58,282 bases of DNA from Acidobacteriaceae bacterium (GTDB lineage Bacteria > Acidobacteriota > Terriglobia > Terriglobales > Acidobacteriaceae): assembly GCA_030041515.1 (NCBI GenBank), contig JASHNS010000060.1, positions 1 through 58,282 on the forward strand, given 5' to 3'. The first letter of the stretch is position 1. Each line of letters starts with the position of its first letter. The translations under genes and the position numbers were made by a program. The notes below the pieces were generated by a model that worked only from the letters and a program-made list of their open reading frames with translations, ran no database searches and was not told where the DNA came from. Below are positions 1 to 58,282 of the stretch, piece after piece.

Positions 1-1283
1 TGCTGCAGTTGCGCCTGGCTCAATTCGACGATGGTACTCAACCCCAGCTTGTAGCGAGTCTGCGCGAGTTCCATGGCCAAATTGGCCTCTTTCACCAACT
101 GCGCCGTGACCGCCATCCGCTGCCAGGCAGTATTGGCCTGTAACGAAGAGGTGCGCACGTCGCGGACAATGTTGTCGCGCAGCTCGCGCGCATCTTCCGC
201 ATCGGCCTGGGCCCGGAATTTCGCCTCCTGTGCCTGCGCGTTATACAGGAAGCCATTGAAGATCGGGATGTTAACATTGCCGCCAATACCGCCCCACCAA
301 TCAGACGTGTAATACGAATCGGGCCGAACCGGAGCCACGCCGGCAGTCCCAGCGGCTGTGACGGAAGGGAGCATCTGCTCCCATTCCGCGCGAGCGTATT
401 TCTTCTCCGACTGGGTGCCATAGTTCAGTGCCTGCAAGTCGGGACGCTGCGCAAGCGCCGTGTGGATCAGATCGTCAACGTTGGTGGGCGGGGGAGGAGG
501 CGCCGCGCTGTCGCCCACCAAGCGATAGCGCGCGCCGGTGTCGAGCCCCAGAATGGCGTCCAGCACAGCCATCGAAGCTTCGGCGTTGTTCTCCGCGTCC
601 AGCTGCAGCAACTGCGCCTGGGAGAAGTCCACGTCAGCAAAAGCCTGGTCCACAGTGGACTTCAGTTTGTTGCGGGTCATCACCCTCACCTGCTGATCGG
701 TGGTATGGCGGGTGGCAACGGTTTGGCGCGCCACATCGAGTTCCGCCTGGGCCAGGAGTGCGTTGTAGAACGCCTGGTCGGTCGCCAGGACCACGTCCTC
801 CGTGGTCGCCAGGGCGTTCGCGTTCGAGGACTTCTCTTCGAGTTTCTGCGACAGTATCAGGTTGTGGGTATGGCCAAAGTCATAGATGAGCTGCGTGAAA
901 TTGACGCCCGCACCGGCATGCTCGAAGAGGCGCGATGAGGTGAGCGACCCGGCTGAGATGCGCGTGGCTTCTTCCGCCTCGACGCCGGTAGCAGCCAGCG
1001 TCGCCGTGGGCAATTCCGCGGAGCGGGTCTCGCGATAGACCTGATGCTGTGCAAGGGCCAAAAGCTTCCCCACGTGGATGCGCGGGTTATTGCGAATCGC
1101 CATCGCTTCGGCCTGTTCGCGGGTAAGAGTGGGCAAGTTCTCTGCAGGAGGTTGGGGAACAGCCCTCGCCGCCTGAGCAGAGAGGGCTACCAGCGGCGCC
1201 GGGGCGCTGGGCAGCTTCGACTGGGCCGCCACCGGCAGCGGCAGCGCCAGCGCCAGAGTCATAGCGTAGATGCCGTTCTTCAT
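1..1283 (-). CDS. TolC-family outer membrane efflux channel (partial)
   Basis: Outer-membrane channel of a tripartite RND pump; it would connect the adaptor and inner-membrane pump encoded just upstream to the cell exterior. The frame is open from the start at 1283 to the window edge, so about 427 N-terminal residues are visible and the C-terminus is missing. A signal peptide (MKNGIYAMTLALALPLPVAA) is followed by the helical OEP pattern, with motifs such as TREQAEAMAIRNNP and AQRPDLQAL that are typical of TolC repeats. The ATG overlaps the pump stop codon as ATGA, so translation is probably coupled. Family assignment is firm; the exported substrate is unknown. Confidence 0.93.
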   Translation of the reverse strand, partial: MKNGIYAMTLALALPLPVAAQSKLPSAPAPLVALSAQAARAVPQPPAENLPTLTREQAEAMAIRNNPRIHVGKLLALAQHQVYRETRSAELPTATLAATGVEAEEATRISAGSLTSSRLFEHAGAGVNFTQLIYDFGHTHNLILSQKLEEKSSNANALATTEDVVLATDQAFYNALLAQAELDVARQTVATRHTTDQQVRVMTRNKLKSTVDQAFADVDFSQAQLLQLDAENNAEASMAVLDAILGLDTGARYRLVGDSAAPPPPPTNVDDLIHTALAQRPDLQALNYGTQSEKKYARAEWEQMLPSVTAAGTAGVAPVRPDSYYTSDWWGGIGGNVNIPIFNGFLYNAQAQEAKFRAQADAEDARELRDNIVRDVRTSSLQANTAWQRMAVTAQLVKEANLAMELAQTRYKLGLSTIVELSQAQLQ

Positions 1284-4200
1284 GCCTGTGCTCCGTGTTG
1301 ATCTCCCATACGGCGTTCCTGACGGGTGTGGATGATGAGATAGACAGCGGGCACCACGAACATAGTCAGCACAACCGAGACTCCCAGTCCGCCGATGATG
1401 GCGCGGGCCAGAGGAGCGTACTGCTCGCTGCCTGCCTCGGCGCCGATCGCCATGGGGATCATGCCCAGCAGCGTGGCCAGCGAAGTCATGAGAATGGGGC
1501 GCAGACGCATCTTGCATGACTCCACCGAGGCTTCCAGAAGCGGCAGGCCCTGCCCATGCAGGATGTTGGTGAAGTCGACGATGAGAATGCTGTTCGACAC
1601 CACGATGCCGGTCATCATGATGGTGCCCATCAGCGACATGATGTTGAGCGTGCTCCCCGTGACGACCAGCATGAGCACCACGCCGGCGATGCCCGGAGGA
1701 ATGGCCATGAGGATGATGAAAGGATCGGCAAAGGAGGCGAACTGCGCCATCAGCACGAGGTATACCAGCGCGACGGCGATAATCAGCCCCACCCCGAACT
1801 GCAGGAAGGCCGAATTCATTCTCACCACTGCGCCACGCATCGAAACCAGCGTATTGTGGGGCGTTTTGGTGTGCGCGATCAAATTGCGGATCCTCTTGCC
1901 GGTCCCTCCCAGAGACTCGGTTTTTGTGGAGACGTAAATGTCGAACACGCGCCGGATCTGGTAGTGATCCACTTCGGTCGGAGTATTGATGAGTTTGATG
2001 TTGGCGACGGAACTCAACGGGGTATATCCGGCGCGGTGGTCGCCCTGCCAGATCTGGGGCATCATATCTTCCGCGAAGCGCCCCTCTTCCATCGGATCGT
2101 AGCCCTGAGGCTGTACGCCGCGCATCGGGATGTTCTCGAAATCCTGCATGGTCATGTGGTTGATCCAGCGGTTTGCATACTGGACCGTCACCATATAGTT
2201 GTTGCCGGTTCGAGGATCGATCCAGTAGCTGGGCGCCACCATGCCGTCGGAGGTCATGGCGGTGATCACGTTGTCGACCACGTTCTTGGCGGAAAGGCCA
2301 ATGAGGCTGGCCTTTTCACGGTTGATGTTCAGCTGGATGCCCGGATAGTCGATCTCCTGGGGAATAAACGTGGCACTGACGTTGGGAAATTTGCGGATCC
2401 TGGCGGCAAGTTCGGCCGCAATGTCGTAGTTCTGATCCATGTGGTTGGAATAACTGACCTGCACATCAATGGGGGCGGCCATTCCCTGGTTGATGACGCC
2501 GCTGATCAGGCCGCCGGCATGGAAGTACGTCGTCAGCTCGGGCATTTGGCGCGATAAGCTGCTCCGGACCATGCGCATGTACTGAAAACTGCTGATCGCG
2601 TGGTCCTGCCTGAGGCTGACCTGCACAAACGCCGTGTCCATCGAAGCATTCGGGGTGAAGATCGAGGACAAATCGGGATAGACGCCGATGTTGGAGACGA
2701 TCATGCCGAGGTCCGCGGGGTGCACTGTCTGGCGCACGATCCGCTCCACTTTGGCGATGTAGTCATTGCTTACGCCCAGTCTCGATCCGGCGGGCATTTC
2801 AACGTTGATGATGAACTGGCCGGGATCGGTGCGCGGAAAGTAGGCCAAACCCAAAAAGGGGAAGGTGACGAGCAGGCAGACGACCACACCACCGAGAATC
2901 ACACCGGTGGTCAGCCACGGACGCTGGAGCGTGCGCCGCACAAACTTCTCATACCAGTTCACCATTTTCTGGAAGTAATAGTTGAATTTGTCCACCACCC
3001 ACTGAAATCCGAAGCCGCGCTTCGGATGCTTTTCATGACCTTCGGTTTCGTGATCCTGGGCCGCGTGCCCGTGAAGGAACAGTGCGCAGAAAAGCGGGAC
3101 CACGGTCATGGCAAAGATGTATGAGGCGAACATGGAGAGCACGACCGCCAGCGCCAGCGGCGTAAAGAGGTATTTGCTGACTCCGGTGAGCGCGGCGACG
3201 GGGAGAAACACGATGGAAGTGGTCACCGTAGCCGCGAGAACGGCGAGCGAAACTTCGGTTCCGCCTTTTTCAGCAGCGATGCGCGGCGGCTCTCCGATCT
3301 CCATGTACCGGTAGATATTCTCGAGCACCACGACGCCGTTATCGATGAGGCGGGAGAGGGCGAGAGCGAGGCCGCCCAGGACCATCGTATTGAGGGAACC
3401 GCCCATCATGTTTATGATCAGCAGGCACGCAAGCGCCGCCAAGGGAACCGACAACATGACGGCAACCGTGGCGCGTGGACTGCCCAGAAACAACAGGATC
3501 ATTAATCCCGTCAGGAGCAGGCCGATGCCGCCTTCCTTGCCGACGTTCTTCAGCGCCAGCTTCACGAAGACCGACTGGTCGAAGACCACCGCGGTCTTCA
3601 GGGCAGCGGGTACGTCCACCAGGTGGCTGACGGCCGTGCGGATCCCGTTCACAATCGTGATGGTGTTGCTTTTGCCGGCCTGTTTGAAGATCGGCACATA
3701 GACCGAACGCTGGCCGTTGATGCGCACGATGTTGTACTGCAAGGCGCCCGAGTCAACGGCCTTGCCGATATCGGCCACCAGCACCGAGCCGTTCCCCACG
3801 GATTTCAGCGGCATTTGGTTCATCGACTTCGCACTGGGGAACTGCGCGTTGGCGTAAATGTTGTAATCCTTGTTGCCGATGCGGACGTCGCCCGCGGGCA
3901 GGATCAGGTTAGAACTGTTGACCGCCTTCACCACATCATTCAGGCTGAGGTTGTGGGCCTCCATTTTCAGGGGGTCCACATAGACCTGGATCTGACGGTA
4001 CGTTCCTCCAAACGGCTGCGGCACCGAAGCGCCCTGCACGTTCGAGATCTGGTCGCGGACTTCGAACTGGGCCAGGTCCTTCAGCTGCGTTTCGTTCAGG
4101 TCCTTCCCCTGCAGGGTGACGAGACACACCGGCTGGGTAGAAGCCGTCAGGCCCAGCACGACGGGTGGCAGCGTACCCGGCGGAAGACGCCGCAGGTCGG

Positions 4201-4534
4201 CCATGGCAAGATTCGCGATGTTGCTCAGAGCCGCATTCGGGTCGGTCCCTGGCTTGAAGTAGATCTTGATCAGGCTCACGCCTGTCAGCGAGCGCGATTC
4301 GCTGTGATCGACGTTGGCTGCCAGGGTAAAGAAGCGCTCAAACGTATCGGTGATGTCCGCCTCAATCTGCTGCGGCGGCATGCCGTTGTAGAACGTCGCG
4401 ACCACTACAACGGGCATGTCGATGGACGGGAAGAGATCGACCGACATCTGAAAGACGTTAACCGCACCGATTAGCAGCACGATCAGCGACAGCATCAGGA
4501 TGAAAAAGGGGTACTTCAGTGCAAACTTCGGCAT
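1280..4534 (-). CDS. RND efflux pump, inner-membrane permease (AcrB/HAE-like)
   Basis: Inner-membrane proton-driven pump of the tripartite system, 1084 residues, the usual RND length. The N-terminus shows TM1 (KYPFFILMLSLIVLLIGAVN), a large porter loop, a TM2-TM6 block near residues 340-490, a second porter loop and a C-terminal TM block ending in VVPAVYLIIHTRQERR. The TM4 stretch reads SRLIDNGVVVLENI, where AcrB-type pumps usually have a VDDAIVVVEN-like pair of aspartates; here the second is Asn, so proton relay may differ. It lies 3 nt after the adaptor and overlaps the TolC gene by 4 nt. Substrate is not predictable. Confidence 0.95.
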   Translation of the reverse strand: MPKFALKYPFFILMLSLIVLLIGAVNVFQMSVDLFPSIDMPVVVVATFYNGMPPQQIEADITDTFERFFTLAANVDHSESRSLTGVSLIKIYFKPGTDPNAALSNIANLAMADLRRLPPGTLPPVVLGLTASTQPVCLVTLQGKDLNETQLKDLAQFEVRDQISNVQGASVPQPFGGTYRQIQVYVDPLKMEAHNLSLNDVVKAVNSSNLILPAGDVRIGNKDYNIYANAQFPSAKSMNQMPLKSVGNGSVLVADIGKAVDSGALQYNIVRINGQRSVYVPIFKQAGKSNTITIVNGIRTAVSHLVDVPAALKTAVVFDQSVFVKLALKNVGKEGGIGLLLTGLMILLFLGSPRATVAVMLSVPLAALACLLIINMMGGSLNTMVLGGLALALSRLIDNGVVVLENIYRYMEIGEPPRIAAEKGGTEVSLAVLAATVTTSIVFLPVAALTGVSKYLFTPLALAVVLSMFASYIFAMTVVPLFCALFLHGHAAQDHETEGHEKHPKRGFGFQWVVDKFNYYFQKMVNWYEKFVRRTLQRPWLTTGVILGGVVVCLLVTFPFLGLAYFPRTDPGQFIINVEMPAGSRLGVSNDYIAKVERIVRQTVHPADLGMIVSNIGVYPDLSSIFTPNASMDTAFVQVSLRQDHAISSFQYMRMVRSSLSRQMPELTTYFHAGGLISGVINQGMAAPIDVQVSYSNHMDQNYDIAAELAARIRKFPNVSATFIPQEIDYPGIQLNINREKASLIGLSAKNVVDNVITAMTSDGMVAPSYWIDPRTGNNYMVTVQYANRWINHMTMQDFENIPMRGVQPQGYDPMEEGRFAEDMMPQIWQGDHRAGYTPLSSVANIKLINTPTEVDHYQIRRVFDIYVSTKTESLGGTGKRIRNLIAHTKTPHNTLVSMRGAVVRMNSAFLQFGVGLIIAVALVYLVLMAQFASFADPFIILMAIPPGIAGVVLMLVVTGSTLNIMSLMGTIMMTGIVVSNSILIVDFTNILHGQGLPLLEASVESCKMRLRPILMTSLATLLGMIPMAIGAEAGSEQYAPLARAIIGGLGVSVVLTMFVVPAVYLIIHTRQERRMGDQHGAQA

Positions 4535-4537
4535 TCC

Positions 4538-5824
4538 TTACTGACCCCCATTCCCTGCACTGAGCTGGCCGCTCATGTCGATGACCCCTCCGGATTGAGG
4601 AGCGACTTCAGAGGCCGGGGTCTTCTGCATCACCGGAGTTACCTGCTCGTTGTCCGAGTACTTTTCCTGCGCCGCAGTGATGACGCGGTCGCCAGGGTTG
4701 AGACCACTCACGACCTGGACAAGACGGGCACCCTCGATACCAACCTGCACCGGGCGAATGTGAACGCGGTTATTGCTGTCGAGCACATACGCCTCGTACT
4801 CTTTTCCGTTCAGCACCATCGCACCCAGAGGCATTGTGGGCACATTGTCAGCGTGCGCCAGTTGCAGGAGTGCGTCCGCATACATGCCGGAATCAATTGC
4901 CAAAGAGGGGTTGGGCACATCGATTTCGGTTTCCATGGTGCGCGTCTCGAAATCCAGTTGACGCGTGAATCGCACCACGCTGCCCTGGAAGGAGCGACTG
5001 AGAGCATCGACGTGGACCTTCACCGGGTCGCCAAGGTGTATATACCGCACGTAATGCTCAGGGACCGGGAGGCGCAAACGCATGAGTCCGCTCTGCGCCA
5101 GCCGGACGATGGGAAGGGTCGCGCTGTTGGAATTCGTGCCGCTCTGGATCAGGGCGCCCGTGTCTGCGTAGCGCCACACAATGACTCCATCCAGCGGTGC
5201 GATCACGTTTGTGTAATTTTCCAGCGCGTTGACCCGATCGTGGTTGGCTTTCGCCACCAGCAGACCCTGCTGCGCGGCTGACAAAGCGGCCTGGGCCGCA
5301 TCCACGGCCGCGGCCGAGGACAGGTCCTTGGCCTGAGCGTCATCCAGTTCCTGCTGCGCGACCAGTCCGGGTTGCGCCTGGGAGGTTTGCAGCAGCCGCT
5401 GATAATCGGCGTGCAGCGCGCTGTGGGTGGCGACGGCCCGCGCCACGTTGTGCTGTGCCCGGACGATCTCGGCCTGCGCCTGCTGGGCCGCGAACGTCGT
5501 TTCCGACACCTGCGCTGCCAGCTCGGGGACTTCCAGGACTGCGATGGTCTCCCCCTTGTGCACCCGGTCGCCAATGTCGACATAGATATGGCGAATGAAG
5601 CCGGAGACTTTCGGGTGAATGTCAATTTCCTGGTAGGGCTGGAACTGTCCGGCCAGCGTCAGCACCTGGTCGATGCTGCCCCGCTGCACCTGCGCCACCT
5701 GTGCGGCGGGAGGACCGGGAGCAGCCTCCACCTGCGGCGTCTGATGGCGGGCATGCAAGACCAGCAGGATGGCGAGGATGACCACTGCCGTCGCGGAAAC
5801 GATGAACCAAACACGCTTCTGCAT
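4538..5824 (-). CDS. RND efflux periplasmic adaptor (HlyD/MFP family)
   Basis: Membrane-fusion protein linking the RND pump to the TolC channel; 428 residues. One N-terminal membrane anchor (WFIVSATAVVILAILLVL) is followed by a lipoyl half (EIDIHPKVSGFIRHIYVDIGD), a long Ala/Gln-rich hairpin (about residues 105-200), the second lipoyl half (NVIAPLDGVIVWRYADTGAL) and the beta-barrel and membrane-proximal domains. It is the first gene of the adaptor-pump-channel operon on the minus strand. About 150 nt upstream of it are free of genes and should carry the promoter. There is no local regulator to indicate the inducer. Confidence 0.94.
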   Translation of the reverse strand: MQKRVWFIVSATAVVILAILLVLHARHQTPQVEAAPGPPAAQVAQVQRGSIDQVLTLAGQFQPYQEIDIHPKVSGFIRHIYVDIGDRVHKGETIAVLEVPELAAQVSETTFAAQQAQAEIVRAQHNVARAVATHSALHADYQRLLQTSQAQPGLVAQQELDDAQAKDLSSAAAVDAAQAALSAAQQGLLVAKANHDRVNALENYTNVIAPLDGVIVWRYADTGALIQSGTNSNSATLPIVRLAQSGLMRLRLPVPEHYVRYIHLGDPVKVHVDALSRSFQGSVVRFTRQLDFETRTMETEIDVPNPSLAIDSGMYADALLQLAHADNVPTMPLGAMVLNGKEYEAYVLDSNNRVHIRPVQVGIEGARLVQVVSGLNPGDRVITAAQEKYSDNEQVTPVMQKTPASEVAPQSGGVIDMSGQLSAGNGGQ

Positions 5825-5973
5825 ATCGAGATTTCACCTGTTCTGTTGAACTGCTGAATCCGGGCCGAAACAAAAGGGAAAATGGCCGGAAATGGACCCA
5901 TCCGCGATGGAAAGCCGCGTCTGGAATCCAGCAAAAGCCACGAGGAAACGCGGCAGCTCTGATGCAGAGGGAA

Positions 5974-6414
5974 TTAGCTGCGGGGAGGAGGACGGGTGAA
6001 TCCGGACGAACCCAAAAACCATCGCTGGGAGCGATGAACGCGAACGGGCTCAGGGGCCCATGGGCGCAGGATGGGGTGGATCAATCCTGCCAGGAGAAAG
6101 AGGGCAGGGACCCACACGGCTATCGCCGCAGGAGCCGTGTTTTCGCCCGCTCTGCGCAAAACCTTAACAGGAACAGTGCTGCGATCGGTCAGCAGCAGCT
6201 TTGCTTCCACCATATTGTGCTTCACGGAATGAGGCTGCGCGTAGAAGGACAACTTGTAGCGCAGGCCCCAGGCGAAAACACAGATCCCCAGCAGGATGAA
6301 GGCAGGCGCCAACGCACGCAGCTTCAGCCGGCCGCCGGGCAGGCGAACCCCCTGAGAGTCTGCGGAATTTGGAGGAGGAGCTGTCAAGGCCGTATGGACA
6401 AGATCATGCCACAC
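5974..6414 (-). CDS. Hypothetical membrane protein, two TM segments
   Basis: A 146-residue frame starting with GTG, divergent from lpxD. Two hydrophobic stretches are visible (LAPAFILLGICVFAWGL and AIAVWVPALFLLAGLIHPIL), separated by about 60 residues that would form a single exposed loop, with a basic, Pro-rich C-terminus. No family is recognised. The clear membrane pattern and position in an otherwise empty gap favour a real gene, but there is no strong ribosome-binding site and the C-terminal 20 residues look like non-coding GC-rich sequence. Confidence 0.45.
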   Translation of the reverse strand: MWHDLVHTALTAPPPNSADSQGVRLPGGRLKLRALAPAFILLGICVFAWGLRYKLSFYAQPHSVKHNMVEAKLLLTDRSTVPVKVLRRAGENTAPAAIAVWVPALFLLAGLIHPILRPWAPEPVRVHRSQRWFLGSSGFTRPPPRS

Positions 6415-6490
6415 TGCTTCGACGTTTTCAAAACCGATTGCGTGAGCAGCACCCGCAACCGCTTCCCCGCCAGAGATTTACAATGTCCTC

Positions 6491-7495
6491 ATGCGATCCG
6501 CTGAACTGGCGCGCCTGCTGGGTGCTGAGCTGCATGGAAACCCGGATCTGGACATTGCGGGCGTGGCTGGCATCGAGGAAGCAGGCCCAGACCAGATCAC
6601 GTTCGTAGCCAACCCAAAGTACGCCGCGCAGGCGAAAACCACGCACGCCGGAGCCATCCTGGTCACTCCCGATTTTCCCGAGACATCAGCGACGACCCTG
6701 CGGCTAAAAAACCCGTACCTCGCGTTTGCGCAGGCCGTGGAGATCTTCTATCGTGCACCGCTGTGGCTGCCTGGAGTTCATCCGACCGCAACGATCCATC
6801 GGAGTGCACAGATTGGCCCGAATGCGCATATCGGAGCCTACACTGTCGTGAGCGAAAATGTGATCATCGGCTGCGATGCAGTGATTCTGCCCCACGTCGT
6901 GATTTATCCTGGCGTGCGGATCGGCGACCGCTTCTTTGCGCACGCGCACGCGGTGGTCCGCGAGAATTGCCAGCTTGGCGACGACGTACTGCTGCAAAAC
7001 GGGGCCGTTGTGGGGTCGGATGGCTTCGGATTCGCGAAGGACGAAGCAGGGCGCTGGCACAAGATTCCGCAGTCCGGGCCGGCCATTTTGGGAAACCACG
7101 TCGAAGTCCAGACGAACTCCTGCATTGACCGGGCGAGCGTGGGCGCGACGCGCATCGGGGATGGGGTCAAGGTCGATAACCTCGTCCAGGTCGGGCATGG
7201 TTCCTCGGTTGACGAGAACACGCTGCTTTGCGCTCAGGTGGGACTGGCGGGGTCGACGCACGTGGGCAAGAACGTGATCCTGGCGGGCCAGGTCGGTGTC
7301 GCGGGCCATTGCACGATCGGCGACGGCACCATTGCGATCGCGCAGGCGGGCCTGCATGGAGATATTCCGGCGGGGTCGATGGTGGCCGGGTCGCCGGCGT
7401 TCGAGCACAAGCAGTGGCTGCGCGCGAGCGCGCTGTTCAGCCGTCTGCCGGAGCTGGTGAAGCAGTTGCAGCGGAGAAACAAGCGAGAAGAGTAG
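6491..7495 (+). CDS. lpxD: UDP-3-O-acylglucosamine N-acyltransferase LpxD
   Basis: Third step of lipid A biosynthesis: transfers a 3-hydroxyacyl chain from ACP to the 2-amino group of UDP-3-O-acyl-glucosamine in the cytoplasm. It has 334 residues, the normal length. The N-terminal uridine-binding domain (LARLLGAELHGNPDLDIAGV) precedes hexapeptide repeats of a left-handed beta-helix (residues about 100-275), with the catalytic His at 236 in QVGHG. Unlike the classic arrangement it is not next to fabZ or lpxA. No Shine-Dalgarno is seen; TACAAT ends 6 nt before the ATG, so the message may be leaderless. This gene supports an LPS-bearing diderm host. Confidence 0.96.
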   Translation: MRSAELARLLGAELHGNPDLDIAGVAGIEEAGPDQITFVANPKYAAQAKTTHAGAILVTPDFPETSATTLRLKNPYLAFAQAVEIFYRAPLWLPGVHPTATIHRSAQIGPNAHIGAYTVVSENVIIGCDAVILPHVVIYPGVRIGDRFFAHAHAVVRENCQLGDDVLLQNGAVVGSDGFGFAKDEAGRWHKIPQSGPAILGNHVEVQTNSCIDRASVGATRIGDGVKVDNLVQVGHGSSVDENTLLCAQVGLAGSTHVGKNVILAGQVGVAGHCTIGDGTIAIAQAGLHGDIPAGSMVAGSPAFEHKQWLRASALFSRLPELVKQLQRRNKREE

Positions 7496-7566
7496 AGTTG
7501 AAGAATCGTATATTCCCAGCGTGGGCGGCAGCAGCGCGAGGGGAATCCGCATCCAACTAAGTTCGT

Positions 7567-8367
7567 ATGTCGACGACCGAACATGAATCCTCGCTGAGCC
7601 TGGTCCAGACGCCAACCGCGCCGATTCGGGTGCTGCTGCTCGACGATCACCCCGACAATCTGCTGCTGCGCTCGACGATTCTGCGCAAGTATGGGTACGT
7701 GACGGAAGCGGCGAGCACGATCGAGGAAGCCGAGCACATGCTGGACGAGATCGACATCGCGGTGCTCGATTACCATCTGGGCGCGGGGAAATTCGGCACA
7801 GAAGTTGCGAACGCGCTGCGGGCGCGGCGTCCGCAGGTTCCCATCATTATTCTGTCAGCGACGCTGGAGCGGCGATTCGGTGGCGTGGAAGACATGCACC
7901 TGCTGAAGGGCTACAGTTCCATCGACGATCTGGTGACGGCGCTGCGATCCTTCGAAGCGAAGCGCCGCGGGAAGCCGGTGGTTGTGGATGCCCGCGACTT
8001 CTTCTACTCGCGGATCAACATGGCGATGGGCGACGACGTTGTGCTGGAGATTCTGGACGGCGAGGGCACGTGGCAATACGTGAATGAGACCTGCGCGCGA
8101 GTGCTGGAGAAGCCGCGCGACTGGTTTCCGGGGCGCAACATGTTCCAGGAGATGCCGGAGCTGGCCGTCGACTGGGCGGATATCCTGCGCACGGTGGCGG
8201 AGACGCGGGAGACTTACATCGACCGCACATTCCGCGGGGTGCTGAACCTGCCGAGCAAGGGCGACCGCTGGGTGTGGAACGTGCTGGCGTTTCCGATCAC
8301 GCTGCACACGCGCGAAACGGGCGTGGTGCTGACAGCGCGGGCACTGGAGCGCAAGTCGGTGCTCTAG
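7567..8367 (+). CDS. Response regulator with C-terminal PAS domain
   Basis: Signal-transduction protein of 266 residues. The receiver domain (about 20-130) has the acidic pair DD26-27, the phospho-acceptor D68 in AVLDYHLG, and LSAT plus a later Lys (LLKGYS) as the switch residues. Residues about 150-260 look like a PAS sensor domain (GEGTWQYVNETCARVLEKP) with a terminal GVVLTARALER strand. There is no DNA-binding or enzymatic output domain, so it may act by protein contact or as a phosphate sink. No cognate histidine kinase gene is in the window. It follows lpxD by 71 nt on the same strand and may be co-transcribed. Confidence 0.85.
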   Translation: MSTTEHESSLSLVQTPTAPIRVLLLDDHPDNLLLRSTILRKYGYVTEAASTIEEAEHMLDEIDIAVLDYHLGAGKFGTEVANALRARRPQVPIIILSATLERRFGGVEDMHLLKGYSSIDDLVTALRSFEAKRRGKPVVVDARDFFYSRINMAMGDDVVLEILDGEGTWQYVNETCARVLEKPRDWFPGRNMFQEMPELAVDWADILRTVAETRETYIDRTFRGVLNLPSKGDRWVWNVLAFPITLHTRETGVVLTARALERKSVL

Positions 8368-8388
8368 AGTGCTACGCTGATCGCAGCG

Positions 8389-8763
8389 ATGCGATCCTGT
8401 TTTCGTTCCATTCGGGCATTCTGCGCTCTGGCGGTTGTTTCCTTCCTGTGTTGCGGGTGTCACCGTTCTCCCTGGATTCAGGCGCTGATCGTCAACGAGC
8501 AGAACACCTTTGTGAATCTGGTGGAAGTGGACTACGCCGGAGGAAGTTTCGGGACGCAGTCGATTGCTCCGGGAGCGACGTTCCATTATCGATTTCGTCT
8601 CCTGGGGAGTGACAAGGTGAAGCTGAGCTTCACGGACGCGAGCTACCACAACGTCAAAGTCACCGGACCGGAACTCGAGAAGGGACAGGCGGGAACACTG
8701 CGGATCGAGATTGAGCCTGGAAACAAGGTGGCCTGGCAGCCGGCGCTGCGGGTAGTTCAGTAA
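8389..8763 (+). CDS. Small putative lipoprotein
   Basis: A 124-residue secreted protein. The N-terminal hydrophobic segment (FCALAVVSFLCCGC) ends in a Cys cluster that may serve as a lipobox, although the residues before Cys24 are atypical. The mature part is beta-rich (VNLVEVDYAGGSFGTQSIAPG, YRFRLLGSDKVKLSFTD) and resembles small Ig-like or carboxypeptidase-regulatory-like folds. I do not recognise a named family. It lies 21 nt downstream of the REC-PAS gene on the same strand and is followed by terminator-like hairpins. Confidence 0.7.
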   Translation: MRSCFRSIRAFCALAVVSFLCCGCHRSPWIQALIVNEQNTFVNLVEVDYAGGSFGTQSIAPGATFHYRFRLLGSDKVKLSFTDASYHNVKVTGPELEKGQAGTLRIEIEPGNKVAWQPALRVVQ

Positions 8764-8882
8764 TCAGTAATCCGTAGTCCGTAGCCGGACAAATCGAGAT
8801 GGCCTGGCGCTTTCGGGCTTCGTTCCCGGGGAAAGATTTTTTGAGGGTCGGGGTCCTTCTCATTGATTCTACAGTACTTACA

Positions 8883-8907
8883 GGGTAATACCCTGCGGGT
8901 ATTACCC
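8883..8907. promoter_or_regulatory. Perfect 11-bp inverted repeat with 3-nt spacer
   Basis: GGGTAATACCC and GGGTATTACCC flank TGC. The arms are fully complementary. It could be an operator for a dimeric regulator or an RNA hairpin; the following CCTTTCG is too poor in T for a confident terminator. Confidence 0.5.
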
Positions 8908-8915
8908 CTTTCGCC

Positions 8916-8935
8916 GCGCCTGCAGGCGCCTTTTT
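8916..8935 (+). terminator. Terminator-like palindrome plus T5
   Basis: GCGCC-TGCA-GGCGC followed by C and five T. It is a short GC stem with a T run on the plus strand, downstream of the lpxD/REC-PAS/lipoprotein genes. It is a likely intrinsic terminator, although the stem is only five pairs. Confidence 0.5.
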
Positions 8936-9147
8936 CCGCTCGCTGGTTCGCCAAGCTGAAGCCCAGCGCTTCTACCGTCTTCCTCGCTTCGCGAGGAATA
9001 GGGCCAGCAGGAGCGCCTGTGACCGGATTGCCCGCCCCCGGGCAACGAGCTCGTGCCGAGGCTCACTGGTCATCGAGATGAGAAAGAGCCGCGTCGATGC
9101 GCCGCAGGAGATCCCCTGAGGGGTCCGCGAGGAGGCCTGAAAAGGAA

Positions 9148-9170
9148 AAGGTCCGCGATGGGCGGACCTT
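9148..9170 (-). terminator. 9-bp perfect hairpin, T-rich tail on minus strand
   Basis: Arms AAGGTCCGC and GCGGACCTT around a 5-nt loop. Read on the minus strand it is followed by TTTCCTTTTC, as an intrinsic terminator would be. No minus-strand gene lies immediately upstream of it, so it may block antisense transcription from the ADOP side or be a repeat element. Confidence 0.35.
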
Positions 9171-9479
9171 CCTGGTTCGGACTCTGCATTGAGTGTGGGA
9201 GTGGCGGAAGAGCGAAAGCAAGAGAAATCGGTGAGGCGGGGGGTACGAAGGTCATGAGGTAGCGGCCAGCAGCCAGCCTGCGTTCGCGCGCAGTGGAGGC
9301 GGATCGAGAGAGGTCGTGCCGCCTTGTTCGATTCCGGACATTCGGTTTGGTTTCTGGACACGCCGGCTTGCATCTGCTTCACGTAACATACGCTTTTTCA
9401 ATGAGAAAGTGGTGGCCAGTCAAATGCAAATCCACGCCAGGGGTATCTCGGCTCCCACTCCCCCGCACAGGAGACACCG

Positions 9480-12059
9480 ATGCTGACCGATGTTTGGCAC
9501 GCACTGCGGCAGTTGCGCAAATCGCCCGGCTTTACGCTGACGGCGGTCCTGACTTTGGCGCTGGGGATTGGAGCGACGACGGCGATCTTTACGCTGGTGC
9601 AGCAGGTGATGCTGGAGTCGCTGCCGGTGACGAAGCCGGAGCAGCTGTGGCGGATCGGGGACCAGGCGCGGTGCTGCAACTGGGGCGGGTATAGCCAGGA
9701 CGGCGACAACAACGACGAGCCGAATGACTGGAGTCTCTTCCCGTGGGAGGCGTACCAGCTGTTCCGGGCCAACACGCCGGGGTTTGAGCAACTGGCGGCG
9801 ATGGAGTCGGGAGACGAAGCGCTGGGCGTGCGGCGGGCGGGATCGCAGGCGCCTCCGGAAACGGCGAACGGGCAGTATGTGTCGGGGAATTTCTTTGGGA
9901 CGCTGGGCGTCTCCGCGTGGCGCGGGCGGCTGTTTACTGCGGCGAATGACCGGGAGGGCGCAGCGCCGGTGGCCGTGATGAGCTTCCACACGTGGGAGGA
10001 GAAGTACGGGTCGGACCCCTCGGTGGTGGGGTCGACGTACCAGATCAACGGGTATCCGTTCACGATTGTCGGAGTGACGCCTCCGAACTTTATTGGGGCG
10101 AAGATGGTGAGCTGGGGGATGCCGGACTTCTGGCTCCCGCTGACGACGGAGCCGTTGATCGACGGGGCGACGGAGCGGCTGAAAAACCCGCACGTCGACT
10201 GGCTGGACGTGATCGGGCGGGTGCGCGCGGGGGCGAATCCCAAGGCGCTGCAGGCGCACCTGCAGAGCGAACTGCACGGCTGGCTGGCGAGCCACGTGGC
10301 CGATATGAGTCCGCAGGAAAAGGCGGTGTGGCAGAAGCAGACGCTGCGGCTGACGCCGGGCGGAGCAGGATTCTCGCAGATGCGCAGGGATTATGGCGAG
10401 GGCCTGCTGCTGCTGATGGTGACGGCGTGCTGCGTGCTGCTGGTAGCGTGCGCGAATATCGCCAATCTGCTGCTGGCGCGGGGGCTGAGAAACCGGCAAC
10501 AGACGTCGGTGCGGGTGGCGCTGGGCGCGTCGCGGGGACGGCTGGTGCGGAATGCGTTGCTGGAAAGCGTTGTGCTGGGAGTGATCGGCGGAGCGGCGGG
10601 GATGGCTGTGGCGTGGGCGGGAGCGCGTCTGATTCTTTACCTTGCCTTCCACGCAACGGCGCAGAGCACGTGGATTCCGGTGCACGCTTCGCTGTCCATC
10701 CCGGTGCTGCTGTTTGCGCTGGGCGTGTCGGTGACGACGGGGGCGGTGTTTGGGATTGCGCCGGCGTGGATGACCTCGCATGCCGAGCCCGTGGAGGCGC
10801 TGCGCGGGGCGAACCGGTCGGTGGGTGGCGGACGACACTGGGCGCAGAAAGCTCTGGTGATTGCGCAGGCGGCGGTGTCGCTGGTGCTGCTGAGCGCGGC
10901 GGCGATGCTGGGAGGGAGTTTGCGGAACCTGGATCATCAGAACTTTGGGTTCAATCCGAGCGGGCGATATCTCGTCTACATCAATCCGAAACTATCGAAC
11001 TACAAGCAGGAGCAGCTGATCCCGTTGTTCCGCGAGGTGCAGGAGCGGCTGAGCGCGATTCCGGGGGTGCGCCAGGTGAGCGCGGCCACGTACGCGCCGA
11101 TGAGCGGCGACCAGTGGGGCTTCGACATTCGGGTTGAGGGCAAACCAGAGCCTGGACCGAAGGACGATTCCGGCGCGGACTGGACACGCATGACTCCGGG
11201 ATTCCTTGAGACGATCGGGGCGAAGATGCTGATGGGGCGGCCGATCACCGAAGACGACAACGCGACGACCCGGCCGGTAGCGGTGGTCAACGAGGCGTTT
11301 GCGAAGAAGTTTTTCGGGAATCAGAATCCGATAGGACAGCATTTCGGCCCGGCTCCGGAGAAGTATGCGGGGACCTACGAGGTTATCGGGGTGGTACAGA
11401 ATATCCGCTGGGTGAATTGGGGATTCAAGGATCCGGCGCGGCCGATGTACTACATGGCCGAGGCGCAGACGGTCAATTTTGGCGATCCGAGCCTTGATAC
11501 CTACGAACTGTGGTCGCATGATCTGGACAACATCGTGATGTGGGCGCCGGGCCATCCGCCGAACCTGCGGGAGCAGGTGAAGCGGGCGCTGGCGGATGTG
11601 GATCCAAGCCTGGTGATGTATGACGTTGAGCCGTACTCGAGGGTGATTGAGGATACCTTCGACCAGCAGAAGATGATCGCGAGTCTGACGTGGCTGTTTG
11701 GGGCGATTGGGCTGGCGCTGGCGGCGATCGGTCTGTATGGCGTGACGGCCTACGGGGTGGAGCAGCGTACGAGCGAGATCGGCGTGCGCATGGCGCTGGG
11801 CGCGGATCGCGGTTCGGTGGTGGCGATGGTGCTGCGGGGGGCTTTCTGGCAGGTGGGGATTGGATTGGGGATTGGGATTCCGGCGGCGATTGGGGCAGGT
11901 TACCTGATCGCGAGCCAGCTGTTCGGGGTAAGGCCGTGGAATCCGCTGCTGCTGGCGGGGGCGACGGCGCTGCTGGCGCTGGCGGCGCTGGTGGCGGCGG
12001 TGATTCCGGCGCGGCGAGCGGCGAGCACCGATCCGATGCAAGCGCTGCGGAGCGAGTGA
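9480..12059 (+). CDS. ADOP-type ABC transporter permease (MacB/FtsX family)
   Basis: A large orphan permease of 859 residues, characteristic of Acidobacteriota (acidobacterial duplicated orphan permease). Two MacB_PCD periplasmic domains alternate with two FtsX blocks. TM1 is near residues 18-40 (FTLTAVLTLALGIGATTAIFT), the first FtsX block covers about 310-480 (LLLLMVTACCVLLVACANIANLL) and the second about 735-850, ending in PARRAASTDPMQALRSE. No ATPase gene is adjacent, as is usual for this family, so a remote ATPase or a non-transport role is possible. AGGAG lies 9 nt before the ATG. Substrate unknown. Confidence 0.93.
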   Translation: MLTDVWHALRQLRKSPGFTLTAVLTLALGIGATTAIFTLVQQVMLESLPVTKPEQLWRIGDQARCCNWGGYSQDGDNNDEPNDWSLFPWEAYQLFRANTPGFEQLAAMESGDEALGVRRAGSQAPPETANGQYVSGNFFGTLGVSAWRGRLFTAANDREGAAPVAVMSFHTWEEKYGSDPSVVGSTYQINGYPFTIVGVTPPNFIGAKMVSWGMPDFWLPLTTEPLIDGATERLKNPHVDWLDVIGRVRAGANPKALQAHLQSELHGWLASHVADMSPQEKAVWQKQTLRLTPGGAGFSQMRRDYGEGLLLLMVTACCVLLVACANIANLLLARGLRNRQQTSVRVALGASRGRLVRNALLESVVLGVIGGAAGMAVAWAGARLILYLAFHATAQSTWIPVHASLSIPVLLFALGVSVTTGAVFGIAPAWMTSHAEPVEALRGANRSVGGGRHWAQKALVIAQAAVSLVLLSAAAMLGGSLRNLDHQNFGFNPSGRYLVYINPKLSNYKQEQLIPLFREVQERLSAIPGVRQVSAATYAPMSGDQWGFDIRVEGKPEPGPKDDSGADWTRMTPGFLETIGAKMLMGRPITEDDNATTRPVAVVNEAFAKKFFGNQNPIGQHFGPAPEKYAGTYEVIGVVQNIRWVNWGFKDPARPMYYMAEAQTVNFGDPSLDTYELWSHDLDNIVMWAPGHPPNLREQVKRALADVDPSLVMYDVEPYSRVIEDTFDQQKMIASLTWLFGAIGLALAAIGLYGVTAYGVEQRTSEIGVRMALGADRGSVVAMVLRGAFWQVGIGLGIGIPAAIGAGYLIASQLFGVRPWNPLLLAGATALLALAALVAAVIPARRAASTDPMQALRSE

Positions 12060-12442
12060 GGGGGAAGCTGCTGCGGCAGGCGGCTGTCCGCGAGCCAGCA
12101 TTCGGCGGTTCTCTGAAGCGGCTCTCTGAACGAATCCGGAGTTTCAAGGCTTCCCGGCAAGGGATTGGCGCGACTGTCTGGCGATGAGCCTGGGCAAAAC
12201 GCACCGAGGAGCGGAAGTCGAGCCGTGCGGGGCGCTGGTCCTGATCGCGAACGCCGCACCCTCAGCACCTTCACCTCGTCGTGGGTCAATGAGATCCTGA
12301 AGTGTTGTTGTCCCATTGATCTCAGATCGCTTCAGCCTGTTCACCGCGGAGTTCCACCATGATCGCTGGATTGAAAGCAGCAGATTTCTATGCTCTTCGA
12401 AGGATGGGAGTCTGCGGCTGCAGCACTCGCCAGGGAGCATCA
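12060..12442. other. Intergenic region before the glycosidase pair
   Basis: No supported gene in 383 nt. A TGAGATC/GATCTCA inverted repeat (12290-12296 and 12318-12324) lies about 120 nt before the GH35 start and could be an operator. The GH35 frame is open back to an ATG at 12359, but the 28 residues added there are not signal-like. Confidence 0.4.
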
Positions 12443-14278
12443 ATGCGACGCGGCATCTTTGCCGCGCTGTTGCTGGCGGCGCTGTGCGGTGTTGTGCCGG
12501 TGGGCGCTTCTGCGGCTTCGATTCCGGCGCGACGTACGGTAACCGTTGGCCAAGGTTCTTTCATTCTGGATGGAAGGCCGGTTCAGATCATCTCGGGCTC
12601 AATACACTATGCCCGCGTCCCCCCGCCGTACTGGCGCGATCGCCTTCTGAAGGCGAAGGCCATGGGACTGAATGCGATCACGGTGTACGCGTTCTGGAAT
12701 GTGCACGAGCCGCGGCCGGGGCAATGGGATTTTTCAGGACAGTACGATATCGCGCGGTTCATCCGCACGGCGCAGCAGGTGGGGCTGTATGTGATTCTGC
12801 GTCCGGGTCCCTATGCCTGTGCCGAATGGAGTTTTGGCGGCTACCCCGCATGGCTGCTGCGTGATGCTGCGATGCGGGTTCGCACGCTGGATCCTGCTTA
12901 TCTGCGGGCGGCGCAGAGTTACATGGATCATCTCGGCCAGCAGGTGAAGCCCTTCCTGTGGACCCAGGGCGGACCGATCATTGCGGTGCAGGTGGAAAAC
13001 GAATATGGATCGTTCGGGAACGATCGGGCGTATCTGGAGGCCGTGAAGCAGATGGTCGTCCGGGCAGGGCTGGGGAGCGCGGTTCTCTATACGGCCGACG
13101 GTCCGGGCCTGTGGGGCGGCTCGTTGCCAGAGTTGCCGGAGGCGATCGATGTTGGTCCAGGGGATGTGAAGAACGGGTTCCGGGAATTTCTGCAATTCCG
13201 GCCTCACTCGCGACTGATGTACGTAGCGGAATACTATCCCGGCTGGTTCGATTCATGGGGAGAGCCGCATCATGAAGGGGCGCCGATCGCGCAACAGCTC
13301 AGCGATCTCGGCTGGGTTCTTTCCCACGGATACTCCGTGAATCTGTATATGTTCCATGGCGGCACCGACTGGGGTTTTTTGAACGGCGCGAATGCGAAGG
13401 GAAAGAAGTACGAACCGCAAACAACGAGCTACGACTACTCGGCGCCGCTGGATGAAGCGGGCAATCCGACTCCGGCTTATTACGCGCTGCGGCGACTCCT
13501 GCGGCAGTATGCGGAGAACAGAACTGTGCCTCCGGTCCCCGCGGCGGTGCCGCTGATTCAGGTTGCTCCATTCAGGCTGCCGCAGTCGGCCTCTTTGTGG
13601 AAGAATTTGCCCGCTCCCCGGCCGAGCAGGAAGCCCCTGGATTTTGCGAGTTTCGATCTCCAGGCGGGCTACATGCTGTACCGAACTGTCATTCAGGGTC
13701 CCATGAAAGCTACCCTGGACATTGGCGGAGCACGCGACTATGCGGTGGTCTTTATCGACGGACAACGCGCAGCGACATTCGATCGCCGCCTTGATCAGCA
13801 TCAGGCGACACTCAGGGTTCCGGGGCCGTCGGCTCGGCTCGACATTCTCGTTGAGGACACCGGCCGCATCAACTACGGTCCACTGTTTCCGGCGGACCGC
13901 AAGGGGCTGATCTTCCCAGTGCTTTTGAATGGCAAGCCGCTTGAGGGATGGGAGAATTACCCGCTCGCGATGGTGCAGAGGCCGACGCCGCGCTGGTCGA
14001 GCGGCACGGTTGCGGGGCCGGCGTTTCATCAGGGACAGTTCACGATCAGCAAACCTGGCGACACCTATCTGGATGTGAGTCAACTGGGAAAGGGTCTGTT
14101 GTGGGTGAATGGCCACGCGATCGGCCGGATCTGGAATATTGGTTCCCAGCAATCCGACTACGTACCCGGATGCTGGCTGCACAAGGGAACGAACGTGGTC
14201 ACAGTCTTCGACCTGGAGGACGAGCTTCGCCCGGAGATCTCGGGCAAGACCAGCCACGTCTACGCGGTGCATCCGTAG
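12443..14278 (+). CDS. Secreted GH35 beta-galactosidase
   Basis: Removes terminal beta-galactose from glycans, probably in the periplasm or outside the cell. It has 611 residues from the chosen ATG, which is preceded by AGGGAG at suitable spacing and begins a signal peptide (MRRGIFAALLLAALCGVVPV). The GH35 barrel follows: IISGSIHYARVP, GLNAITVYAFWNVHEP, and VQVENEYGSF with the acid/base Glu; the nucleophile Glu is inferred in VAEYYPGWFDSWG. The C-terminal part (about 400-600) is beta-sandwich, with a jelly-roll ending in WVNGHAIGRIWNIGSQ. It is followed 106 nt later by a second glycosidase, suggesting a plant or microbial polysaccharide-use pair. Confidence 0.95.
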   Translation: MRRGIFAALLLAALCGVVPVGASAASIPARRTVTVGQGSFILDGRPVQIISGSIHYARVPPPYWRDRLLKAKAMGLNAITVYAFWNVHEPRPGQWDFSGQYDIARFIRTAQQVGLYVILRPGPYACAEWSFGGYPAWLLRDAAMRVRTLDPAYLRAAQSYMDHLGQQVKPFLWTQGGPIIAVQVENEYGSFGNDRAYLEAVKQMVVRAGLGSAVLYTADGPGLWGGSLPELPEAIDVGPGDVKNGFREFLQFRPHSRLMYVAEYYPGWFDSWGEPHHEGAPIAQQLSDLGWVLSHGYSVNLYMFHGGTDWGFLNGANAKGKKYEPQTTSYDYSAPLDEAGNPTPAYYALRRLLRQYAENRTVPPVPAAVPLIQVAPFRLPQSASLWKNLPAPRPSRKPLDFASFDLQAGYMLYRTVIQGPMKATLDIGGARDYAVVFIDGQRAATFDRRLDQHQATLRVPGPSARLDILVEDTGRINYGPLFPADRKGLIFPVLLNGKPLEGWENYPLAMVQRPTPRWSSGTVAGPAFHQGQFTISKPGDTYLDVSQLGKGLLWVNGHAIGRIWNIGSQQSDYVPGCWLHKGTNVVTVFDLEDELRPEISGKTSHVYAVHP

Positions 14279-14384
14279 GGCGGCGGACGCGGAACGGCGT
14301 GGAGCGGGCGGGGACGCTCGCCGCACGGGAATGACCACGCTATCATGGTTGGCTGCGAAACCAATTCGGGAAATGGAGCCTTCC

Positions 14385-17300
14385 ATGCCCTGGAGAACCC
14401 TGGCCATTCTGTTGCTCTCACTCTGGACTTGCCGCGCCTTTGCCGGAACGGGTTCCGAGGTGGTCTGGCGGATCGGCAAATTCGACCGCTCCTCGGGAGA
14501 ATTTGCGCAGGGATCTCCGGCGCGACCAGTCAGCTACGTGGTCGGACAGGACCAGCCGGCAAAAGACTGGTATGCGTATGCTCCGTCGTTCTATCCGGGC
14601 GCCCAGGCTGCCGCATCCAGTGCGCCTCGGGCGATCGTCTTCTCAATGGCTGGAGGCGCGGCGCGGTCGTACCGCCTGGTGGTTTCGATCATGATCGATC
14701 ATCGAAGCGTGCCGGCGCTGGGCTTGAGCATCAATGGCCGAAAGGGGCTCTTCTACCTGCACCCGCAGCTGGATTACTCCATGGGCGACATGGTCGCGGC
14801 GTTTTATCCCGCATATTCTCATGCTCAGGTGGAGTTCGATTTCCCTGGCGCGTGGCTGCATGCCGGCAGGAACACGATTGCGCTGCAGGCGGTTGGGGAG
14901 GGCGAGCAAGGCGTGCCCGATGCCGGGTTCAACTACGACGCGATCGAGTTGGAACGGTCGGGATCGGTCCCCGCGCGCGCGCAGGCTCGTATCGAACCGA
15001 CGATCTTCTATCAGCGGCACGGCACCGCGCTGGACGAGCGCGTGGACGTCTATCTTCGCTTCAATCAGCGACTGCGCACGGGCCGTGCCGAGCTGGAGGT
15101 CGGGGAGGGGCGCTACAGCGAAGCGCTGCAAGGCGGTCAGGATTTCGGCGAACAGCGGCTGAAGTTTCTGATTCCTGAATTCGCGGCGGATACGCCGGCG
15201 CAACTCTCGATACGGTTTAATGGGCACAGCGCGCAATTCACGCAAAACCTGACACCGCAAAAGAAGTGGACCCTTTTCCTGGTGCCGCTCGTGCACCTTG
15301 ATGTTGGATATTCGGATTATCAGGCGAAGGTCTCGGCGATCCAGAGCCGGATTCTCGATGAGGCGATGGATTTCGCCGCGGAGCATGCCGGCTTCTGCTA
15401 CAGCACCGACGGCGAGTGGAATATCCAGCAGTTTCTGGATTCACGGACACCCGATGAGAGGCAGCGGCTCTTGCAGGCGATCCGGAATCGTGAAATTTTT
15501 GTTCCGGCGCAGTACGCGAATGTGCTAACGGGCTTTCCCACGGCAGAAGCGCTCCTTCGGTCACTCTATCCGAGCGCGGACTTCAGCCGCGTTCACCACA
15601 CTCCCTTCGACTATGCCAATATCACCGACGTGCCGTCGTACAGCTGGTCGTATGCGTCCGTTCTGGCGGCAGCGGGGATTCGGGATTTTGCCGCCGCGGC
15701 CAATAACGATCGCGCCCCGGTGCTGCTCCAGGGACGCCTGAACGAGAACTCGCCGTTCTGGTGGGAAGGACCGGACGGCGGCAAAGTCCTTTTCTGGTAT
15801 TCGCGGCACTACGAACAGATGGAATTCCTGTTCGGCCTGCCTCCGATCGTGGAAACGGGGGAGGAACTGCTTCCTCTGTTCCTCCAGATGTACGAGCACC
15901 CGACGTATCGAGCCAGTCGGGTGATTGTCTATGGGACACAGGTGGAGAATACCGATCTCTTTCCGCAGCAGGCGGAGCTTGCCAGGGAGTGGAACGCGCA
16001 CTTTGCCTACCCTCAGATCGAGTATTCCGGCTTCCGCCACGCGCTCGAATCCATTGCGGAGCAGTTTGGCCCGAATATCCCGACCGTGCGCGGCGACGGC
16101 GGGCCGTACTGGGAAGACGGAATTGGCTCCGACGCCTACTACGCGGCTCTGGAGCGCGCGAATGAAGCCCGTGCGCCCTCCGCGGAGAAGTTGGCGACGA
16201 TATCGTCGCTGGTGAATCCACGGCTCGCAGTGGGCTGGGATGAACTCGACCGGATGTGGACGAACATCGTGCTGATGGATGAGCACACATGGACCTCGTG
16301 GAACAGCGTCTCCGACCCGAACAGCAGCGAAGCCGTCGATCAGCTCCGTGTGAAACACGGGCGTGCCACAACCGCGGCTGAACTGCGCGACGACCTTGCA
16401 CGACGCAGCATGGCCAGCATCGTCGATTCCATCGACGCCGGTGTTGGCAGCGTTGTGGTCTTCAATCCGCTGAACTGGAGGCGCGACGGAAGAGTGACGC
16501 TCGATCTCGATCGCGGCATGGAGATCGTGGATCGGGTGACGGGAAAGGTTGTTCCCTGCGACGTGGTGAGGGAAGGAAGCGATTCCAGTGAGGTTGAGTT
16601 CGTGGCGACGCAGGTTCCCGCGGTCGGATACAAAGTCTACTTTATCCGGCCCGCCACGGGAGCGCAGACTGCTCCGACGGTTGCAGCTTCGACCGTTTTG
16701 GAGAGCCCTTCTTATCGAGTGGAACTCGATCCGGCCACCGGGGCAATTCGCAGTATCTACGATAAACAGTTACGGCATGAGCTCGTCGATCAGCACAGCC
16801 CCTGGCGATTTGGCCAGTATCTGTACGTCAGCGGCGGCGATCAGGATCCGAACAGCATTTTGCAATACCGGGCGGTTTCGCCACGTCCGGAACTGCAGAT
16901 CCATCCCGCCGGGAACGGCCGGCTGGTCTCGGTGGAGCGAACCTCGTGGAGCTGGGTGGCTACGCTGGAGAGCTCCGCTATGAACACGCCGGAGATTCGC
17001 ACGGAGGTCCTCCTTTTCGAGCATGAGAAAAAGATCGAGCTGGTCGAGAACATCGACAAGAAGCCGGAGCTGAAAAAGGAAGCAGTCTATTTCGCGTTTC
17101 CATTTGCGATGACTCATCCCGAGTTCCAGTACGAGATTCAGAATGGGGTGGTGGATCCGGCGAAGGACATGTATCCGGGAGCGGGGCACGAGTGGTTTTC
17201 TGTGCAGCACTGGGTGTCGGTGGAGCAGGGCGGAGTTTCCGGAACGGTGATGCCGCTGGATGCGTCGCTGGTGACGCTGGGCGACATCAACCGGGGCGCA

Positions 17301-17843
17301 TGGCCAACAGAATTCGGCCAGCGGCCGGGCGCGATTTTTTCGTATGCGATGAACAACTACTGGCACACGAATTATCGTGCGGAGCAAGGCGGTGATTTCC
17401 GCTTCCGGTATGTCATCACCAGCGCAGCGCAGACGGAGCCCGCGGCTCTGAGCCGCATGGGGTGGGAGGAGGTCACGCCGCTGGAGAAGGATGATATCCA
17501 ATCGCAGGACAAGGCTCTGAATCTGCCTCGGCCGCTGGACGGAGAGCAGGGGAGCTTTCTCACTGTGGACGATCCGGATCTGCTGCTGGACACCTGGAAA
17601 CCGGCGGAGGATGGAGATGGAACCATCCTGCGTTTCCTCGACCTGGGCGGAGCCGCACGCACGGTAACTGTAAGCACACCGCTGCTGACGATTGACCGGG
17701 CGGTGCAAACCGATGCCGTGGAACGCAATGAACGAGCACTGGAACTGGATGGCCCGCACTCGTTCCAGTTTCTGGTTCGGCCTCATCAGATTGTGACGGT
17801 GCGCGTGGTCGGCGCCCCTGTGTTACGCGCGCCGGTAGAATAG
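14385..17843 (+). CDS. Secreted GH38-type glycosidase with N-terminal lyase-like beta domain
   Basis: A large predicted secreted glycosidase, 1152 residues from the ATG with GGAG 6-7 nt upstream; the signal peptide is PWRTLAILLLSLWTCRAFA. Residues about 25-200 (VVWRIGKFDRSSGEF and following) resemble the beta-sandwich C-terminal domain of PL4 rhamnogalacturonan lyases. From about 290 a GH38 alpha-mannosidase-like catalytic region begins: VHLDVGYSDYQ is the metal-binding H-x-D element, and TDVPSYSWS lies where the nucleophile Asp is expected (inference). The C-terminal half (about 690-1140) is the GH38 beta-domain. Substrate is uncertain; a mannosidase or another alpha-glycosidase on rhamnogalacturonan-like chains is possible. 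Confidence 0.8.
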   Translation: MPWRTLAILLLSLWTCRAFAGTGSEVVWRIGKFDRSSGEFAQGSPARPVSYVVGQDQPAKDWYAYAPSFYPGAQAAASSAPRAIVFSMAGGAARSYRLVVSIMIDHRSVPALGLSINGRKGLFYLHPQLDYSMGDMVAAFYPAYSHAQVEFDFPGAWLHAGRNTIALQAVGEGEQGVPDAGFNYDAIELERSGSVPARAQARIEPTIFYQRHGTALDERVDVYLRFNQRLRTGRAELEVGEGRYSEALQGGQDFGEQRLKFLIPEFAADTPAQLSIRFNGHSAQFTQNLTPQKKWTLFLVPLVHLDVGYSDYQAKVSAIQSRILDEAMDFAAEHAGFCYSTDGEWNIQQFLDSRTPDERQRLLQAIRNREIFVPAQYANVLTGFPTAEALLRSLYPSADFSRVHHTPFDYANITDVPSYSWSYASVLAAAGIRDFAAAANNDRAPVLLQGRLNENSPFWWEGPDGGKVLFWYSRHYEQMEFLFGLPPIVETGEELLPLFLQMYEHPTYRASRVIVYGTQVENTDLFPQQAELAREWNAHFAYPQIEYSGFRHALESIAEQFGPNIPTVRGDGGPYWEDGIGSDAYYAALERANEARAPSAEKLATISSLVNPRLAVGWDELDRMWTNIVLMDEHTWTSWNSVSDPNSSEAVDQLRVKHGRATTAAELRDDLARRSMASIVDSIDAGVGSVVVFNPLNWRRDGRVTLDLDRGMEIVDRVTGKVVPCDVVREGSDSSEVEFVATQVPAVGYKVYFIRPATGAQTAPTVAASTVLESPSYRVELDPATGAIRSIYDKQLRHELVDQHSPWRFGQYLYVSGGDQDPNSILQYRAVSPRPELQIHPAGNGRLVSVERTSWSWVATLESSAMNTPEIRTEVLLFEHEKKIELVENIDKKPELKKEAVYFAFPFAMTHPEFQYEIQNGVVDPAKDMYPGAGHEWFSVQHWVSVEQGGVSGTVMPLDASLVTLGDINRGAWPTEFGQRPGAIFSYAMNNYWHTNYRAEQGGDFRFRYVITSAAQTEPAALSRMGWEEVTPLEKDDIQSQDKALNLPRPLDGEQGSFLTVDDPDLLLDTWKPAEDGDGTILRFLDLGGAARTVTVSTPLLTIDRAVQTDAVERNERALELDGPHSFQFLVRPHQIVTVRVVGAPVLRAPVE

Positions 17844-17924
17844 CCGCCATCGAAAAGCGCAACGTGGCACTCGTCGGCGGACGGATCGCCTGCATGCATC
17901 ACTTCGGCGAGCACGACGTGCAGC

Positions 17925-17947
17925 GCCCGGCTCCGGCGGAGCCGGGC
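17925..17947. terminator. Strong 10-bp hairpin between convergent genes
   Basis: GCCCGGCTCC and GGAGCCGGGC flank GGC. It is located between the GH38 stop (17843) and the convergent TIG-protein stop (17978), the position expected of a bidirectional terminator. There is no long T run on either side, so termination efficiency is uncertain. Confidence 0.5.
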
Positions 17948-17977
17948 GGCTGACGGGGCTTTCGCGTTGTGAGGCGG

Positions 17978-19102
17978 CTAATCGCAGGGGGGAGCTGTGC
18001 TGTAGTTCACGCATCCCGAGGTTTGGTTCCCCATCGTCCATACTGCAGAGACGTTGGGCATATCAGGCCGGTGGATGAACCAGTAGAGCCAGCTTGATCC
18101 GGCACTGAAGGTCATCCGCTGGCCCAGGTCGTTGAGCTGGTCGGTCCATTGCGTGGGATTGCAGTTGGGGCCGTTGAACATCTGCGCCTGGAGGACGCCG
18201 GTGATCTGCTGGCCCGGCGAAATCCGCATGGCCTGAAACTTCTCTCCATTCTCGGTGCGAATGCAGGCGTTCCAGGTAACGGTTCGGCCGGAGGTTTTGG
18301 ATACGACCGGCACGGTGGCCGTTGAGGTCGTGGACGAATCGTCGTAGGCGACGACACGGAGTTCATGCGCCCCGGCAGACAGGGCCAGGTTGACGTCGAT
18401 CGACGGATCGGAATTGAGGTCGATCCAAAGCAGATTGCTGCGGTCGAAGATGGCCCAGCTGGCCACCGCACTGTCGCTGGAGTTTCTGGGTTTCGCGGTT
18501 GCGACAACGGCGACTGAGCCGGCGACGGATTGGTTGGGCGAGGGCGAAGTGACCGTGACCAGCAGCGGCGACCCCGCGGGGCTGGTGGTGGTTTTCCCGG
18601 AACCTCCTGTGGAACCGGAGCCGGAGCCAGTGCCTGATCCGGAGCCCGCGCTGCCGCCTGAGCCGCTCCCCGAACCGCTCCCGGAGGCCGGGGAACCGCT
18701 GCCCGAAGAGGAGCCGGACCCTGATCCAGAGGAACCGGAATCCGATCCCGAAGCTCCGAGCTGCAGGCTGGCGAAATTGGAGAAGGTGTGGGTGGAGTAG
18801 TTCTCCACGTCGATGCGCAGGCTGCCGGAGTGATTGTCCTCACTGGAGGTAACGCCAGCCATCAGGACATGACTATTGACGAAATAGGTTGGCAGATTGA
18901 CGACGGCGTTGGCCGTGTGGATCTGCACGACTGCGTCCGAAGCGAAGTCATTTCCCAGCACGGTGAGCACGAAGCGCTCCCCGGGGCTGACGGTGGAAGG
19001 GGTGAGGCTGGAGATGGTTTGCGCGAAGCCGGAAGTGGTGAGCAATAATCCGAACAGGAACGGCAAATACACAGAACGGCGAATGAGTCGAAAAATCGAC
19101 AC
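17978..19102 (-). CDS. Secreted TIG/Ig-domain protein with Gly/Ser linker
   Basis: A 374-residue secreted protein. The start is a GTG with AAGGAG 7 nt upstream, beginning a signal peptide (SIFRLIRRSVYLPFLFGLLL). An IPT/TIG-like domain (about 30-115; ISSLTPSTVSPGERFVLTVLG) is followed by about 55 residues of almost pure Gly/Ser. Next come an Ig-like domain (VTVTSPSPNQSVAGSVAVVATA; ends near SAGAHELRVVAYDD) and a Cys-containing C-terminal region. The layout suggests a cell-surface or extracellular binding protein with a flexible tether. No catalytic motif is visible. Specific function unknown. Confidence 0.8.
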   Translation of the reverse strand: MSIFRLIRRSVYLPFLFGLLLTTSGFAQTISSLTPSTVSPGERFVLTVLGNDFASDAVVQIHTANAVVNLPTYFVNSHVLMAGVTSSEDNHSGSLRIDVENYSTHTFSNFASLQLGASGSDSGSSGSGSGSSSGSGSPASGSGSGSGSGGSAGSGSGTGSGSGSTGGSGKTTTSPAGSPLLVTVTSPSPNQSVAGSVAVVATAKPRNSSDSAVASWAIFDRSNLLWIDLNSDPSIDVNLALSAGAHELRVVAYDDSSTTSTATVPVVSKTSGRTVTWNACIRTENGEKFQAMRISPGQQITGVLQAQMFNGPNCNPTQWTDQLNDLGQRMTFSAGSSWLYWFIHRPDMPNVSAVWTMGNQTSGCVNYSTAPPCD

Positions 19103-19355
19103 AAGCGAACTCCTTGGGTAAATTAAGGCGGAAATCGTGCAGAGATACAGCAGAGGGAGCCCGGCAGGGCTCATTGGGTCTCGCGAGCAGGGGCGGACGT
19201 TACCGCAAAGGTAGCATCCGGCCGCGGCGGGGCGCAAGAAGGCCGCGGGCCGAGGCCGTGACCTTTGAGACGCCAGCAGGTAGCCGCGGGTGGGGCTTTC
19301 TGGCAAACTGGAACAACCTCTTTCCCCTCCCCATCTTTGTTTGCCGGAGTTGCGT

Positions 19356-20144
19356 GTGATTCGAGTTGAGAATCTGACGAAGACGTTTGGCTCGCTCAAG
19401 GCCGTCGACGACATCACCTTCCAGGTGGACGGCGGGGAGATCTTCGCGTTTCTGGGGCCGAACGGGGCAGGCAAGACAACGACGATCAAGATGCTGACCA
19501 CGCTGCTGCGGCCGACGGGCGGGCGGATTTTGCTGGACGGGTTCGATCCGTGGGTGAAGCAGCGAGAGGCGCGGCAGCGGTTCGGGATTGTGTTTCAGGA
19601 TCCGAGCCTGGACGGCGAGCAGACCGCGTACGAAAACATGGAACTGCACGGGATTCTGTACCACGTGCCGCGGAAGGTGCGCGGGGAGCGGATTGAGGCG
19701 CTGCTGAAGCAGTTCGAGCTGTGGGAGCGGCGCGGCGATACCGTGAAGACCTTCTCCGGCGGGATGAAGCGGCGGCTGGAGATTGCGCGTGGATTCCTGC
19801 ACACGCCGAAGATTCTGTTTCTGGACGAGCCGACGCTGGGGCTGGATCCGCAGAGCCGGAATCAGCTGTGGAGCCACGTGAAGACGCTGAATGCGGCGGA
19901 GAAGACGACGGTCTTCCTGACCACGCACTACATGGACGAGGCGGATCGCGTGGCGCACCGGATCGCGATTATGGATCACGGAAAGATTGTGGCGATTGGG
20001 ACGTCGGCGGAGCTGAGGGAGCGGACGCAGACGGATTCGCTGGAGGGCGCGTTTCTGGCGCTGACGGGGACGTCGCTGCGGGATGAAGCGGCGAGCTCGA
20101 CGGACCAGATGCGGCGGTTTGCGCAGATGTGGCAGAGGAGATAG
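19356..20144 (+). CDS. ABC exporter ATP-binding protein (DrrA-like)
   Basis: ATPase subunit of an ABC-2-type exporter, 262 residues from a GTG with CCGGAG at normal spacing. Walker A is GPNGAGKTTT, the signature FSGGMKRRLEIARG, Walker B ILFLDEPTLGLD and the switch His is in LTTHYMDEA. The sequence around EQTAYENMELHGILYHVP is typical of the DrrA/daunorubicin-resistance clade, but this clade is broad, so the substrate (drug, lipid or polysaccharide) is not known. Its partner permease begins 117 nt downstream, after an unusual G-rich repeat that starts at the stop codon. Confidence 0.94.
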   Translation: MIRVENLTKTFGSLKAVDDITFQVDGGEIFAFLGPNGAGKTTTIKMLTTLLRPTGGRILLDGFDPWVKQREARQRFGIVFQDPSLDGEQTAYENMELHGILYHVPRKVRGERIEALLKQFELWERRGDTVKTFSGGMKRRLEIARGFLHTPKILFLDEPTLGLDPQSRNQLWSHVKTLNAAEKTTVFLTTHYMDEADRVAHRIAIMDHGKIVAIGTSAELRERTQTDSLEGAFLALTGTSLRDEAASSTDQMRRFAQMWQRR

Positions 20145-20261
20145 GGGATAGGGCGTAGGGGATAGGGGATAGAAAGCAGGGGATACGGGATAAGGGTTAC
20201 GGGATATGGGTTACGGGGATAGAGAGCAGGGATTCGGGATCGGGAGCGGCGAGGGAAAAGA
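20145..20261 (+). repeat. Degenerate G-rich heptad repeat (NTANGGG)
   Basis: About a dozen imperfect 7-nt units such as ATAGGGG, GTAGGGG, ATACGGG, TTACGGG and ATATGGG, with two longer units containing AGAAAGCAGGGG/AGAGAGCAGGG. Four G runs at 20144-20147, 20151-20153, 20158-20161 and 20165-20168 have 3-4 nt loops, which meets the usual G-quadruplex pattern. It separates the ATPase and permease genes of one exporter. Confidence 0.75.
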
Positions 20262-21008
20262 ATGGGCGCGATTTACATTATGTGGCTGCGGGAGCTGAAG
20301 CGGTACGTGCGGTCGCGGGCGCAGATTCTGGTGTCGCTGGGGCAGCCGGCGCTGTATCTGGTGGCTCTGGGATATGGGTTTGGGCCAGTGTTCGCGAAGG
20401 CGGGGATGGGCAAGTATCTGCAGTTCATCGCGCCGGGCGTGGTGGGGATGACGGTGCTGTTCACGTCGGTGTTTTCGGGGATGGCGATGTTGTGGGACCG
20501 GCAGTTTGGATTTCTGCGGGAGACGCTGGTGGCGCCGGTGCCGCGGATTCACATCATGCTGGGACGGACGCTGGGCGGGGCGACGGTGGCGATCATTCAG
20601 GGCGTGCTGATTCTGGTGGTGTGCCTGATTGCGGGGTTTCGGCCGCATGTGTGGGCGGCGGTGCCGGCGTCGTTCATTTTTGTGGCGATGATTGCGATTG
20701 TGTTTGCGGCGCTGGGGGCGTCGATCGGGTCGGTGATCCAGGACATGCAGGGCTTTCAGTTCCTGATGAATTTTCTGGTGATGCCCATCTTTTTCCTGTC
20801 GGGGGCGCTGTATCCGCTGAAGAATTTGCCGATGGTGCTGAGCTGGATCACGCACGGGGATCCGCTGTCGTATGGAGTGGATGGGCTGCGCGGGGTTCTG
20901 GTGGGGAGCTGGCAGTTCGGATTTTCGCTGGATCTGGCGGTTTTGGCGGGGCTGGCGGCGGTGCTGCTGGGGGTGAGCGCGCGGCTGTTCTCGCGGATTC
21001 AGCTGTAA
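20262..21008 (+). CDS. ABC-2 type exporter permease (DrrB-like)
   Basis: Membrane subunit of the exporter, 248 residues with six predicted TM segments (for example APGVVGMTVLFTSVFSGMAML, MLGRTLGGATVAIIQGVLIL, LNFLVMPIFFLSGALYPLK region). The N-terminal WLRELKRYVRSRAQILVSLGQP and the LPMVLSWITHGDPLSYGVDGLR segment are ABC2_membrane hallmarks. GAGGGAAAAGA lies before the ATG. It works with the ATPase just upstream despite the repeat between them. Substrate unknown. Confidence 0.93.
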   Translation: MGAIYIMWLRELKRYVRSRAQILVSLGQPALYLVALGYGFGPVFAKAGMGKYLQFIAPGVVGMTVLFTSVFSGMAMLWDRQFGFLRETLVAPVPRIHIMLGRTLGGATVAIIQGVLILVVCLIAGFRPHVWAAVPASFIFVAMIAIVFAALGASIGSVIQDMQGFQFLMNFLVMPIFFLSGALYPLKNLPMVLSWITHGDPLSYGVDGLRGVLVGSWQFGFSLDLAVLAGLAAVLLGVSARLFSRIQL

Positions 21009-21027
21009 GCAGGCATGCGGATCTGAA

Positions 21028-21066
21028 CCCACCCTGTCCGCGATGAAGCCGCGGATAAGGGTGGGG
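21028..21066. repeat. Long hairpin with CCCACCCT/AGGGTGGG arms
   Basis: CCCACCCT and CCGCG at 21028-21042 pair with CGCGG and AGGGTGGG at 21049-21065, interrupted by a small internal loop. It sits just past the permease stop, so it can act as a terminator. The CCCACCC...GGGTGGGGCACC form suggests a dispersed palindromic element, which is my inference from memory of acidobacterial genomes. Confidence 0.5.
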
Positions 21067-21172
21067 CACCTGGCACCCATCGGATGCGAATGCGGGTGAA
21101 ATGCGGCATCTATTCAGTCAGGATGCAACCCGGGCGCGGGGGTTCGGCTTCTGGTAACGTGATAGTCAGGCA

Positions 21173-21955
21173 ATGACACACCTTTTTCCCGCGACAGCTC
21201 TTCTCCTCCTGCAGGACGCCACGCAGGCGGTTCCTCCTCCCACTTTGAGCCACGGCAACGCGTTGACCGATATGCTGCACAACGCCGGCGCGGTGGCGTG
21301 GACGGTGCTGGCGGTGTTGCTGTTTGGGAGCCTGTTTTCCTGGGCGATTATTTTCGGCAAATGGGGGAGCTTTCGGCGGGCGCGGGCGCAGAGCAAGCGG
21401 TTCCTGCGGGCCTTCCGCAAGGCGACGCGGCTGGGGGACATCGCCACGGTGAGCGAGCAGTTTAAGCCGAGCCCACTGGTGAACGTGTTCGACGAGGTGT
21501 ATGAGACGTATAAGCGGCAGACCGGGGGGTACGGTCCGCCGAAGAACATCACGGCGCTGGAGCGGGCGGCGCAGACCGCGTCGAGCGAGTCGCTGACCAT
21601 GCTGGAGCAGCGGCTGACGTGGCTGGCGAGCATTGGGGCGATTGCGCCCTTCGTGGGGCTTTTCGGCACGGTGATGGGCATCGTGGACGCGTTTATGGGA
21701 CTGGGCACGGAAGGCACGGCAACGCTGCGAGCGGTGGCTCCGGGCGTGGCCGAGGCGCTGATCACCACGGCGGCCGGGCTGGTGGTGGCGATTCCGGCAG
21801 TGATTGCCTACAACCAGTTCACGGCGAGCTGCCGCGATTTTGCGGCACGCATGGACGACTTTGCGCGCGAGCTGCTGAACAGCATGGAAGAGGCGGCGCT
21901 CGAGGCGCATCAGGATCCTGGCGAAAGGGAGAAGGCGCGTGGCGTTCACCACTAG
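21173..21955 (+). CDS. MotA/TolQ/ExbB proton channel protein
   Basis: Inner-membrane proton-channel subunit of a TolQ/ExbB system that energises TonB or TolA; 260 residues. TM1 is near residues 40-65 (VAWTVLAVLLFGSLFSWAIIFGKW), and TM2/TM3 (LASIGAIAPFVGLFGTVMGIV and ALITTAAGLVVAIPAVIAYNQF) carry the conserved MotA_ExbB core. The stop overlaps the following ExbD/TolR gene by 17 nt, so the two are one operon. The only TonB-like gene in the window is about 34 kb away. TolQ and ExbB cannot be told apart from sequence alone. Confidence 0.94.
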   Translation: MTHLFPATALLLLQDATQAVPPPTLSHGNALTDMLHNAGAVAWTVLAVLLFGSLFSWAIIFGKWGSFRRARAQSKRFLRAFRKATRLGDIATVSEQFKPSPLVNVFDEVYETYKRQTGGYGPPKNITALERAAQTASSESLTMLEQRLTWLASIGAIAPFVGLFGTVMGIVDAFMGLGTEGTATLRAVAPGVAEALITTAAGLVVAIPAVIAYNQFTASCRDFAARMDDFARELLNSMEEAALEAHQDPGEREKARGVHH

Positions 21956-22361
21956 AGGCGGGCACACACAGACGGCTCTGGCGGAGATCAACATCACGCC
22001 GCTGGTGGACGTGGTGCTGGTGCTGCTGGTGATCTTCATGCTGACCGCGCCGGTGCTGCAGTCGGGAATCCAGGTGAACGTGCCGCAGACGAAAACGGTG
22101 CGGGAGATCACGCAGCAGCGGACGGTGGTGACGATCGACAAGGACCAGCAGGTGTATCTGAACGACAAGCTGGTGAACCTGAACGATCTGCCGAGCCTGC
22201 TGAAGGCGCAGAATACGGATACCACGCATACGACGATCTATCTGCGCGCGGACGCGAAGGTCTCGTGGGGCGCGATGGCGACGGTGATGGACGCGGTGAA
22301 ACAGTCCGGAATCACCAATGTTAGCGTGGTGACGCAGCCGACGAGTGGGAAACAGCAGTGA
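21939..22361 (+). CDS. ExbD/TolR biopolymer transport protein
   Basis: Partner of the ExbB-like channel, 140 residues. It has a single N-terminal TM helix with the essential aspartate (INITPLVDVVLVLLVIFML), then a periplasmic ExbD domain (TVVTIDKDQQVYLNDKLV, IYLRADAKVSWGAMATVMDAV). The start lies inside the 3' end of the channel gene, with GAAAGGGAGAAGG upstream as a ribosome-binding site. The downstream 80 nt contain another AGTAATCAGTAA-like word. Confidence 0.94.
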   Translation: MAFTTRGGHTQTALAEINITPLVDVVLVLLVIFMLTAPVLQSGIQVNVPQTKTVREITQQRTVVTIDKDQQVYLNDKLVNLNDLPSLLKAQNTDTTHTTIYLRADAKVSWGAMATVMDAVKQSGITNVSVVTQPTSGKQQ

Positions 22362-22492
22362 GTGATCAGTAATCAGTAAAGTCAGCGGGTTAGCAAGACA
22401 GCGGTTGGCCGGACGGACGATCTGGCTCCACTCGAACAATTGAAATGAAGAGGAAAGGTACACTGCTTCTCATCCAGCGGAGGAGCGGACGC

Positions 22493-23050
22493 ATGCGTGC
22501 GCGGCGTGGTGGCGATCTCGTGGTGTTTCTGCGCGGGGTCAATGTGGGCGGCCACAGGAGGTTCCGGCCGAGCGTGCTGGCGGCGAAGCTGCGCGCGTAT
22601 GACATGGTGAATGTGGGCGCGGCAGGAACGTTTGTCGTGCGCAGGCCGGGGTCGCGGGAAGGTTTTCGCGCTGCGCTTTTGCGGGAACTGCCGTTTGCGG
22701 CGGTGGTGGTGCTTTGCGACGGCTCGGAGATTATGCGGATCGCCGAAGAGGATCCGTTTGGGGCTGAGGCTCCGGCAGCGGATGTCGTTCGGTTTGTAAG
22801 CATCCTCGAGACCGCGGGCGGGGTGCGCGCTTCCCTGCCCCAATCATTTCCGGCGGAGGGGGAGTGGCTGGTGCGGGTGCTGCGGCGGGACAAGCAATTT
22901 GTGTTTGGCATGTACCGGCGGCACATGAAGACGATAGGGTATCTTGGCCACGTGGACAAGCTGTTTGGCGTGCCGGCGACGACGCGGAACTGGGGGACGA
23001 TGCTGGCGGTGGCGAAAGTTTTGAAAGGCGACGCTCATCACCAGGCCTAA
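22493..23050 (+). CDS. DUF1697 family protein
   Basis: A 185-residue protein with the DUF1697 signature near its start (VVFLRGVNVGGHRRFRPSVL) and the later VRVLRRDKQFVFGMYRRHMK segment. Function is not established for this family. The ATG at 22493 is preferred over the upstream in-frame ATG at 22445 because GGAGGAG lies 8 nt before it and the conserved domain starts at once. Its stop overlaps the convergent glycosyltransferase stop by 4 nt. Confidence 0.82.
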   Translation: MRARRGGDLVVFLRGVNVGGHRRFRPSVLAAKLRAYDMVNVGAAGTFVVRRPGSREGFRAALLRELPFAAVVVLCDGSEIMRIAEEDPFGAEAPAADVVRFVSILETAGGVRASLPQSFPAEGEWLVRVLRRDKQFVFGMYRRHMKTIGYLGHVDKLFGVPATTRNWGTMLAVAKVLKGDAHHQA

Positions 23051-24786
23051 AGGCCAGGATCTACATGGCACAGGAGTTCTCCAGCCAGCAGGCCGGGGCT
23101 TCTAACGCCGTCCCCCATGGCGGGACCGCTTCGCACAGACCACCGCTTCGCGCGGACGACCCGATTGCTCGGCCAAAGCGAAAGAGAACGATTCCGGCCG
23201 ACGACGGGCGCGTGGTTTGGCGGGGTGCGGTCGAAACTGAGAACTGCGGCCCACTCGCCTTTGCGTGACTGCTGCCAGACGATCGTGCCGCCAAGCAGGC
23301 GGGCAATGGTCACCGGCTGGAGATCGCGATGGAAATCGAAATACTGCTTGTCGAGCCGCTCGCCGGTGCGTCCAAGGCGAAACGGGAGCGTGGACGGGTC
23401 GTATTTTGTGGAGAAGACCAGAGCGACATTCCAGGTGGGCGGAAGCTGCTCCGCATGAAGGATGGGCGAGACGGAAAAATCCTCAATCTCCACGACGGGA
23501 ATGGGATGGGTGACGTAGCCGAGTTCCGGCTTGCGCAACTCATCGGTGGCGGGCCAGGCGGTGAGCACGATGGGATGCGGAAAGCGCGTGAGGATCTGCT
23601 GGATGGCGGCCTGCTGGAGCTGGATAGTCGTGACGTATTCGAGATTATCCTCGGGGGCGAAGCGGTAGGGCGGGTTGATGAAGAGGCCGGCGATGAAGGC
23701 CGCGGCGCTGAGGGCGACGAGTGCGGTCCACTCGCGCAGGCGGCGGCGGAAGGTGTTCACGGCGAGGAGCAGGATGAGCGGGTAGAGGGGCAGCAGGTAG
23801 CGCGTGAGGATGGCGCCGCCGAGAATCGAGAACAGGACGATATTGACGGCGATGGTGACGTAGAAAATCGCCTGGTGCTCAGGGGCGATGGCGCGGCGCG
23901 GGCGGGCGACGGTGGCGGCGGCCTGGCGGCCCGGTTCCGGGTCCGAAACCGGCGGCAGGAGCAGGCAACCGAGCATGAGAGCCACGGGCACAAAGAGATT
24001 CATGTGCACGGCGATGTGCATCATGCGGTAGCTGAAGGCGAGCAGGATGCGCTTCGGCTCCAGTGTGGAGACAGCGTTGTAGCGCAGGAATTGGGGGTTG
24101 CCGAAGACGTAGCCGGTGCGGCTGAAATGGTACGCGTACCATGCGGCGAGGGGCAGCAGAGGCAGGAGAAGCGCGGTGACGGTGCGGATCCGGCGCGGGC
24201 GGGAGCGGAGCTGCCAGCTTTCCCAGGCGGCCAGGGCAACCGGGGTGACGACGGCGGTTTCCTTGGAGAGCGCAGCGAGGATGAAGCAGATCGAGGCCGC
24301 CCAGAGGCGCTCTTCAAGAAGAAAAGCCAGCGCCCAGAGGGTTCCCGCGGCGGCAAAGAGGTCCGCCTGGGCGAGCGAGCTTTGCGCGAAAAAAACGGGG
24401 TAGGCAGCGGTCAGCAGGACAGTGGCGGCGGCGACGGAAGTCCTGCCGGTCGCGGCAACGGCGATGCGCCCAACGCCGGCCAGCGCCACGGCGGCGATCA
24501 GACACATGGCGATCCGCGTGACCACCGGTGCGAAATGGAAGAGCCTCCACCAAAGCGCCAGGTAGAGCGAGGGCAGCGGAGGATGAGCGTTGGAGAGCGT
24601 GGAGAACGGGATGAGGTCGCCGGTGCGGAAAAAATCCCAGGCGGCCGGAATATAATAGCCGGCCTCGTCCCAGTAGTAAGGCAGGTGGAGCAGCGGCGCA
24701 TGCGAGGCCACGACCGCGGCGAAGAGGACAGGCAAAATGAGCCAGAGCGGAATGCGCCGGTCCGGATGAGCCCGGGGTGCGGTCAT
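23047..24786 (-). CDS. GT39/ArnT-like membrane glycosyltransferase
   Basis: Integral-membrane glycosyltransferase of the PMT/ArnT type, which uses lipid-linked sugars at the outer face of the inner membrane; 579 residues. The first loop has the acidic pair in YYWDEAGYY, followed by NAHPPLPSLYLALWWRLF, both typical of the GT39 clan. About ten hydrophobic segments run to residue 400, and a soluble C-terminal domain follows. It probably modifies a surface glycan or protein; the acceptor is unknown. The DUF3467 gene ends 6 nt upstream on the same strand, so the pair is likely co-transcribed. Confidence 0.86.
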   Translation of the reverse strand: MTAPRAHPDRRIPLWLILPVLFAAVVASHAPLLHLPYYWDEAGYYIPAAWDFFRTGDLIPFSTLSNAHPPLPSLYLALWWRLFHFAPVVTRIAMCLIAAVALAGVGRIAVAATGRTSVAAATVLLTAAYPVFFAQSSLAQADLFAAAGTLWALAFLLEERLWAASICFILAALSKETAVVTPVALAAWESWQLRSRPRRIRTVTALLLPLLPLAAWYAYHFSRTGYVFGNPQFLRYNAVSTLEPKRILLAFSYRMMHIAVHMNLFVPVALMLGCLLLPPVSDPEPGRQAAATVARPRRAIAPEHQAIFYVTIAVNIVLFSILGGAILTRYLLPLYPLILLLAVNTFRRRLREWTALVALSAAAFIAGLFINPPYRFAPEDNLEYVTTIQLQQAAIQQILTRFPHPIVLTAWPATDELRKPELGYVTHPIPVVEIEDFSVSPILHAEQLPPTWNVALVFSTKYDPSTLPFRLGRTGERLDKQYFDFHRDLQPVTIARLLGGTIVWQQSRKGEWAAVLSFDRTPPNHAPVVGRNRSLSLWPSNRVVRAKRWSVRSGPAMGDGVRSPGLLAGELLCHVDPGL

Positions 24787-24792
24787 GGAGGA

Positions 24793-25098
24793 CTAGTGGA
24801 CCGGGCCCCGGGGAACCACCTGCGGCTCAATCGCCAGGCTGCCGAAGGTCTGCTCGTACTGGGCGAGGTTCTGGCCGAGGATGTTCCACAGGGCCTTGGC
24901 CTGCTGCGGGCTGAGGTAGACGCCCACGGAGTTTTGCACGTTCACCTGCTCCGGCGTCTCCTGGTGAATGCGGCCGAAGACCAGCAGGAAATCCCAGACA
25001 CTGACGCGAATCTGGACGCTGTTCGCGTACATGTCGCGATATTCGGGCGTCTGCGACAGGTTGATTTTGGGCTGCGGATTCGATGGATTCATAATCAT
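24793..25098 (-). CDS. DUF3467 family small protein
   Basis: A 101-residue protein matching the DUF3467 pattern: YANSVQIRVSVWDFLLVFGRI then VGVYLSPQQAKALWNILGQNL. The family's role is unknown. The frame is open further upstream (to 25296), but the conserved part starts at the ATG chosen here, and an alternative ATG lies 6 nt further in. No clear Shine-Dalgarno is visible. It is divergent from the RcnB-like gene and 6 nt ahead of the GT39 gene. Confidence 0.8.
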   Translation of the reverse strand: MIMNPSNPQPKINLSQTPEYRDMYANSVQIRVSVWDFLLVFGRIHQETPEQVNVQNSVGVYLSPQQAKALWNILGQNLAQYEQTFGSLAIEPQVVPRGPVH

Positions 25099-25214
25099 GA
25101 CAAGAGTACCGCATCGGGCGGGGGCAGAGAGAGGACAACCTGCGGGCACGGGGCCGGGGCCGGCCGGAACATCCCACGCGAGCGCATGCGAATCGAAGTG
25201 AGCGAGGGAATGGC

Positions 25215-25562
25215 GTGAGAGGCCTGGCTGCATTCTTAGCGCTGGCGGGGATTTGCAGCGTCGCTGCGGCCGCGCAGGCGGTCTCTCCATCGACACCCGC
25301 GCACCCGATCGCGCCCCGGAAACAAAAATTCTATTACCACTACGAATGGACGCGCGGTGCGGTGCTCACGGCGCCGGAATGGAAACGCGGCGCGTCCGTT
25401 GGGCATCCGCGGCGCCAGGGTTTGCCGCCGCCTCCCAAGGGCGAAGAGTGGCGCGAGATCGATCGCAACTACATCCTCGCTTCACAATCGACGCACGCCA
25501 TCGTGCGCGTGGTGGCGGCGCCGCATCCGACGGCTCCTGGGCGCAGTGGAGGGGAGCCATAA
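25215..25562 (+). CDS. RcnB-like periplasmic protein
   Basis: A 115-residue exported protein: signal peptide RGLAAFLALAGICSVAAAAQ, then a short RcnB-like domain (WKRGASVGHPRRQGLPPPPKGEEW followed by NYILASQSTHAIVRVV). In enterobacteria RcnB is linked to nickel/cobalt homeostasis; here metal involvement is only an inference. The GTG start has GAGGGAA about 6 nt upstream. It converges on the OsmC gene with a 12-nt gap. Confidence 0.68.
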   Translation: MRGLAAFLALAGICSVAAAAQAVSPSTPAHPIAPRKQKFYYHYEWTRGAVLTAPEWKRGASVGHPRRQGLPPPPKGEEWREIDRNYILASQSTHAIVRVVAAPHPTAPGRSGGEP

Positions 25563-25574
25563 ACCGGAACGAGC

Positions 25575-25988
25575 TCATCCCGCGGGATGGCTTTGCGGGA
25601 CAGTGAGGGCGATGCGCACCTGCGGCACGGAGAGCAGCGTGTTGTAGATCAGGCACTGGTGCACAGAACGCAACAGGCCCTGCTCCTGCTCGGGCGTAAG
25701 CGCCACGGGAGAGACGACATCGATGCGGAAATCGCCAAGGCGGGCGGGCTGCTTCAGTTTTTCGGCGGTCACGGAGACTTCGACACCGGAATCGGCCAGG
25801 TTTCGCGACTTGAGATACTGCACCGCGTAAAAAGCGGCGCAGGAGCCGAGGGATGCCAGAAGCAGTTCGGGCGGAGTCATGCCAGTGTCGGCGCCGCCGT
25901 TGTCGGGGGGCTGGTCGCTGACAACGATATGGGAACGAGCCTGCACAGCGAAACGAACGGGACCGGTTTGGGTGACGTGTACGTGCAT
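25575..25988 (-). CDS. OsmC/Ohr-family peroxide-reducing protein
   Basis: Thiol peroxidase-like protein of 137 residues that likely reduces organic hydroperoxides. The two expected cysteines are present, Cys50 in LASLGSCAAF and Cys112 in SVHQCLIYNTLL. AAAGGA lies 8 nt before the ATG. It is 42 nt downstream of the methyltransferase and on the same strand, so it may be the last gene of the long RND operon. Whether it belongs to the OsmC or YhfA-like branch is not decided. Confidence 0.88.
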   Translation of the reverse strand: MHVHVTQTGPVRFAVQARSHIVVSDQPPDNGGADTGMTPPELLLASLGSCAAFYAVQYLKSRNLADSGVEVSVTAEKLKQPARLGDFRIDVVSPVALTPEQEQGLLRSVHQCLIYNTLLSVPQVRIALTVPQSHPAG

Positions 25989-26030
25989 CGTGCGTCCTTT
26001 CTGCCGGCCCAGGAGTCCGGCGGAAGCGGT

Positions 26031-26627
26031 TCAGGCTGGCCGGGATGGCTCTTTGGCGCCGATCAGGAGCCAGGAATACGGCAGCAGAACGAGGGGCTGC
26101 GCCAGGCGAAAGCCGGCTCGCGTCAGCGAGGCTGCGGCGACGTCCGGAGCGATGCGATGCTCGAGCGGCGGCCCGTGATGGCGCTCCACGTCGGGGCGCC
26201 AGTCGAGAAGAGCGATCCGGCCCAGGGGCCGAAGGATGCGGCGAACCTCGTCCAGCACGGCGGCGTGATCGTCGAATTCGTGCCAGACGTTGGCGAGCAA
26301 AGCGACATCGCAGGAGCCAGCGGGGAAGGTGGTGGCAGAAGCTTCGGCTTCAACACAGTCCACGCTGGAGAGTCCGGCTTCGGCCAGGCGAGCACGCAGA
26401 CGATCGAGCATCTCCGGCGAGACATCGACGGCGAGGACGCGGCCGGCGCTGCCGACGGCGGAGGCGATGGGCAGCGTGAAATAGCCGGTACCGGCTCCGA
26501 TGTCGGCGACGGTGTAGCCAGGCTGGAGGCTGAGGTGAGCCAGCACCTCGGCGGGCGGCAGCCAGGCGAGACGATCGGGGTCCTCGAGCCTGTGCATCTG
26601 CGAGGGGCGAAAGCGGCGTTCATGCAT
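26031..26627 (-). CDS. Class I SAM-dependent methyltransferase
   Basis: A 198-residue methyltransferase with SAM-binding motif I VADIGAGTGYFTLPIA, the acidic end of strand 2 in VLAVDVSPEMLDRL and the motif CDVALLANVWHEFDD. The substrate is unknown; arsenic or small-molecule methylation would be guesses. The ATG at 26627 has AGGAG 8 nt upstream and gives a normal N-terminus. Its start overlaps the preceding CPVC gene by 8 nt, tying it to the RND operon. Confidence 0.88.
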   Translation of the reverse strand: MHERRFRPSQMHRLEDPDRLAWLPPAEVLAHLSLQPGYTVADIGAGTGYFTLPIASAVGSAGRVLAVDVSPEMLDRLRARLAEAGLSSVDCVEAEASATTFPAGSCDVALLANVWHEFDDHAAVLDEVRRILRPLGRIALLDWRPDVERHHGPPLEHRIAPDVAAASLTRAGFRLAQPLVLLPYSWLLIGAKEPSRPA

Positions 26628-26889
26628 GGCGGGTTCTCCTGCGAGACAACTCCCTATTTTCGCCTGCGCATGGGTGCGACGGCGCTTCAATCATGCGCAG
26701 GCAGACGGGACAAATGGCCCGGAGCCACTTGCGGGCCTGGCTGCGCGACGGACTCTGTTCCAGAGCCATCCAGGAACGCAGCAGCGCCACCGCGAGGCGA
26801 AGGTCAGCCGCAGGACAGCCAGCCTCCAGCCGGAAGATCTGGCGGTAGACCTCATCCTGCAGGCGCACGTGCTGGCTGCCCTGGGTCAT
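26620..26889 (-). CDS. Small CPVC-motif protein, unknown function
   Basis: An 89-residue frame between the DUF2892 and methyltransferase genes. Its ATG overlaps the DUF2892 stop as ATGA, and its stop overlaps the methyltransferase start by 8 nt, so it fills the operon exactly. The sequence is helical with a Leu-rich core (AADLRLAVALLRSWMALEQ), a CPVC pair that could bind metal or form a disulfide (ICPVCLRMIE), and a basic C-terminus. No family is recognised. The main support is the coupled start and stop. Confidence 0.55.
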   Translation of the reverse strand: MTQGSQHVRLQDEVYRQIFRLEAGCPAADLRLAVALLRSWMALEQSPSRSQARKWLRAICPVCLRMIEAPSHPCAGENRELSRRRTRHA

Positions 26890-27098
26890 GAGCGGTGCGG
26901 AACAGGCTCGGCCGATGGCAGGCCCAGCCACCTGAAGATCGACATGGCCGGACACCAGTTGGTGAAGGCCGACTGGAAGAGGTTGAGGCCGACAATGGCG
27001 GTGAGCCAGAGCCAGTCCAGGGAAACCCAGTGCGCCAGAGCGAGCGAAACGAGAAGAATGACTCCAGCAAGAAAACGAACGGCGCGTTCGACGGTCAT
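26886..27098 (-). CDS. DUF2892 (YgaP-like) membrane protein
   Basis: A 70-residue inner-membrane protein with two TM helices (AVRFLAGVILLVSLALAHW and LWLTAIVGLNLFQSAF) and the family end NLFQSAFTNWCPAMSIFRWLGL. DUF2892 domains are often joined to rhodaneses or placed beside pumps. Here AGGAGGT inside the pump gene precedes the start, and the start overlaps the pump stop as ATGA. Role unknown. Confidence 0.85.
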   Translation of the reverse strand: MTVERAVRFLAGVILLVSLALAHWVSLDWLWLTAIVGLNLFQSAFTNWCPAMSIFRWLGLPSAEPVPHRS

Positions 27099-30000
27099 GA
27101 TGGGACCTCCTGCATCGGGTGGGTGACCTGCGCGCGGCGCTCGTGGAGCATGTAATAGAGCACCGGCACGGCAGGCCAGGAAAGGAAGGTAGAGGCCACG
27201 CCACCCGCGATGAGCGAGAGGCCGAGCCCCTGAAAGATGGGATCGGTGAGGATAACGCTGGCGCCCGCAATCACGCCGGCAGCAGTGAGCAGCACCGGCC
27301 GGAGGCGGACGGCGCCGGCATCGATGACGGCTTCCGCCAGCGGCATGCCTTGCGTGCGACGGAGTTCAATGAAGTCGACAACGAGGATAGAGTTGCGCAC
27401 GATGATGCCGGCGCCGGCGATGAAGCCGATCATCGAAGTGGCTGTGAAGAAAGCGCCAAGGAGTGCGTGTGCGGGCAAAATGCCGATCAGCGTGAGCGGA
27501 ATGGGGATCATGATGGCGAGAGGAACGGTGAAGGATCGGAACCAGCCGACCACGAGCACGTAAATCAGGATCAGCACGGCGGCGAAGGCGAGGCCGAGAT
27601 CGCGGAAGACTTCAATGGTGATCTGCCATTCGCCGTCCCACTTCATGGAATAGCTGTCTGTGGATGCGGGCTGAACGGAGTTATAAATGGCCAGATGGGC
27701 GCCGCCGGGAAGAGCGAGCCGCCGGATGGCGCGGTTCATTTTCAGGATGGCGTAGACGGGGCTCTCTTCCGCTCCGGCAACATCGCCGGTGACGTAGACC
27801 ACGCGCCTGAGGTTCTTATGGTAGATGTCGGGCTGGAGCGTAGTGTGCTCCACGTCGACTAATTCGCGCAGCGAGACCATGCTGCCGTCGGCGCCGCGGA
27901 GGTGAATGTCTTCGAGGCCCTCGAGCGAGGAGCGCTCGGGGCGGGAAAACTCCACGATCGTGGGAACGGGTTCGCGCGAATCGGGCACGTGGAGGAGCCC
28001 GGCGGGCGCTCCGGATGTGGCGAGCGCCAGGGTCTGCGCCACCTGGGCGACGGGAATGCCGTGCAACGCGGCCTTCGCTTCGTCGACGCGGAAATTGAGC
28101 TGCGGCTGCGGATCCTGCTGGTACCAGTCGGTATCGACGACGCCGGGAGTCTGCTGAAAGATCTGCTTCACCTGGCGCGCAAGGGCGACCTGTCCCTCGA
28201 GCGAGGGGCCATAGATTTCCGCAACCAGCGTTTCCAGCACCGGGGGACCCGGTGGAACTTCGGCGACCTGGAGGCGCGCGCCATAGGCAGCGCCGATGCG
28301 GTCGAGTTCCGGCCGGAGACGACGCGCGATGGCGTGGCTCTGCAGGCTGCGCTGGCCGGCAGGCAGCAGGTTCACCTGAATGTCCGCCTGATTCGGCTGG
28401 CGGCGGAGGTAATAGTGGCGCACCAGCCCGTTGAAATTGAAGGGGCCGGAGGTTCCCGCGTACACCTGGTAATTGGCAACTTCAGGCTGCTGCGCCAGAT
28501 AGGCGCCCAGCGACTGGGCCACGCGCGTGGTTTGCTCCAGCGGCGTGCCGTCGGGCATGTTCACGATCACCTGGAATTCGCTCTTGTTGTCGAACGGGAG
28601 CATCTTTACCAGCACCATGCCGAGCGGCACGAGCGCGCAGGCCAGCATCAGCAGCGCTGCGACAGAGGCGAGAAAGACCCAACGATTGCGGGCGCGGCTC
28701 ATCAACCGGTGCATGATGCGGCGGTAGAAGCTGGTGAGCCAGCCTTCGCGCTCGGGCGTGAGGGTGTGGGCGCCCTTCAGGTGCGCTCGTCCCAACAGCC
28801 GCATCGCGGCCCAGGGCGAGACGACAAAAGCCACGGCGAGAGAAAAGAGCATCGCCAGCGAAGCGCCGACGGGAATGGGCCGCATGTAGGGACCCATGAG
28901 GCCGCGCACGAAGGCCATGGGCAGGATGGCGGCGATGACCGTGAAGGTGGCGAGGATGGTGGGGTTGCCAACTTCCGCGACGGCTTCTACGGCGACGCTG
29001 CTGAGGGAGCGGCCGCGATTGACGGGCATGCGGAAGTGCCGCACCATGTTCTCGACGACAACGATGGCGTCGTCGACCAGGATGCCGATGCTGAAGATCA
29101 GGGCGAAGAGGGTGACGCGATTGAGCGTGTAGCCCATCAGACAGAAGACCGCCAGCGTGAGGGCGAGGGTGACGGGGACAGCGAGAAGAACGACGCCCGA
29201 CTCGCGCCAGCCGAGAAAGAAGGCGATGAGCAGCGTGACGGAAAGAGTGGCCAGCAGCAGATGCTTCAGCAGCGTGTCGGATTTCTCTTTGGCCGTGGCG
29301 CCGTAATTGCGCGTGGTGGTGAGGTTCACATCACCGGGCAGCCGGACGCCCTGCATAGCGCGCACGCGAGCCAGGACGGCATTGGCGATGTCGGTGGCGT
29401 TGGTGCCCCTGCGCTTGGCGATGGTGATGGTCACGGCGGGATATTCCTTCCCTTCCCGCGTGCCGAACAAAACGTAATTCTGCGGCTCCTCGGGACTGTC
29501 GACGATCTGTGCGGCCACATCGCGCAGATAAACCGGCTGGCCGCTGGCCAGGCCGAGCACGACGCCTCCGACATCCTGCGCGTCGCGGAAAAGGTCGCCG
29601 GCGTCCACCTGGATTTCCTGGTTGTTGCCGGCGAATTCGCCCGCCTGGGTGCGCGCATTTGCGGCCTGCAGCCGCTGGACCACATCCTGAGGCGAGAAGC
29701 CGAAGCCGGCGAGCTTTGCGCTGTCGAGGATCACGCGCATGGCGCGCGGCTGGCCGCCAATGACCGTGGTCTCCGAGACATCCGGGATCTGGCGGATCTC
29801 GTGCTGGACTTCTTCGGCCATCTGGCGAAGTTGATAGCCGTTGTAGTTGCGGCCCCAGAGCGTGAGGGCGAGGATGGGCACATCGTCGATGGAGCGCGCT
29901 TTGATCATCGGCTGGGAAGCGCCCTGTGGCATTCGGTCGGCATTGGAGTAAAGCTTGCTGTAGACCTTGACGATCGCGTCTTCTTCCGGGGTACCCACGA

Positions 30001-30349
30001 GGAAGCGCACGATGACGAGGCTGCGGCCGGGGCTGGAGATCGAATACACGTACTCGACTCCGGGAATCTCGTGCATCAGGTTCTCAATGGGCGCGGTGAC
30101 GCGCTGTTCCACTTCGTGCGGAGACGCGCCGGGCATCGCCGTCGTGACATCGAGCATGGGCACCAGGATCTGCGGCTCCTCCTCGCGCGGGATGGAGAGC
30201 ACGGCGAAAAGGCCCAGCGCGAGCGCGGCGGCAATCACCAGGGGCGTCAGCTTCGAATCAAGGAAGGCGCCGGCGATCCTTCCGGCAATGCCGGGGCGGC
30301 ACGCAGAGGCAGAAAAGCCTGGAGCGCATGTGTCCGGAGGATTCTTCAT
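27095..30349 (-). CDS. RND efflux pump, inner-membrane permease (AcrB-like)
   Basis: Second RND pump in the window, 1084 residues. TM1 is near LTPLVIAAALALGLFAVLS, the first porter loop starts SIPREEEPQILVPMLDVTTAMPGAS, and TM4 contains the canonical proton-relay pair in GILVDDAIVVVENM, unlike the pump at 1280-4534. The PREEEPQI segment is typical of a bacterial multidrug/solvent subclade. It is the third gene of a TolC-adaptor-pump operon and overlaps both neighbours by 4 nt (ATGA). Substrate unknown. Confidence 0.95.
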   Translation of the reverse strand: MKNPPDTCAPGFSASACRPGIAGRIAGAFLDSKLTPLVIAAALALGLFAVLSIPREEEPQILVPMLDVTTAMPGASPHEVEQRVTAPIENLMHEIPGVEYVYSISSPGRSLVIVRFLVGTPEEDAIVKVYSKLYSNADRMPQGASQPMIKARSIDDVPILALTLWGRNYNGYQLRQMAEEVQHEIRQIPDVSETTVIGGQPRAMRVILDSAKLAGFGFSPQDVVQRLQAANARTQAGEFAGNNQEIQVDAGDLFRDAQDVGGVVLGLASGQPVYLRDVAAQIVDSPEEPQNYVLFGTREGKEYPAVTITIAKRRGTNATDIANAVLARVRAMQGVRLPGDVNLTTTRNYGATAKEKSDTLLKHLLLATLSVTLLIAFFLGWRESGVVLLAVPVTLALTLAVFCLMGYTLNRVTLFALIFSIGILVDDAIVVVENMVRHFRMPVNRGRSLSSVAVEAVAEVGNPTILATFTVIAAILPMAFVRGLMGPYMRPIPVGASLAMLFSLAVAFVVSPWAAMRLLGRAHLKGAHTLTPEREGWLTSFYRRIMHRLMSRARNRWVFLASVAALLMLACALVPLGMVLVKMLPFDNKSEFQVIVNMPDGTPLEQTTRVAQSLGAYLAQQPEVANYQVYAGTSGPFNFNGLVRHYYLRRQPNQADIQVNLLPAGQRSLQSHAIARRLRPELDRIGAAYGARLQVAEVPPGPPVLETLVAEIYGPSLEGQVALARQVKQIFQQTPGVVDTDWYQQDPQPQLNFRVDEAKAALHGIPVAQVAQTLALATSGAPAGLLHVPDSREPVPTIVEFSRPERSSLEGLEDIHLRGADGSMVSLRELVDVEHTTLQPDIYHKNLRRVVYVTGDVAGAEESPVYAILKMNRAIRRLALPGGAHLAIYNSVQPASTDSYSMKWDGEWQITIEVFRDLGLAFAAVLILIYVLVVGWFRSFTVPLAIMIPIPLTLIGILPAHALLGAFFTATSMIGFIAGAGIIVRNSILVVDFIELRRTQGMPLAEAVIDAGAVRLRPVLLTAAGVIAGASVILTDPIFQGLGLSLIAGGVASTFLSWPAVPVLYYMLHERRAQVTHPMQEVPS

Positions 30350-31464
30350 GGCTGCGCCTCGTTGGCGGGGACGATGCGCTTGCCGGCCAGATCGCGGTCG
30401 CCGGGGCTGTTCACGAGCGTTTCGCCCGCGGCGAGTCCGGAGAGGATCTCTACTGCTTCTCCGTGGGTCGCGCCGAGCGTGACATAGCGAAGCTGTGCGA
30501 CACTCCCGGCACCCATGGCGTAAACGCAGGCCAGCGAACCGCGCACGGCAATCGCAGAGCGGGGCGCGAGAATCACCTGCCGGGTGGCGCCGGGAAACTC
30601 AGCTGTCGCGTACGTGCCCGCGCGCAGATTGTTGCGCGCAGGAAGGTCGAGCTTAACCAGAAAGCTGTGGCTGGCGGGGTCGGCGGCGGGAACGATTTGC
30701 GCGACCCTGCTCGCCACGGCGCGGGACAGACCATCCAGCGTCACCGGCACGGCCATGCCCAGATGAACGGAGGCCATCCGCGATTCATCGACGGTGGTGA
30801 CCACCTGCAAAGGTCCGTCACGGTCAATTTGGAGGAGCGGAAGGCCGGGAGCGGCGAGGGTTCCCGGGTCTGCAAGACGGGCGGTGATGACGCCGGCAAA
30901 GGGCGCGCGCAGCGTGGTGTAGGCAAGCTGGGTTTGCGCTCCGGCAACCGCAGCTCTGGCCTGCTGAGTTTGGGCCTCATACGATTCGAGGCGCAACTGG
31001 GCGGCCTGCGAGCGCTTCTGCACTTCGTCGAATTCCTGCGGGCTGACGCTGTTCTCCTGCTGCAGAGTCTGATAACGGGCCAGAGTTTCGGCGGCGAGGG
31101 AGGCGTCGGCCTGCGCGGCCATCTGCTGGCGACGGGCGGCCTCGGCCGCAGAGTTCGCCTGGTTGAGCGATGAGCGCAATGCGGCATCGTCGAGCGTGGC
31201 GAGCAGCTGCCCGGCGCGCACGCGGTCGCCGGCCTGGACCAGCACTCTGCGAATCTGCCCTGGCACCTGCGCGGAGATGGTCGCCGTCTCACGGGCGCGC
31301 AGCGTTCCCGCAGCAGCGATACTGTCGGGTTCTTCGGCAGAGACGCTGCGCACCACCTGCGCCGAAACCGCAGCAGGTGCGGCCGCGACCGGAGCGCCGG
31401 AATGCGAGCATCCGAGCAAAAGGAATGGCACAGCAAGAGAGCAGGAGATGAGGAAGCGGTTCAT
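30346..31464 (-). CDS. RND efflux adaptor lipoprotein (HlyD/MFP family)
   Basis: Periplasmic adaptor, 372 residues, anchored by a lipid: MNRFLISCSLAVPFLLLGC has a lipobox with Cys19. The lipoyl domains are ISAQVPGQIRRVLVQAGD and TLRAPFAGVITARLADPG, and the hairpin between them is Ala/Gln-rich (about 100-165). Beta-barrel and membrane-proximal domains complete it. The ATG at 31464 has GGAG 8 nt upstream and overlaps the TolC stop as ATGA; its own stop overlaps the pump start the same way. Confidence 0.93.
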   Translation of the reverse strand: MNRFLISCSLAVPFLLLGCSHSGAPVAAAPAAVSAQVVRSVSAEEPDSIAAAGTLRARETATISAQVPGQIRRVLVQAGDRVRAGQLLATLDDAALRSSLNQANSAAEAARRQQMAAQADASLAAETLARYQTLQQENSVSPQEFDEVQKRSQAAQLRLESYEAQTQQARAAVAGAQTQLAYTTLRAPFAGVITARLADPGTLAAPGLPLLQIDRDGPLQVVTTVDESRMASVHLGMAVPVTLDGLSRAVASRVAQIVPAADPASHSFLVKLDLPARNNLRAGTYATAEFPGATRQVILAPRSAIAVRGSLACVYAMGAGSVAQLRYVTLGATHGEAVEILSGLAAGETLVNSPGDRDLAGKRIVPANEAQP

Positions 31465-32810
31465 TGGAGAGTCTCCGCGGTATCGGGTGTCAAGCGGCCG
31501 GTGGCATACAGCAGCGCGGCCCAGGAAACGGTGTTGCCGTACGCAGCGCGCCAATAATCGCTCTGGCTCTGCCGCTGCGCATCTTCCGCGCGCAGCAGAT
31601 CCGTCATGGTGGCCAGTCCGGCGTTGTAGCGATTGCGCAGGATGCGCAGGCTCTCAGTGGATTGCTCCAGGGTGGCGCGGGCCGTCGTCACCATGCGCTC
31701 GGCAGTCTGGTGGCTGGTGTAGGCGCGCTCCACGGCCAGGCGGATCTGCAGCTCGGCCAACTGCTCCTGGGCCTCGGCCTTCTGGCGCGCCGCCTGTTCC
31801 TGGCGCAGGCGGGCGCGGCCGGCCAGCGGCAGAATGTCGAGCGATAGCTGCGCACCCGCAACCCAGTTGTCGCCGCCGGTGCCCGCCACGGTGGGACGAT
31901 CGGTTTCCCAATTGCCGTAAGCACCGAGCTGCGGCAGGAAATCCTCTTTTGCCGCCCGAACAGCGACCTGCTGAGCGGATGCAGCGCGGCGCATCGCATC
32001 GAGATCGGGCCGGGTTTTCAGCGCAGCGGAGATATCCTCGTCGAGCGAGCCATCGGGGAAGGTTTTTGCGTCGATGGGCAGAAGTTCCGGCCTGGGCGTA
32101 ACGGATCCTCCCATGGCCGCTTCCAGCTCCGCCCACGCGGTTTCCAGGTCACCCTGGGCGGCAATCTGCTCCTGCTGGCGCTCCGACAGGTTCACCTGCG
32201 CGGCGAGCAGATCGGAGTCGACGGCCAGCCCCGCCTTCACGCGGGTTTGGGCATCGTGCTGCAGGGCGTCCGCGGTCTGCACTTCGTGCTGCGCCAGGTC
32301 GATTTGCCGCTGCGCATAGAGAACCGCCTGATAGGCTTCGACGACCTGGAGGACGATGCCCTGGCGGACCGCGCCGGTCATCGTCTCTGCGCCCTGCGCT
32401 GCGAGATGGGCAGCGTGCAACCGATCCTCGCTCGCCCATCCATCGAGGAGCTTCCACTGACCGCCAAAGCGGGTGGCAAAGTTGCCGATGGGCGCAGGAC
32501 GATTCAGGGCATTGAGGGAGAAGTCCGCCTGCGTAAATTGTTGCTGGCGCAGCTTCGTGCCAAAGACGTAGACGGGATCGTTGCCGCGGGAGATATCCTC
32601 GACAAAGTTGATGTGCGGCAAGAGAGCCGCGCGCGCCGCGGAGATACCCGCCGCGGCCGCGGAGGCGTCAGCCTGAGCAGCCGCCGTTTGCGGATTGTGG
32701 CCCACAGCGCGGCCGATGGCCTGGCGCAGCGTCAGAGTCTGCGCGATCCCGGCCCCAGGCAGAAGCAGCAGAAGGAAAAGAGCGCGAGATCTCCAGGGCA
32801 GTCGATTCAT
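31461..32810 (-). CDS. TolC-family outer membrane efflux channel
   Basis: Outer-membrane channel of the second pump, 449 residues. A signal peptide (MNRLPWRSRALFLLLLLPGA) is followed by two OEP repeats, with LRQAIGRAVGHNPQTAAAQ and ISAALKTRPDLDAMRRAAS as their diagnostic starts. A second in-frame ATG lies 3 nt upstream; AAGGGGA spacing favours the one used. It is the first gene of the operon, 122 nt downstream of the sigma-factor gene on the same strand. The channel-adaptor-pump order differs from the adaptor-pump-channel order of the operon at 1-5.8 kb. Confidence 0.94.
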   Translation of the reverse strand: MNRLPWRSRALFLLLLLPGAGIAQTLTLRQAIGRAVGHNPQTAAAQADASAAAAGISAARAALLPHINFVEDISRGNDPVYVFGTKLRQQQFTQADFSLNALNRPAPIGNFATRFGGQWKLLDGWASEDRLHAAHLAAQGAETMTGAVRQGIVLQVVEAYQAVLYAQRQIDLAQHEVQTADALQHDAQTRVKAGLAVDSDLLAAQVNLSERQQEQIAAQGDLETAWAELEAAMGGSVTPRPELLPIDAKTFPDGSLDEDISAALKTRPDLDAMRRAASAQQVAVRAAKEDFLPQLGAYGNWETDRPTVAGTGGDNWVAGAQLSLDILPLAGRARLRQEQAARQKAEAQEQLAELQIRLAVERAYTSHQTAERMVTTARATLEQSTESLRILRNRYNAGLATMTDLLRAEDAQRQSQSDYWRAAYGNTVSWAALLYATGRLTPDTAETLQ

Positions 32811-32932
32811 CATTCCCCTTCTTCGCCGCGGCTGGTGTGGTCTGGGCGAATCGCAGGCGCGATCTCGCTGCATGGCTCCAGGCAGGCGGTGCGGTGCTTG
32901 TACTTCCTACAACGCCGGCTGGGAACGATGTG

Positions 32933-33793
32933 TTACAGGGAATTTTTGATGAGGCGGAGATATTCCTCAGTGAGCAGCCGGCGAAGAACCGGGGGGACTT
33001 CGGCATCCGGACTGACTTCAAGCTTGCGGCAGCGCTCGATGGCGCCCTTCAGGTCCTGAATGAAGGCCACGCAGGCTGGGCAGGCTTCCATGTGGCGGCG
33101 CATCTGGTCGCAGGTAGCGGGCTCGAGCCGGTCATCGAGATATTCCGAAAGATTGGCAAAGATTCTGCGGCAATCCGCGGGGCGGGGCCGGGGCGATTGG
33201 CCGGCGCGAGGCTTCTTCAGCTTGCCGCGCAGGCGGCGGCTCATCTCCTGCCGCAGCAGCAGCCGCGCGCGGTGAAGACGCACGCGCACGGTGCCCGGCT
33301 GAAGGGCAAGGATGCGGGCCACCTGCTCGGTCTCCAGTTCCTCCATATCGTGAAGGACCAGCACGAGCCTGAGTGGAGGAGGCAGCTCGAGGACCGCCTG
33401 ATGCAGCATGCGGTGATCTTCGCCGGTGGCCGCGGCGCGCTCCGGATTTTGGCGCGAATCCGCCAGCAGGCGGTTCAACTCGGCGGGGCCGGGCATGAGA
33501 TCTTCGAGCGGCACCGCACGCCGATACGAGGCGCGGCGCCGGCTCTGCCAGCAGCGGTTCTTCGCCGCCGTGTAGAGCCAGGCGGAGAGCGCGTCCGCAT
33601 CGTCGAGCTTCACGAGATGCGGCAACGCATTCAGCAGGACCTCCTGCGCGGTATCTTCGGCGTCTTCGCGGTGGCCGCAAACGCGGATCCCAAAGGAGAG
33701 GACGGTCTTCTGCAGGATGTTCATCGCGCGAGCAACGCTGTGCGCGTCGCCGTGGCGCAGAAACCCGATCGCCTCCTGCAGTTCAGCGCGCAG
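32933..33793 (-). CDS. ECF sigma factor with C-terminal zinc-finger anti-sigma-like domain
   Basis: Alternative sigma factor directing RNA polymerase to its own promoters. Region 2 is seen in HREDAEDTAQEVLLNALPHL and region 4 in LRLVLVLHDMEELETEQVARIL and GTVRVRLHRARLLL. Beyond about residue 190 a tail holds a zf-HC2/ZAS-like helix pair with HMEACPAC, so one chain carries sigma and anti-sigma-like parts. The first ATG (33724) would cut region 2.1; reading back, the family-like sequence continues to a CTG at 33793 with AAGGAG 7 nt upstream, giving 286 residues. The next gene starts the efflux operon, a plausible target. Confidence 0.82.
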   Translation of the reverse strand: MRAELQEAIGFLRHGDAHSVARAMNILQKTVLSFGIRVCGHREDAEDTAQEVLLNALPHLVKLDDADALSAWLYTAAKNRCWQSRRRASYRRAVPLEDLMPGPAELNRLLADSRQNPERAAATGEDHRMLHQAVLELPPPLRLVLVLHDMEELETEQVARILALQPGTVRVRLHRARLLLRQEMSRRLRGKLKKPRAGQSPRPRPADCRRIFANLSEYLDDRLEPATCDQMRRHMEACPACVAFIQDLKGAIERCRKLEVSPDAEVPPVLRRLLTEEYLRLIKNSL

Positions 33794-33820
33794 AACCAGG
33801 CTCCTTGAGGTGGATGCTTC

Positions 33821-33826
33821 ATTATA
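33821..33826 (-). promoter_or_regulatory. Perfect -10 hexamer upstream of the sigma gene
   Basis: TATAAT on the minus strand. A start about 7 nt downstream would place the AAGGAG (33806-33801) and the CTG start (33793) in a short leader. No good -35 box is seen 16-18 nt upstream, so this may be a partial or extended promoter. Confidence 0.45.
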
Positions 33827-33913
33827 GGGAGGGGCGCAGCGCCATTGGAGCGGAGGCAGCGCCCGGCGGGTATCGGATCAGCCTGGAATACCGGATCGAC
33901 CGAGCCGGCGGCG

Positions 33914-35713
33914 TCAATGCGCCATTTTCGGTGATGCTCCGCGGGTGCGCGAAGCCGCCTGGGGAGCGACGGGTGGGGGCAGATCGAGGAGCTTGCGGAT
34001 TCCGCGCCCTTCGACGATTTCGTAGATGGCGTCGGCGGGAATGTTCTGAAATGCCTGATGCAGGCCGCTGGGCCAGTTCACTTCGACCCGGGACATGACG
34101 GCGGCTTTGCCTAATCCGAAGTGCAGCCGGGTATCGTTGCTGGAGTTATAGCCACCGCCGCCCCGGACCTCATCGATCTGGGTCATGCCGCCTGCGTCGA
34201 CCGTCATGCGCGCGCCGATCGCCATGCGGTTACTCTTTGTACCGACGAGGCGGAAGAGGACGCGGTGGTTGCCGTTGTGGGTTTCGTTGATGAAGATTGA
34301 TGGCGGGCCATCGACGTTGAAGACGACGAAGTCCAGGTTGCCGTCGTTGTTGATGTCTCCCACGGCGATTCCGCGGCGCGACTGAAGAGGCCCGTCGTTG
34401 AGGCCCGACTCGCTGGAAACATTCCGGAACGCCCGGCCCTGCATGTTGCGAAAGAGCAGGATGGGCTCACGAAACTTCACCTCCGAGGGCAGCTTGTCCA
34501 TGAGCGATGAGAAATTGCCGTTGGCGATGACGATGTCGGGCCATCCATCATTATCGAAATCGGCGAAGGAAACGCCCCACTTGACCGGGGCTACCGTGTC
34601 TTTGGCGAGGCCCAGCTGGGCGGCGACATCGGTAAAGGCGGTCCCGTCGTTCTGATAAAGGCTGACCGGTTGGCGACTATAGCGAGTGGTTAGCAGATCG
34701 AGCAGTCCGTGGTGGTTGAAGTCTGCAAAATCGGCCGCCATGTTGCCGAAAACTTCTCCATCGGCGCCGAAAGCCGTTCCGGAAACGATGCCCACATCGT
34801 CGAATTTGCCGTTGTGCAGGTTGTGGTAGAGATCATTCCTTCCTCCATCGTTCGTGACAAAGAGGTCAGGCCAGCCGTCGTTGTCGTAGTCGCCCCAGAC
34901 CACGCCCATGCCGTGCAGTTTTCCTGGATTACTCACGCCGGCGGCCCTGGAGACGTCTTCGAAGGTTCCGTCACCTCGATTGCGAAAGAGGACGTCCGAT
35001 TCTCCTGGCATTTCATCGGGAATCTGGAGAATGACCGAGCGGTAGCCTGTGGCACCGGGAAGAGGAGGGGGCAGATGATGCAGATCAGCGTGGACGTAGC
35101 GAGCCACAAAGAGGTCGATGAAGCCGTCGCGATCGTAATCGGCCCAGGCCGCGCCGGTGCTGAAGCCTCCCAGCCTGACCCCTGCACGGTCGGTCACGTC
35201 TTCAAACCGGCAGCCTCCCAGATTGTGGTAGAGGACGTTGTGTCCGTAACCGGTCACGTAGAGATCGGGCAGGCCATCGTTGTCGTAATCTCCAACGGCA
35301 ATGGCCATGCCCCAGCCACGAGCGGTCAACCCCGCGGCTTTGGTGATATCGGTGAAATGGATTTTGCCGCCGGTTCCATCCTGGTGATAGAGGGTGATCA
35401 TCGGATCGCCGCCTGCGAGATACCGGGGGATGGTTGTATCGTTCACCACGGCGATGTCAAGCTTGCCGTCATTGTCGCAATCGAAGAGCGCGATGCCGCC
35501 GCCGCCCATGGTCTCGACGATGTAGCGTCGCTCTGTCGAGGAATGGGGAAAAGTCGTGAGGCCCGCCTGGCGGCTGATGTCGCGAAAGATGATCGGCGCA
35601 GCGCCTCCGGTGCCGCGGGAGGTTTGGCCCGAGGCGGGATGGGCGGGGAGCGATGAAACCAGCAGCAGACCGGCGAGAAAGGGCACGGAACTGGACAGCG
35701 TCACGCGCCACAT
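33914..35713 (-). CDS. CRTAC1/ASPIC-UnbV FG-GAP repeat secreted protein
   Basis: A secreted beta-propeller-type protein of 599 residues. A signal peptide (WRVTLSSSVPFLAGLLLVSS) precedes many calcium-binding FG-GAP/VCBS repeats, seen as DCDNDGKLDIAVV, DYDNDGLPDLYVTGYG, DYDNDGWPDLFVTNDG and DFDNDGWPDIVIANG. The ASPIC/UnbV domain follows near the C-terminus (VDAGGMTQIDEVRGGGGYNSSND, LGKAAVMSRVEVNWPSG). Such proteins are abundant in Acidobacteriota and are thought to be surface or extracellular; the ligand is unknown. The ATG has GAGG 9 nt upstream; an upstream GTG (35734) is possible. Confidence 0.92.
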   Translation of the reverse strand: MWRVTLSSSVPFLAGLLLVSSLPAHPASGQTSRGTGGAAPIIFRDISRQAGLTTFPHSSTERRYIVETMGGGGIALFDCDNDGKLDIAVVNDTTIPRYLAGGDPMITLYHQDGTGGKIHFTDITKAAGLTARGWGMAIAVGDYDNDGLPDLYVTGYGHNVLYHNLGGCRFEDVTDRAGVRLGGFSTGAAWADYDRDGFIDLFVARYVHADLHHLPPPLPGATGYRSVILQIPDEMPGESDVLFRNRGDGTFEDVSRAAGVSNPGKLHGMGVVWGDYDNDGWPDLFVTNDGGRNDLYHNLHNGKFDDVGIVSGTAFGADGEVFGNMAADFADFNHHGLLDLLTTRYSRQPVSLYQNDGTAFTDVAAQLGLAKDTVAPVKWGVSFADFDNDGWPDIVIANGNFSSLMDKLPSEVKFREPILLFRNMQGRAFRNVSSESGLNDGPLQSRRGIAVGDINNDGNLDFVVFNVDGPPSIFINETHNGNHRVLFRLVGTKSNRMAIGARMTVDAGGMTQIDEVRGGGGYNSSNDTRLHFGLGKAAVMSRVEVNWPSGLHQAFQNIPADAIYEIVEGRGIRKLLDLPPPVAPQAASRTRGASPKMAH

Positions 35714-35808
35714 CGTAGCACGCCTCGGCGGCACCTAGCCGGGCGCGCATGGTGCGGGGTTTGACCGGCTTGCGGTAGCCGGCTCCTGCAGAACGTTTTT
35801 GGAAAGCC

Positions 35809-35893
35809 TGGTGCGAAAGGGGGGACTCGAACCCCCATGGGTTGCCCCGCCAGATCCTAAGTCTGGTGCGTCTGCCAATTCCGCCACTTTCGC
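35809..35893 (-). tRNA. tRNA-Leu (anticodon UAG)
   Basis: An 85-nt tRNA including an encoded CCA. The acceptor arms GCGAAAG and CTTTCGC pair, with discriminator A. The anticodon stem CCAGA/TCTGG encloses loop CTTAGGA, giving TAG. A long variable arm (GGGGCAACCC) and GTTCGAGTC T-loop confirm a class II leucine tRNA. It lies between the CRTAC1 and TlpA genes. Confidence 0.96.
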
Positions 35894-35984
35894 CCGTTTG
35901 CGCAGAGGGCCGACAGGCACAATTGTAGCGCGACGATGAGGGAGAACCGTTGGCGGGGCGTCCGCTTCCCTGCCTCGGGTGGGG

Positions 35985-36509
35985 CTAATGAGCGGCGAGC
36001 AGCCTGAGCAGTTCAGCGTGGATCTGGGCGGTATCAGAGCCGCCGTCGAAGCGGGCGCGGAGGATGCCGCGGCGATCGATGAGAAAGGTGACAGGGACGC
36101 CGTAGACGCCTCCGTAGAGGCCACTGAGATTCTCCGTGCCCATCAGTACGGGATAGTTGAGGCGCATCTTCTGAACGAAGGGACCGACCGGGGCTGAACT
36201 GTCGTCGATAGAGACACCGATGATCTGGAAACCCTGCGCAGCATAGTGCTGCTGCCACTGGACGAACTGCGGCATCTCGACGCGGCAGGGAGCGCACCAG
36301 GTGGCCCAGAAGTTGAGCAGGACGACTTTGCCCCGATCTTTTGCCAAATCGATGCGGGCGCCGTGGAGATCGACGAGCGAAAACCCGGGTGCCGGGTGGT
36401 TGAGGAGACTGCGCTCATCCTGCGCTCTGAGAGTGCCCAGCAGCAGGGGGACGAGGATGCAGGACACAGCGAGGGGACGAAGGACGCGGAGAGCGAAAGA
36501 CATCGTCAT
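35985..36509 (-). CDS. TlpA-like thiol-disulfide oxidoreductase
   Basis: Periplasmic thioredoxin-fold protein of 174 residues. The signal peptide is RVLRPLAVSCILVPLLLGTL. The active site WCAPC has Cys72 and Cys75 within NFWATWCAPCRVEMP, and the cis-proline loop is GVPVTFLID. Such proteins reduce cysteines for cytochrome c maturation or detoxification. The start overlaps the stop of the rhodanese-like gene as ATGA, so the two exported thiol proteins are probably made together. Confidence 0.92.
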   Translation of the reverse strand: MTMSFALRVLRPLAVSCILVPLLLGTLRAQDERSLLNHPAPGFSLVDLHGARIDLAKDRGKVVLLNFWATWCAPCRVEMPQFVQWQQHYAAQGFQIIGVSIDDSSAPVGPFVQKMRLNYPVLMGTENLSGLYGGVYGVPVTFLIDRRGILRARFDGGSDTAQIHAELLRLLAAH

Positions 36510-36988
36510 TGAGATCGCTCCGAGCCATAGCCCTGACTGACCCAGTCGGCGCCAAAGTTATGGGCAAGATACAGGGCCTGCACGCGCGTGAATCCCAGCT
36601 TGCGGAGGAGGAGCCAGGCTGGGGCGATGTTGGGACAGTGTTGCCAGGGGCAACAACCGCAATAGAGAACAATGGGATGATTGCGCGGCAGGCTGGCGAC
36701 GCGGCGGCGGAGAGCGGCGAGGCCGTCGGGCTGCGAGGCGGGGCCGGCGTATTCCGCGCCGGGAATGTGCGCCTCGTCGAAGAGCATGCGGGAGCCGACC
36801 TGAAGAATGAGCGGACGGCTCCCGGCCTGCAATGCGCGATGGAGAGCCTGAGGCTGGATGAGGTGATCCAGAGGAATCTGGCTGGCGTTGACGTTCTGGG
36901 CCGGCAGCGTGCCGGGCGCGGCTGCGGCGAGGATGGCAAGCGCGATGATCCAGAACCAGGTTCGCGGGCGAGGCCGATGGATCTTCAT
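36506..36988 (-). CDS. Exported rhodanese-like protein
   Basis: A 160-residue exported protein. The N-terminal anchor or signal is WFWIIALAILAAAAPGTLPA. A rhodanese fold is suggested by LILQVGSRMLFDEAHIPGAEY and IVLYCGCCPWQHCPNIAPAW, where Cys110, Cys112, Cys113 and Cys118 form an unusually Cys-rich active-site loop. Sulfurtransferase activity is inferred. It is co-transcribed with a TlpA-like protein, consistent with a periplasmic thiol or sulfur function. The ATG is chosen for the signal sequence; the TGAGGG upstream is distant. Confidence 0.8.
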   Translation of the reverse strand: MKIHRPRPRTWFWIIALAILAAAAPGTLPAQNVNASQIPLDHLIQPQALHRALQAGSRPLILQVGSRMLFDEAHIPGAEYAGPASQPDGLAALRRRVASLPRNHPIVLYCGCCPWQHCPNIAPAWLLLRKLGFTRVQALYLAHNFGADWVSQGYGSERSQ

Positions 36989-37102
36989 TTGTGTGTGCAC
37001 CCTCAGGGGCTGCTGGAAGTATAAGGTTGCGGGAAGAAGGGCGGCAGGAGGAGCGAAAGCGAATGGGCCCGGCGACGCCGAAACGCGGCGCCCTCCCCCG
37101 CA

Positions 37103-37132
37103 AGTTGTATAAAGCCTTCGTGCAGTTGTATA
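37103..37132. repeat. Direct 9-bp repeat AGTTGTATA, 21-bp spacing
   Basis: AGTTGTATA at 37103-37111 and 37124-37132. The 21-bp period is two helical turns, so both copies face the same side of DNA, as for a regulator bound in tandem. They lie 34-63 nt before the GGDEF-EAL gene. Confidence 0.4.
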
Positions 37133-37165
37133 GGGAATCGGACGACTCACCGTCATGATCTCAGT

Positions 37166-39256
37166 ATGGCGCGCCACAGCGCCGTGGGATACCGAATTGC
37201 TGCCCTGCTGATGCCGGTCACGGCCGCAGTAGCTCTTGGTGTGGGCGCATGGCAAATGTCGGGGTTTGCACGGCATAATCCGATCGGGCAGTTGGGGACG
37301 GTGCCGGACCACTCGACCGTTCATTTGATTGGTGCGGCAGCGCACATCGATTCCGCGCGCCGCATTGTCTGGATTCAGGACGCGACGGGAACTGTGCCGG
37401 TTGCGATGGGGCAGGCGGAAGCCGGCGTCCATCCGGGCGAAGCAATTTCTGTTGAAGCCAGCGTGGCCCGTTCGCAGGAGCCACAGGGCGCCGCAGGGCG
37501 AGTACGGGGACGCACAGGACGGTATCGCGGTAACGGTCCGGAAGCACTGCACAAGGCGCAGGCGGCGGCTGCTGCTGTCAGCGCCGACTCTACGGCAGCG
37601 CCTGGCTCCGCTACGCTGGCGAATGCGGCGCCGAGCGTGACGCTGGAGGCGACGCGCGTCGAGTCGTTCGATGCACATGTGGCCCTGCTGGCCCTGCCGA
37701 CACTGATTGTTATTCCACTGTGGCTGATCGTGCTGTCTCTGCAGGATTTTCGCCAACGGAGACAGCTCATGAAGGCAGCGCGGACGAGCGAGGCGCTGCG
37801 GCAGCTTGCGGATGAGGTGAAGCGGCTGACCCACGAAGCGACCTTCACAAGCGAGATTGGGGTCATAAAAGACCCGGAAGTGGGCCAGCTGGCTGCGGGC
37901 TTCAACGCGATGATTGCGGAACTGCAGAAGCGGGATGGGGTGCGGCGGGACGCGGAGCTGAGGTTGCGCCGGATGACGCTGATGGACGATCTGACGGGAT
38001 TGCCCAACCGGAGATTGCTGACGGACCGGCTGTCACAATGCATGGCGAGGGCGAGGCGGGACCAGAGCGTGGTGGCTCTGCTGTGCGTGGATCTGGACGA
38101 TTTCAAGCTGGTGAACGACAGCTACGGTCACATTGTGGGCGATGCGCTTTTGGGACAGGTGTCGCAGCGGCTGAGGGCGCGGTTCCGGCACTCCGATACG
38201 ATTGCGCGGATTGGGGGCGACGAGTTTGCCCTTGTCCTGGATGACTTGTCGACCGGCGAGGAGGTGCAAACACTGGCTGAGGAAGTGCAGCGAGTGCTGA
38301 GAGAGCCGTTCCAAATCGGGGACCGAGTTATACAGACAGGAGCGCGCATCGGCATCAGCCTTTCCTCGGACGCGAAGGAAGGTGGGCAGCTGCTGCAGCA
38401 GGCGGATTGCGCGATGTATGCGGCAAAGCGCAGTGGAAGAAACCGTATCGTACAGTTCGGAGACGATCTGGGCCTTGCAGCGCGGGAGCGGCTGACGCTG
38501 GAGCGCGAGCTGCACCATGCGATCGCCAAGGGCGAAATTTCTCTGGACTACCAGCCGGAAGTGGATTTTGCCACGAACAAAATCGTGCGATTCGAGGCAT
38601 TGGCGCGCTGGACACATCCGGAACTGGGCTTGATTCTTCCCGCCGTGTTCATTCCGCTGGCGGAAGAGTCGGGCCTGATCGGGGCACTCGGATCGTTCAT
38701 TATGGAGCGAGCCTGCACGGATGCGGCAAACTGGCAGGAAATTGCCGGCCGTCCGGTGCAGGTGGGCGTAAACGTGTCGAGCCTGCAGTTTGCGGCGGAC
38801 GCATTTTTTGAAGAAGTGGCGGACATTCTGCAACGGACGGCGTTGCCGCCACAACTTCTGCAGATCGAGCTGACAGAATCCGCGACGCTGAACGGGATGG
38901 ACCGCGCGGCGGACATGATGCGCCGTCTGAAGCGGCTGGGCGTGAGCGTTGCCGTGGATGATTTCGGCACAGGATATTCGTGCCTGACGTATTTGCCGAA
39001 GCTGCCCTTCGACACCCTCAAGCTGGACCGATCGTTTGTGAGCGAGATGATGGTGCGGCGAGAGACAAAAGCTCTGGTCGGATCGATTATGACCCTGGCG
39101 CGCGATCTGGACATGAAGGTGATTGCCGAAGGGATCGAGACGCCGGAGCAGTTGCGGGCGATCCGTGCACTGGGCAGCGACGGGGGCCAGGGATTTCTGT
39201 TGGGGCGGCCTTCCGGAGACCCGGTTGGCCAGCTGAACGCGCAACCCGTCGCATAA
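37166..39256 (+). CDS. GGDEF-EAL c-di-GMP turnover protein
   Basis: Membrane protein of 696 residues that may make or degrade cyclic di-GMP. An N-terminal TM (GYRIAALLMPVTAAVALGVG), a roughly 150-residue extracytoplasmic part with an OB-like feel (VHLIGAAAHIDSARRIVWIQD), a second TM (VALLALPTLIVIPLWLIVLS), a HAMP-like linker, GGDEF and EAL domains follow in order. The GGDEF motif is intact (near 349-353) with an RHSD I-site five residues before it. EAL is intact in FEALARW (about 475) along with DDFGTGYSCL and KLDRSFV. Both activities are therefore possible. Confidence 0.93.
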   Translation: MARHSAVGYRIAALLMPVTAAVALGVGAWQMSGFARHNPIGQLGTVPDHSTVHLIGAAAHIDSARRIVWIQDATGTVPVAMGQAEAGVHPGEAISVEASVARSQEPQGAAGRVRGRTGRYRGNGPEALHKAQAAAAAVSADSTAAPGSATLANAAPSVTLEATRVESFDAHVALLALPTLIVIPLWLIVLSLQDFRQRRQLMKAARTSEALRQLADEVKRLTHEATFTSEIGVIKDPEVGQLAAGFNAMIAELQKRDGVRRDAELRLRRMTLMDDLTGLPNRRLLTDRLSQCMARARRDQSVVALLCVDLDDFKLVNDSYGHIVGDALLGQVSQRLRARFRHSDTIARIGGDEFALVLDDLSTGEEVQTLAEEVQRVLREPFQIGDRVIQTGARIGISLSSDAKEGGQLLQQADCAMYAAKRSGRNRIVQFGDDLGLAARERLTLERELHHAIAKGEISLDYQPEVDFATNKIVRFEALARWTHPELGLILPAVFIPLAEESGLIGALGSFIMERACTDAANWQEIAGRPVQVGVNVSSLQFAADAFFEEVADILQRTALPPQLLQIELTESATLNGMDRAADMMRRLKRLGVSVAVDDFGTGYSCLTYLPKLPFDTLKLDRSFVSEMMVRRETKALVGSIMTLARDLDMKVIAEGIETPEQLRAIRALGSDGGQGFLLGRPSGDPVGQLNAQPVA

Positions 39257-39340
39257 CGGCGCCGGAATTCGCGGCGGACAGCCGTCTCTGAGGCAGGCTT
39301 CGCCGGAGCCCTGCGCTGTGCTCAGATAGAATTCCAGATC

Positions 39341-40708
39341 GTGGCCCAATCGCCTGAAGAGGTCCTGAGTCCGGACCATCGGAAACTTGCCCCAAAGCTG
39401 GGCCTGTTCGACGCGACCATGATGGTGATGGGCGGGATTGTGGGCGCGGGGATCTTCATGAATCCCTATGTGGTCGCCCAGCGGCTGCACTCGCCCGTGC
39501 TGATCCTGTCGGTCTGGGTTGCGGGCGGCATCATCGCCATTCTGGGCGCGTTTGTCTATGCGGAGCTGGGCGCGCGCATTCCCGAGGTTGGCGGGCAATA
39601 CGAATATCTGCGGCAGTCTCTGCATCCGGTCTTCGGATTCCTGTACGGATGGGCGCTGCTGCTGGTGATTCAAACCGGCGGTATGGCCGCCGTGGTGGTC
39701 ACATTTGCCCGATACTTTCTTGAGCTGACAGGCCTGCCCTTTTCCGAACATTGGGTCATTCTCGTCACGATCGCTGCGCTCACAGGGGTGAACTGCCTGG
39801 GCGTCAAGCCCGGCGGGCGCGTCCAAAGCGTGCTCATGGTGCTGAAGATCGCTGCGATCGCGGCCCTGGTCGGCGCGGGACTCTTCCTGGTGCGCGCGCC
39901 GCGGCCGTTGATGCACCCGGTTCTGGATCGCCCTATGGGCGGGGATCTGATCGCGGCATTCGGAGCGGCCATGGTTCCGGTGCTTTTTTCCTACGGAGGA
40001 TGGCAGACCACGAACTTCATCGCCAGCGAGATCCGCGATGTACGGAAGAATCTGGGGCGCGCGCTGCTGATCGGCGTAGCGGCGGTGGTGGTGCTGTATG
40101 TCGCAGTGAATGTAGTGTGCCTGCGCGCCCTGGGAGTGACGGCGCTGGCTGCGACGCGCACGCCGGCGAGCGCCGTGATGGAGATTGTGGCCGGCAACCG
40201 CGGAGCGCGCCTGATCGCGCTGGGCATCGCCGTCTCGACGGTGGGCTTCCTGAGCCAGTCTGTGCTGACGGGACCGCGCGTTTACTTCGCGATGGCCGAG
40301 GATGGCCTGTTCTTCCGCAAAGTAGCGTCACTCACGCGCAAAAGCCAGGTTCCCGCAGTCGCCATTGTGCTGCAGAGCGTGTGGACGGTGGTGATTGCGT
40401 TGACGGGCAAGTACGAGCAGATTTTGAATTTTCAGGCGCCGATCGATTTCACTTTCTTCGGGCTGAGCGCGATGTGCCTGTTTGTTCTGCGGCGGCGAGA
40501 GAGGAATGACTCAGCGAAGAGTTCGGGCTTTCGAGTTCCCGGCCATCCGTTCACGACGATTCTCTTTATCCTGGCGTGCTGGCTGACGGTGGGCAACGCA
40601 CTGTGGAAGTATCCTCGAAACAGTTCTATCGGATTTGCGATCCTGCTGATCGGCCTGCCGGTGTACGCACTGTGGCAGCGGCGCCAAACCAGGGAGGGAA
40701 GACAATGA
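39341..40708 (+). CDS. APC-superfamily amino acid permease
   Basis: Secondary transporter of 455 residues with about 12 TM segments. TM1 has the APC signature MMVMGGIVGAGIFMNPY, and later segments include YAELGARIPEVGGQYEYLRQ and FSYGGWQTTNFIASEIRD. It starts with GTG; TAGAAT ends 8 nt before it and no Shine-Dalgarno is visible, so a leaderless message is possible. The stop overlaps the aminotransferase start as ATGA, so imported amino acids are probably its substrates and are processed by the next enzyme. Confidence 0.92.
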   Translation: MAQSPEEVLSPDHRKLAPKLGLFDATMMVMGGIVGAGIFMNPYVVAQRLHSPVLILSVWVAGGIIAILGAFVYAELGARIPEVGGQYEYLRQSLHPVFGFLYGWALLLVIQTGGMAAVVVTFARYFLELTGLPFSEHWVILVTIAALTGVNCLGVKPGGRVQSVLMVLKIAAIAALVGAGLFLVRAPRPLMHPVLDRPMGGDLIAAFGAAMVPVLFSYGGWQTTNFIASEIRDVRKNLGRALLIGVAAVVVLYVAVNVVCLRALGVTALAATRTPASAVMEIVAGNRGARLIALGIAVSTVGFLSQSVLTGPRVYFAMAEDGLFFRKVASLTRKSQVPAVAIVLQSVWTVVIALTGKYEQILNFQAPIDFTFFGLSAMCLFVLRRRERNDSAKSSGFRVPGHPFTTILFILACWLTVGNALWKYPRNSSIGFAILLIGLPVYALWQRRQTREGRQ

Positions 40709-41796
40709 ACGACGTGCGGGAGTCCACGTATCTCGCGTGGGCGAAACTCCGGTCACGGGCAAAATACAACCTGGCCACCAGTGGCATCATGGGTTATCCG
40801 CTGCGAGAACTGCAGGTCTCGTGGCAGGACCTGGAGATCAACGGGCCGGACGCATATGGCTACCGGCCGCTGCTGGAGGGGCTGGCGCAGAAATCGAGCG
40901 TCACACCGGATTGCATTGTCGCGGCCGAGGGCACCTCGATGGCGAATCATCTGGCGATGGCGGCGCTGGTGGAACCGGGCGACGACGTGCTGATCGAGCG
41001 GCCGAGCTATGGACCGATCCTGGAAGTGGCGTCGTACCTGCGCGCGAATATTCTGCGTTTCGAGCGCCGGGCTGAATGCGATTTTCAGATCGATTCGGAT
41101 GAGATAGCACAACGGATCACGCCGAAGACGCGCCTGATCTGCCTGACGAATTTGCACAATCCGTCCGGCGCTCTCGTTCGGGAAGACGATCTGGCCCGGG
41201 TGGGCGAGATCGCGCAGAAAGCAGGAGCGCAGGTCCTTGTCGACGAGGTTTACCTGGAGATGGTGTACGACCAGCCGGTGCGATCGTCGTTCCAGCTCGG
41301 AGCCAATTTCGTGGTGACCACCAGCCTGACCAAGGCATACGGATTGAGTGGTCTGCGCTGCGGGTGGATTGTTGCGCAGCCGGAGCTGGCGAAGCGCATG
41401 TGGCGGCTCAACGATCTTTTCGGCGCCACGCCGGTGCATCCCGGGGAACAGCTCAGCGTCGCCGCGCTCGACCAGTTGGGCAAAATCGACGAGCGGGCGC
41501 GAAGGCTGCTGGCAACCAATCGCAAGGCCCTCGAGGCGTTTTTCAGCGGGCGAAGCGATCTGGAGGGATATCGGAGCCGGTGGGGGACGGTGAGTTTTCC
41601 GCGGCTGATAGATGGCTCCGTCGATGAGTTCTGCGATTTTCTGCGCAAGCGCTACGACACCAGCGTGGTGCCTGGGCGGTTTTTCGAGATGCCGGACCAT
41701 TTTCGCATCGGCATCGGCGGCGATCCGGCGATGACGGCGGAGGCATTGCAACGTCTGGCGGCCGCGCTGGATGAATGGGGAGCGAATCGCGCATGA
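40705..41796 (+). CDS. PLP-dependent class I/II aminotransferase
   Basis: A fold-type I aminotransferase of 363 residues. The PLP lysine is K210 in [24 protein letters not shown] holds the cofactor Asn and LVDEVYLEM the Asp. AGGGAGG lies just before the ATG. It sits between the APC permease and the ROK kinase, with 4-nt overlaps at both ends. The amino donor is unknown; AlaA/AspC-like or a more specific role is possible. Confidence 0.9.
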
Positions 41797-42704
41797 GCCA
41801 GGCGAATCGCGTACGGATCGGCATTGACTGGGGAGGAACGAAGATCGAGGCACTGGCCATGGACGGCGAGGGCCGAGAGCTGCGGCGCGTACGCATCCCA
41901 ACGCCGCGCGAGGATTACGAGCGGTCGGTGAGCGCAACGGCGGAGCTGGTGGCGTCCGTGGAGCGCGAGGTGGGCGCGACTGGACCGATCGGCATCGGCA
42001 TTCCAGGGACAATCGTGCCGGCAACGGGCCTGGTAAAAAATGCGAACTCCACCTGGCTGAACGGAAAGCCGTTTGAGAAGGACTTGTCGGCCGCGACAGG
42101 ACGCGAGGTGCGCTGCGTGAACGATGCGAATTGCCTGGCTGTCTCAGAAGCAGTGGATGGCGCGGCCGCGGGCTATGCCGTGGTGTTTGCGGCGATTCTG
42201 GGCACCGGTTGTGGCGCGGGCATTGCGCTGCACGGCCGCATGCACAACGGGCCGAACGGCATTGCCGGAGAATGGGGTCACAATTCCCTGCCCTGGCAGC
42301 GGCCTGAGGAATATCCGGGCGAGCCATGCTATTGCGGCCAGCGCGGTTGCATCGAGCGGTGGCTGTGCGGTCCTGCTTTCGAAGCGGACTATCTCCGCGC
42401 ATCGGGGGCATCTCTGTCCGGAGCGCAGATCGTGGCCGCAGGCGAGGAGGGTGAGCCGCAGGCGTTGGCTGCGCTTGAGCGCTATGAGAATCGGCTGGCT
42501 CGTGCGTTAGCCCACGTCGTCAATCTGCTCGACCCGGACATCATTGTGCTGGGCGGGGGGCTCTCGCGGATCGATCGCCTTTATCGCAACATACCGCAAC
42601 AGATCGAAAACTGGGCGTTTGGGAAGTCGGCCATCACAAAGATGGTTCCTGCAAAGCATGGAGATTCGAGCGGTGTGCGCGGCGCGGCGCGGTTGTGGCC
42701 ATGA
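41793..42704 (+). CDS. ROK-family sugar kinase
   Basis: Cytoplasmic sugar kinase of 303 residues. The ATP-binding DWGGTK motif is at 12-17; [16 protein letters not shown] and EWGHNSLP are followed by the ROK zinc motif ([13 protein letters not shown]). Glucose, fructose or an amino sugar could be substrate. The start used overlaps the aminotransferase stop as ATGA; an in-frame ATG lies 18 nt upstream. Grouping with an amino acid permease and an aminotransferase suggests an amino-sugar or amino-acid catabolic unit, which is inference. Confidence 0.93.
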
Positions 42705-43044
42705 GGGATTGAGCCTTTCTCCGGGAGAACGCTGTGCAGGACACGCGGCGCTGATGTACTGCCTCTCCATCCTCCAAGGCAGTTCAACATCACAACTGAA
42801 TGGAGAACGACCGAATGAGCACGATTGCTGTATCGACGGCGACCGCTGAAGCAACCATCAACCGCGCAACACTCGACTGCCGCAACGACGACAGCGAACC
42901 AACCATCGGGGAAACGCTGGAAGAAGCAGCGGTCATCCTCGAAGAAGACCCGAGCGACGAAATACCGATTCGGCCCAAAAAGTGTGGGTTGGTAAGGTTT
43001 TGTAGGCTTGCAAACCCACCTGAACAGTCTTTTAGACAGGCTTA
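42705..43044. other. Intergenic region, no confident gene
   Basis: Between the ROK gene and tRNA-Ser. An ATG at 42815 with GGAG upstream opens an acidic frame, but its 3' end runs antisense through the tRNA gene and gives the GGETEIRTLD product typical of translated tRNA-Ser, so I do not call it. An inverted repeat GTGGGTT/AACCCAC lies just before the tRNA 3' side. Confidence 0.5.
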
Positions 43045-43134
43045 TGGCGGAGAGACAGAGATTCGAACTCTGGATGCCCTTTCGAGCATACACGCTTTCC
43101 AAGCGTGCGCCTTCAGCCACTCGGCCATCTCTCC
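43045..43134 (-). tRNA. tRNA-Ser (anticodon GGA)
   Basis: A 90-nt class II tRNA with encoded CCA. Acceptor arms GGAGAGA and TCTCTCC pair with discriminator G. The anticodon stem CACGC/GCGTG surrounds TTGGAAA, giving GGA. The long variable arm (TGCTCGAAAGGGCAT) and GTTCGAATC T-loop fit serine. Confidence 0.96.
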
Positions 43135-43203
43135 GCGGCGCGCTCTATCCTGAATCTACCATAGCGGCACGCTAGAGACGGGCCACTAAAATGGTCCATC
43201 GCC

Positions 43204-44613
43204 ATGCCGTCACCGCATCCCGTCCACACCTTCGAACAGCCGGAGCCTCCCGCGCGCCTGAAGGCGGAATTGCGCGCGCTGCTGGCGCTGGCGATTCCCG
43301 TGGTTTTATCGGAACTGGGCTGGATGACGATGACGATCGTCGACCTGGTGATGGTGGGACGGCTGGGTCCGGACGCCATTGGGGCTGTGGGTTTGGGCAA
43401 CGCGATCTACTACGCGCCATCGCTCTTCGGCATCGGTTTGCTGCTCGGGCTGGACACGGTGGTATCGCAGGCGTGGGGCGCGCAACGCTACGACGACTGC
43501 CATCGCTGGCTGGCACAGGGGATGTACATTGCCGCAGCGTTCACTCCCCTGCTGATGATCGGCATGCTGGGGGCGACCTGGGTGTTCACGGGACACGGCG
43601 TGAATGCGACGGTGTCGGGGCTGGCGCGCTCGTACGTGATGCTGCTGAACTGGGGCACGTTGCCGCTGATCGTGTACGGCGGATTCCGCCGCTACCTTCA
43701 GGGAGTAGGGCGTGTGCGGCCGGTGGCCTTCGCGCTGATCACGGCGAACCTGGTGAATCTGGCCGGCAACTGGGTTCTGATCTATGGGCATTGCGGATTT
43801 CCGGCGATGGGCGTGCGCGGGTCGGCGCTCTCGACTTGCGCGGCGCGCGTGTACATGGCCGGGGTGCTGGTGTGGGCGGCGTGGTGGCACGAATCGAAAC
43901 GTGGGCACGCGCTGTTCGAGCATTGGCCGGGACCGGATTGGGGGCGCTTACGGGAGCTGCTGCGTCTGGGATTGCCGGCGGCATTGCAGCTGGTGCTGGA
44001 GGTCGCGGCGTTCGGCGCGGCGACGGTGATGGCGTCGCATTTGAACCCGATTGCGCTGGCGACGCATGAAATCGTGCTGAGCTGCGCCGCGTACACGTAT
44101 ATGGTCCCGCTGGGTATCTCGGCCGCGGCGGCCGTCGCTGTGGGACATGCGATCGGCTCCGGCGCTCCGAAGCGGGCAGGGCGCGCGGGTTTGTTGTCGC
44201 TGGTGCTGGGCGCCGGATTCATGGCGCTGATGGCCGTGATGTTTCTCGTTGCGCCGCGGCCCATCCTGCACATCTGGACGGGGGACCGGGAGGTGCTGCG
44301 CCTGGGAACGCACATTCTGGCGATCGTTGCGGCGTTTCAGATTTTCGATGGCATCCAGTCAGTTTCCACCGGGGCGCTGCGGGGACTGGGCGAGACGCGC
44401 TTCCCAATGCTGATCAACCTGGGCGGGTACTGGGTTCTCGGGCTGCCGCTGGGCGCGCTGCTGTGCTTTCGTCTGAAGTGGGGGCTCTCCGGCATCTGGG
44501 CAGGACTGACGCTCGCGCTTATAACAATTGCGCTGGTGCTGTGCGCGCGGTGGATGAAGGATGCGCGGCGGCCGCTGGTGGGAACGGGTTCGGCGCCGTT
44601 CGCCGGACCCTGA
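43204..44613 (+). CDS. MATE-family multidrug efflux protein
   Basis: Cation-coupled exporter of 469 residues with about 12 TM segments in two homologous halves. The first half starts AIPVVLSELGWMTMTIVDLVMVGRLG, a typical MATE/NorM N-terminus, and the second RLGLPAALQLVLEVAAFGAATVM. Substrates are usually cationic drugs. TAAAAT lies 11 nt upstream of the ATG, so the leader is very short. No operon partner; a small membrane gene follows 57 nt later. Confidence 0.93.
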   Translation: MPSPHPVHTFEQPEPPARLKAELRALLALAIPVVLSELGWMTMTIVDLVMVGRLGPDAIGAVGLGNAIYYAPSLFGIGLLLGLDTVVSQAWGAQRYDDCHRWLAQGMYIAAAFTPLLMIGMLGATWVFTGHGVNATVSGLARSYVMLLNWGTLPLIVYGGFRRYLQGVGRVRPVAFALITANLVNLAGNWVLIYGHCGFPAMGVRGSALSTCAARVYMAGVLVWAAWWHESKRGHALFEHWPGPDWGRLRELLRLGLPAALQLVLEVAAFGAATVMASHLNPIALATHEIVLSCAAYTYMVPLGISAAAAVAVGHAIGSGAPKRAGRAGLLSLVLGAGFMALMAVMFLVAPRPILHIWTGDREVLRLGTHILAIVAAFQIFDGIQSVSTGALRGLGETRFPMLINLGGYWVLGLPLGALLCFRLKWGLSGIWAGLTLALITIALVLCARWMKDARRPLVGTGSAPFAGP

Positions 44614-44670
44614 GCGCTTTTGGATGTTGAGGCGAGGGGGCCGTTCGGTTAGACATCCTATACTGCGTCC

Positions 44671-44925
44671 ATGGATCGCCTGACCCTTTTCGGCCTGTTC
44701 GCCGTCTCCGCCATGCTGATCTTCTATGCGCTTGAAGCGCGCAGCCGCTGGTTCATCCTGGCTTTCGCCGTCTCGTGCGTGCTGGCGTCGGCGTACGGGT
44801 TTCTGCAGGGAGCGTGGCCGTTCGGCCTTGTGGAAGGGGTTTGGTCGCTAGTAGCGCTGCGGCGCTGGTGGAAAGCGCCGGTCTCCCCGGCGAACGGCAT
44901 TGACCCGGCCCGCCCGCTACCGTAA
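44671..44925 (+). CDS. Small conserved membrane protein
   Basis: An 84-residue protein with two or three TM helices (TLFGLFAVSAMLIFYALE, WFILAFAVSCVLASAYGFLQ, LVEGVWSLVALRRWW). It resembles a widespread uncharacterised small membrane family; the GFLQGAWPFGLVEGVWS segment is well conserved in my memory. No Shine-Dalgarno is seen, while TATACT ends 6 nt before the ATG, as in a leaderless message. The -35 box and most of the -10 of the promoter for the next transcript lie inside its 3' end. Confidence 0.7.
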   Translation: MDRLTLFGLFAVSAMLIFYALEARSRWFILAFAVSCVLASAYGFLQGAWPFGLVEGVWSLVALRRWWKAPVSPANGIDPARPLP

Positions 44926-44928
44926 TAT
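44900..44928 (+). promoter_or_regulatory. Housekeeping-type promoter, TTGACC-N17-TAATAT
   Basis: The -35 box TTGACC (44900-44905) and -10 box TAATAT (44923-44928) are separated by exactly 17 bp. The predicted start is about 7 nt after the -10, at or next to the ATG at 44936, so the leader ORF would be leaderless. It reads into the Cys-rich leader and the reductase operon. Confidence 0.65.
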
Positions 44929-44935
44929 CTATTTG

Positions 44936-45004
44936 ATGGCTCTGTGCCCCATGCCGGTGATGTGCTGCGCTTGTTGTTGCGCGCTGCGCCGGACTTGTGG
45001 GTGA
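44936..45004 (+). CDS. Cysteine-rich leader peptide of the reductase operon
   Basis: A 22-codon ORF with Cys at positions 4, 10, 11, 13, 14, 15 and 21, the core being MCCACCC. It is proposed to sense Cys-tRNA supply by ribosome stalling, not to act as a protein. The ATG sits where transcription is predicted to start. Codons 19-22 (44990-45001) form the 5' half of the antiterminator, so a ribosome finishing at the TGA would mask it. An intrinsic terminator follows 30 nt later, and then the sulfite/nitrite reductase. A frame this rich in clustered Cys is unlikely by chance. Confidence 0.72.
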   Translation: MALCPMPVMCCACCCALRRTCG

Positions 45005-45038
45005 GCCCAGAAATCAGTTAGCCAGCCCCATAAGCCCG
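44990..45038 (+). promoter_or_regulatory. Predicted antiterminator stem
   Basis: CGGACTTGTGGG (44990-45001) can pair with CCCATAAGCCCG (45027-45038): ten Watson-Crick pairs, one G-U and one A-C mismatch. The 3' half includes CCCG of the terminator's 5' arm (45035-45038), so the two structures exclude each other. Confidence 0.6.
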
Positions 45039-45074
45039 CGCTTCAGCCTCAGCTGACGCGGGTTTTCTATTTTT
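45032..45074 (+). terminator. Attenuator (intrinsic terminator) before the reductase
   Basis: CCCGCG (45035-45040) and TCAGC (45043-45047) pair with GCTGA (45052-45056) and CGCGGG (45057-45062) around a CTCA loop with a 2-nt bulge. The flanking AAG can extend the stem. TTTTCTATTTTT follows (45063-45074). It lies upstream of, not after, the gene it would control, the hallmark of an attenuator. Confidence 0.78.
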
Positions 45075-45104
45075 ATCGCAAATTTGCTCCGAGATGGAGG
45101 ACCT

Positions 45105-46805
45105 ATGGCGGACGTAGCCGTGAAAGAAACCAAGGCGCAGAGAGCCGAACGTCTGAAGCGCGAGAAAAATCCCTGGGAAGCGATCGAGGAGATTCGCGGC
45201 TTTGCCCGCGACGGGCGCAGCTCGATCCCGGAGGAGTGGAACACGTACTTCCGCTGGTGGGGGATCTATACGCAGGGCGACGGCGCCGGCGTGACCGGGG
45301 GCAAAGGCGGCGAAGGCAAGGCTACGGAGTACTTCATGCTGCGCGTGGGCGTGCCCAACGGAATTGTGACCGCACGTCAGGCGCGCGCGCTGGCGGAGAT
45401 TGCGCGGCGACACGGGCGCAACCTTGCCGATATCACGGTGCGGCAAAACATCCAGTACCACTGGCTGACGATCGAGTCGCTGCCGGAGATCATGGAGTCG
45501 CTCGCGGCGGTCGGACTCTCGCCGAAGGGGGCGTGCGGCGACGTGGTACGCAACGTGACCGGCTGCCCGCTGGCGGGCATCGCGCACGATGAGCTGGTGG
45601 ATGCTTCGCCGCTGGCGGGGGAGATTTCGCGAGCGCTGCAGGGGAACACCGACTTCGTCAACCTGCCGAGGAAGTTCAAGATTTCGGTAACGGGCTGCCC
45701 GGTGTGGTGCTCGTACCCGGAGATCAACGACATCGGCCTGACGGCGGTGCGGCGCGGGAACGAAGTGGGTTACTCCGTGCGCGTGGGCGGAGGCCTCTCG
45801 AATGAGCCGCACATGGCGGTGCGGCTGAATGCGTTCGTGCGGCAGGATCAGGCGGCGCAGGTGGTGCGCGCCATTGCGGAACTGTTTCGCGATCAGCAGG
45901 GGCTGCGGGAAAGCCGCGACCGCGCGCGGCTGAAGTATCTCTTCATGAAGGAAGGCTGGACGGCGGAGCGATTCCTGCTGGACGTGGAAAGCCGACTGGG
46001 GTACAGCCTCGATCCTGCCGTCGAGGAGGAAGTTCCGGAAGACATTCTCCGCGACCATGCAGGGATTCATCCGCAGAAGCAGCAGGGCCTGAGCTATGTG
46101 GGCGCGAGCGTGCTGCGCGGCCGGCTGACCGGCGATCAGCTGGCGGCGGCGGCGGAGCTGGCGGAGCGATACAGCGCGAGCGGGCGAGGCGATCTTCGGC
46201 TGACGGTGATGCAGAACCTGCTGTTCCTGAATATTCCGACTGCGCGCGCCGGAGAATTGGCGGTGGAACTGGAGCGGATCGGACTGCGCGTGGATGGAAC
46301 ACCGTTCTTCCGGGGCGGGATTGCCTGCACAGGGACGGAATTCTGCAAGCTGGCGATCACGGAAACGAAGGGCTTTCTGCGCTGGCTGGTGGATGAGATG
46401 GAGGAGCGGCTGCCGCAGTTCGATCAGCAACTGCGCCTGCACGTGACCGGCTGCCCGAACAGCTGCGGCCAGCACTGGATTGCCGATATCGGACTGGAAG
46501 GCAAAAAGATCAAACACGATGGGCAACTGACGGACGCGTATTACTTCTGCCTGGGCGGGTCGGTGGGGCAATACGCGGGAACGGCGCGGCCAGTGGGCTA
46601 CCGCACGCCAGCGCACCTGGTTCCCGAAGCGATCGAGCGGCTGCTGCGGCGGTATCTGGCGGAGCGTAACGAGCGCGAGAATCTGCGCGCCTGGTTTGCG
46701 CGGCACGAAGACACGGATTTGCGCGCCACCCTGGCGGGTGAGGAACTTGCCGCGGTGGAACGCGATGTGCCGACGGGGCGGGTTCCGGCGGAGGTGGGCG
46801 GATGA
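45105..46805 (+). CDS. nirA: Siroheme- and 4Fe-4S-dependent sulfite/nitrite reductase
   Basis: Six-electron reductase for sulfite to sulfide (or nitrite to ammonia), ferredoxin-type; 566 residues. The two Nir_Sir ferredoxin-like halves and the two siroheme/4Fe-4S regions are present. Cluster ligands are Cys408 and Cys414 in CTGTEFC, and Cys450 and Cys454 in TGCPNSCGQ. The family includes mycobacterial NirA, reported to be a sulfite reductase, so the name does not fix the substrate. The Cys-rich attenuator upstream favours sulfite (cysteine synthesis). GGAGG lies 4 nt before the ATG. Two siroheme genes follow with ATGA overlaps. Confidence 0.92.
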   Translation: MADVAVKETKAQRAERLKREKNPWEAIEEIRGFARDGRSSIPEEWNTYFRWWGIYTQGDGAGVTGGKGGEGKATEYFMLRVGVPNGIVTARQARALAEIARRHGRNLADITVRQNIQYHWLTIESLPEIMESLAAVGLSPKGACGDVVRNVTGCPLAGIAHDELVDASPLAGEISRALQGNTDFVNLPRKFKISVTGCPVWCSYPEINDIGLTAVRRGNEVGYSVRVGGGLSNEPHMAVRLNAFVRQDQAAQVVRAIAELFRDQQGLRESRDRARLKYLFMKEGWTAERFLLDVESRLGYSLDPAVEEEVPEDILRDHAGIHPQKQQGLSYVGASVLRGRLTGDQLAAAAELAERYSASGRGDLRLTVMQNLLFLNIPTARAGELAVELERIGLRVDGTPFFRGGIACTGTEFCKLAITETKGFLRWLVDEMEERLPQFDQQLRLHVTGCPNSCGQHWIADIGLEGKKIKHDGQLTDAYYFCLGGSVGQYAGTARPVGYRTPAHLVPEAIERLLRRYLAERNERENLRAWFARHEDTDLRATLAGEELAAVERDVPTGRVPAEVGG

Positions 46806-47455
46806 GTCTGCTTCCTGTTTTTTTAAGGCTTGAAGGGCGCAGGTGCCTGGTAGTCGGCGCGGGGTCGGTGGCGTTCGCGAAAATCGAGAGCCTGCGCGAG
46901 GCGGGCGCCGCGATCGCGGTGGTCGCGCCCCATGCAAACGATGAGGTGCGACTGCTGGCAGGCGCTGGAGCACTGGTGTGGCATGAGCGCGTCTTCAGGG
47001 CATCGGATCTCGACGGGGTGTTTGTCGTCATCGCGGCGACGAATGCGCCGGAGGTGAACCACGCGGTGTACGAGGAGGCTCGCCGGCGCAATGTGGTGTG
47101 CAACGCGGTAGACGATCCGCCGAACTGCGATTTCTATTTCGGCTCGGTGGTGAGGCGCGGCGATTTGCAAGTCGCGATCTCGACCGCCGGTGAAAGCCCG
47201 GCGCTGGCGCAACGGCTGCGGCGCGAGATCGATGCGAGTTTGCCGCAGGATCTGGGTCCGTGGGTTGCGGAGCTGGGCCAATTGCGCAGGGAGATTCGCG
47301 CGGCGATGCCGCCGGGCGAGGCGCGGAATTTGCTGCTCCATGAATTAGTGCAGCGGACGCTGTGCAGCTCGGCGGCATGCCCCACGCGGCAGTTTGCGCA
47401 GGAGCGCATCGAGACGGCGCGAGATAGCGGGGCGATGATGGAGGTGACGGCATGA
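46802..47455 (+). CDS. Precorrin-2 dehydrogenase / sirohydrochlorin ferrochelatase
   Basis: Makes siroheme from precorrin-2: NAD-dependent oxidation, then iron insertion; equivalent to the N-terminal half of CysG. It has 217 residues, with the NAD-binding start FLRLEGRRCLVVGAGSVAFAK. VCNAVDDPPNCDFYFGSVVRRGDLQVAISTAGESPALA matches the CysG dimer/ferrochelatase region. It overlaps the reductase stop and the next start by 4 nt each (ATGA), so the cofactor is made with the enzyme that needs it. Confidence 0.93.
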   Translation: MSLLPVFLRLEGRRCLVVGAGSVAFAKIESLREAGAAIAVVAPHANDEVRLLAGAGALVWHERVFRASDLDGVFVVIAATNAPEVNHAVYEEARRRNVVCNAVDDPPNCDFYFGSVVRRGDLQVAISTAGESPALAQRLRREIDASLPQDLGPWVAELGQLRREIRAAMPPGEARNLLLHELVQRTLCSSAACPTRQFAQERIETARDSGAMMEVTA

Positions 47456-48243
47456 CGGCGGCGGAACGCGGAACGGTGTATCTGGTGGGCGCGGGGCCCG
47501 GGGATCCGGAGTTATTGACGCTGAAAGCAGTGCGACTGCTGGCCACGGCCGATGTGGTGTTGCACGACGATCTGGTGCCCGCCGCGGTGCTGGCTCATGC
47601 CGAACGCGCGCTGGCCATCAACGTGGGCAAGCGCTGCGGGCGGAAGAACATCTCGCAGGAGCAGATTGACGCGATGATGGCGGATTACGCGCGGCGCGGG
47701 ATGGCGGTGGTGCGGCTGAAGTCGGGCGATCCGCTGGTCTTTGGGCGCGCGGGCGAAGAGATGGACGCGCTGCGCCGTGCGGAGGTGCCGTTCGAGGTGG
47801 TTCCGGGCATCACGGCTGCCTTTGCCGCAGCGGCGGCGGTGCAGCGTCCGCTGACAGATCGGCGGAACGCCTCGAGCATCAGTTTTTCTTCCGGGCACCA
47901 CGCTCCGGGTTCGACACTGGAGCCGGCATCGCTGGCCGGGGCGACGCGGGCGATCTACATGCCGGGGCGGGATCTGCGCGGAGTTGCTGCGCAGCTTCGC
48001 AAGGAAGGGCTGCCGGCGGACCTGCCATGCGTTATCGTCTCGCGGGCGGCGCAACCGGACCAGGAGATCGTGCGCACCACGCTCGGACGGCTGGATCGTG
48101 TCACCGCCGGAGCGGCTCCGTCGATTCTGCTGGCAGGCGAAGCGTTGCGGGATGCAGACGGAGCAGCTGTGGATGCCGCGGCCGGCTATGTTTCCCGCGA
48201 TGACGCGGACGAGCGGAGAGTCGCCGAGACCTCGTCCCTTTAA
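47452..48243 (+). CDS. cobA: Uroporphyrinogen-III C-methyltransferase
   Basis: Adds two SAM methyl groups to uroporphyrinogen III to give precorrin-2, the first committed step to siroheme; 263 residues. The TP-methylase N-terminus VYLVGAGPGDPELLTLKAVR, the DVVLHDDLV and VVRLKSGDPLVFGRAGEE segments and VVPGITAAFAAAA are all SUMT signatures. The last gene of the reductase operon, overlapping the preceding gene as ATGA. With its neighbour it replaces a fused CysG. Confidence 0.95.
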   Translation: MTAAERGTVYLVGAGPGDPELLTLKAVRLLATADVVLHDDLVPAAVLAHAERALAINVGKRCGRKNISQEQIDAMMADYARRGMAVVRLKSGDPLVFGRAGEEMDALRRAEVPFEVVPGITAAFAAAAAVQRPLTDRRNASSISFSSGHHAPGSTLEPASLAGATRAIYMPGRDLRGVAAQLRKEGLPADLPCVIVSRAAQPDQEIVRTTLGRLDRVTAGAAPSILLAGEALRDADGAAVDAAAGYVSRDDADERRVAETSSL

Positions 48244-48306
48244 AACCCCATGGATTTGGAAAGGCGCGAGTTGACACCAGGAAGGAACCGAGCGTCCAAT
48301 CCCCTC

Positions 48307-49671
48307 ATGAAACGGAACAGCACGTGGGTCTTCCCGGCTATCGTTCTTGGACTCCTCCTGGCAGGCTGCCACAGCAACCAGAATCAAGCGCAAAACCAGA
48401 GCCAACCGGCCGCCGATCCGGCCGCGGCCAACATGGTGCCAATAAGTTCCTCAGACAACGGCGCCAGCGCCGAGAATCCACCTCCGCCACCGCCGGATCA
48501 AACAGCGGCCGCACCGGACAATTCGGGTGCCAGCGCGAACGAAGAGCAGAGCGAGTCCGACGACAACTACCTCGCCCCGCCCAGCGACGAATACCAGAGC
48601 GCGCCGGGCGAGGATCAATATTCCGACGATTACGGCGAATCAGAAGACGACGTCGCGGAAAACGCGCCGCCACCGATTCCGGAATACGATCAGCCACCGG
48701 CTCCGGATCCCGACTCCATCTGGACGCCGGGGTACTGGGCGTATGCGCCGACCGGATACTACTGGGTTCCGGGTACATGGGTGGTCGCTCCCTGGATTGG
48801 AGCGCTGTGGACGCCCGGATTCTGGGGCTTCTACGGGAACCGATATTACTGGCATCCTGGTTACTGGGGACCGCACATCGGCTTCTACGGCGGCGTGAAC
48901 TACGGCTACGGCTACTACGGCGAGGGCTACCAGGGCGGCTACTGGCGCGACCAGCATTTCTACTACAACACCTACGTCACGCACGTCGACACGAGGGTGA
49001 TTCACAATGTGTATGACTACCACGTGACGAACGTGTACGACAATACACGCGTGAGCTACAACGGCGGCCGCGGCGGGCTGACGTACCGGCCCACGCCGCA
49101 GGAAGTCGCCGCGAATAACGAGCGCCACTACGCGCCGCTGCCGGCACAGCAGAATCTGGTGCGCACTGCGGCGCAGAATCGCGCACAGTTTGCGTCAGTG
49201 AATCATGGGCGCCCGCAGATGGTGGCGCAGACTCGGCTGCCGTCGCAGGCGCAAAAGGCTCCTGCCGCGCGTCCCGAGAACGTTCCGAACGCGAGACCGA
49301 TGCCGGTGAGCCGCCCAGCGGCGGCACCGGGGAATCGTGGGCAGGCGATGCGGCCAGGGACCGCTCCTCGGCAGAATGAGACGAGGCCGGCGGCACATCC
49401 GCAGGCTTACCACGGTGCTCCGGCGCAGACGCCGCAGGCACAGCGACCGTCAAGTCATCCGATGATTCCTGCCAGGCCGGAGGCACGCCCTGCGCCTCAG
49501 GCACGCCCAAAGGCAAGGCAGCAACCCCAGCGCGAAGCACGCCCGGCACCGCAACCAAAACCGCAGGCGCGTCCTGAGGCTCATCCGCAGCCACAACGTC
49601 AAACTCGACCGCAGTCCAAACCGAAGCCAAAAGCGCAACCACACGATCAGGGTAATCGGGAGCCGCAGTAG
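48307..49671 (+). CDS. YXWGXW-repeat lipoprotein with Pro/Gln-rich tail
   Basis: Predicted outer-membrane lipoprotein of 454 residues. Lipobox LLAGC puts the lipidated Cys at 21. An acidic, Ser/Asn-rich spacer leads to aromatic repeats (WTPGYWAY, WVPGTWVVAPW, YWHPGYWG, YGYGYYGEGYQGGYW) near 140-225, the YXWGXW family. A low-complexity Pro/Gln/Arg/Ala tail (about 280-454) is basic and disordered. It may line the periplasm or bind peptidoglycan or glycans; function unknown. It lies 63 nt after cobA, but no strong ribosome-binding site is seen. The upstream ATG at 48250 is less likely. Confidence 0.85.
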   Translation: MKRNSTWVFPAIVLGLLLAGCHSNQNQAQNQSQPAADPAAANMVPISSSDNGASAENPPPPPPDQTAAAPDNSGASANEEQSESDDNYLAPPSDEYQSAPGEDQYSDDYGESEDDVAENAPPPIPEYDQPPAPDPDSIWTPGYWAYAPTGYYWVPGTWVVAPWIGALWTPGFWGFYGNRYYWHPGYWGPHIGFYGGVNYGYGYYGEGYQGGYWRDQHFYYNTYVTHVDTRVIHNVYDYHVTNVYDNTRVSYNGGRGGLTYRPTPQEVAANNERHYAPLPAQQNLVRTAAQNRAQFASVNHGRPQMVAQTRLPSQAQKAPAARPENVPNARPMPVSRPAAAPGNRGQAMRPGTAPRQNETRPAAHPQAYHGAPAQTPQAQRPSSHPMIPARPEARPAPQARPKARQQPQREARPAPQPKPQARPEAHPQPQRQTRPQSKPKPKAQPHDQGNREPQ

Positions 49672-49761
49672 GCGCAGGATGAAGCGGCGTATTTCGAACG
49701 CGCTACGGCCGGGCGGGCAGTAGGCAACGCTGCAGGGCGAGTGTGGGTTCGTGATCGCTCC

Positions 49762-50025
49762 TCAGCGGACCACGATCAACACCGCCTTGAACACGAGACA
49801 CAGCGCCAGCAGCCATGCGCAGACGCCTCCGATGCGGAGGTAGGCGGGATACCATGGTTTGAAGATGAACCCATGCCCCGGCACCTCCTGTATCCAGCGC
49901 GGGCTGGTGCGGTGGTTATGGTGGGCGAGGTGCAGGATGTGGCCGGTACGGAAGAGTAACAGCCACCCGCAAAAAGCGAGCATCACGGCCACTACGATCA
50001 TCGCGATCATGACGGAGATGTGCAT
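49762..50025 (-). CDS. Small membrane protein, two TM segments
   Basis: An 87-residue membrane protein: TM1 MIAMIVVAVMLAFCGWLLLF, a His-rich loop (HILHLAHHNHR), and TM2 GGVCAWLLALCLVFKAVL. GAAGGGA precedes the ATG. It lies 34 nt after thrS on the same strand and is probably co-transcribed. No family is recognised; the histidines could bind metal or heme, which is speculative. Confidence 0.68.
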   Translation of the reverse strand: MHISVMIAMIVVAVMLAFCGWLLLFRTGHILHLAHHNHRTSPRWIQEVPGHGFIFKPWYPAYLRIGGVCAWLLALCLVFKAVLIVVR

Positions 50026-50059
50026 TGCCGTCCCTTCTTCCCGCAGCTTCGCTGCTTTT

Positions 50060-52081
50060 CTATAGATCCATCGATTTGCCGGCGACCAGCTGCTGAGCGC
50101 GCGCCACAAACTGATCGAGCGCCATCGATCCCTGATCGCCTTTGCCCCGCGTGCGGACGCTGACTGTGTTGCCGGACTCTTCTTTATCGCCCATCACGAG
50201 GACCCAGGGGATCTTCTGCATCGTGAAGTCGCGAATCTTGGCGTTCATCTTCTCGTTGCGGGCGTCGACTTCCACGCGGAGGCCAGCCTGCTGCAGAATG
50301 TCCCGAACCTTGAGTGCATAACCCTGGTGACGCTCGCTGATGGGCACCAGCCCGGCCTGCACCGGGGCGAGCCACAGCGGGAAGGCGCCAGCGTACATTT
50401 CGATGAGATAAGAAATCATGCGCTCCATGGTGCTGATGATGGCGCGATGGATCATAACCGGGCGATGCCGGTTGCCGTCAGCGCCCGTGTATTCGAGGCC
50501 GAACTGACTGGGCAGGTGAAAATCCACCTGCACGGTTGAGTAGGTTTCCTCGTGACCCATGACGTCGGCGAGCTGGATGTCGAGCTTGGGGCCGTAGAAG
50601 GCGGCGTCGCCCCTGCTCTCGCGGTAGGGCAGCCCGAGCGCATCGAGGGCCTCACGCAGGACGCGTTCGCCAAGCTCCCACATCGCGTCATTGTCGACGT
50701 ACTTGGTTTTGTTGGCAGGATCGCGCAGCGACAGCCGGTAGCTGTACCGGGTGATGCCGAGATCGCGGTAGGCCTGCTCCACCAGCTTCATGACGCCTGA
50801 AAATTCTTCTTTGATCTGATCGGGCGAGCAGAAGATGTGCGCGTCGTTGAGGGTCATGCAGCGGACGCGGCTGAGGCCGCTGAGCGCGCCGGAACGCTCG
50901 TAGCGATACATGGTGCCGAGCTCGGCGAGGCGCACGGGGAGATCGCGGTAACTGCGGAGTTTCGACTCGTAGATGAGGATGTGGTGCGGGCAGTTCATGG
51001 GCCGCAGCACCATCTGCTCGTTCTCGAGATCCATGGGCGGGAACATGTCTTCGTGATAGTGCGCCCAGTGGCCGGAGCGCTTATAGAGATCGACCTTGGC
51101 GATGTCGGGCGTGTAGACGTGCTCGTAGCCCGCCTGGCGCTCCAGGCCGAGGATGTACTCCTCGAGCAGGCGGCGGACGGTCGCGCCTTTGGGCAGCCAC
51201 AGCGGGAGGCCAGCGCCGATTTCGTCGCTGACCGCAAAGAGTTCCAGCTCTTTGCCGAGGCGGCGATGGTCGCGGCGCTTCGCGTCCTCCAGCTTCTCCA
51301 GGTACTCGTCGAGATCTTTCTTCGAGAAGAACGCGGTACCGTAGATGCGCTGGAGCTGCGGATTCTTTTCATCGCCCAGCCAGTACGCGCCGGAAAGGCT
51401 CATGACCTTGACGGCTTTCACGCGGCCGGTGGAGGGCACGTGCGGGCCGCGGCAGAAGTCTACAAAGTTGCCGTTGCGATAGAGCGAGATGTCTTCGCCG
51501 GGCTGCGTGAACTTCTCGATGAAGTGGACCTTCATGAAGTCGTTGCCGGCGCGGAATTTTTCCAGACCTTCGGTGCGCGGCTCGAATTCGCGGACAAATT
51601 TCTCGTCGCGGGCGACGACCTCGGCCATGCGGCCTTCGATCAGCTTCAGGTCTTCGGGCGTGAAGGGCGTGGGACGCCAAAAATCGTAGAAGAAGCCGGA
51701 GTCGGTGGCTGGGCCGTGGCCCAGCTTTGTCTCGGGAAACAGCTCGAGGACGGCCGTGGCCAGCACGTGCGCGGCGGAATGGCGCACGACTTTGAGAGCT
51801 TCGGGCGCTTTGTCGGTCAGCAACTCGAGGGCGACATCCTCCTGGAGCGGCGTGGAGAGGTCGACGAGGCGCTCGGCGTGGGGATTCTCCGCCCCGTACA
51901 TGGAGGCTTCGGTGCTATCTCCGGAAGAAGCCGCGACGGCGGCCTGGAGCGGGCGAATGCGCGCGACGAGAGCGGCCTGGGCCAGGCGCGGAGAAATATT
52001 CTCGGCAATGGCAAGAGGAGTTGTGCCCGCCGGTACCTCGCGCACCGATCCGTCGGGAAGCTGAACCTGAATGGATGCCAT
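50060..52081 (-). CDS. thrS: Threonyl-tRNA synthetase
   Basis: Charges tRNA-Thr and edits Ser mischarging; 673 residues, the usual length. Domains in order: TGS (IQVQLPDGSVREVPAGT), editing (HSAAHVLATAVLELFP, DFCRGPHVPSTG), catalytic core with the zinc ligands (MVLRPMNCPHHILIYES, MIHRAIISTMERM) and anticodon-binding domain (LVPISERHQGYALKV). Upstream (minus strand) are CAGGKTACAGGG-like repeats and the HD-GYP gene. No T-box is seen. Confidence 0.97.
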   Translation of the reverse strand: MASIQVQLPDGSVREVPAGTTPLAIAENISPRLAQAALVARIRPLQAAVAASSGDSTEASMYGAENPHAERLVDLSTPLQEDVALELLTDKAPEALKVVRHSAAHVLATAVLELFPETKLGHGPATDSGFFYDFWRPTPFTPEDLKLIEGRMAEVVARDEKFVREFEPRTEGLEKFRAGNDFMKVHFIEKFTQPGEDISLYRNGNFVDFCRGPHVPSTGRVKAVKVMSLSGAYWLGDEKNPQLQRIYGTAFFSKKDLDEYLEKLEDAKRRDHRRLGKELELFAVSDEIGAGLPLWLPKGATVRRLLEEYILGLERQAGYEHVYTPDIAKVDLYKRSGHWAHYHEDMFPPMDLENEQMVLRPMNCPHHILIYESKLRSYRDLPVRLAELGTMYRYERSGALSGLSRVRCMTLNDAHIFCSPDQIKEEFSGVMKLVEQAYRDLGITRYSYRLSLRDPANKTKYVDNDAMWELGERVLREALDALGLPYRESRGDAAFYGPKLDIQLADVMGHEETYSTVQVDFHLPSQFGLEYTGADGNRHRPVMIHRAIISTMERMISYLIEMYAGAFPLWLAPVQAGLVPISERHQGYALKVRDILQQAGLRVEVDARNEKMNAKIRDFTMQKIPWVLVMGDKEESGNTVSVRTRGKGDQGSMALDQFVARAQQLVAGKSMDL

Positions 52082-52086
52082 GGGAA

Positions 52087-52119
52087 CAGGTTACAGGGTG
52101 CGGGTGTCAGGGTACAGGG
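52087..52119. repeat. Direct repeat CAGGKTACAGGG, 21-bp spacing
   Basis: CAGGTTACAGGG at 52087-52098 and CAGGGTACAGGG at 52108-52119, differing at one base, with a weak third partial copy near 52133. They lie just before thrS on its 5' side and resemble the degenerate G-rich repeats near 20150. Confidence 0.45.
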
Positions 52120-52151
52120 GAGGCAAACGCCGAGGTTCAGGGAGCGATACG

Positions 52152-53525
52152 TCAGCAGCCTATGGCGAAGAGCGCCTCGCAGCAGTCGGGATCGAGGTGA
52201 TCGGGCACCTCGCGGCGCATCAGGATCGCGGCCTCTTCGTGGGGCATTCCCTGGCGGTAGGGACGGTCCTCGGTCAGCGCGCCGTAGACGTCGGCCACTG
52301 CGATGATGCGAGCTTCGATGGAAAGGACACGCGCGGTCAGCCGCTGCGGATATCCGGAGCCATCGAGGCGCTCGTGGTGGGCTCCAGCAACGAAGGCCAA
52401 TTCGGCGAAGCTGCCGACGCGAGAGAGGATTTCGCGGGTGAGCCGGGGATGTTCCTGCACGATGCTCCATTCGCCGGGCGTCAGACGACCTGGCTTATCG
52501 AGAATGGAATTGGGGACGCGGAGCTTGCCGATGTCGTGGAGCAGAGCGGCGCGATGCACCAGCCGGCAGCGCTCCTCGCCGAGACCGAGACGCGCAGCAA
52601 TCACTTCGGCGGCATGGGTGACACCCAGCGAGTGGCGGAAGGTGAAGGATGACTTTGCATCGACGACGTCGGCAAAGGCCTCGCAGATGAGATCGATGTC
52701 CGAGGCTTCGAGGCGCTGGGCCTCTTCCGGAGCCAAATCGAGCGCGGCGGCGCGCGTTTCGCTTTCGGGCGTGTGGGCCAATGCCCACTGCCACAGGGAA
52801 CCGTCGCGATGCAGCTGCTCGGCGACACGCGCCAGCTCGGGATCGAACCAGCGGCCAGAGCGCTCGCGCAGGACCTGCACTGCGCTGGCGGTATCTTTTT
52901 CCGAGGCGAAGACATCCAGGTGCTGGGCGACGGCGAGGATACGCGAGGCAAGGGGAATGGCAGGGCCGCGGCGACGCTCCGGATATCCGCTGCCATCCCA
53001 GTGCTCATCGAGGCCGCGCACGGCTTCCGCGGCTGCGTCGCCCAAACCGAGTTTGCGCAGAATCGAGGCGCCGCGATCGCAGCGGAGGGCAATGACTTCC
53101 TCGTTATTGCGATGCTGGGTGAGACCGATGCGCAGGATGCCGGCGGCGCGGCGCAGAGGATCGGAGCCAGGAAGCACGGTGGACCACAGGAGGCGCAGAG
53201 TAGAAGGCCTGGGGCGCCCCGGGTGCGTCCAGTCCTCGAGTTTCACACCGGCCTTGACGCGGCGCTCGTCACCACCGCCGATGATCTGGCAAAGGCGCGC
53301 GGCATTGCTGCTGCAGCCGACATCCTTGAGCAGGAGGGCGTAATAGAGACTGGCTTTGTCGTGTTCCGGCAGCTGGAGGGCGGCAGCGATCCGCATACCC
53401 AGCAGGCACGAGCGAAGCGCGTGCCCCGGAACGGCGCCTTCCGTAAGGTCGAGCGCAAAGGAAAGCGCAGAGAGGATCTCAGCAAGAGAGATGGGGGGCA
53501 GGCTGCCGTTCGCCTGGCGCGCCAT
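52152..53525 (-). CDS. Tandem HD-GYP domain protein
   Basis: Probable c-di-GMP phosphodiesterase of 457 residues from the ATG; the frame is open to a TTG at 53588 and a GTG at 53558 has GAGG upstream, so the start is uncertain. The C-terminal half is a complete HD-GYP: LLHDIGKLRVPN, then HHERLDGSGYPQRL and ARIIAVADVYGALTEDRPYR. The N-terminal half is a degenerate copy: LLKDVGCSSNAA replaces HDIGK, while DEHWDGSGYPERR remains. The first half is therefore probably a sensor or dimer partner. Confidence 0.85.
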   Translation of the reverse strand: MARQANGSLPPISLAEILSALSFALDLTEGAVPGHALRSCLLGMRIAAALQLPEHDKASLYYALLLKDVGCSSNAARLCQIIGGGDERRVKAGVKLEDWTHPGRPRPSTLRLLWSTVLPGSDPLRRAAGILRIGLTQHRNNEEVIALRCDRGASILRKLGLGDAAAEAVRGLDEHWDGSGYPERRRGPAIPLASRILAVAQHLDVFASEKDTASAVQVLRERSGRWFDPELARVAEQLHRDGSLWQWALAHTPESETRAAALDLAPEEAQRLEASDIDLICEAFADVVDAKSSFTFRHSLGVTHAAEVIAARLGLGEERCRLVHRAALLHDIGKLRVPNSILDKPGRLTPGEWSIVQEHPRLTREILSRVGSFAELAFVAGAHHERLDGSGYPQRLTARVLSIEARIIAVADVYGALTEDRPYRQGMPHEEAAILMRREVPDHLDPDCCEALFAIGC

Positions 53526-53607
53526 CGAGTGGTCGGCAGCTACAGCGGTGAGCGCCACGCATCCTCGCAGCCGCGAAGAAGAAGACAATGCGGCTCAGCA
53601 CGAGATG

Positions 53608-54699
53608 TTAGCGGTTGCGCGCGCCGGGCGGAATACCACCTTCGAGTTCCAGCAACTTCTTCTTTCGTGCGACGCCCCAGCGATAGCCGGTAAGGGAGCC
53701 GTTGCTGCCGATGATGCGATGGCAGGGGATGACGACGGCCACGGGATTGGCGGAGCAGGCTCCGGCGACGGCACGAACCCCCTTCGGATTTCCGAGGGAT
53801 TGGGCGAGCTGGGCGTAGCTTCGGGTTTGGCCACGCGGGATGCGGCGCAGCGCTTCCCAGACCCGCATCTGGAATGCCGTGGCGCGCAGATCGAGGGGAA
53901 GATCGAGCGCGGCGGGGTGCGGGTTGAACTGCGCCAGCACCTGGCGGAGCATGGGGCGGAGTTGCGGGCTGGGCTGGATTGCGGCGTGAGAAAACTGGGC
54001 GCGAAGCTGGGCGACGAGTTCCCTGTCGGAGTCGCCAAGGATGACGGAACAGAGGCCGCGCTCGGTGGCGGCGACGAGCAGGCGGCCGAGCGGACAGGCG
54101 GCGGCAGCATAACCAATACGGACACCGCGGCCTCCGGCGCGAAACTGGCCTGGCGCCATGCCGAGTTGCGAGCCTTCATAGGCGCGGCCGGGGCCGGAAT
54201 AGCCGGCTTCGTAGATGGCATCCGTGACTCGAGTGGAACCTGCGGACAATTCGCGTCGGAAGGAAGCAGCGCGCCGCTGACGCTGGTACTGCGCGGGCGT
54301 GACGCCGAGAACACGCTGGAAGGTGCGCTGCACGGTGAAGGGAGAAACGGAGGATCCGGCGAGGCGGGCGAGCTCGGCAAGTTTCACGGGACGGTCGAGA
54401 CGGAGCGCGGGAGTGAGATTTTCGATCAGAGCGGCATCCGAGTGGCGGTCGAGCGGCCGGCAGCGGCGGCAGGGACGGAATCCGGCGCGTAGAGCGGCTT
54501 TGGAAGTCGGGAAGAAGCGCACGTTGGCGCGGTCCGGGCGGCGGCTGGGACAGGTGGGGCGGCAGAAAATGCCGGTGGTCACGACCGCATAGACGAGAGC
54601 GGCGGAAGGATCGCGAGACTGGACAGCGATCCAGGCCTGATCGGGATTCAAGGGGCTGACGGAATTCAGCTCGCGGGTGGGCATAACGGCTGTGCTCAT
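53608..54699 (-). CDS. ada: Ada-type DNA methylphosphotriester/O6-alkylguanine repair protein
   Basis: Suicidal repair of alkylated DNA plus transcription activation; 363 residues. The N-terminal Ada_Zn_binding domain has Cys46, Cys50, Cys77 and Cys80 (FCRPTCPSR, PCRRC). The AraC helix-turn-helix lies near 105-190 (LAGSSVSPFTVQRTFQRVLG), and the C-terminal Ogt domain has active-site Cys326 in VIPCHRIIG. It is therefore the full three-part Ada. GAGG lies 10 nt before the ATG. It is upstream of the HD-GYP gene on the same strand. Confidence 0.94.
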   Translation of the reverse strand: MSTAVMPTRELNSVSPLNPDQAWIAVQSRDPSAALVYAVVTTGIFCRPTCPSRRPDRANVRFFPTSKAALRAGFRPCRRCRPLDRHSDAALIENLTPALRLDRPVKLAELARLAGSSVSPFTVQRTFQRVLGVTPAQYQRQRRAASFRRELSAGSTRVTDAIYEAGYSGPGRAYEGSQLGMAPGQFRAGGRGVRIGYAAAACPLGRLLVAATERGLCSVILGDSDRELVAQLRAQFSHAAIQPSPQLRPMLRQVLAQFNPHPAALDLPLDLRATAFQMRVWEALRRIPRGQTRSYAQLAQSLGNPKGVRAVAGACSANPVAVVIPCHRIIGSNGSLTGYRWGVARKKKLLELEGGIPPGARNR

Positions 54700-54839
54700 A
54701 TTAATCGCGCCTCTACCGCCAAGGATCACAAATTGGACGTGGCGGCGCACTCCGCAACTTGCGGGCAAATTCCGGAGCGGGATACGGCATCCAGGGAAGG
54801 AGGACCACATCGAAAGCGGGCACCGAAAGGAGATATGCG

Positions 54840-55016
54840 ATGAAGGAGAGAAAGAAGCAGTCACCGAGTAAGAATCAGCAGGCCGAGAAAATCGGCGGAC
54901 GCGAGTTCGGCAACGTGATTGAGCCGATGCAGGCGCAGATGGCCAGCGGAAATCAGGGACTGGCGGCGGAGCCGGAGAAATCGAAGAAGAAGCCGGCGAG
55001 GAAGAAGGCGGCTTAA
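54840..55016 (+). CDS. Small basic hypothetical protein
   Basis: A 58-residue, very hydrophilic protein rich in Lys, Gln and Glu (KERKKQSPSKNQQ, ending EKSKKKPARKKAA). An excellent AGGAG lies 7 nt before the ATG, which supports translation. It could be a DNA- or RNA-binding chromatin-like peptide; no family is recognised. It is divergent from ada with a 140-nt gap. Confidence 0.6.
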   Translation: MKERKKQSPSKNQQAEKIGGREFGNVIEPMQAQMASGNQGLAAEPEKSKKKPARKKAA

Positions 55017-55206
55017 GCAAGCTGGAGTTCCGATACAGATCTGCTGGTATGCGTAGTGGTGCTGCACGGCGGTCTATGGCCGCCGTGGCACAAAATCCCG
55101 GGGTATCGCCAACCTACTCTGGAAAGAAGTCCCTCCTGACCAGTCTCTTCGCTCATAGCAGTATCAGCAGGCGGAGGCGCGCCGAGGCACGCGAATGACC
55201 TAGAGT

Positions 55207-55335
55207 CTACCAGCGCCACCAGCCGGGCGGAAAGAGGGCACGGTGGTCGGCGCGAAGCAGCGTGAAGATCAGGATGATGGCGGCGACGAGCAGGATGCCG
55301 ATGGCCTGCTGGCGGCGGAGCCGGCTGGCGGGCAC
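55207..55335 (-). CDS. 42-residue membrane peptide downstream of TonB
   Basis: A short ORF with one TM helix (QAIGILLVAAIILIFTLLRA) and an aromatic end (LFPPGWWRW). It begins with GTG at 55335, 4 nt after the TonB stop; GGAGG inside the TonB gene lies 10 nt before it. The amphipathic, Arg-flanked helix suggests a small inner-membrane subunit, perhaps a TonB-complex partner. Function unknown. Confidence 0.6.
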   Translation of the reverse strand: MPASRLRRQQAIGILLVAAIILIFTLLRADHRALFPPGWWRW

Positions 55336-55338
55336 GGC

Positions 55339-56481
55339 TTAATTGCCTCCGGGCTGCTCGTTGTAGATGAACTCGAAGCGCAGCTTCAGGAATGGCCCTT
55401 TGAAGGCTTTCGGCAGCGGGGGAAACGGCGATGCGCCGATGATGCCGGCCCAGGCGGCACGATCCAGGGGGACGTCGCCAGAGGGACCGACGAGGTGCAT
55501 GTCGGTGACATTGCCGTTGGGCAGGATTACGAATTCGATGTAGGTCTGGCCCTGTTTATTGAAGGGCGGACGAGCCTCTTCAGGAATGATGGGGTACCAG
55601 GCGCGCTCGGTGTCGTAGACGACGCGCTCAATGTAGGGGCCAAAGTCCACGCCCATGGTGTCGCTGAGGATGTCGACTGCGCCGCTGATGCCCTGATGCT
55701 GGGAAGGAGCGTTCTGGCCGTTGTCGCCACCGAGATCGCCCTCCATGGCCTGGCGCATGGCGTTCTGCAACTGCTGGTTCGGATTGGATGGGCCGGAGCG
55801 GAAGTTCGGCACGGGCGCCTGGGGCGGTGCGGTCAGGCGCGCCTGATTATTCTGAGGCAGCGGCTGCGCAGGCGGCGTGGGCCGCTGCGCCTGCTGGGGA
55901 GCGGGCTGGGTGTGTTGTTGCGCGGGGGGCGCCGGGCGCGGAGCGGGCGGAGCAGCAAGCTTCGGCGGCCCGGCGCGGCGCATGGCTTCCAGCTCCTGCA
56001 GCGTCTTCTGGTCGATCGTGGGGTGGGGCGTCTCGGCGACGTGGTTCTGGTTGGAAATGACCGGCGTGGGCTTCGGTTTGAGGATGTTCTGCAAATCCTT
56101 TGGCGTGGCGAGGTAGGTCAGCTGTTTCGGCTGCTTCTCCATTTGCTCGACTGGGTTGATAACGCGGACCCGCTGTGTGAAGAGATGATGTTTGGAGCCG
56201 TAGAAGAGGAACCAGATCAGCAACAGGTGGACGATGAGCGCGATCCAGAGCTTCTCGCGAAGGCTGGCCCAGTTACGGCTATCCTCGATCTCCTCGATAA
56301 CGTGGAGCAGATCGGTATGATCGAGGCCCTGATATCGGCTGTAGCGCAGCGCGGGCAGCGGATGAGAGCCGTTGGAGGGGATGGGTATGTCAGTCGAGGA
56401 GGGCGGAACTTCACTGAGAACTGGAGTTTCCGAATCCGGCTGCTCCAGGGGGCGCTCAGTTGGGGTTAAGCGAATCGGCAT
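55339..56481 (-). CDS. TonB-like energy transducer
   Basis: Inner-membrane protein of 380 residues that spans the periplasm to energise outer-membrane receptors. A long cytoplasmic N-terminus (about 1-78) precedes one TM helix (LWIALIVHLLLIWFLFYG). A Pro/Ala/Gln-rich region (about 170-230) follows, and then a TonB/TolA C-terminal domain (PFNKQGQTYIEFVILPNGNVTD, AFKGPFLKLRFEFIY). The long N-terminus before the TM is unusual for TonB. The ExbB/ExbD genes lie about 34 kb away; whether they pair is unknown. Confidence 0.82.
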   Translation of the reverse strand: MPIRLTPTERPLEQPDSETPVLSEVPPSSTDIPIPSNGSHPLPALRYSRYQGLDHTDLLHVIEEIEDSRNWASLREKLWIALIVHLLLIWFLFYGSKHHLFTQRVRVINPVEQMEKQPKQLTYLATPKDLQNILKPKPTPVISNQNHVAETPHPTIDQKTLQELEAMRRAGPPKLAAPPAPRPAPPAQQHTQPAPQQAQRPTPPAQPLPQNNQARLTAPPQAPVPNFRSGPSNPNQQLQNAMRQAMEGDLGGDNGQNAPSQHQGISGAVDILSDTMGVDFGPYIERVVYDTERAWYPIIPEEARPPFNKQGQTYIEFVILPNGNVTDMHLVGPSGDVPLDRAAWAGIIGASPFPPLPKAFKGPFLKLRFEFIYNEQPGGN

Positions 56482-56590
56482 TCCGGGTGACTGATGTCCT
56501 GCGCGGCTTCAAAAACGGGAACGCCACGAGAGCTTTCCCCCATTTTCTCATCAAATCGTGGGTTGCACCGTAATTTGTACAATCGAAAAG

Positions 56591-57145
56591 GTGACGAAAG
56601 ATCGCAACGCGGAGCGAACAGCGAGAGAAGACGAGAGAGCGCCTGCGCATACGCCGCTGACCGCCGCGGTGATTACGGTGAGCGACTCGTGCGCGCAGGG
56701 GCTGCGCAACGACACGTCCGGCGAGGCGGTGCAGAACGAACTCAGGAGCCGCGGTTTTGACGTGGTGCGCCGTTCGACGGTGGCGGACGATTTGCGGGAA
56801 ATCGAGGATTTGCTGCGGCATGCGGCGCGTGAAGCGCGACTAGTGGTGACGACGGGGGGGACCGGGATCAGTGCGCGCGATGTGACGCCGGAAGCCACGC
56901 TGGCGGTCTGCGACCGCGTTCTGGAAGGGGTGGGGGAGCTGATGCGCAGCGAAGGCCGGCGCGAGACTCCCCTGGCCGTGCTCAGCCGAGCCATCTGCGG
57001 GACACGCGGAACCTCGGTGATTCTGAACGTGCCAGGCAGCCCGGCGGGTGCGGTGAGTTCTCTGCGAGCGGCGTTGCCGGTGCTGCCGCATGTTTTGGAT
57101 TTGCTGAGCGGGAAGACTGAGCATGAACCACGGGAAAACCAATGA
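56591..57145 (+). CDS. mog: Molybdopterin adenylyltransferase/MoaB-like (MogA)
   Basis: Adenylylates molybdopterin before molybdenum insertion; 184 residues from a GTG. The MoCF_biosynth motifs are AAVITVSDSCAQGLRNDTSG, TTGGTGISARDVTPEAT and LNVPGSPAGAVSSLRAALPVLPH. No other molybdenum-cofactor gene is in the window. TACAAT ends 7 nt before the GTG and there is no spaced Shine-Dalgarno, so a leaderless message is possible; a GTG at 56558 is an alternative. Confidence 0.9.
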   Translation: MTKDRNAERTAREDERAPAHTPLTAAVITVSDSCAQGLRNDTSGEAVQNELRSRGFDVVRRSTVADDLREIEDLLRHAAREARLVVTTGGTGISARDVTPEATLAVCDRVLEGVGELMRSEGRRETPLAVLSRAICGTRGTSVILNVPGSPAGAVSSLRAALPVLPHVLDLLSGKTEHEPRENQ

Positions 57146-57250
57146 TCAGTGATCCGGCGGCAGGGTGGAGGAACGTCGCTTTCCTCGTTGCCCAGACATT
57201 CAGGCGGCAGGGGCGAAAATGACGAGCGCCGGGCGAAAGGTTGAACGAAG

Positions 57251-57877
57251 CTGAAAAAAATCATCCAGAAGTATCTGCAGTTCGTCCAGCACCTGCTGAA
57301 GCCACTGGGCCCGTGGGGCATTCTGGTGGCATCGTTCGTGGATTCCGCTTCGATTCCTTTGCCGATCGACATCATGGTGGCGGGCTGGGCATGGATCGAT
57401 AAGCGGCACTTCTACATTTATGCGCTGCTGGCGGCTGCCGGATCTGCGCTGGGGGGGCTGATACCCTTTTTTCTCGGACGTGCGGGCGGAGAGTTATTCC
57501 TGCTGCGGTACGTGAATCGGGCGCGCTTTGAGGCGCTGCGGGACCGGTTCGAAAAGCAGGAATTCCTGGCGGTGATGGTGCCGTCGCTGCTGCCGCCGCC
57601 GGCCACGTGGAAACTGTTCGTCTTTGGGGCCGGAGTCTTCGAGATGCGGACGGTGAACTTCCTGCTGGCGGTCTTTGTTGGGAGGATGATCCGGTTCGGC
57701 GTGGAAACGACCCTGACGGTGATCTATGGGCCGCAGATTGTGAACGCGCTGGGAGACTTCACGAAGCAGCACTTCGCGCTGGCTATGGTGTTGCTGGCGC
57801 TGCTGTTCCTGGTCCTCGGATGGTGGGTATGGAGGAAGCTGAGAGGGAAGGGACCGGGAAAAGCGGAGCCAGCATGA
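57251..57877 (+). CDS. DedA/SNARE-associated-like membrane protein
   Basis: Inner-membrane protein of about 208 residues of the DedA/YqaA kind. Re-entrant and TM segments include ASFVDSASIPLPIDIMVAG, YIYALLAAAGSALGGLIPFFLG and ALAMVLLALLFLVLGWWVW. The sequence continues back from the GTG at 57326 in good family-like form (KKIIQKYLQFVQHLLKPLG) to a CTG at 57251 with AAAGG 10 nt upstream; an in-frame stop lies at 57242. Members may flip lipids (undecaprenyl-phosphate or phospholipids). Confidence 0.78.
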   Translation: MKKIIQKYLQFVQHLLKPLGPWGILVASFVDSASIPLPIDIMVAGWAWIDKRHFYIYALLAAAGSALGGLIPFFLGRAGGELFLLRYVNRARFEALRDRFEKQEFLAVMVPSLLPPPATWKLFVFGAGVFEMRTVNFLLAVFVGRMIRFGVETTLTVIYGPQIVNALGDFTKQHFALAMVLLALLFLVLGWWVWRKLRGKGPGKAEPA

Positions 57878-57953
57878 AGCAGAGCCCAGACCACGGCAAG
57901 CGAAGGGCGCCCTGGGAAGCGGGACAGCTGCTTTCCGGGGCGATTCCACGCGA

Positions 57954-58226
57954 TCAGGCAGCGCGATCGCGGTCCAGTTCCGATTCGATCTCCTGAGATA
58001 GTTTCCTGTTCACCCGCGCGGCGTCGATCCAGAAGGGCGCGTGAACGCAGCCGACTTCGAGTAGTTCCGTTTCAGGATCGTATTTCCACTGAATCCTGAC
58101 CCCATCCTTCTCCGCTTCTCCCGCGGGGAGGATCACTGCAATGCCGTTTTGTCGTGCCTTCCTGCGCAGACGCCGAAAAATTGCGCTTGTGACTCCCCGA
58201 AATGTCAAACCGAAACCAGACCGCAT
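57954..58226 (-). CDS. Conserved-looking hypothetical protein
   Basis: A 90-residue protein with an excellent ribosome-binding site (AGGAGGAG, 6 nt before the ATG). A basic N-terminus (FRRLRRKARQNGIAVIL) precedes a beta-rich part (GVRIQWKYDPETELLEVGCVHAPFWI) and an acidic helix (NRKLSQEIESELDRD). No family recognised. It is convergent with the DedA-like gene. Confidence 0.65.
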   Translation of the reverse strand: MRSGFGLTFRGVTSAIFRRLRRKARQNGIAVILPAGEAEKDGVRIQWKYDPETELLEVGCVHAPFWIDAARVNRKLSQEIESELDRDRAA

Positions 58227-58282
58227 TCAATACTCCTCCTGAGTGATGCAACGGCCATCCGAAAAGAGGTCAGGGAAGTCTG

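Follow-up and report, generated by a model that had tools for sequence, protein, structure and literature searches.

The reductase and siroheme operon in the Acidobacteriaceae window analysed here (58,282 nucleotides, contig JASHNS010000060.1) is preceded by what is very probably a leaderless, cysteine-specific, ribosome-mediated transcription attenuator of assimilatory sulfate reduction; the cysteine response is inferred, without experimental data. The Cys codons, the start geometry and the terminator are well supported. The first-pass annotation had proposed a cysteine attenuator at this locus and had named missing conservation of the Cys codons or of the alternative pairing in relatives as grounds for its refutation. 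That comparison was performed, and the proposal withstood it.

The promoter, all of it on the forward strand, comprises TTGACC (44900–44905), a 17-nt spacer and TAATAT (44923–44928). It was present as annotated earlier and was the sole sigma-70-like match in the region 44600–45200 (mean of 0.1 in shuffled sequences). Its TTGAC is invariant across 18 aligned leaders. The leader ORF MALCPMPVMCCACCCALRRTCG (44936–45004, forward strand) consists of 22 codons and a stop codon, with seven Cys at codons 4, 10, 11, 13, 14, 15 and 21. Five of these fall into the cluster at codons 10–15 (CCACCC, 44963–44980, forward strand), the inferred stall site. The ATG lies 7 nt 3′ of the −10 hexamer, i.e., at approximately +1; the Cys-rich frame at a predicted +1 start had also been noted previously. 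The intrinsic terminator (45032–45074, forward strand) is formed by an interrupted hairpin at 45032–45065, with a computed fold of −20.5 kcal/mol, and a T-rich tail to 45074, in agreement with its earlier assignment. A simple terminator scan of the window returned no site at this terminator, probably because the stem is interrupted. GGAGG at 45096–45100 (forward strand), identified by eye, is the likely ribosome-binding site of the reductase gene. Neither of the two leader peptides of this genome matched NCBIfam models. Upstream, the closing TAA of an 84-codon frame without a Pfam match (44671–44925) forms part of the −10 hexamer.

Three genes follow on the forward strand, with a 4-nt overlap at each junction: a NirA-like siroheme/4Fe-4S reductase, probably an assimilatory sulfite reductase (45105–46805; PF01077, PF03460), a precorrin-2 dehydrogenase of the CysG N-terminal type (46802–47455; TIGR01470 above cut-off) and a uroporphyrinogen-III C-methyltransferase of the CobA/CysG C-terminal type (47452–48243; TIGR01469 and NF004790 above cut-off). 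For the reductase, the top-scoring NCBIfam models are of the NirA and ferredoxin-nitrite reductase types, with scores below cut-off; its identity as a sulfite reductase is therefore inferred from context only. Elsewhere in the window, a tRNA (Rfam RF00005) at 43048–43134 on the reverse strand lies inside a listed 117-codon frame on the opposite strand (42800–43153), and the frame is thus probably not a gene.

Transcription, translation, stalling and the cysteine response at the leader are all inferred from the sequence, and the following scheme is conditional on them. The transcript would begin approximately with the A of the leader's AUG, and a ribosome would load on the bare 5′ end, a mode of initiation inferred from the promoter spacing and the lack of a Shine-Dalgarno (SD) site. 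With ample Cys-tRNA, the ribosome would reach the stop codon and cover 44990–45001, the putative 5′ half of the antiterminator on the forward strand; the terminator at 45032–45074 would then form, ending transcription before the reductase gene. With Cys-tRNA scarce, the ribosome would stall in codons 10–15, and the RNA beyond it could pair with 45027–45038, the putative 3′ half on the same strand, which overlaps the terminator 5′ arm, and with part of that arm before the 3′ arm is made. Once this antiterminator had formed, RNA polymerase would continue into the reductase, cysG-type and cobA-type genes.

Folding under different ribosome positions agreed with this scheme in part. With the ribosome at codons 10–15 and the terminator 3′ arm not yet made, the free RNA adopted a fold containing the antiterminator (−25.7 to −15.6 kcal/mol). 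Moving the ribosome to the stop codon reduced this to −1.9 kcal/mol, and the terminator formed in the full RNA. However, in equilibrium folds of the full-length RNA the terminator persisted even with the ribosome stalled at the Cys codons, so the switch would have to be kinetic, decided while the hairpin is being transcribed. Without a ribosome, the 5′ part folded on itself and the terminator formed; termination would therefore be the default.

A DNA search of the same genome revealed a second leader copy on another contig, MSLCPSLVACCVCCCTLRRTCG, with TTGACG and a −10-like site upstream and a hairpin with a T-run downstream. The gene after it belongs to the PAPS-reductase family (cysH). When 60 relatives were searched together with the own genome, all 11 other genomes of the genus matched the leader. 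A search with a covariance model derived from 18 leaders gave 23 matches, with at least one in each of the 12 genus genomes. All 18 strong matches (E 6.8e-20 or lower) precede a reductase (11), cysH (4) or cysD (3) gene. One genus genome (G001) showed only the cysH copy, and its reductase gene sits at a contig end. The second copy before cysH and the genus copies before cysD point to the leaders as a cysteine-tuned set for assimilatory sulfate reduction. The five weaker matches (L362–L366; E 6e-7 or higher) had no reductase, cysH or cysD nearby; L362–L365 showed no Cys run in the 20 codons printed for each frame, and L366 (E 0.05) had Cys codons in one frame. The hairpin of L362–L365 is very similar to the leader terminator and is perhaps a shared terminator sequence. 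Separately, on contig C71 of the own genome (L263), a frame MKACHAKRAGSSGHLIEKPFFCCCGCR, closed by a stop codon, lies 159 nt upstream of a cysD match, without an evident terminator.

At the family level, the covariance model matched 35 of 150 genomes, with 44 matches; among the 30 of these that were listed, 23 precede a reductase, two cysD, one cysH and four none of the three. Reductase upstream regions were then collected from the family, class and named-genome searches. They comprised 197 loci, three of which were dropped for having less than 200 nt upstream, leaving 194 with at least 200 nt and 161 distinct regions. Frames of 10–45 codons were scored as leaders if a stretch of 8 codons held 3 or more Cys. 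This criterion was met in 138 of 161 regions (dinucleotide shuffles: mean 9.9, maximum 15; reverse complement over the whole 450 nt: 11). At least 4 Cys in 8 codons were found in 103 regions (0.5 in shuffles) and at least 5 in 56 (0.1 in shuffles). The relatives are not independent, and the controls are shuffles and reverse complements, not upstream regions of unrelated genes. The remaining 23 of the 161 regions had no frame reaching the 3-Cys threshold; by eye, a hairpin in some of these (L058, L073, L080) is preceded by a frame poorer in Cys, and others (L063, L086, L099) immediately follow a different reading frame.

The leader is carried by, among others, Granulicella mallensis (L199), G. 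aggregans (L190), G. rosea (L230) and metagenome-assembled genomes of Candidatus Sulfotelmatobacter and Acidiferrales; no leader was found upstream of the reductase of Terriglobus roseus (L205). In other families of the class, the leader was present in all six usable members (L243–L247, L249), the seventh (L248) having only 64 bases. Elsewhere in the phylum, one of ten more distant reductases (L250–L259) had a candidate leader. This locus (L258, genome G324, outside the class) has a leader beginning MNMYDFRTLRCCCSCPCLLGRD and a different hairpin with a T-run before a distant reductase homologue, and is possibly an attenuator outside the class. Three further loci were not part of the 161: no leader was found at a second, more distant paralogue in G289 (L260) or at L261 in a family genome, and a candidate was present at L262.

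Among 26 regions upstream of cysD, 16 held a frame reaching the threshold of 3 Cys in 8 codons, a count without a shuffled control. The cysH loci were scanned on both strands with orientation unfixed and were left out of the counts. Model-matched Cys-run leaders were also observed before peroxiredoxin-like genes in three family genomes (L341 in G075, L344 in G062, L348 in G106); the AhpC/TSA domain was confirmed with Pfam for L341, while L344 and L348 were judged by eye. No reductase match was obtained in the family search for G075 and G062. In another family genome (L345, G172), a leader beginning MKQNLTTVANACCMCCCMPR and a hairpin precede a PF03601 gene, which we take to encode YeiH, a putative sulfate exporter.

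The start geometry recurs with the Cys run. A promoter (at least 8 of 12 consensus bases, with the −10 element lying 4–10 nt before an in-frame start codon) that places the start near +1 was found in 115 of 138 leaders (shuffles: mean 7.9, maximum 16), and the gap from −10 to start was 6 or 7 nt in 83 of these 115. For the window leader, the scan selected a TTG, in frame and 4 nt from the −10 element, instead of the ATG at 7 nt. Six leaders had SD-like motifs. On sequence grounds alone, the criterion for a leaderless start of the poly-Cys frame was met. At a cut-off of −8 kcal/mol, a hairpin with a T-run behind it was present in 123 of 138 leaders (16–23 in six shuffles), and 116 retained one at −12 kcal/mol or lower (4–10 in shuffles); 15 leaders lacked a hairpin of −8 kcal/mol or lower. 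Median distances to the start of the hairpin were 65 nt from the Cys run and 29 nt from the stop codon. The promoter, the near-leaderless start, the Cys run and the terminator are all found repeatedly within the family and in further families of the class.

The evidence for the antiterminator was more uneven. The 12-nt pairing of 44990–45001 with 45027–45038 claimed earlier does exist, but not in full: 11 of 12 positions pair, with one A·C mismatch, and the hairpin has −12.8 kcal/mol. Across 18 genus leaders, pairing between the leader end and the terminator 5′ side was stronger than in shuffles (mean z −2.35; below −1.64 in 14 of 18), with z −2.6 for the window pairing in this wider definition, which includes both segments. 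Pairing was weaker in L007 and L038 and absent in L011 and L016; for L011, the first of two Cys runs was used. Base-pair variants were seen in L035 (A-U for G-C) and L036 (GGGCUU with AAGCCC), and the cysH group adds an antiterminator pairing of GGGUA with UACCC. Exchanging the 5′ half for that of another genus leader often gave an equally strong pairing, e.g., in 13 of 17 swaps for L038. When pairs were counted in 11 of the 18 leaders, chosen for a common spacing of the antiterminator 3′ half, 88.6% of cells paired (25–51% in slid controls). The same alignment contained one two-sided change, not above shuffles; the genus thus demonstrates conservation of the pairing, not covariation. In the RNAalifold consensus of the 18 leaders, the terminator and a stem in the region of the Cys codons were present, but the antiterminator was not.

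In a broader set of 122 leaders, the stretch hidden by a ribosome at the stop codon paired with the terminator 5′ side at a mean of −21.5 kcal/mol, versus −16.4 kcal/mol in shuffles, with z below −1.64 in 63 leaders and above +1.64 in one. Grouping by shared 8-mers placed 97 of these leaders in one group; seven of eight groups were negative (p = 0.055–0.07). A narrower arm definition gave mean pairing of −12.8 kcal/mol (−10.3 shuffled, −11.6 swapped), and with the ribosome at the last Cys the leaders overall scored 0.51 versus 0.45. Under this definition the window pairing was not above shuffles (z +0.1; 0.24 versus 0.53 with the ribosome at the last Cys). The alternative pairing is thus stronger than shuffles on average, but within the genus it is kept mostly by invariance and not by compensatory changes. 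The antiterminator is supported by pairing strength and not by within-genus covariation, and some of the tests were weak.

Among other explanations, translational attenuation of the mycobacterial type remains the least difficult to defend, although we consider it unlikely. Here the stalled ribosome would free the ribosome-binding site of the reductase, and the hairpin would be secondary. Leaderless poly-Cys frames of M. smegmatis are said to control downstream translation (PMC9031893, PMC13236596). In the window, a hairpin at 45066–45098, seen in one fold, could cover part of the GGAGG at 45096–45100, and the cysD frame of the own genome has no evident terminator. Against this stand the strong hairpin and T-run after the great majority of leaders (123 of 138), at a steady distance from the Cys run, and a leader–terminator-arm pairing that exceeds shuffles, both of which favour attenuation of transcription.

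The peptide itself offers a second and highly improbable explanation, a nascent arrest peptide in which the conserved CCACCCALRRTCG stalls the ribosome on a ligand and not on Cys-tRNA charging. The peptide end LRRTCG is indeed kept in many genus leaders. However, the tails vary between groups and genera, and some are in a different frame from LRRTCG, whereas the Cys run is retained; this reading was set aside for that reason. Sulfur genes are targets of riboswitches and T-boxes in other phyla, and a known element of this kind with incidental Cys codons was also considered. It is scarcely credible, since Rfam yielded no match at the gathering threshold at this locus and none up to E 1 on 44850–45130, and the Cys runs are far above chance. 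Equally hard to sustain is a chance short frame before the ordinary terminator of an upstream gene: frames with 2 Cys in 8 codons are frequent by chance (64.8 of 161 in shuffles), but the excess at 3, 4 and 5 Cys is far above shuffles and tied to promoter and hairpin positions, and Cys-run leaders recur before cysH and cysD.

Beyond a single operon, we tentatively raise, without favouring it, the idea that leaderless cysteine attenuators exist throughout the class, at least partly independent of those in mycobacteria, with one ribosome sensor per operon (reductase, cysH, cysD and sometimes a peroxiredoxin or YeiH-like transporter) and a terminator/antiterminator that is rapidly re-invented. 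If this holds, sulfur assimilation and peroxide defence would be tuned by Cys-tRNA charging without a regulatory protein. The proposed attenuator couples leaderless translation to classical transcription attenuation, which poses a testable question: can a ribosome loaded on a bare 5′ end trail RNA polymerase closely enough to decide termination? Cultured Granulicella strains carry the leader, so the attenuator can be tested. Our search of openly licensed papers found no description of a cysteine leader-peptide attenuator in Acidobacteriota.

The element resembles trp/his-type attenuators of Proteobacteria and Actinobacteria in its run of codons for the regulated amino acid, its terminator and a putative alternative stem that a ribosome at the stop codon would mask. 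In contrast to them, the Acidobacteriota leader is inferred to sense cysteine, starts at about +1 without an SD site, and keeps its architecture while terminator and alternative-stem sequences change between genera. The mycobacterial leaderless poly-Cys ORFs (Canestrari et al. 2020) reportedly share a leaderless Cys-run frame before cysteine and sulfur genes in several operons. In M. smegmatis, such frames are reported to control translation of downstream genes (PMC9031893, PMC13236596, PMC9094748), whereas in Acidobacteriota a terminator follows most leaders. Short frames with Cys runs have also been predicted as leader peptides of cys operons in Mycobacterium and P. acnes and of cbs in B. 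longum; no conserved terminator hairpins were reported for them, and Rho dependence was suggested (PMC1262725), unlike the Acidobacteriota leaders, most of which have a terminator. The Acidobacteriota element thus shares a leaderless poly-Cys frame with mycobacteria and a terminator logic with trp-type attenuators. It also suggests that more than one phylum employs cysteine leader peptides, with differing read-outs.
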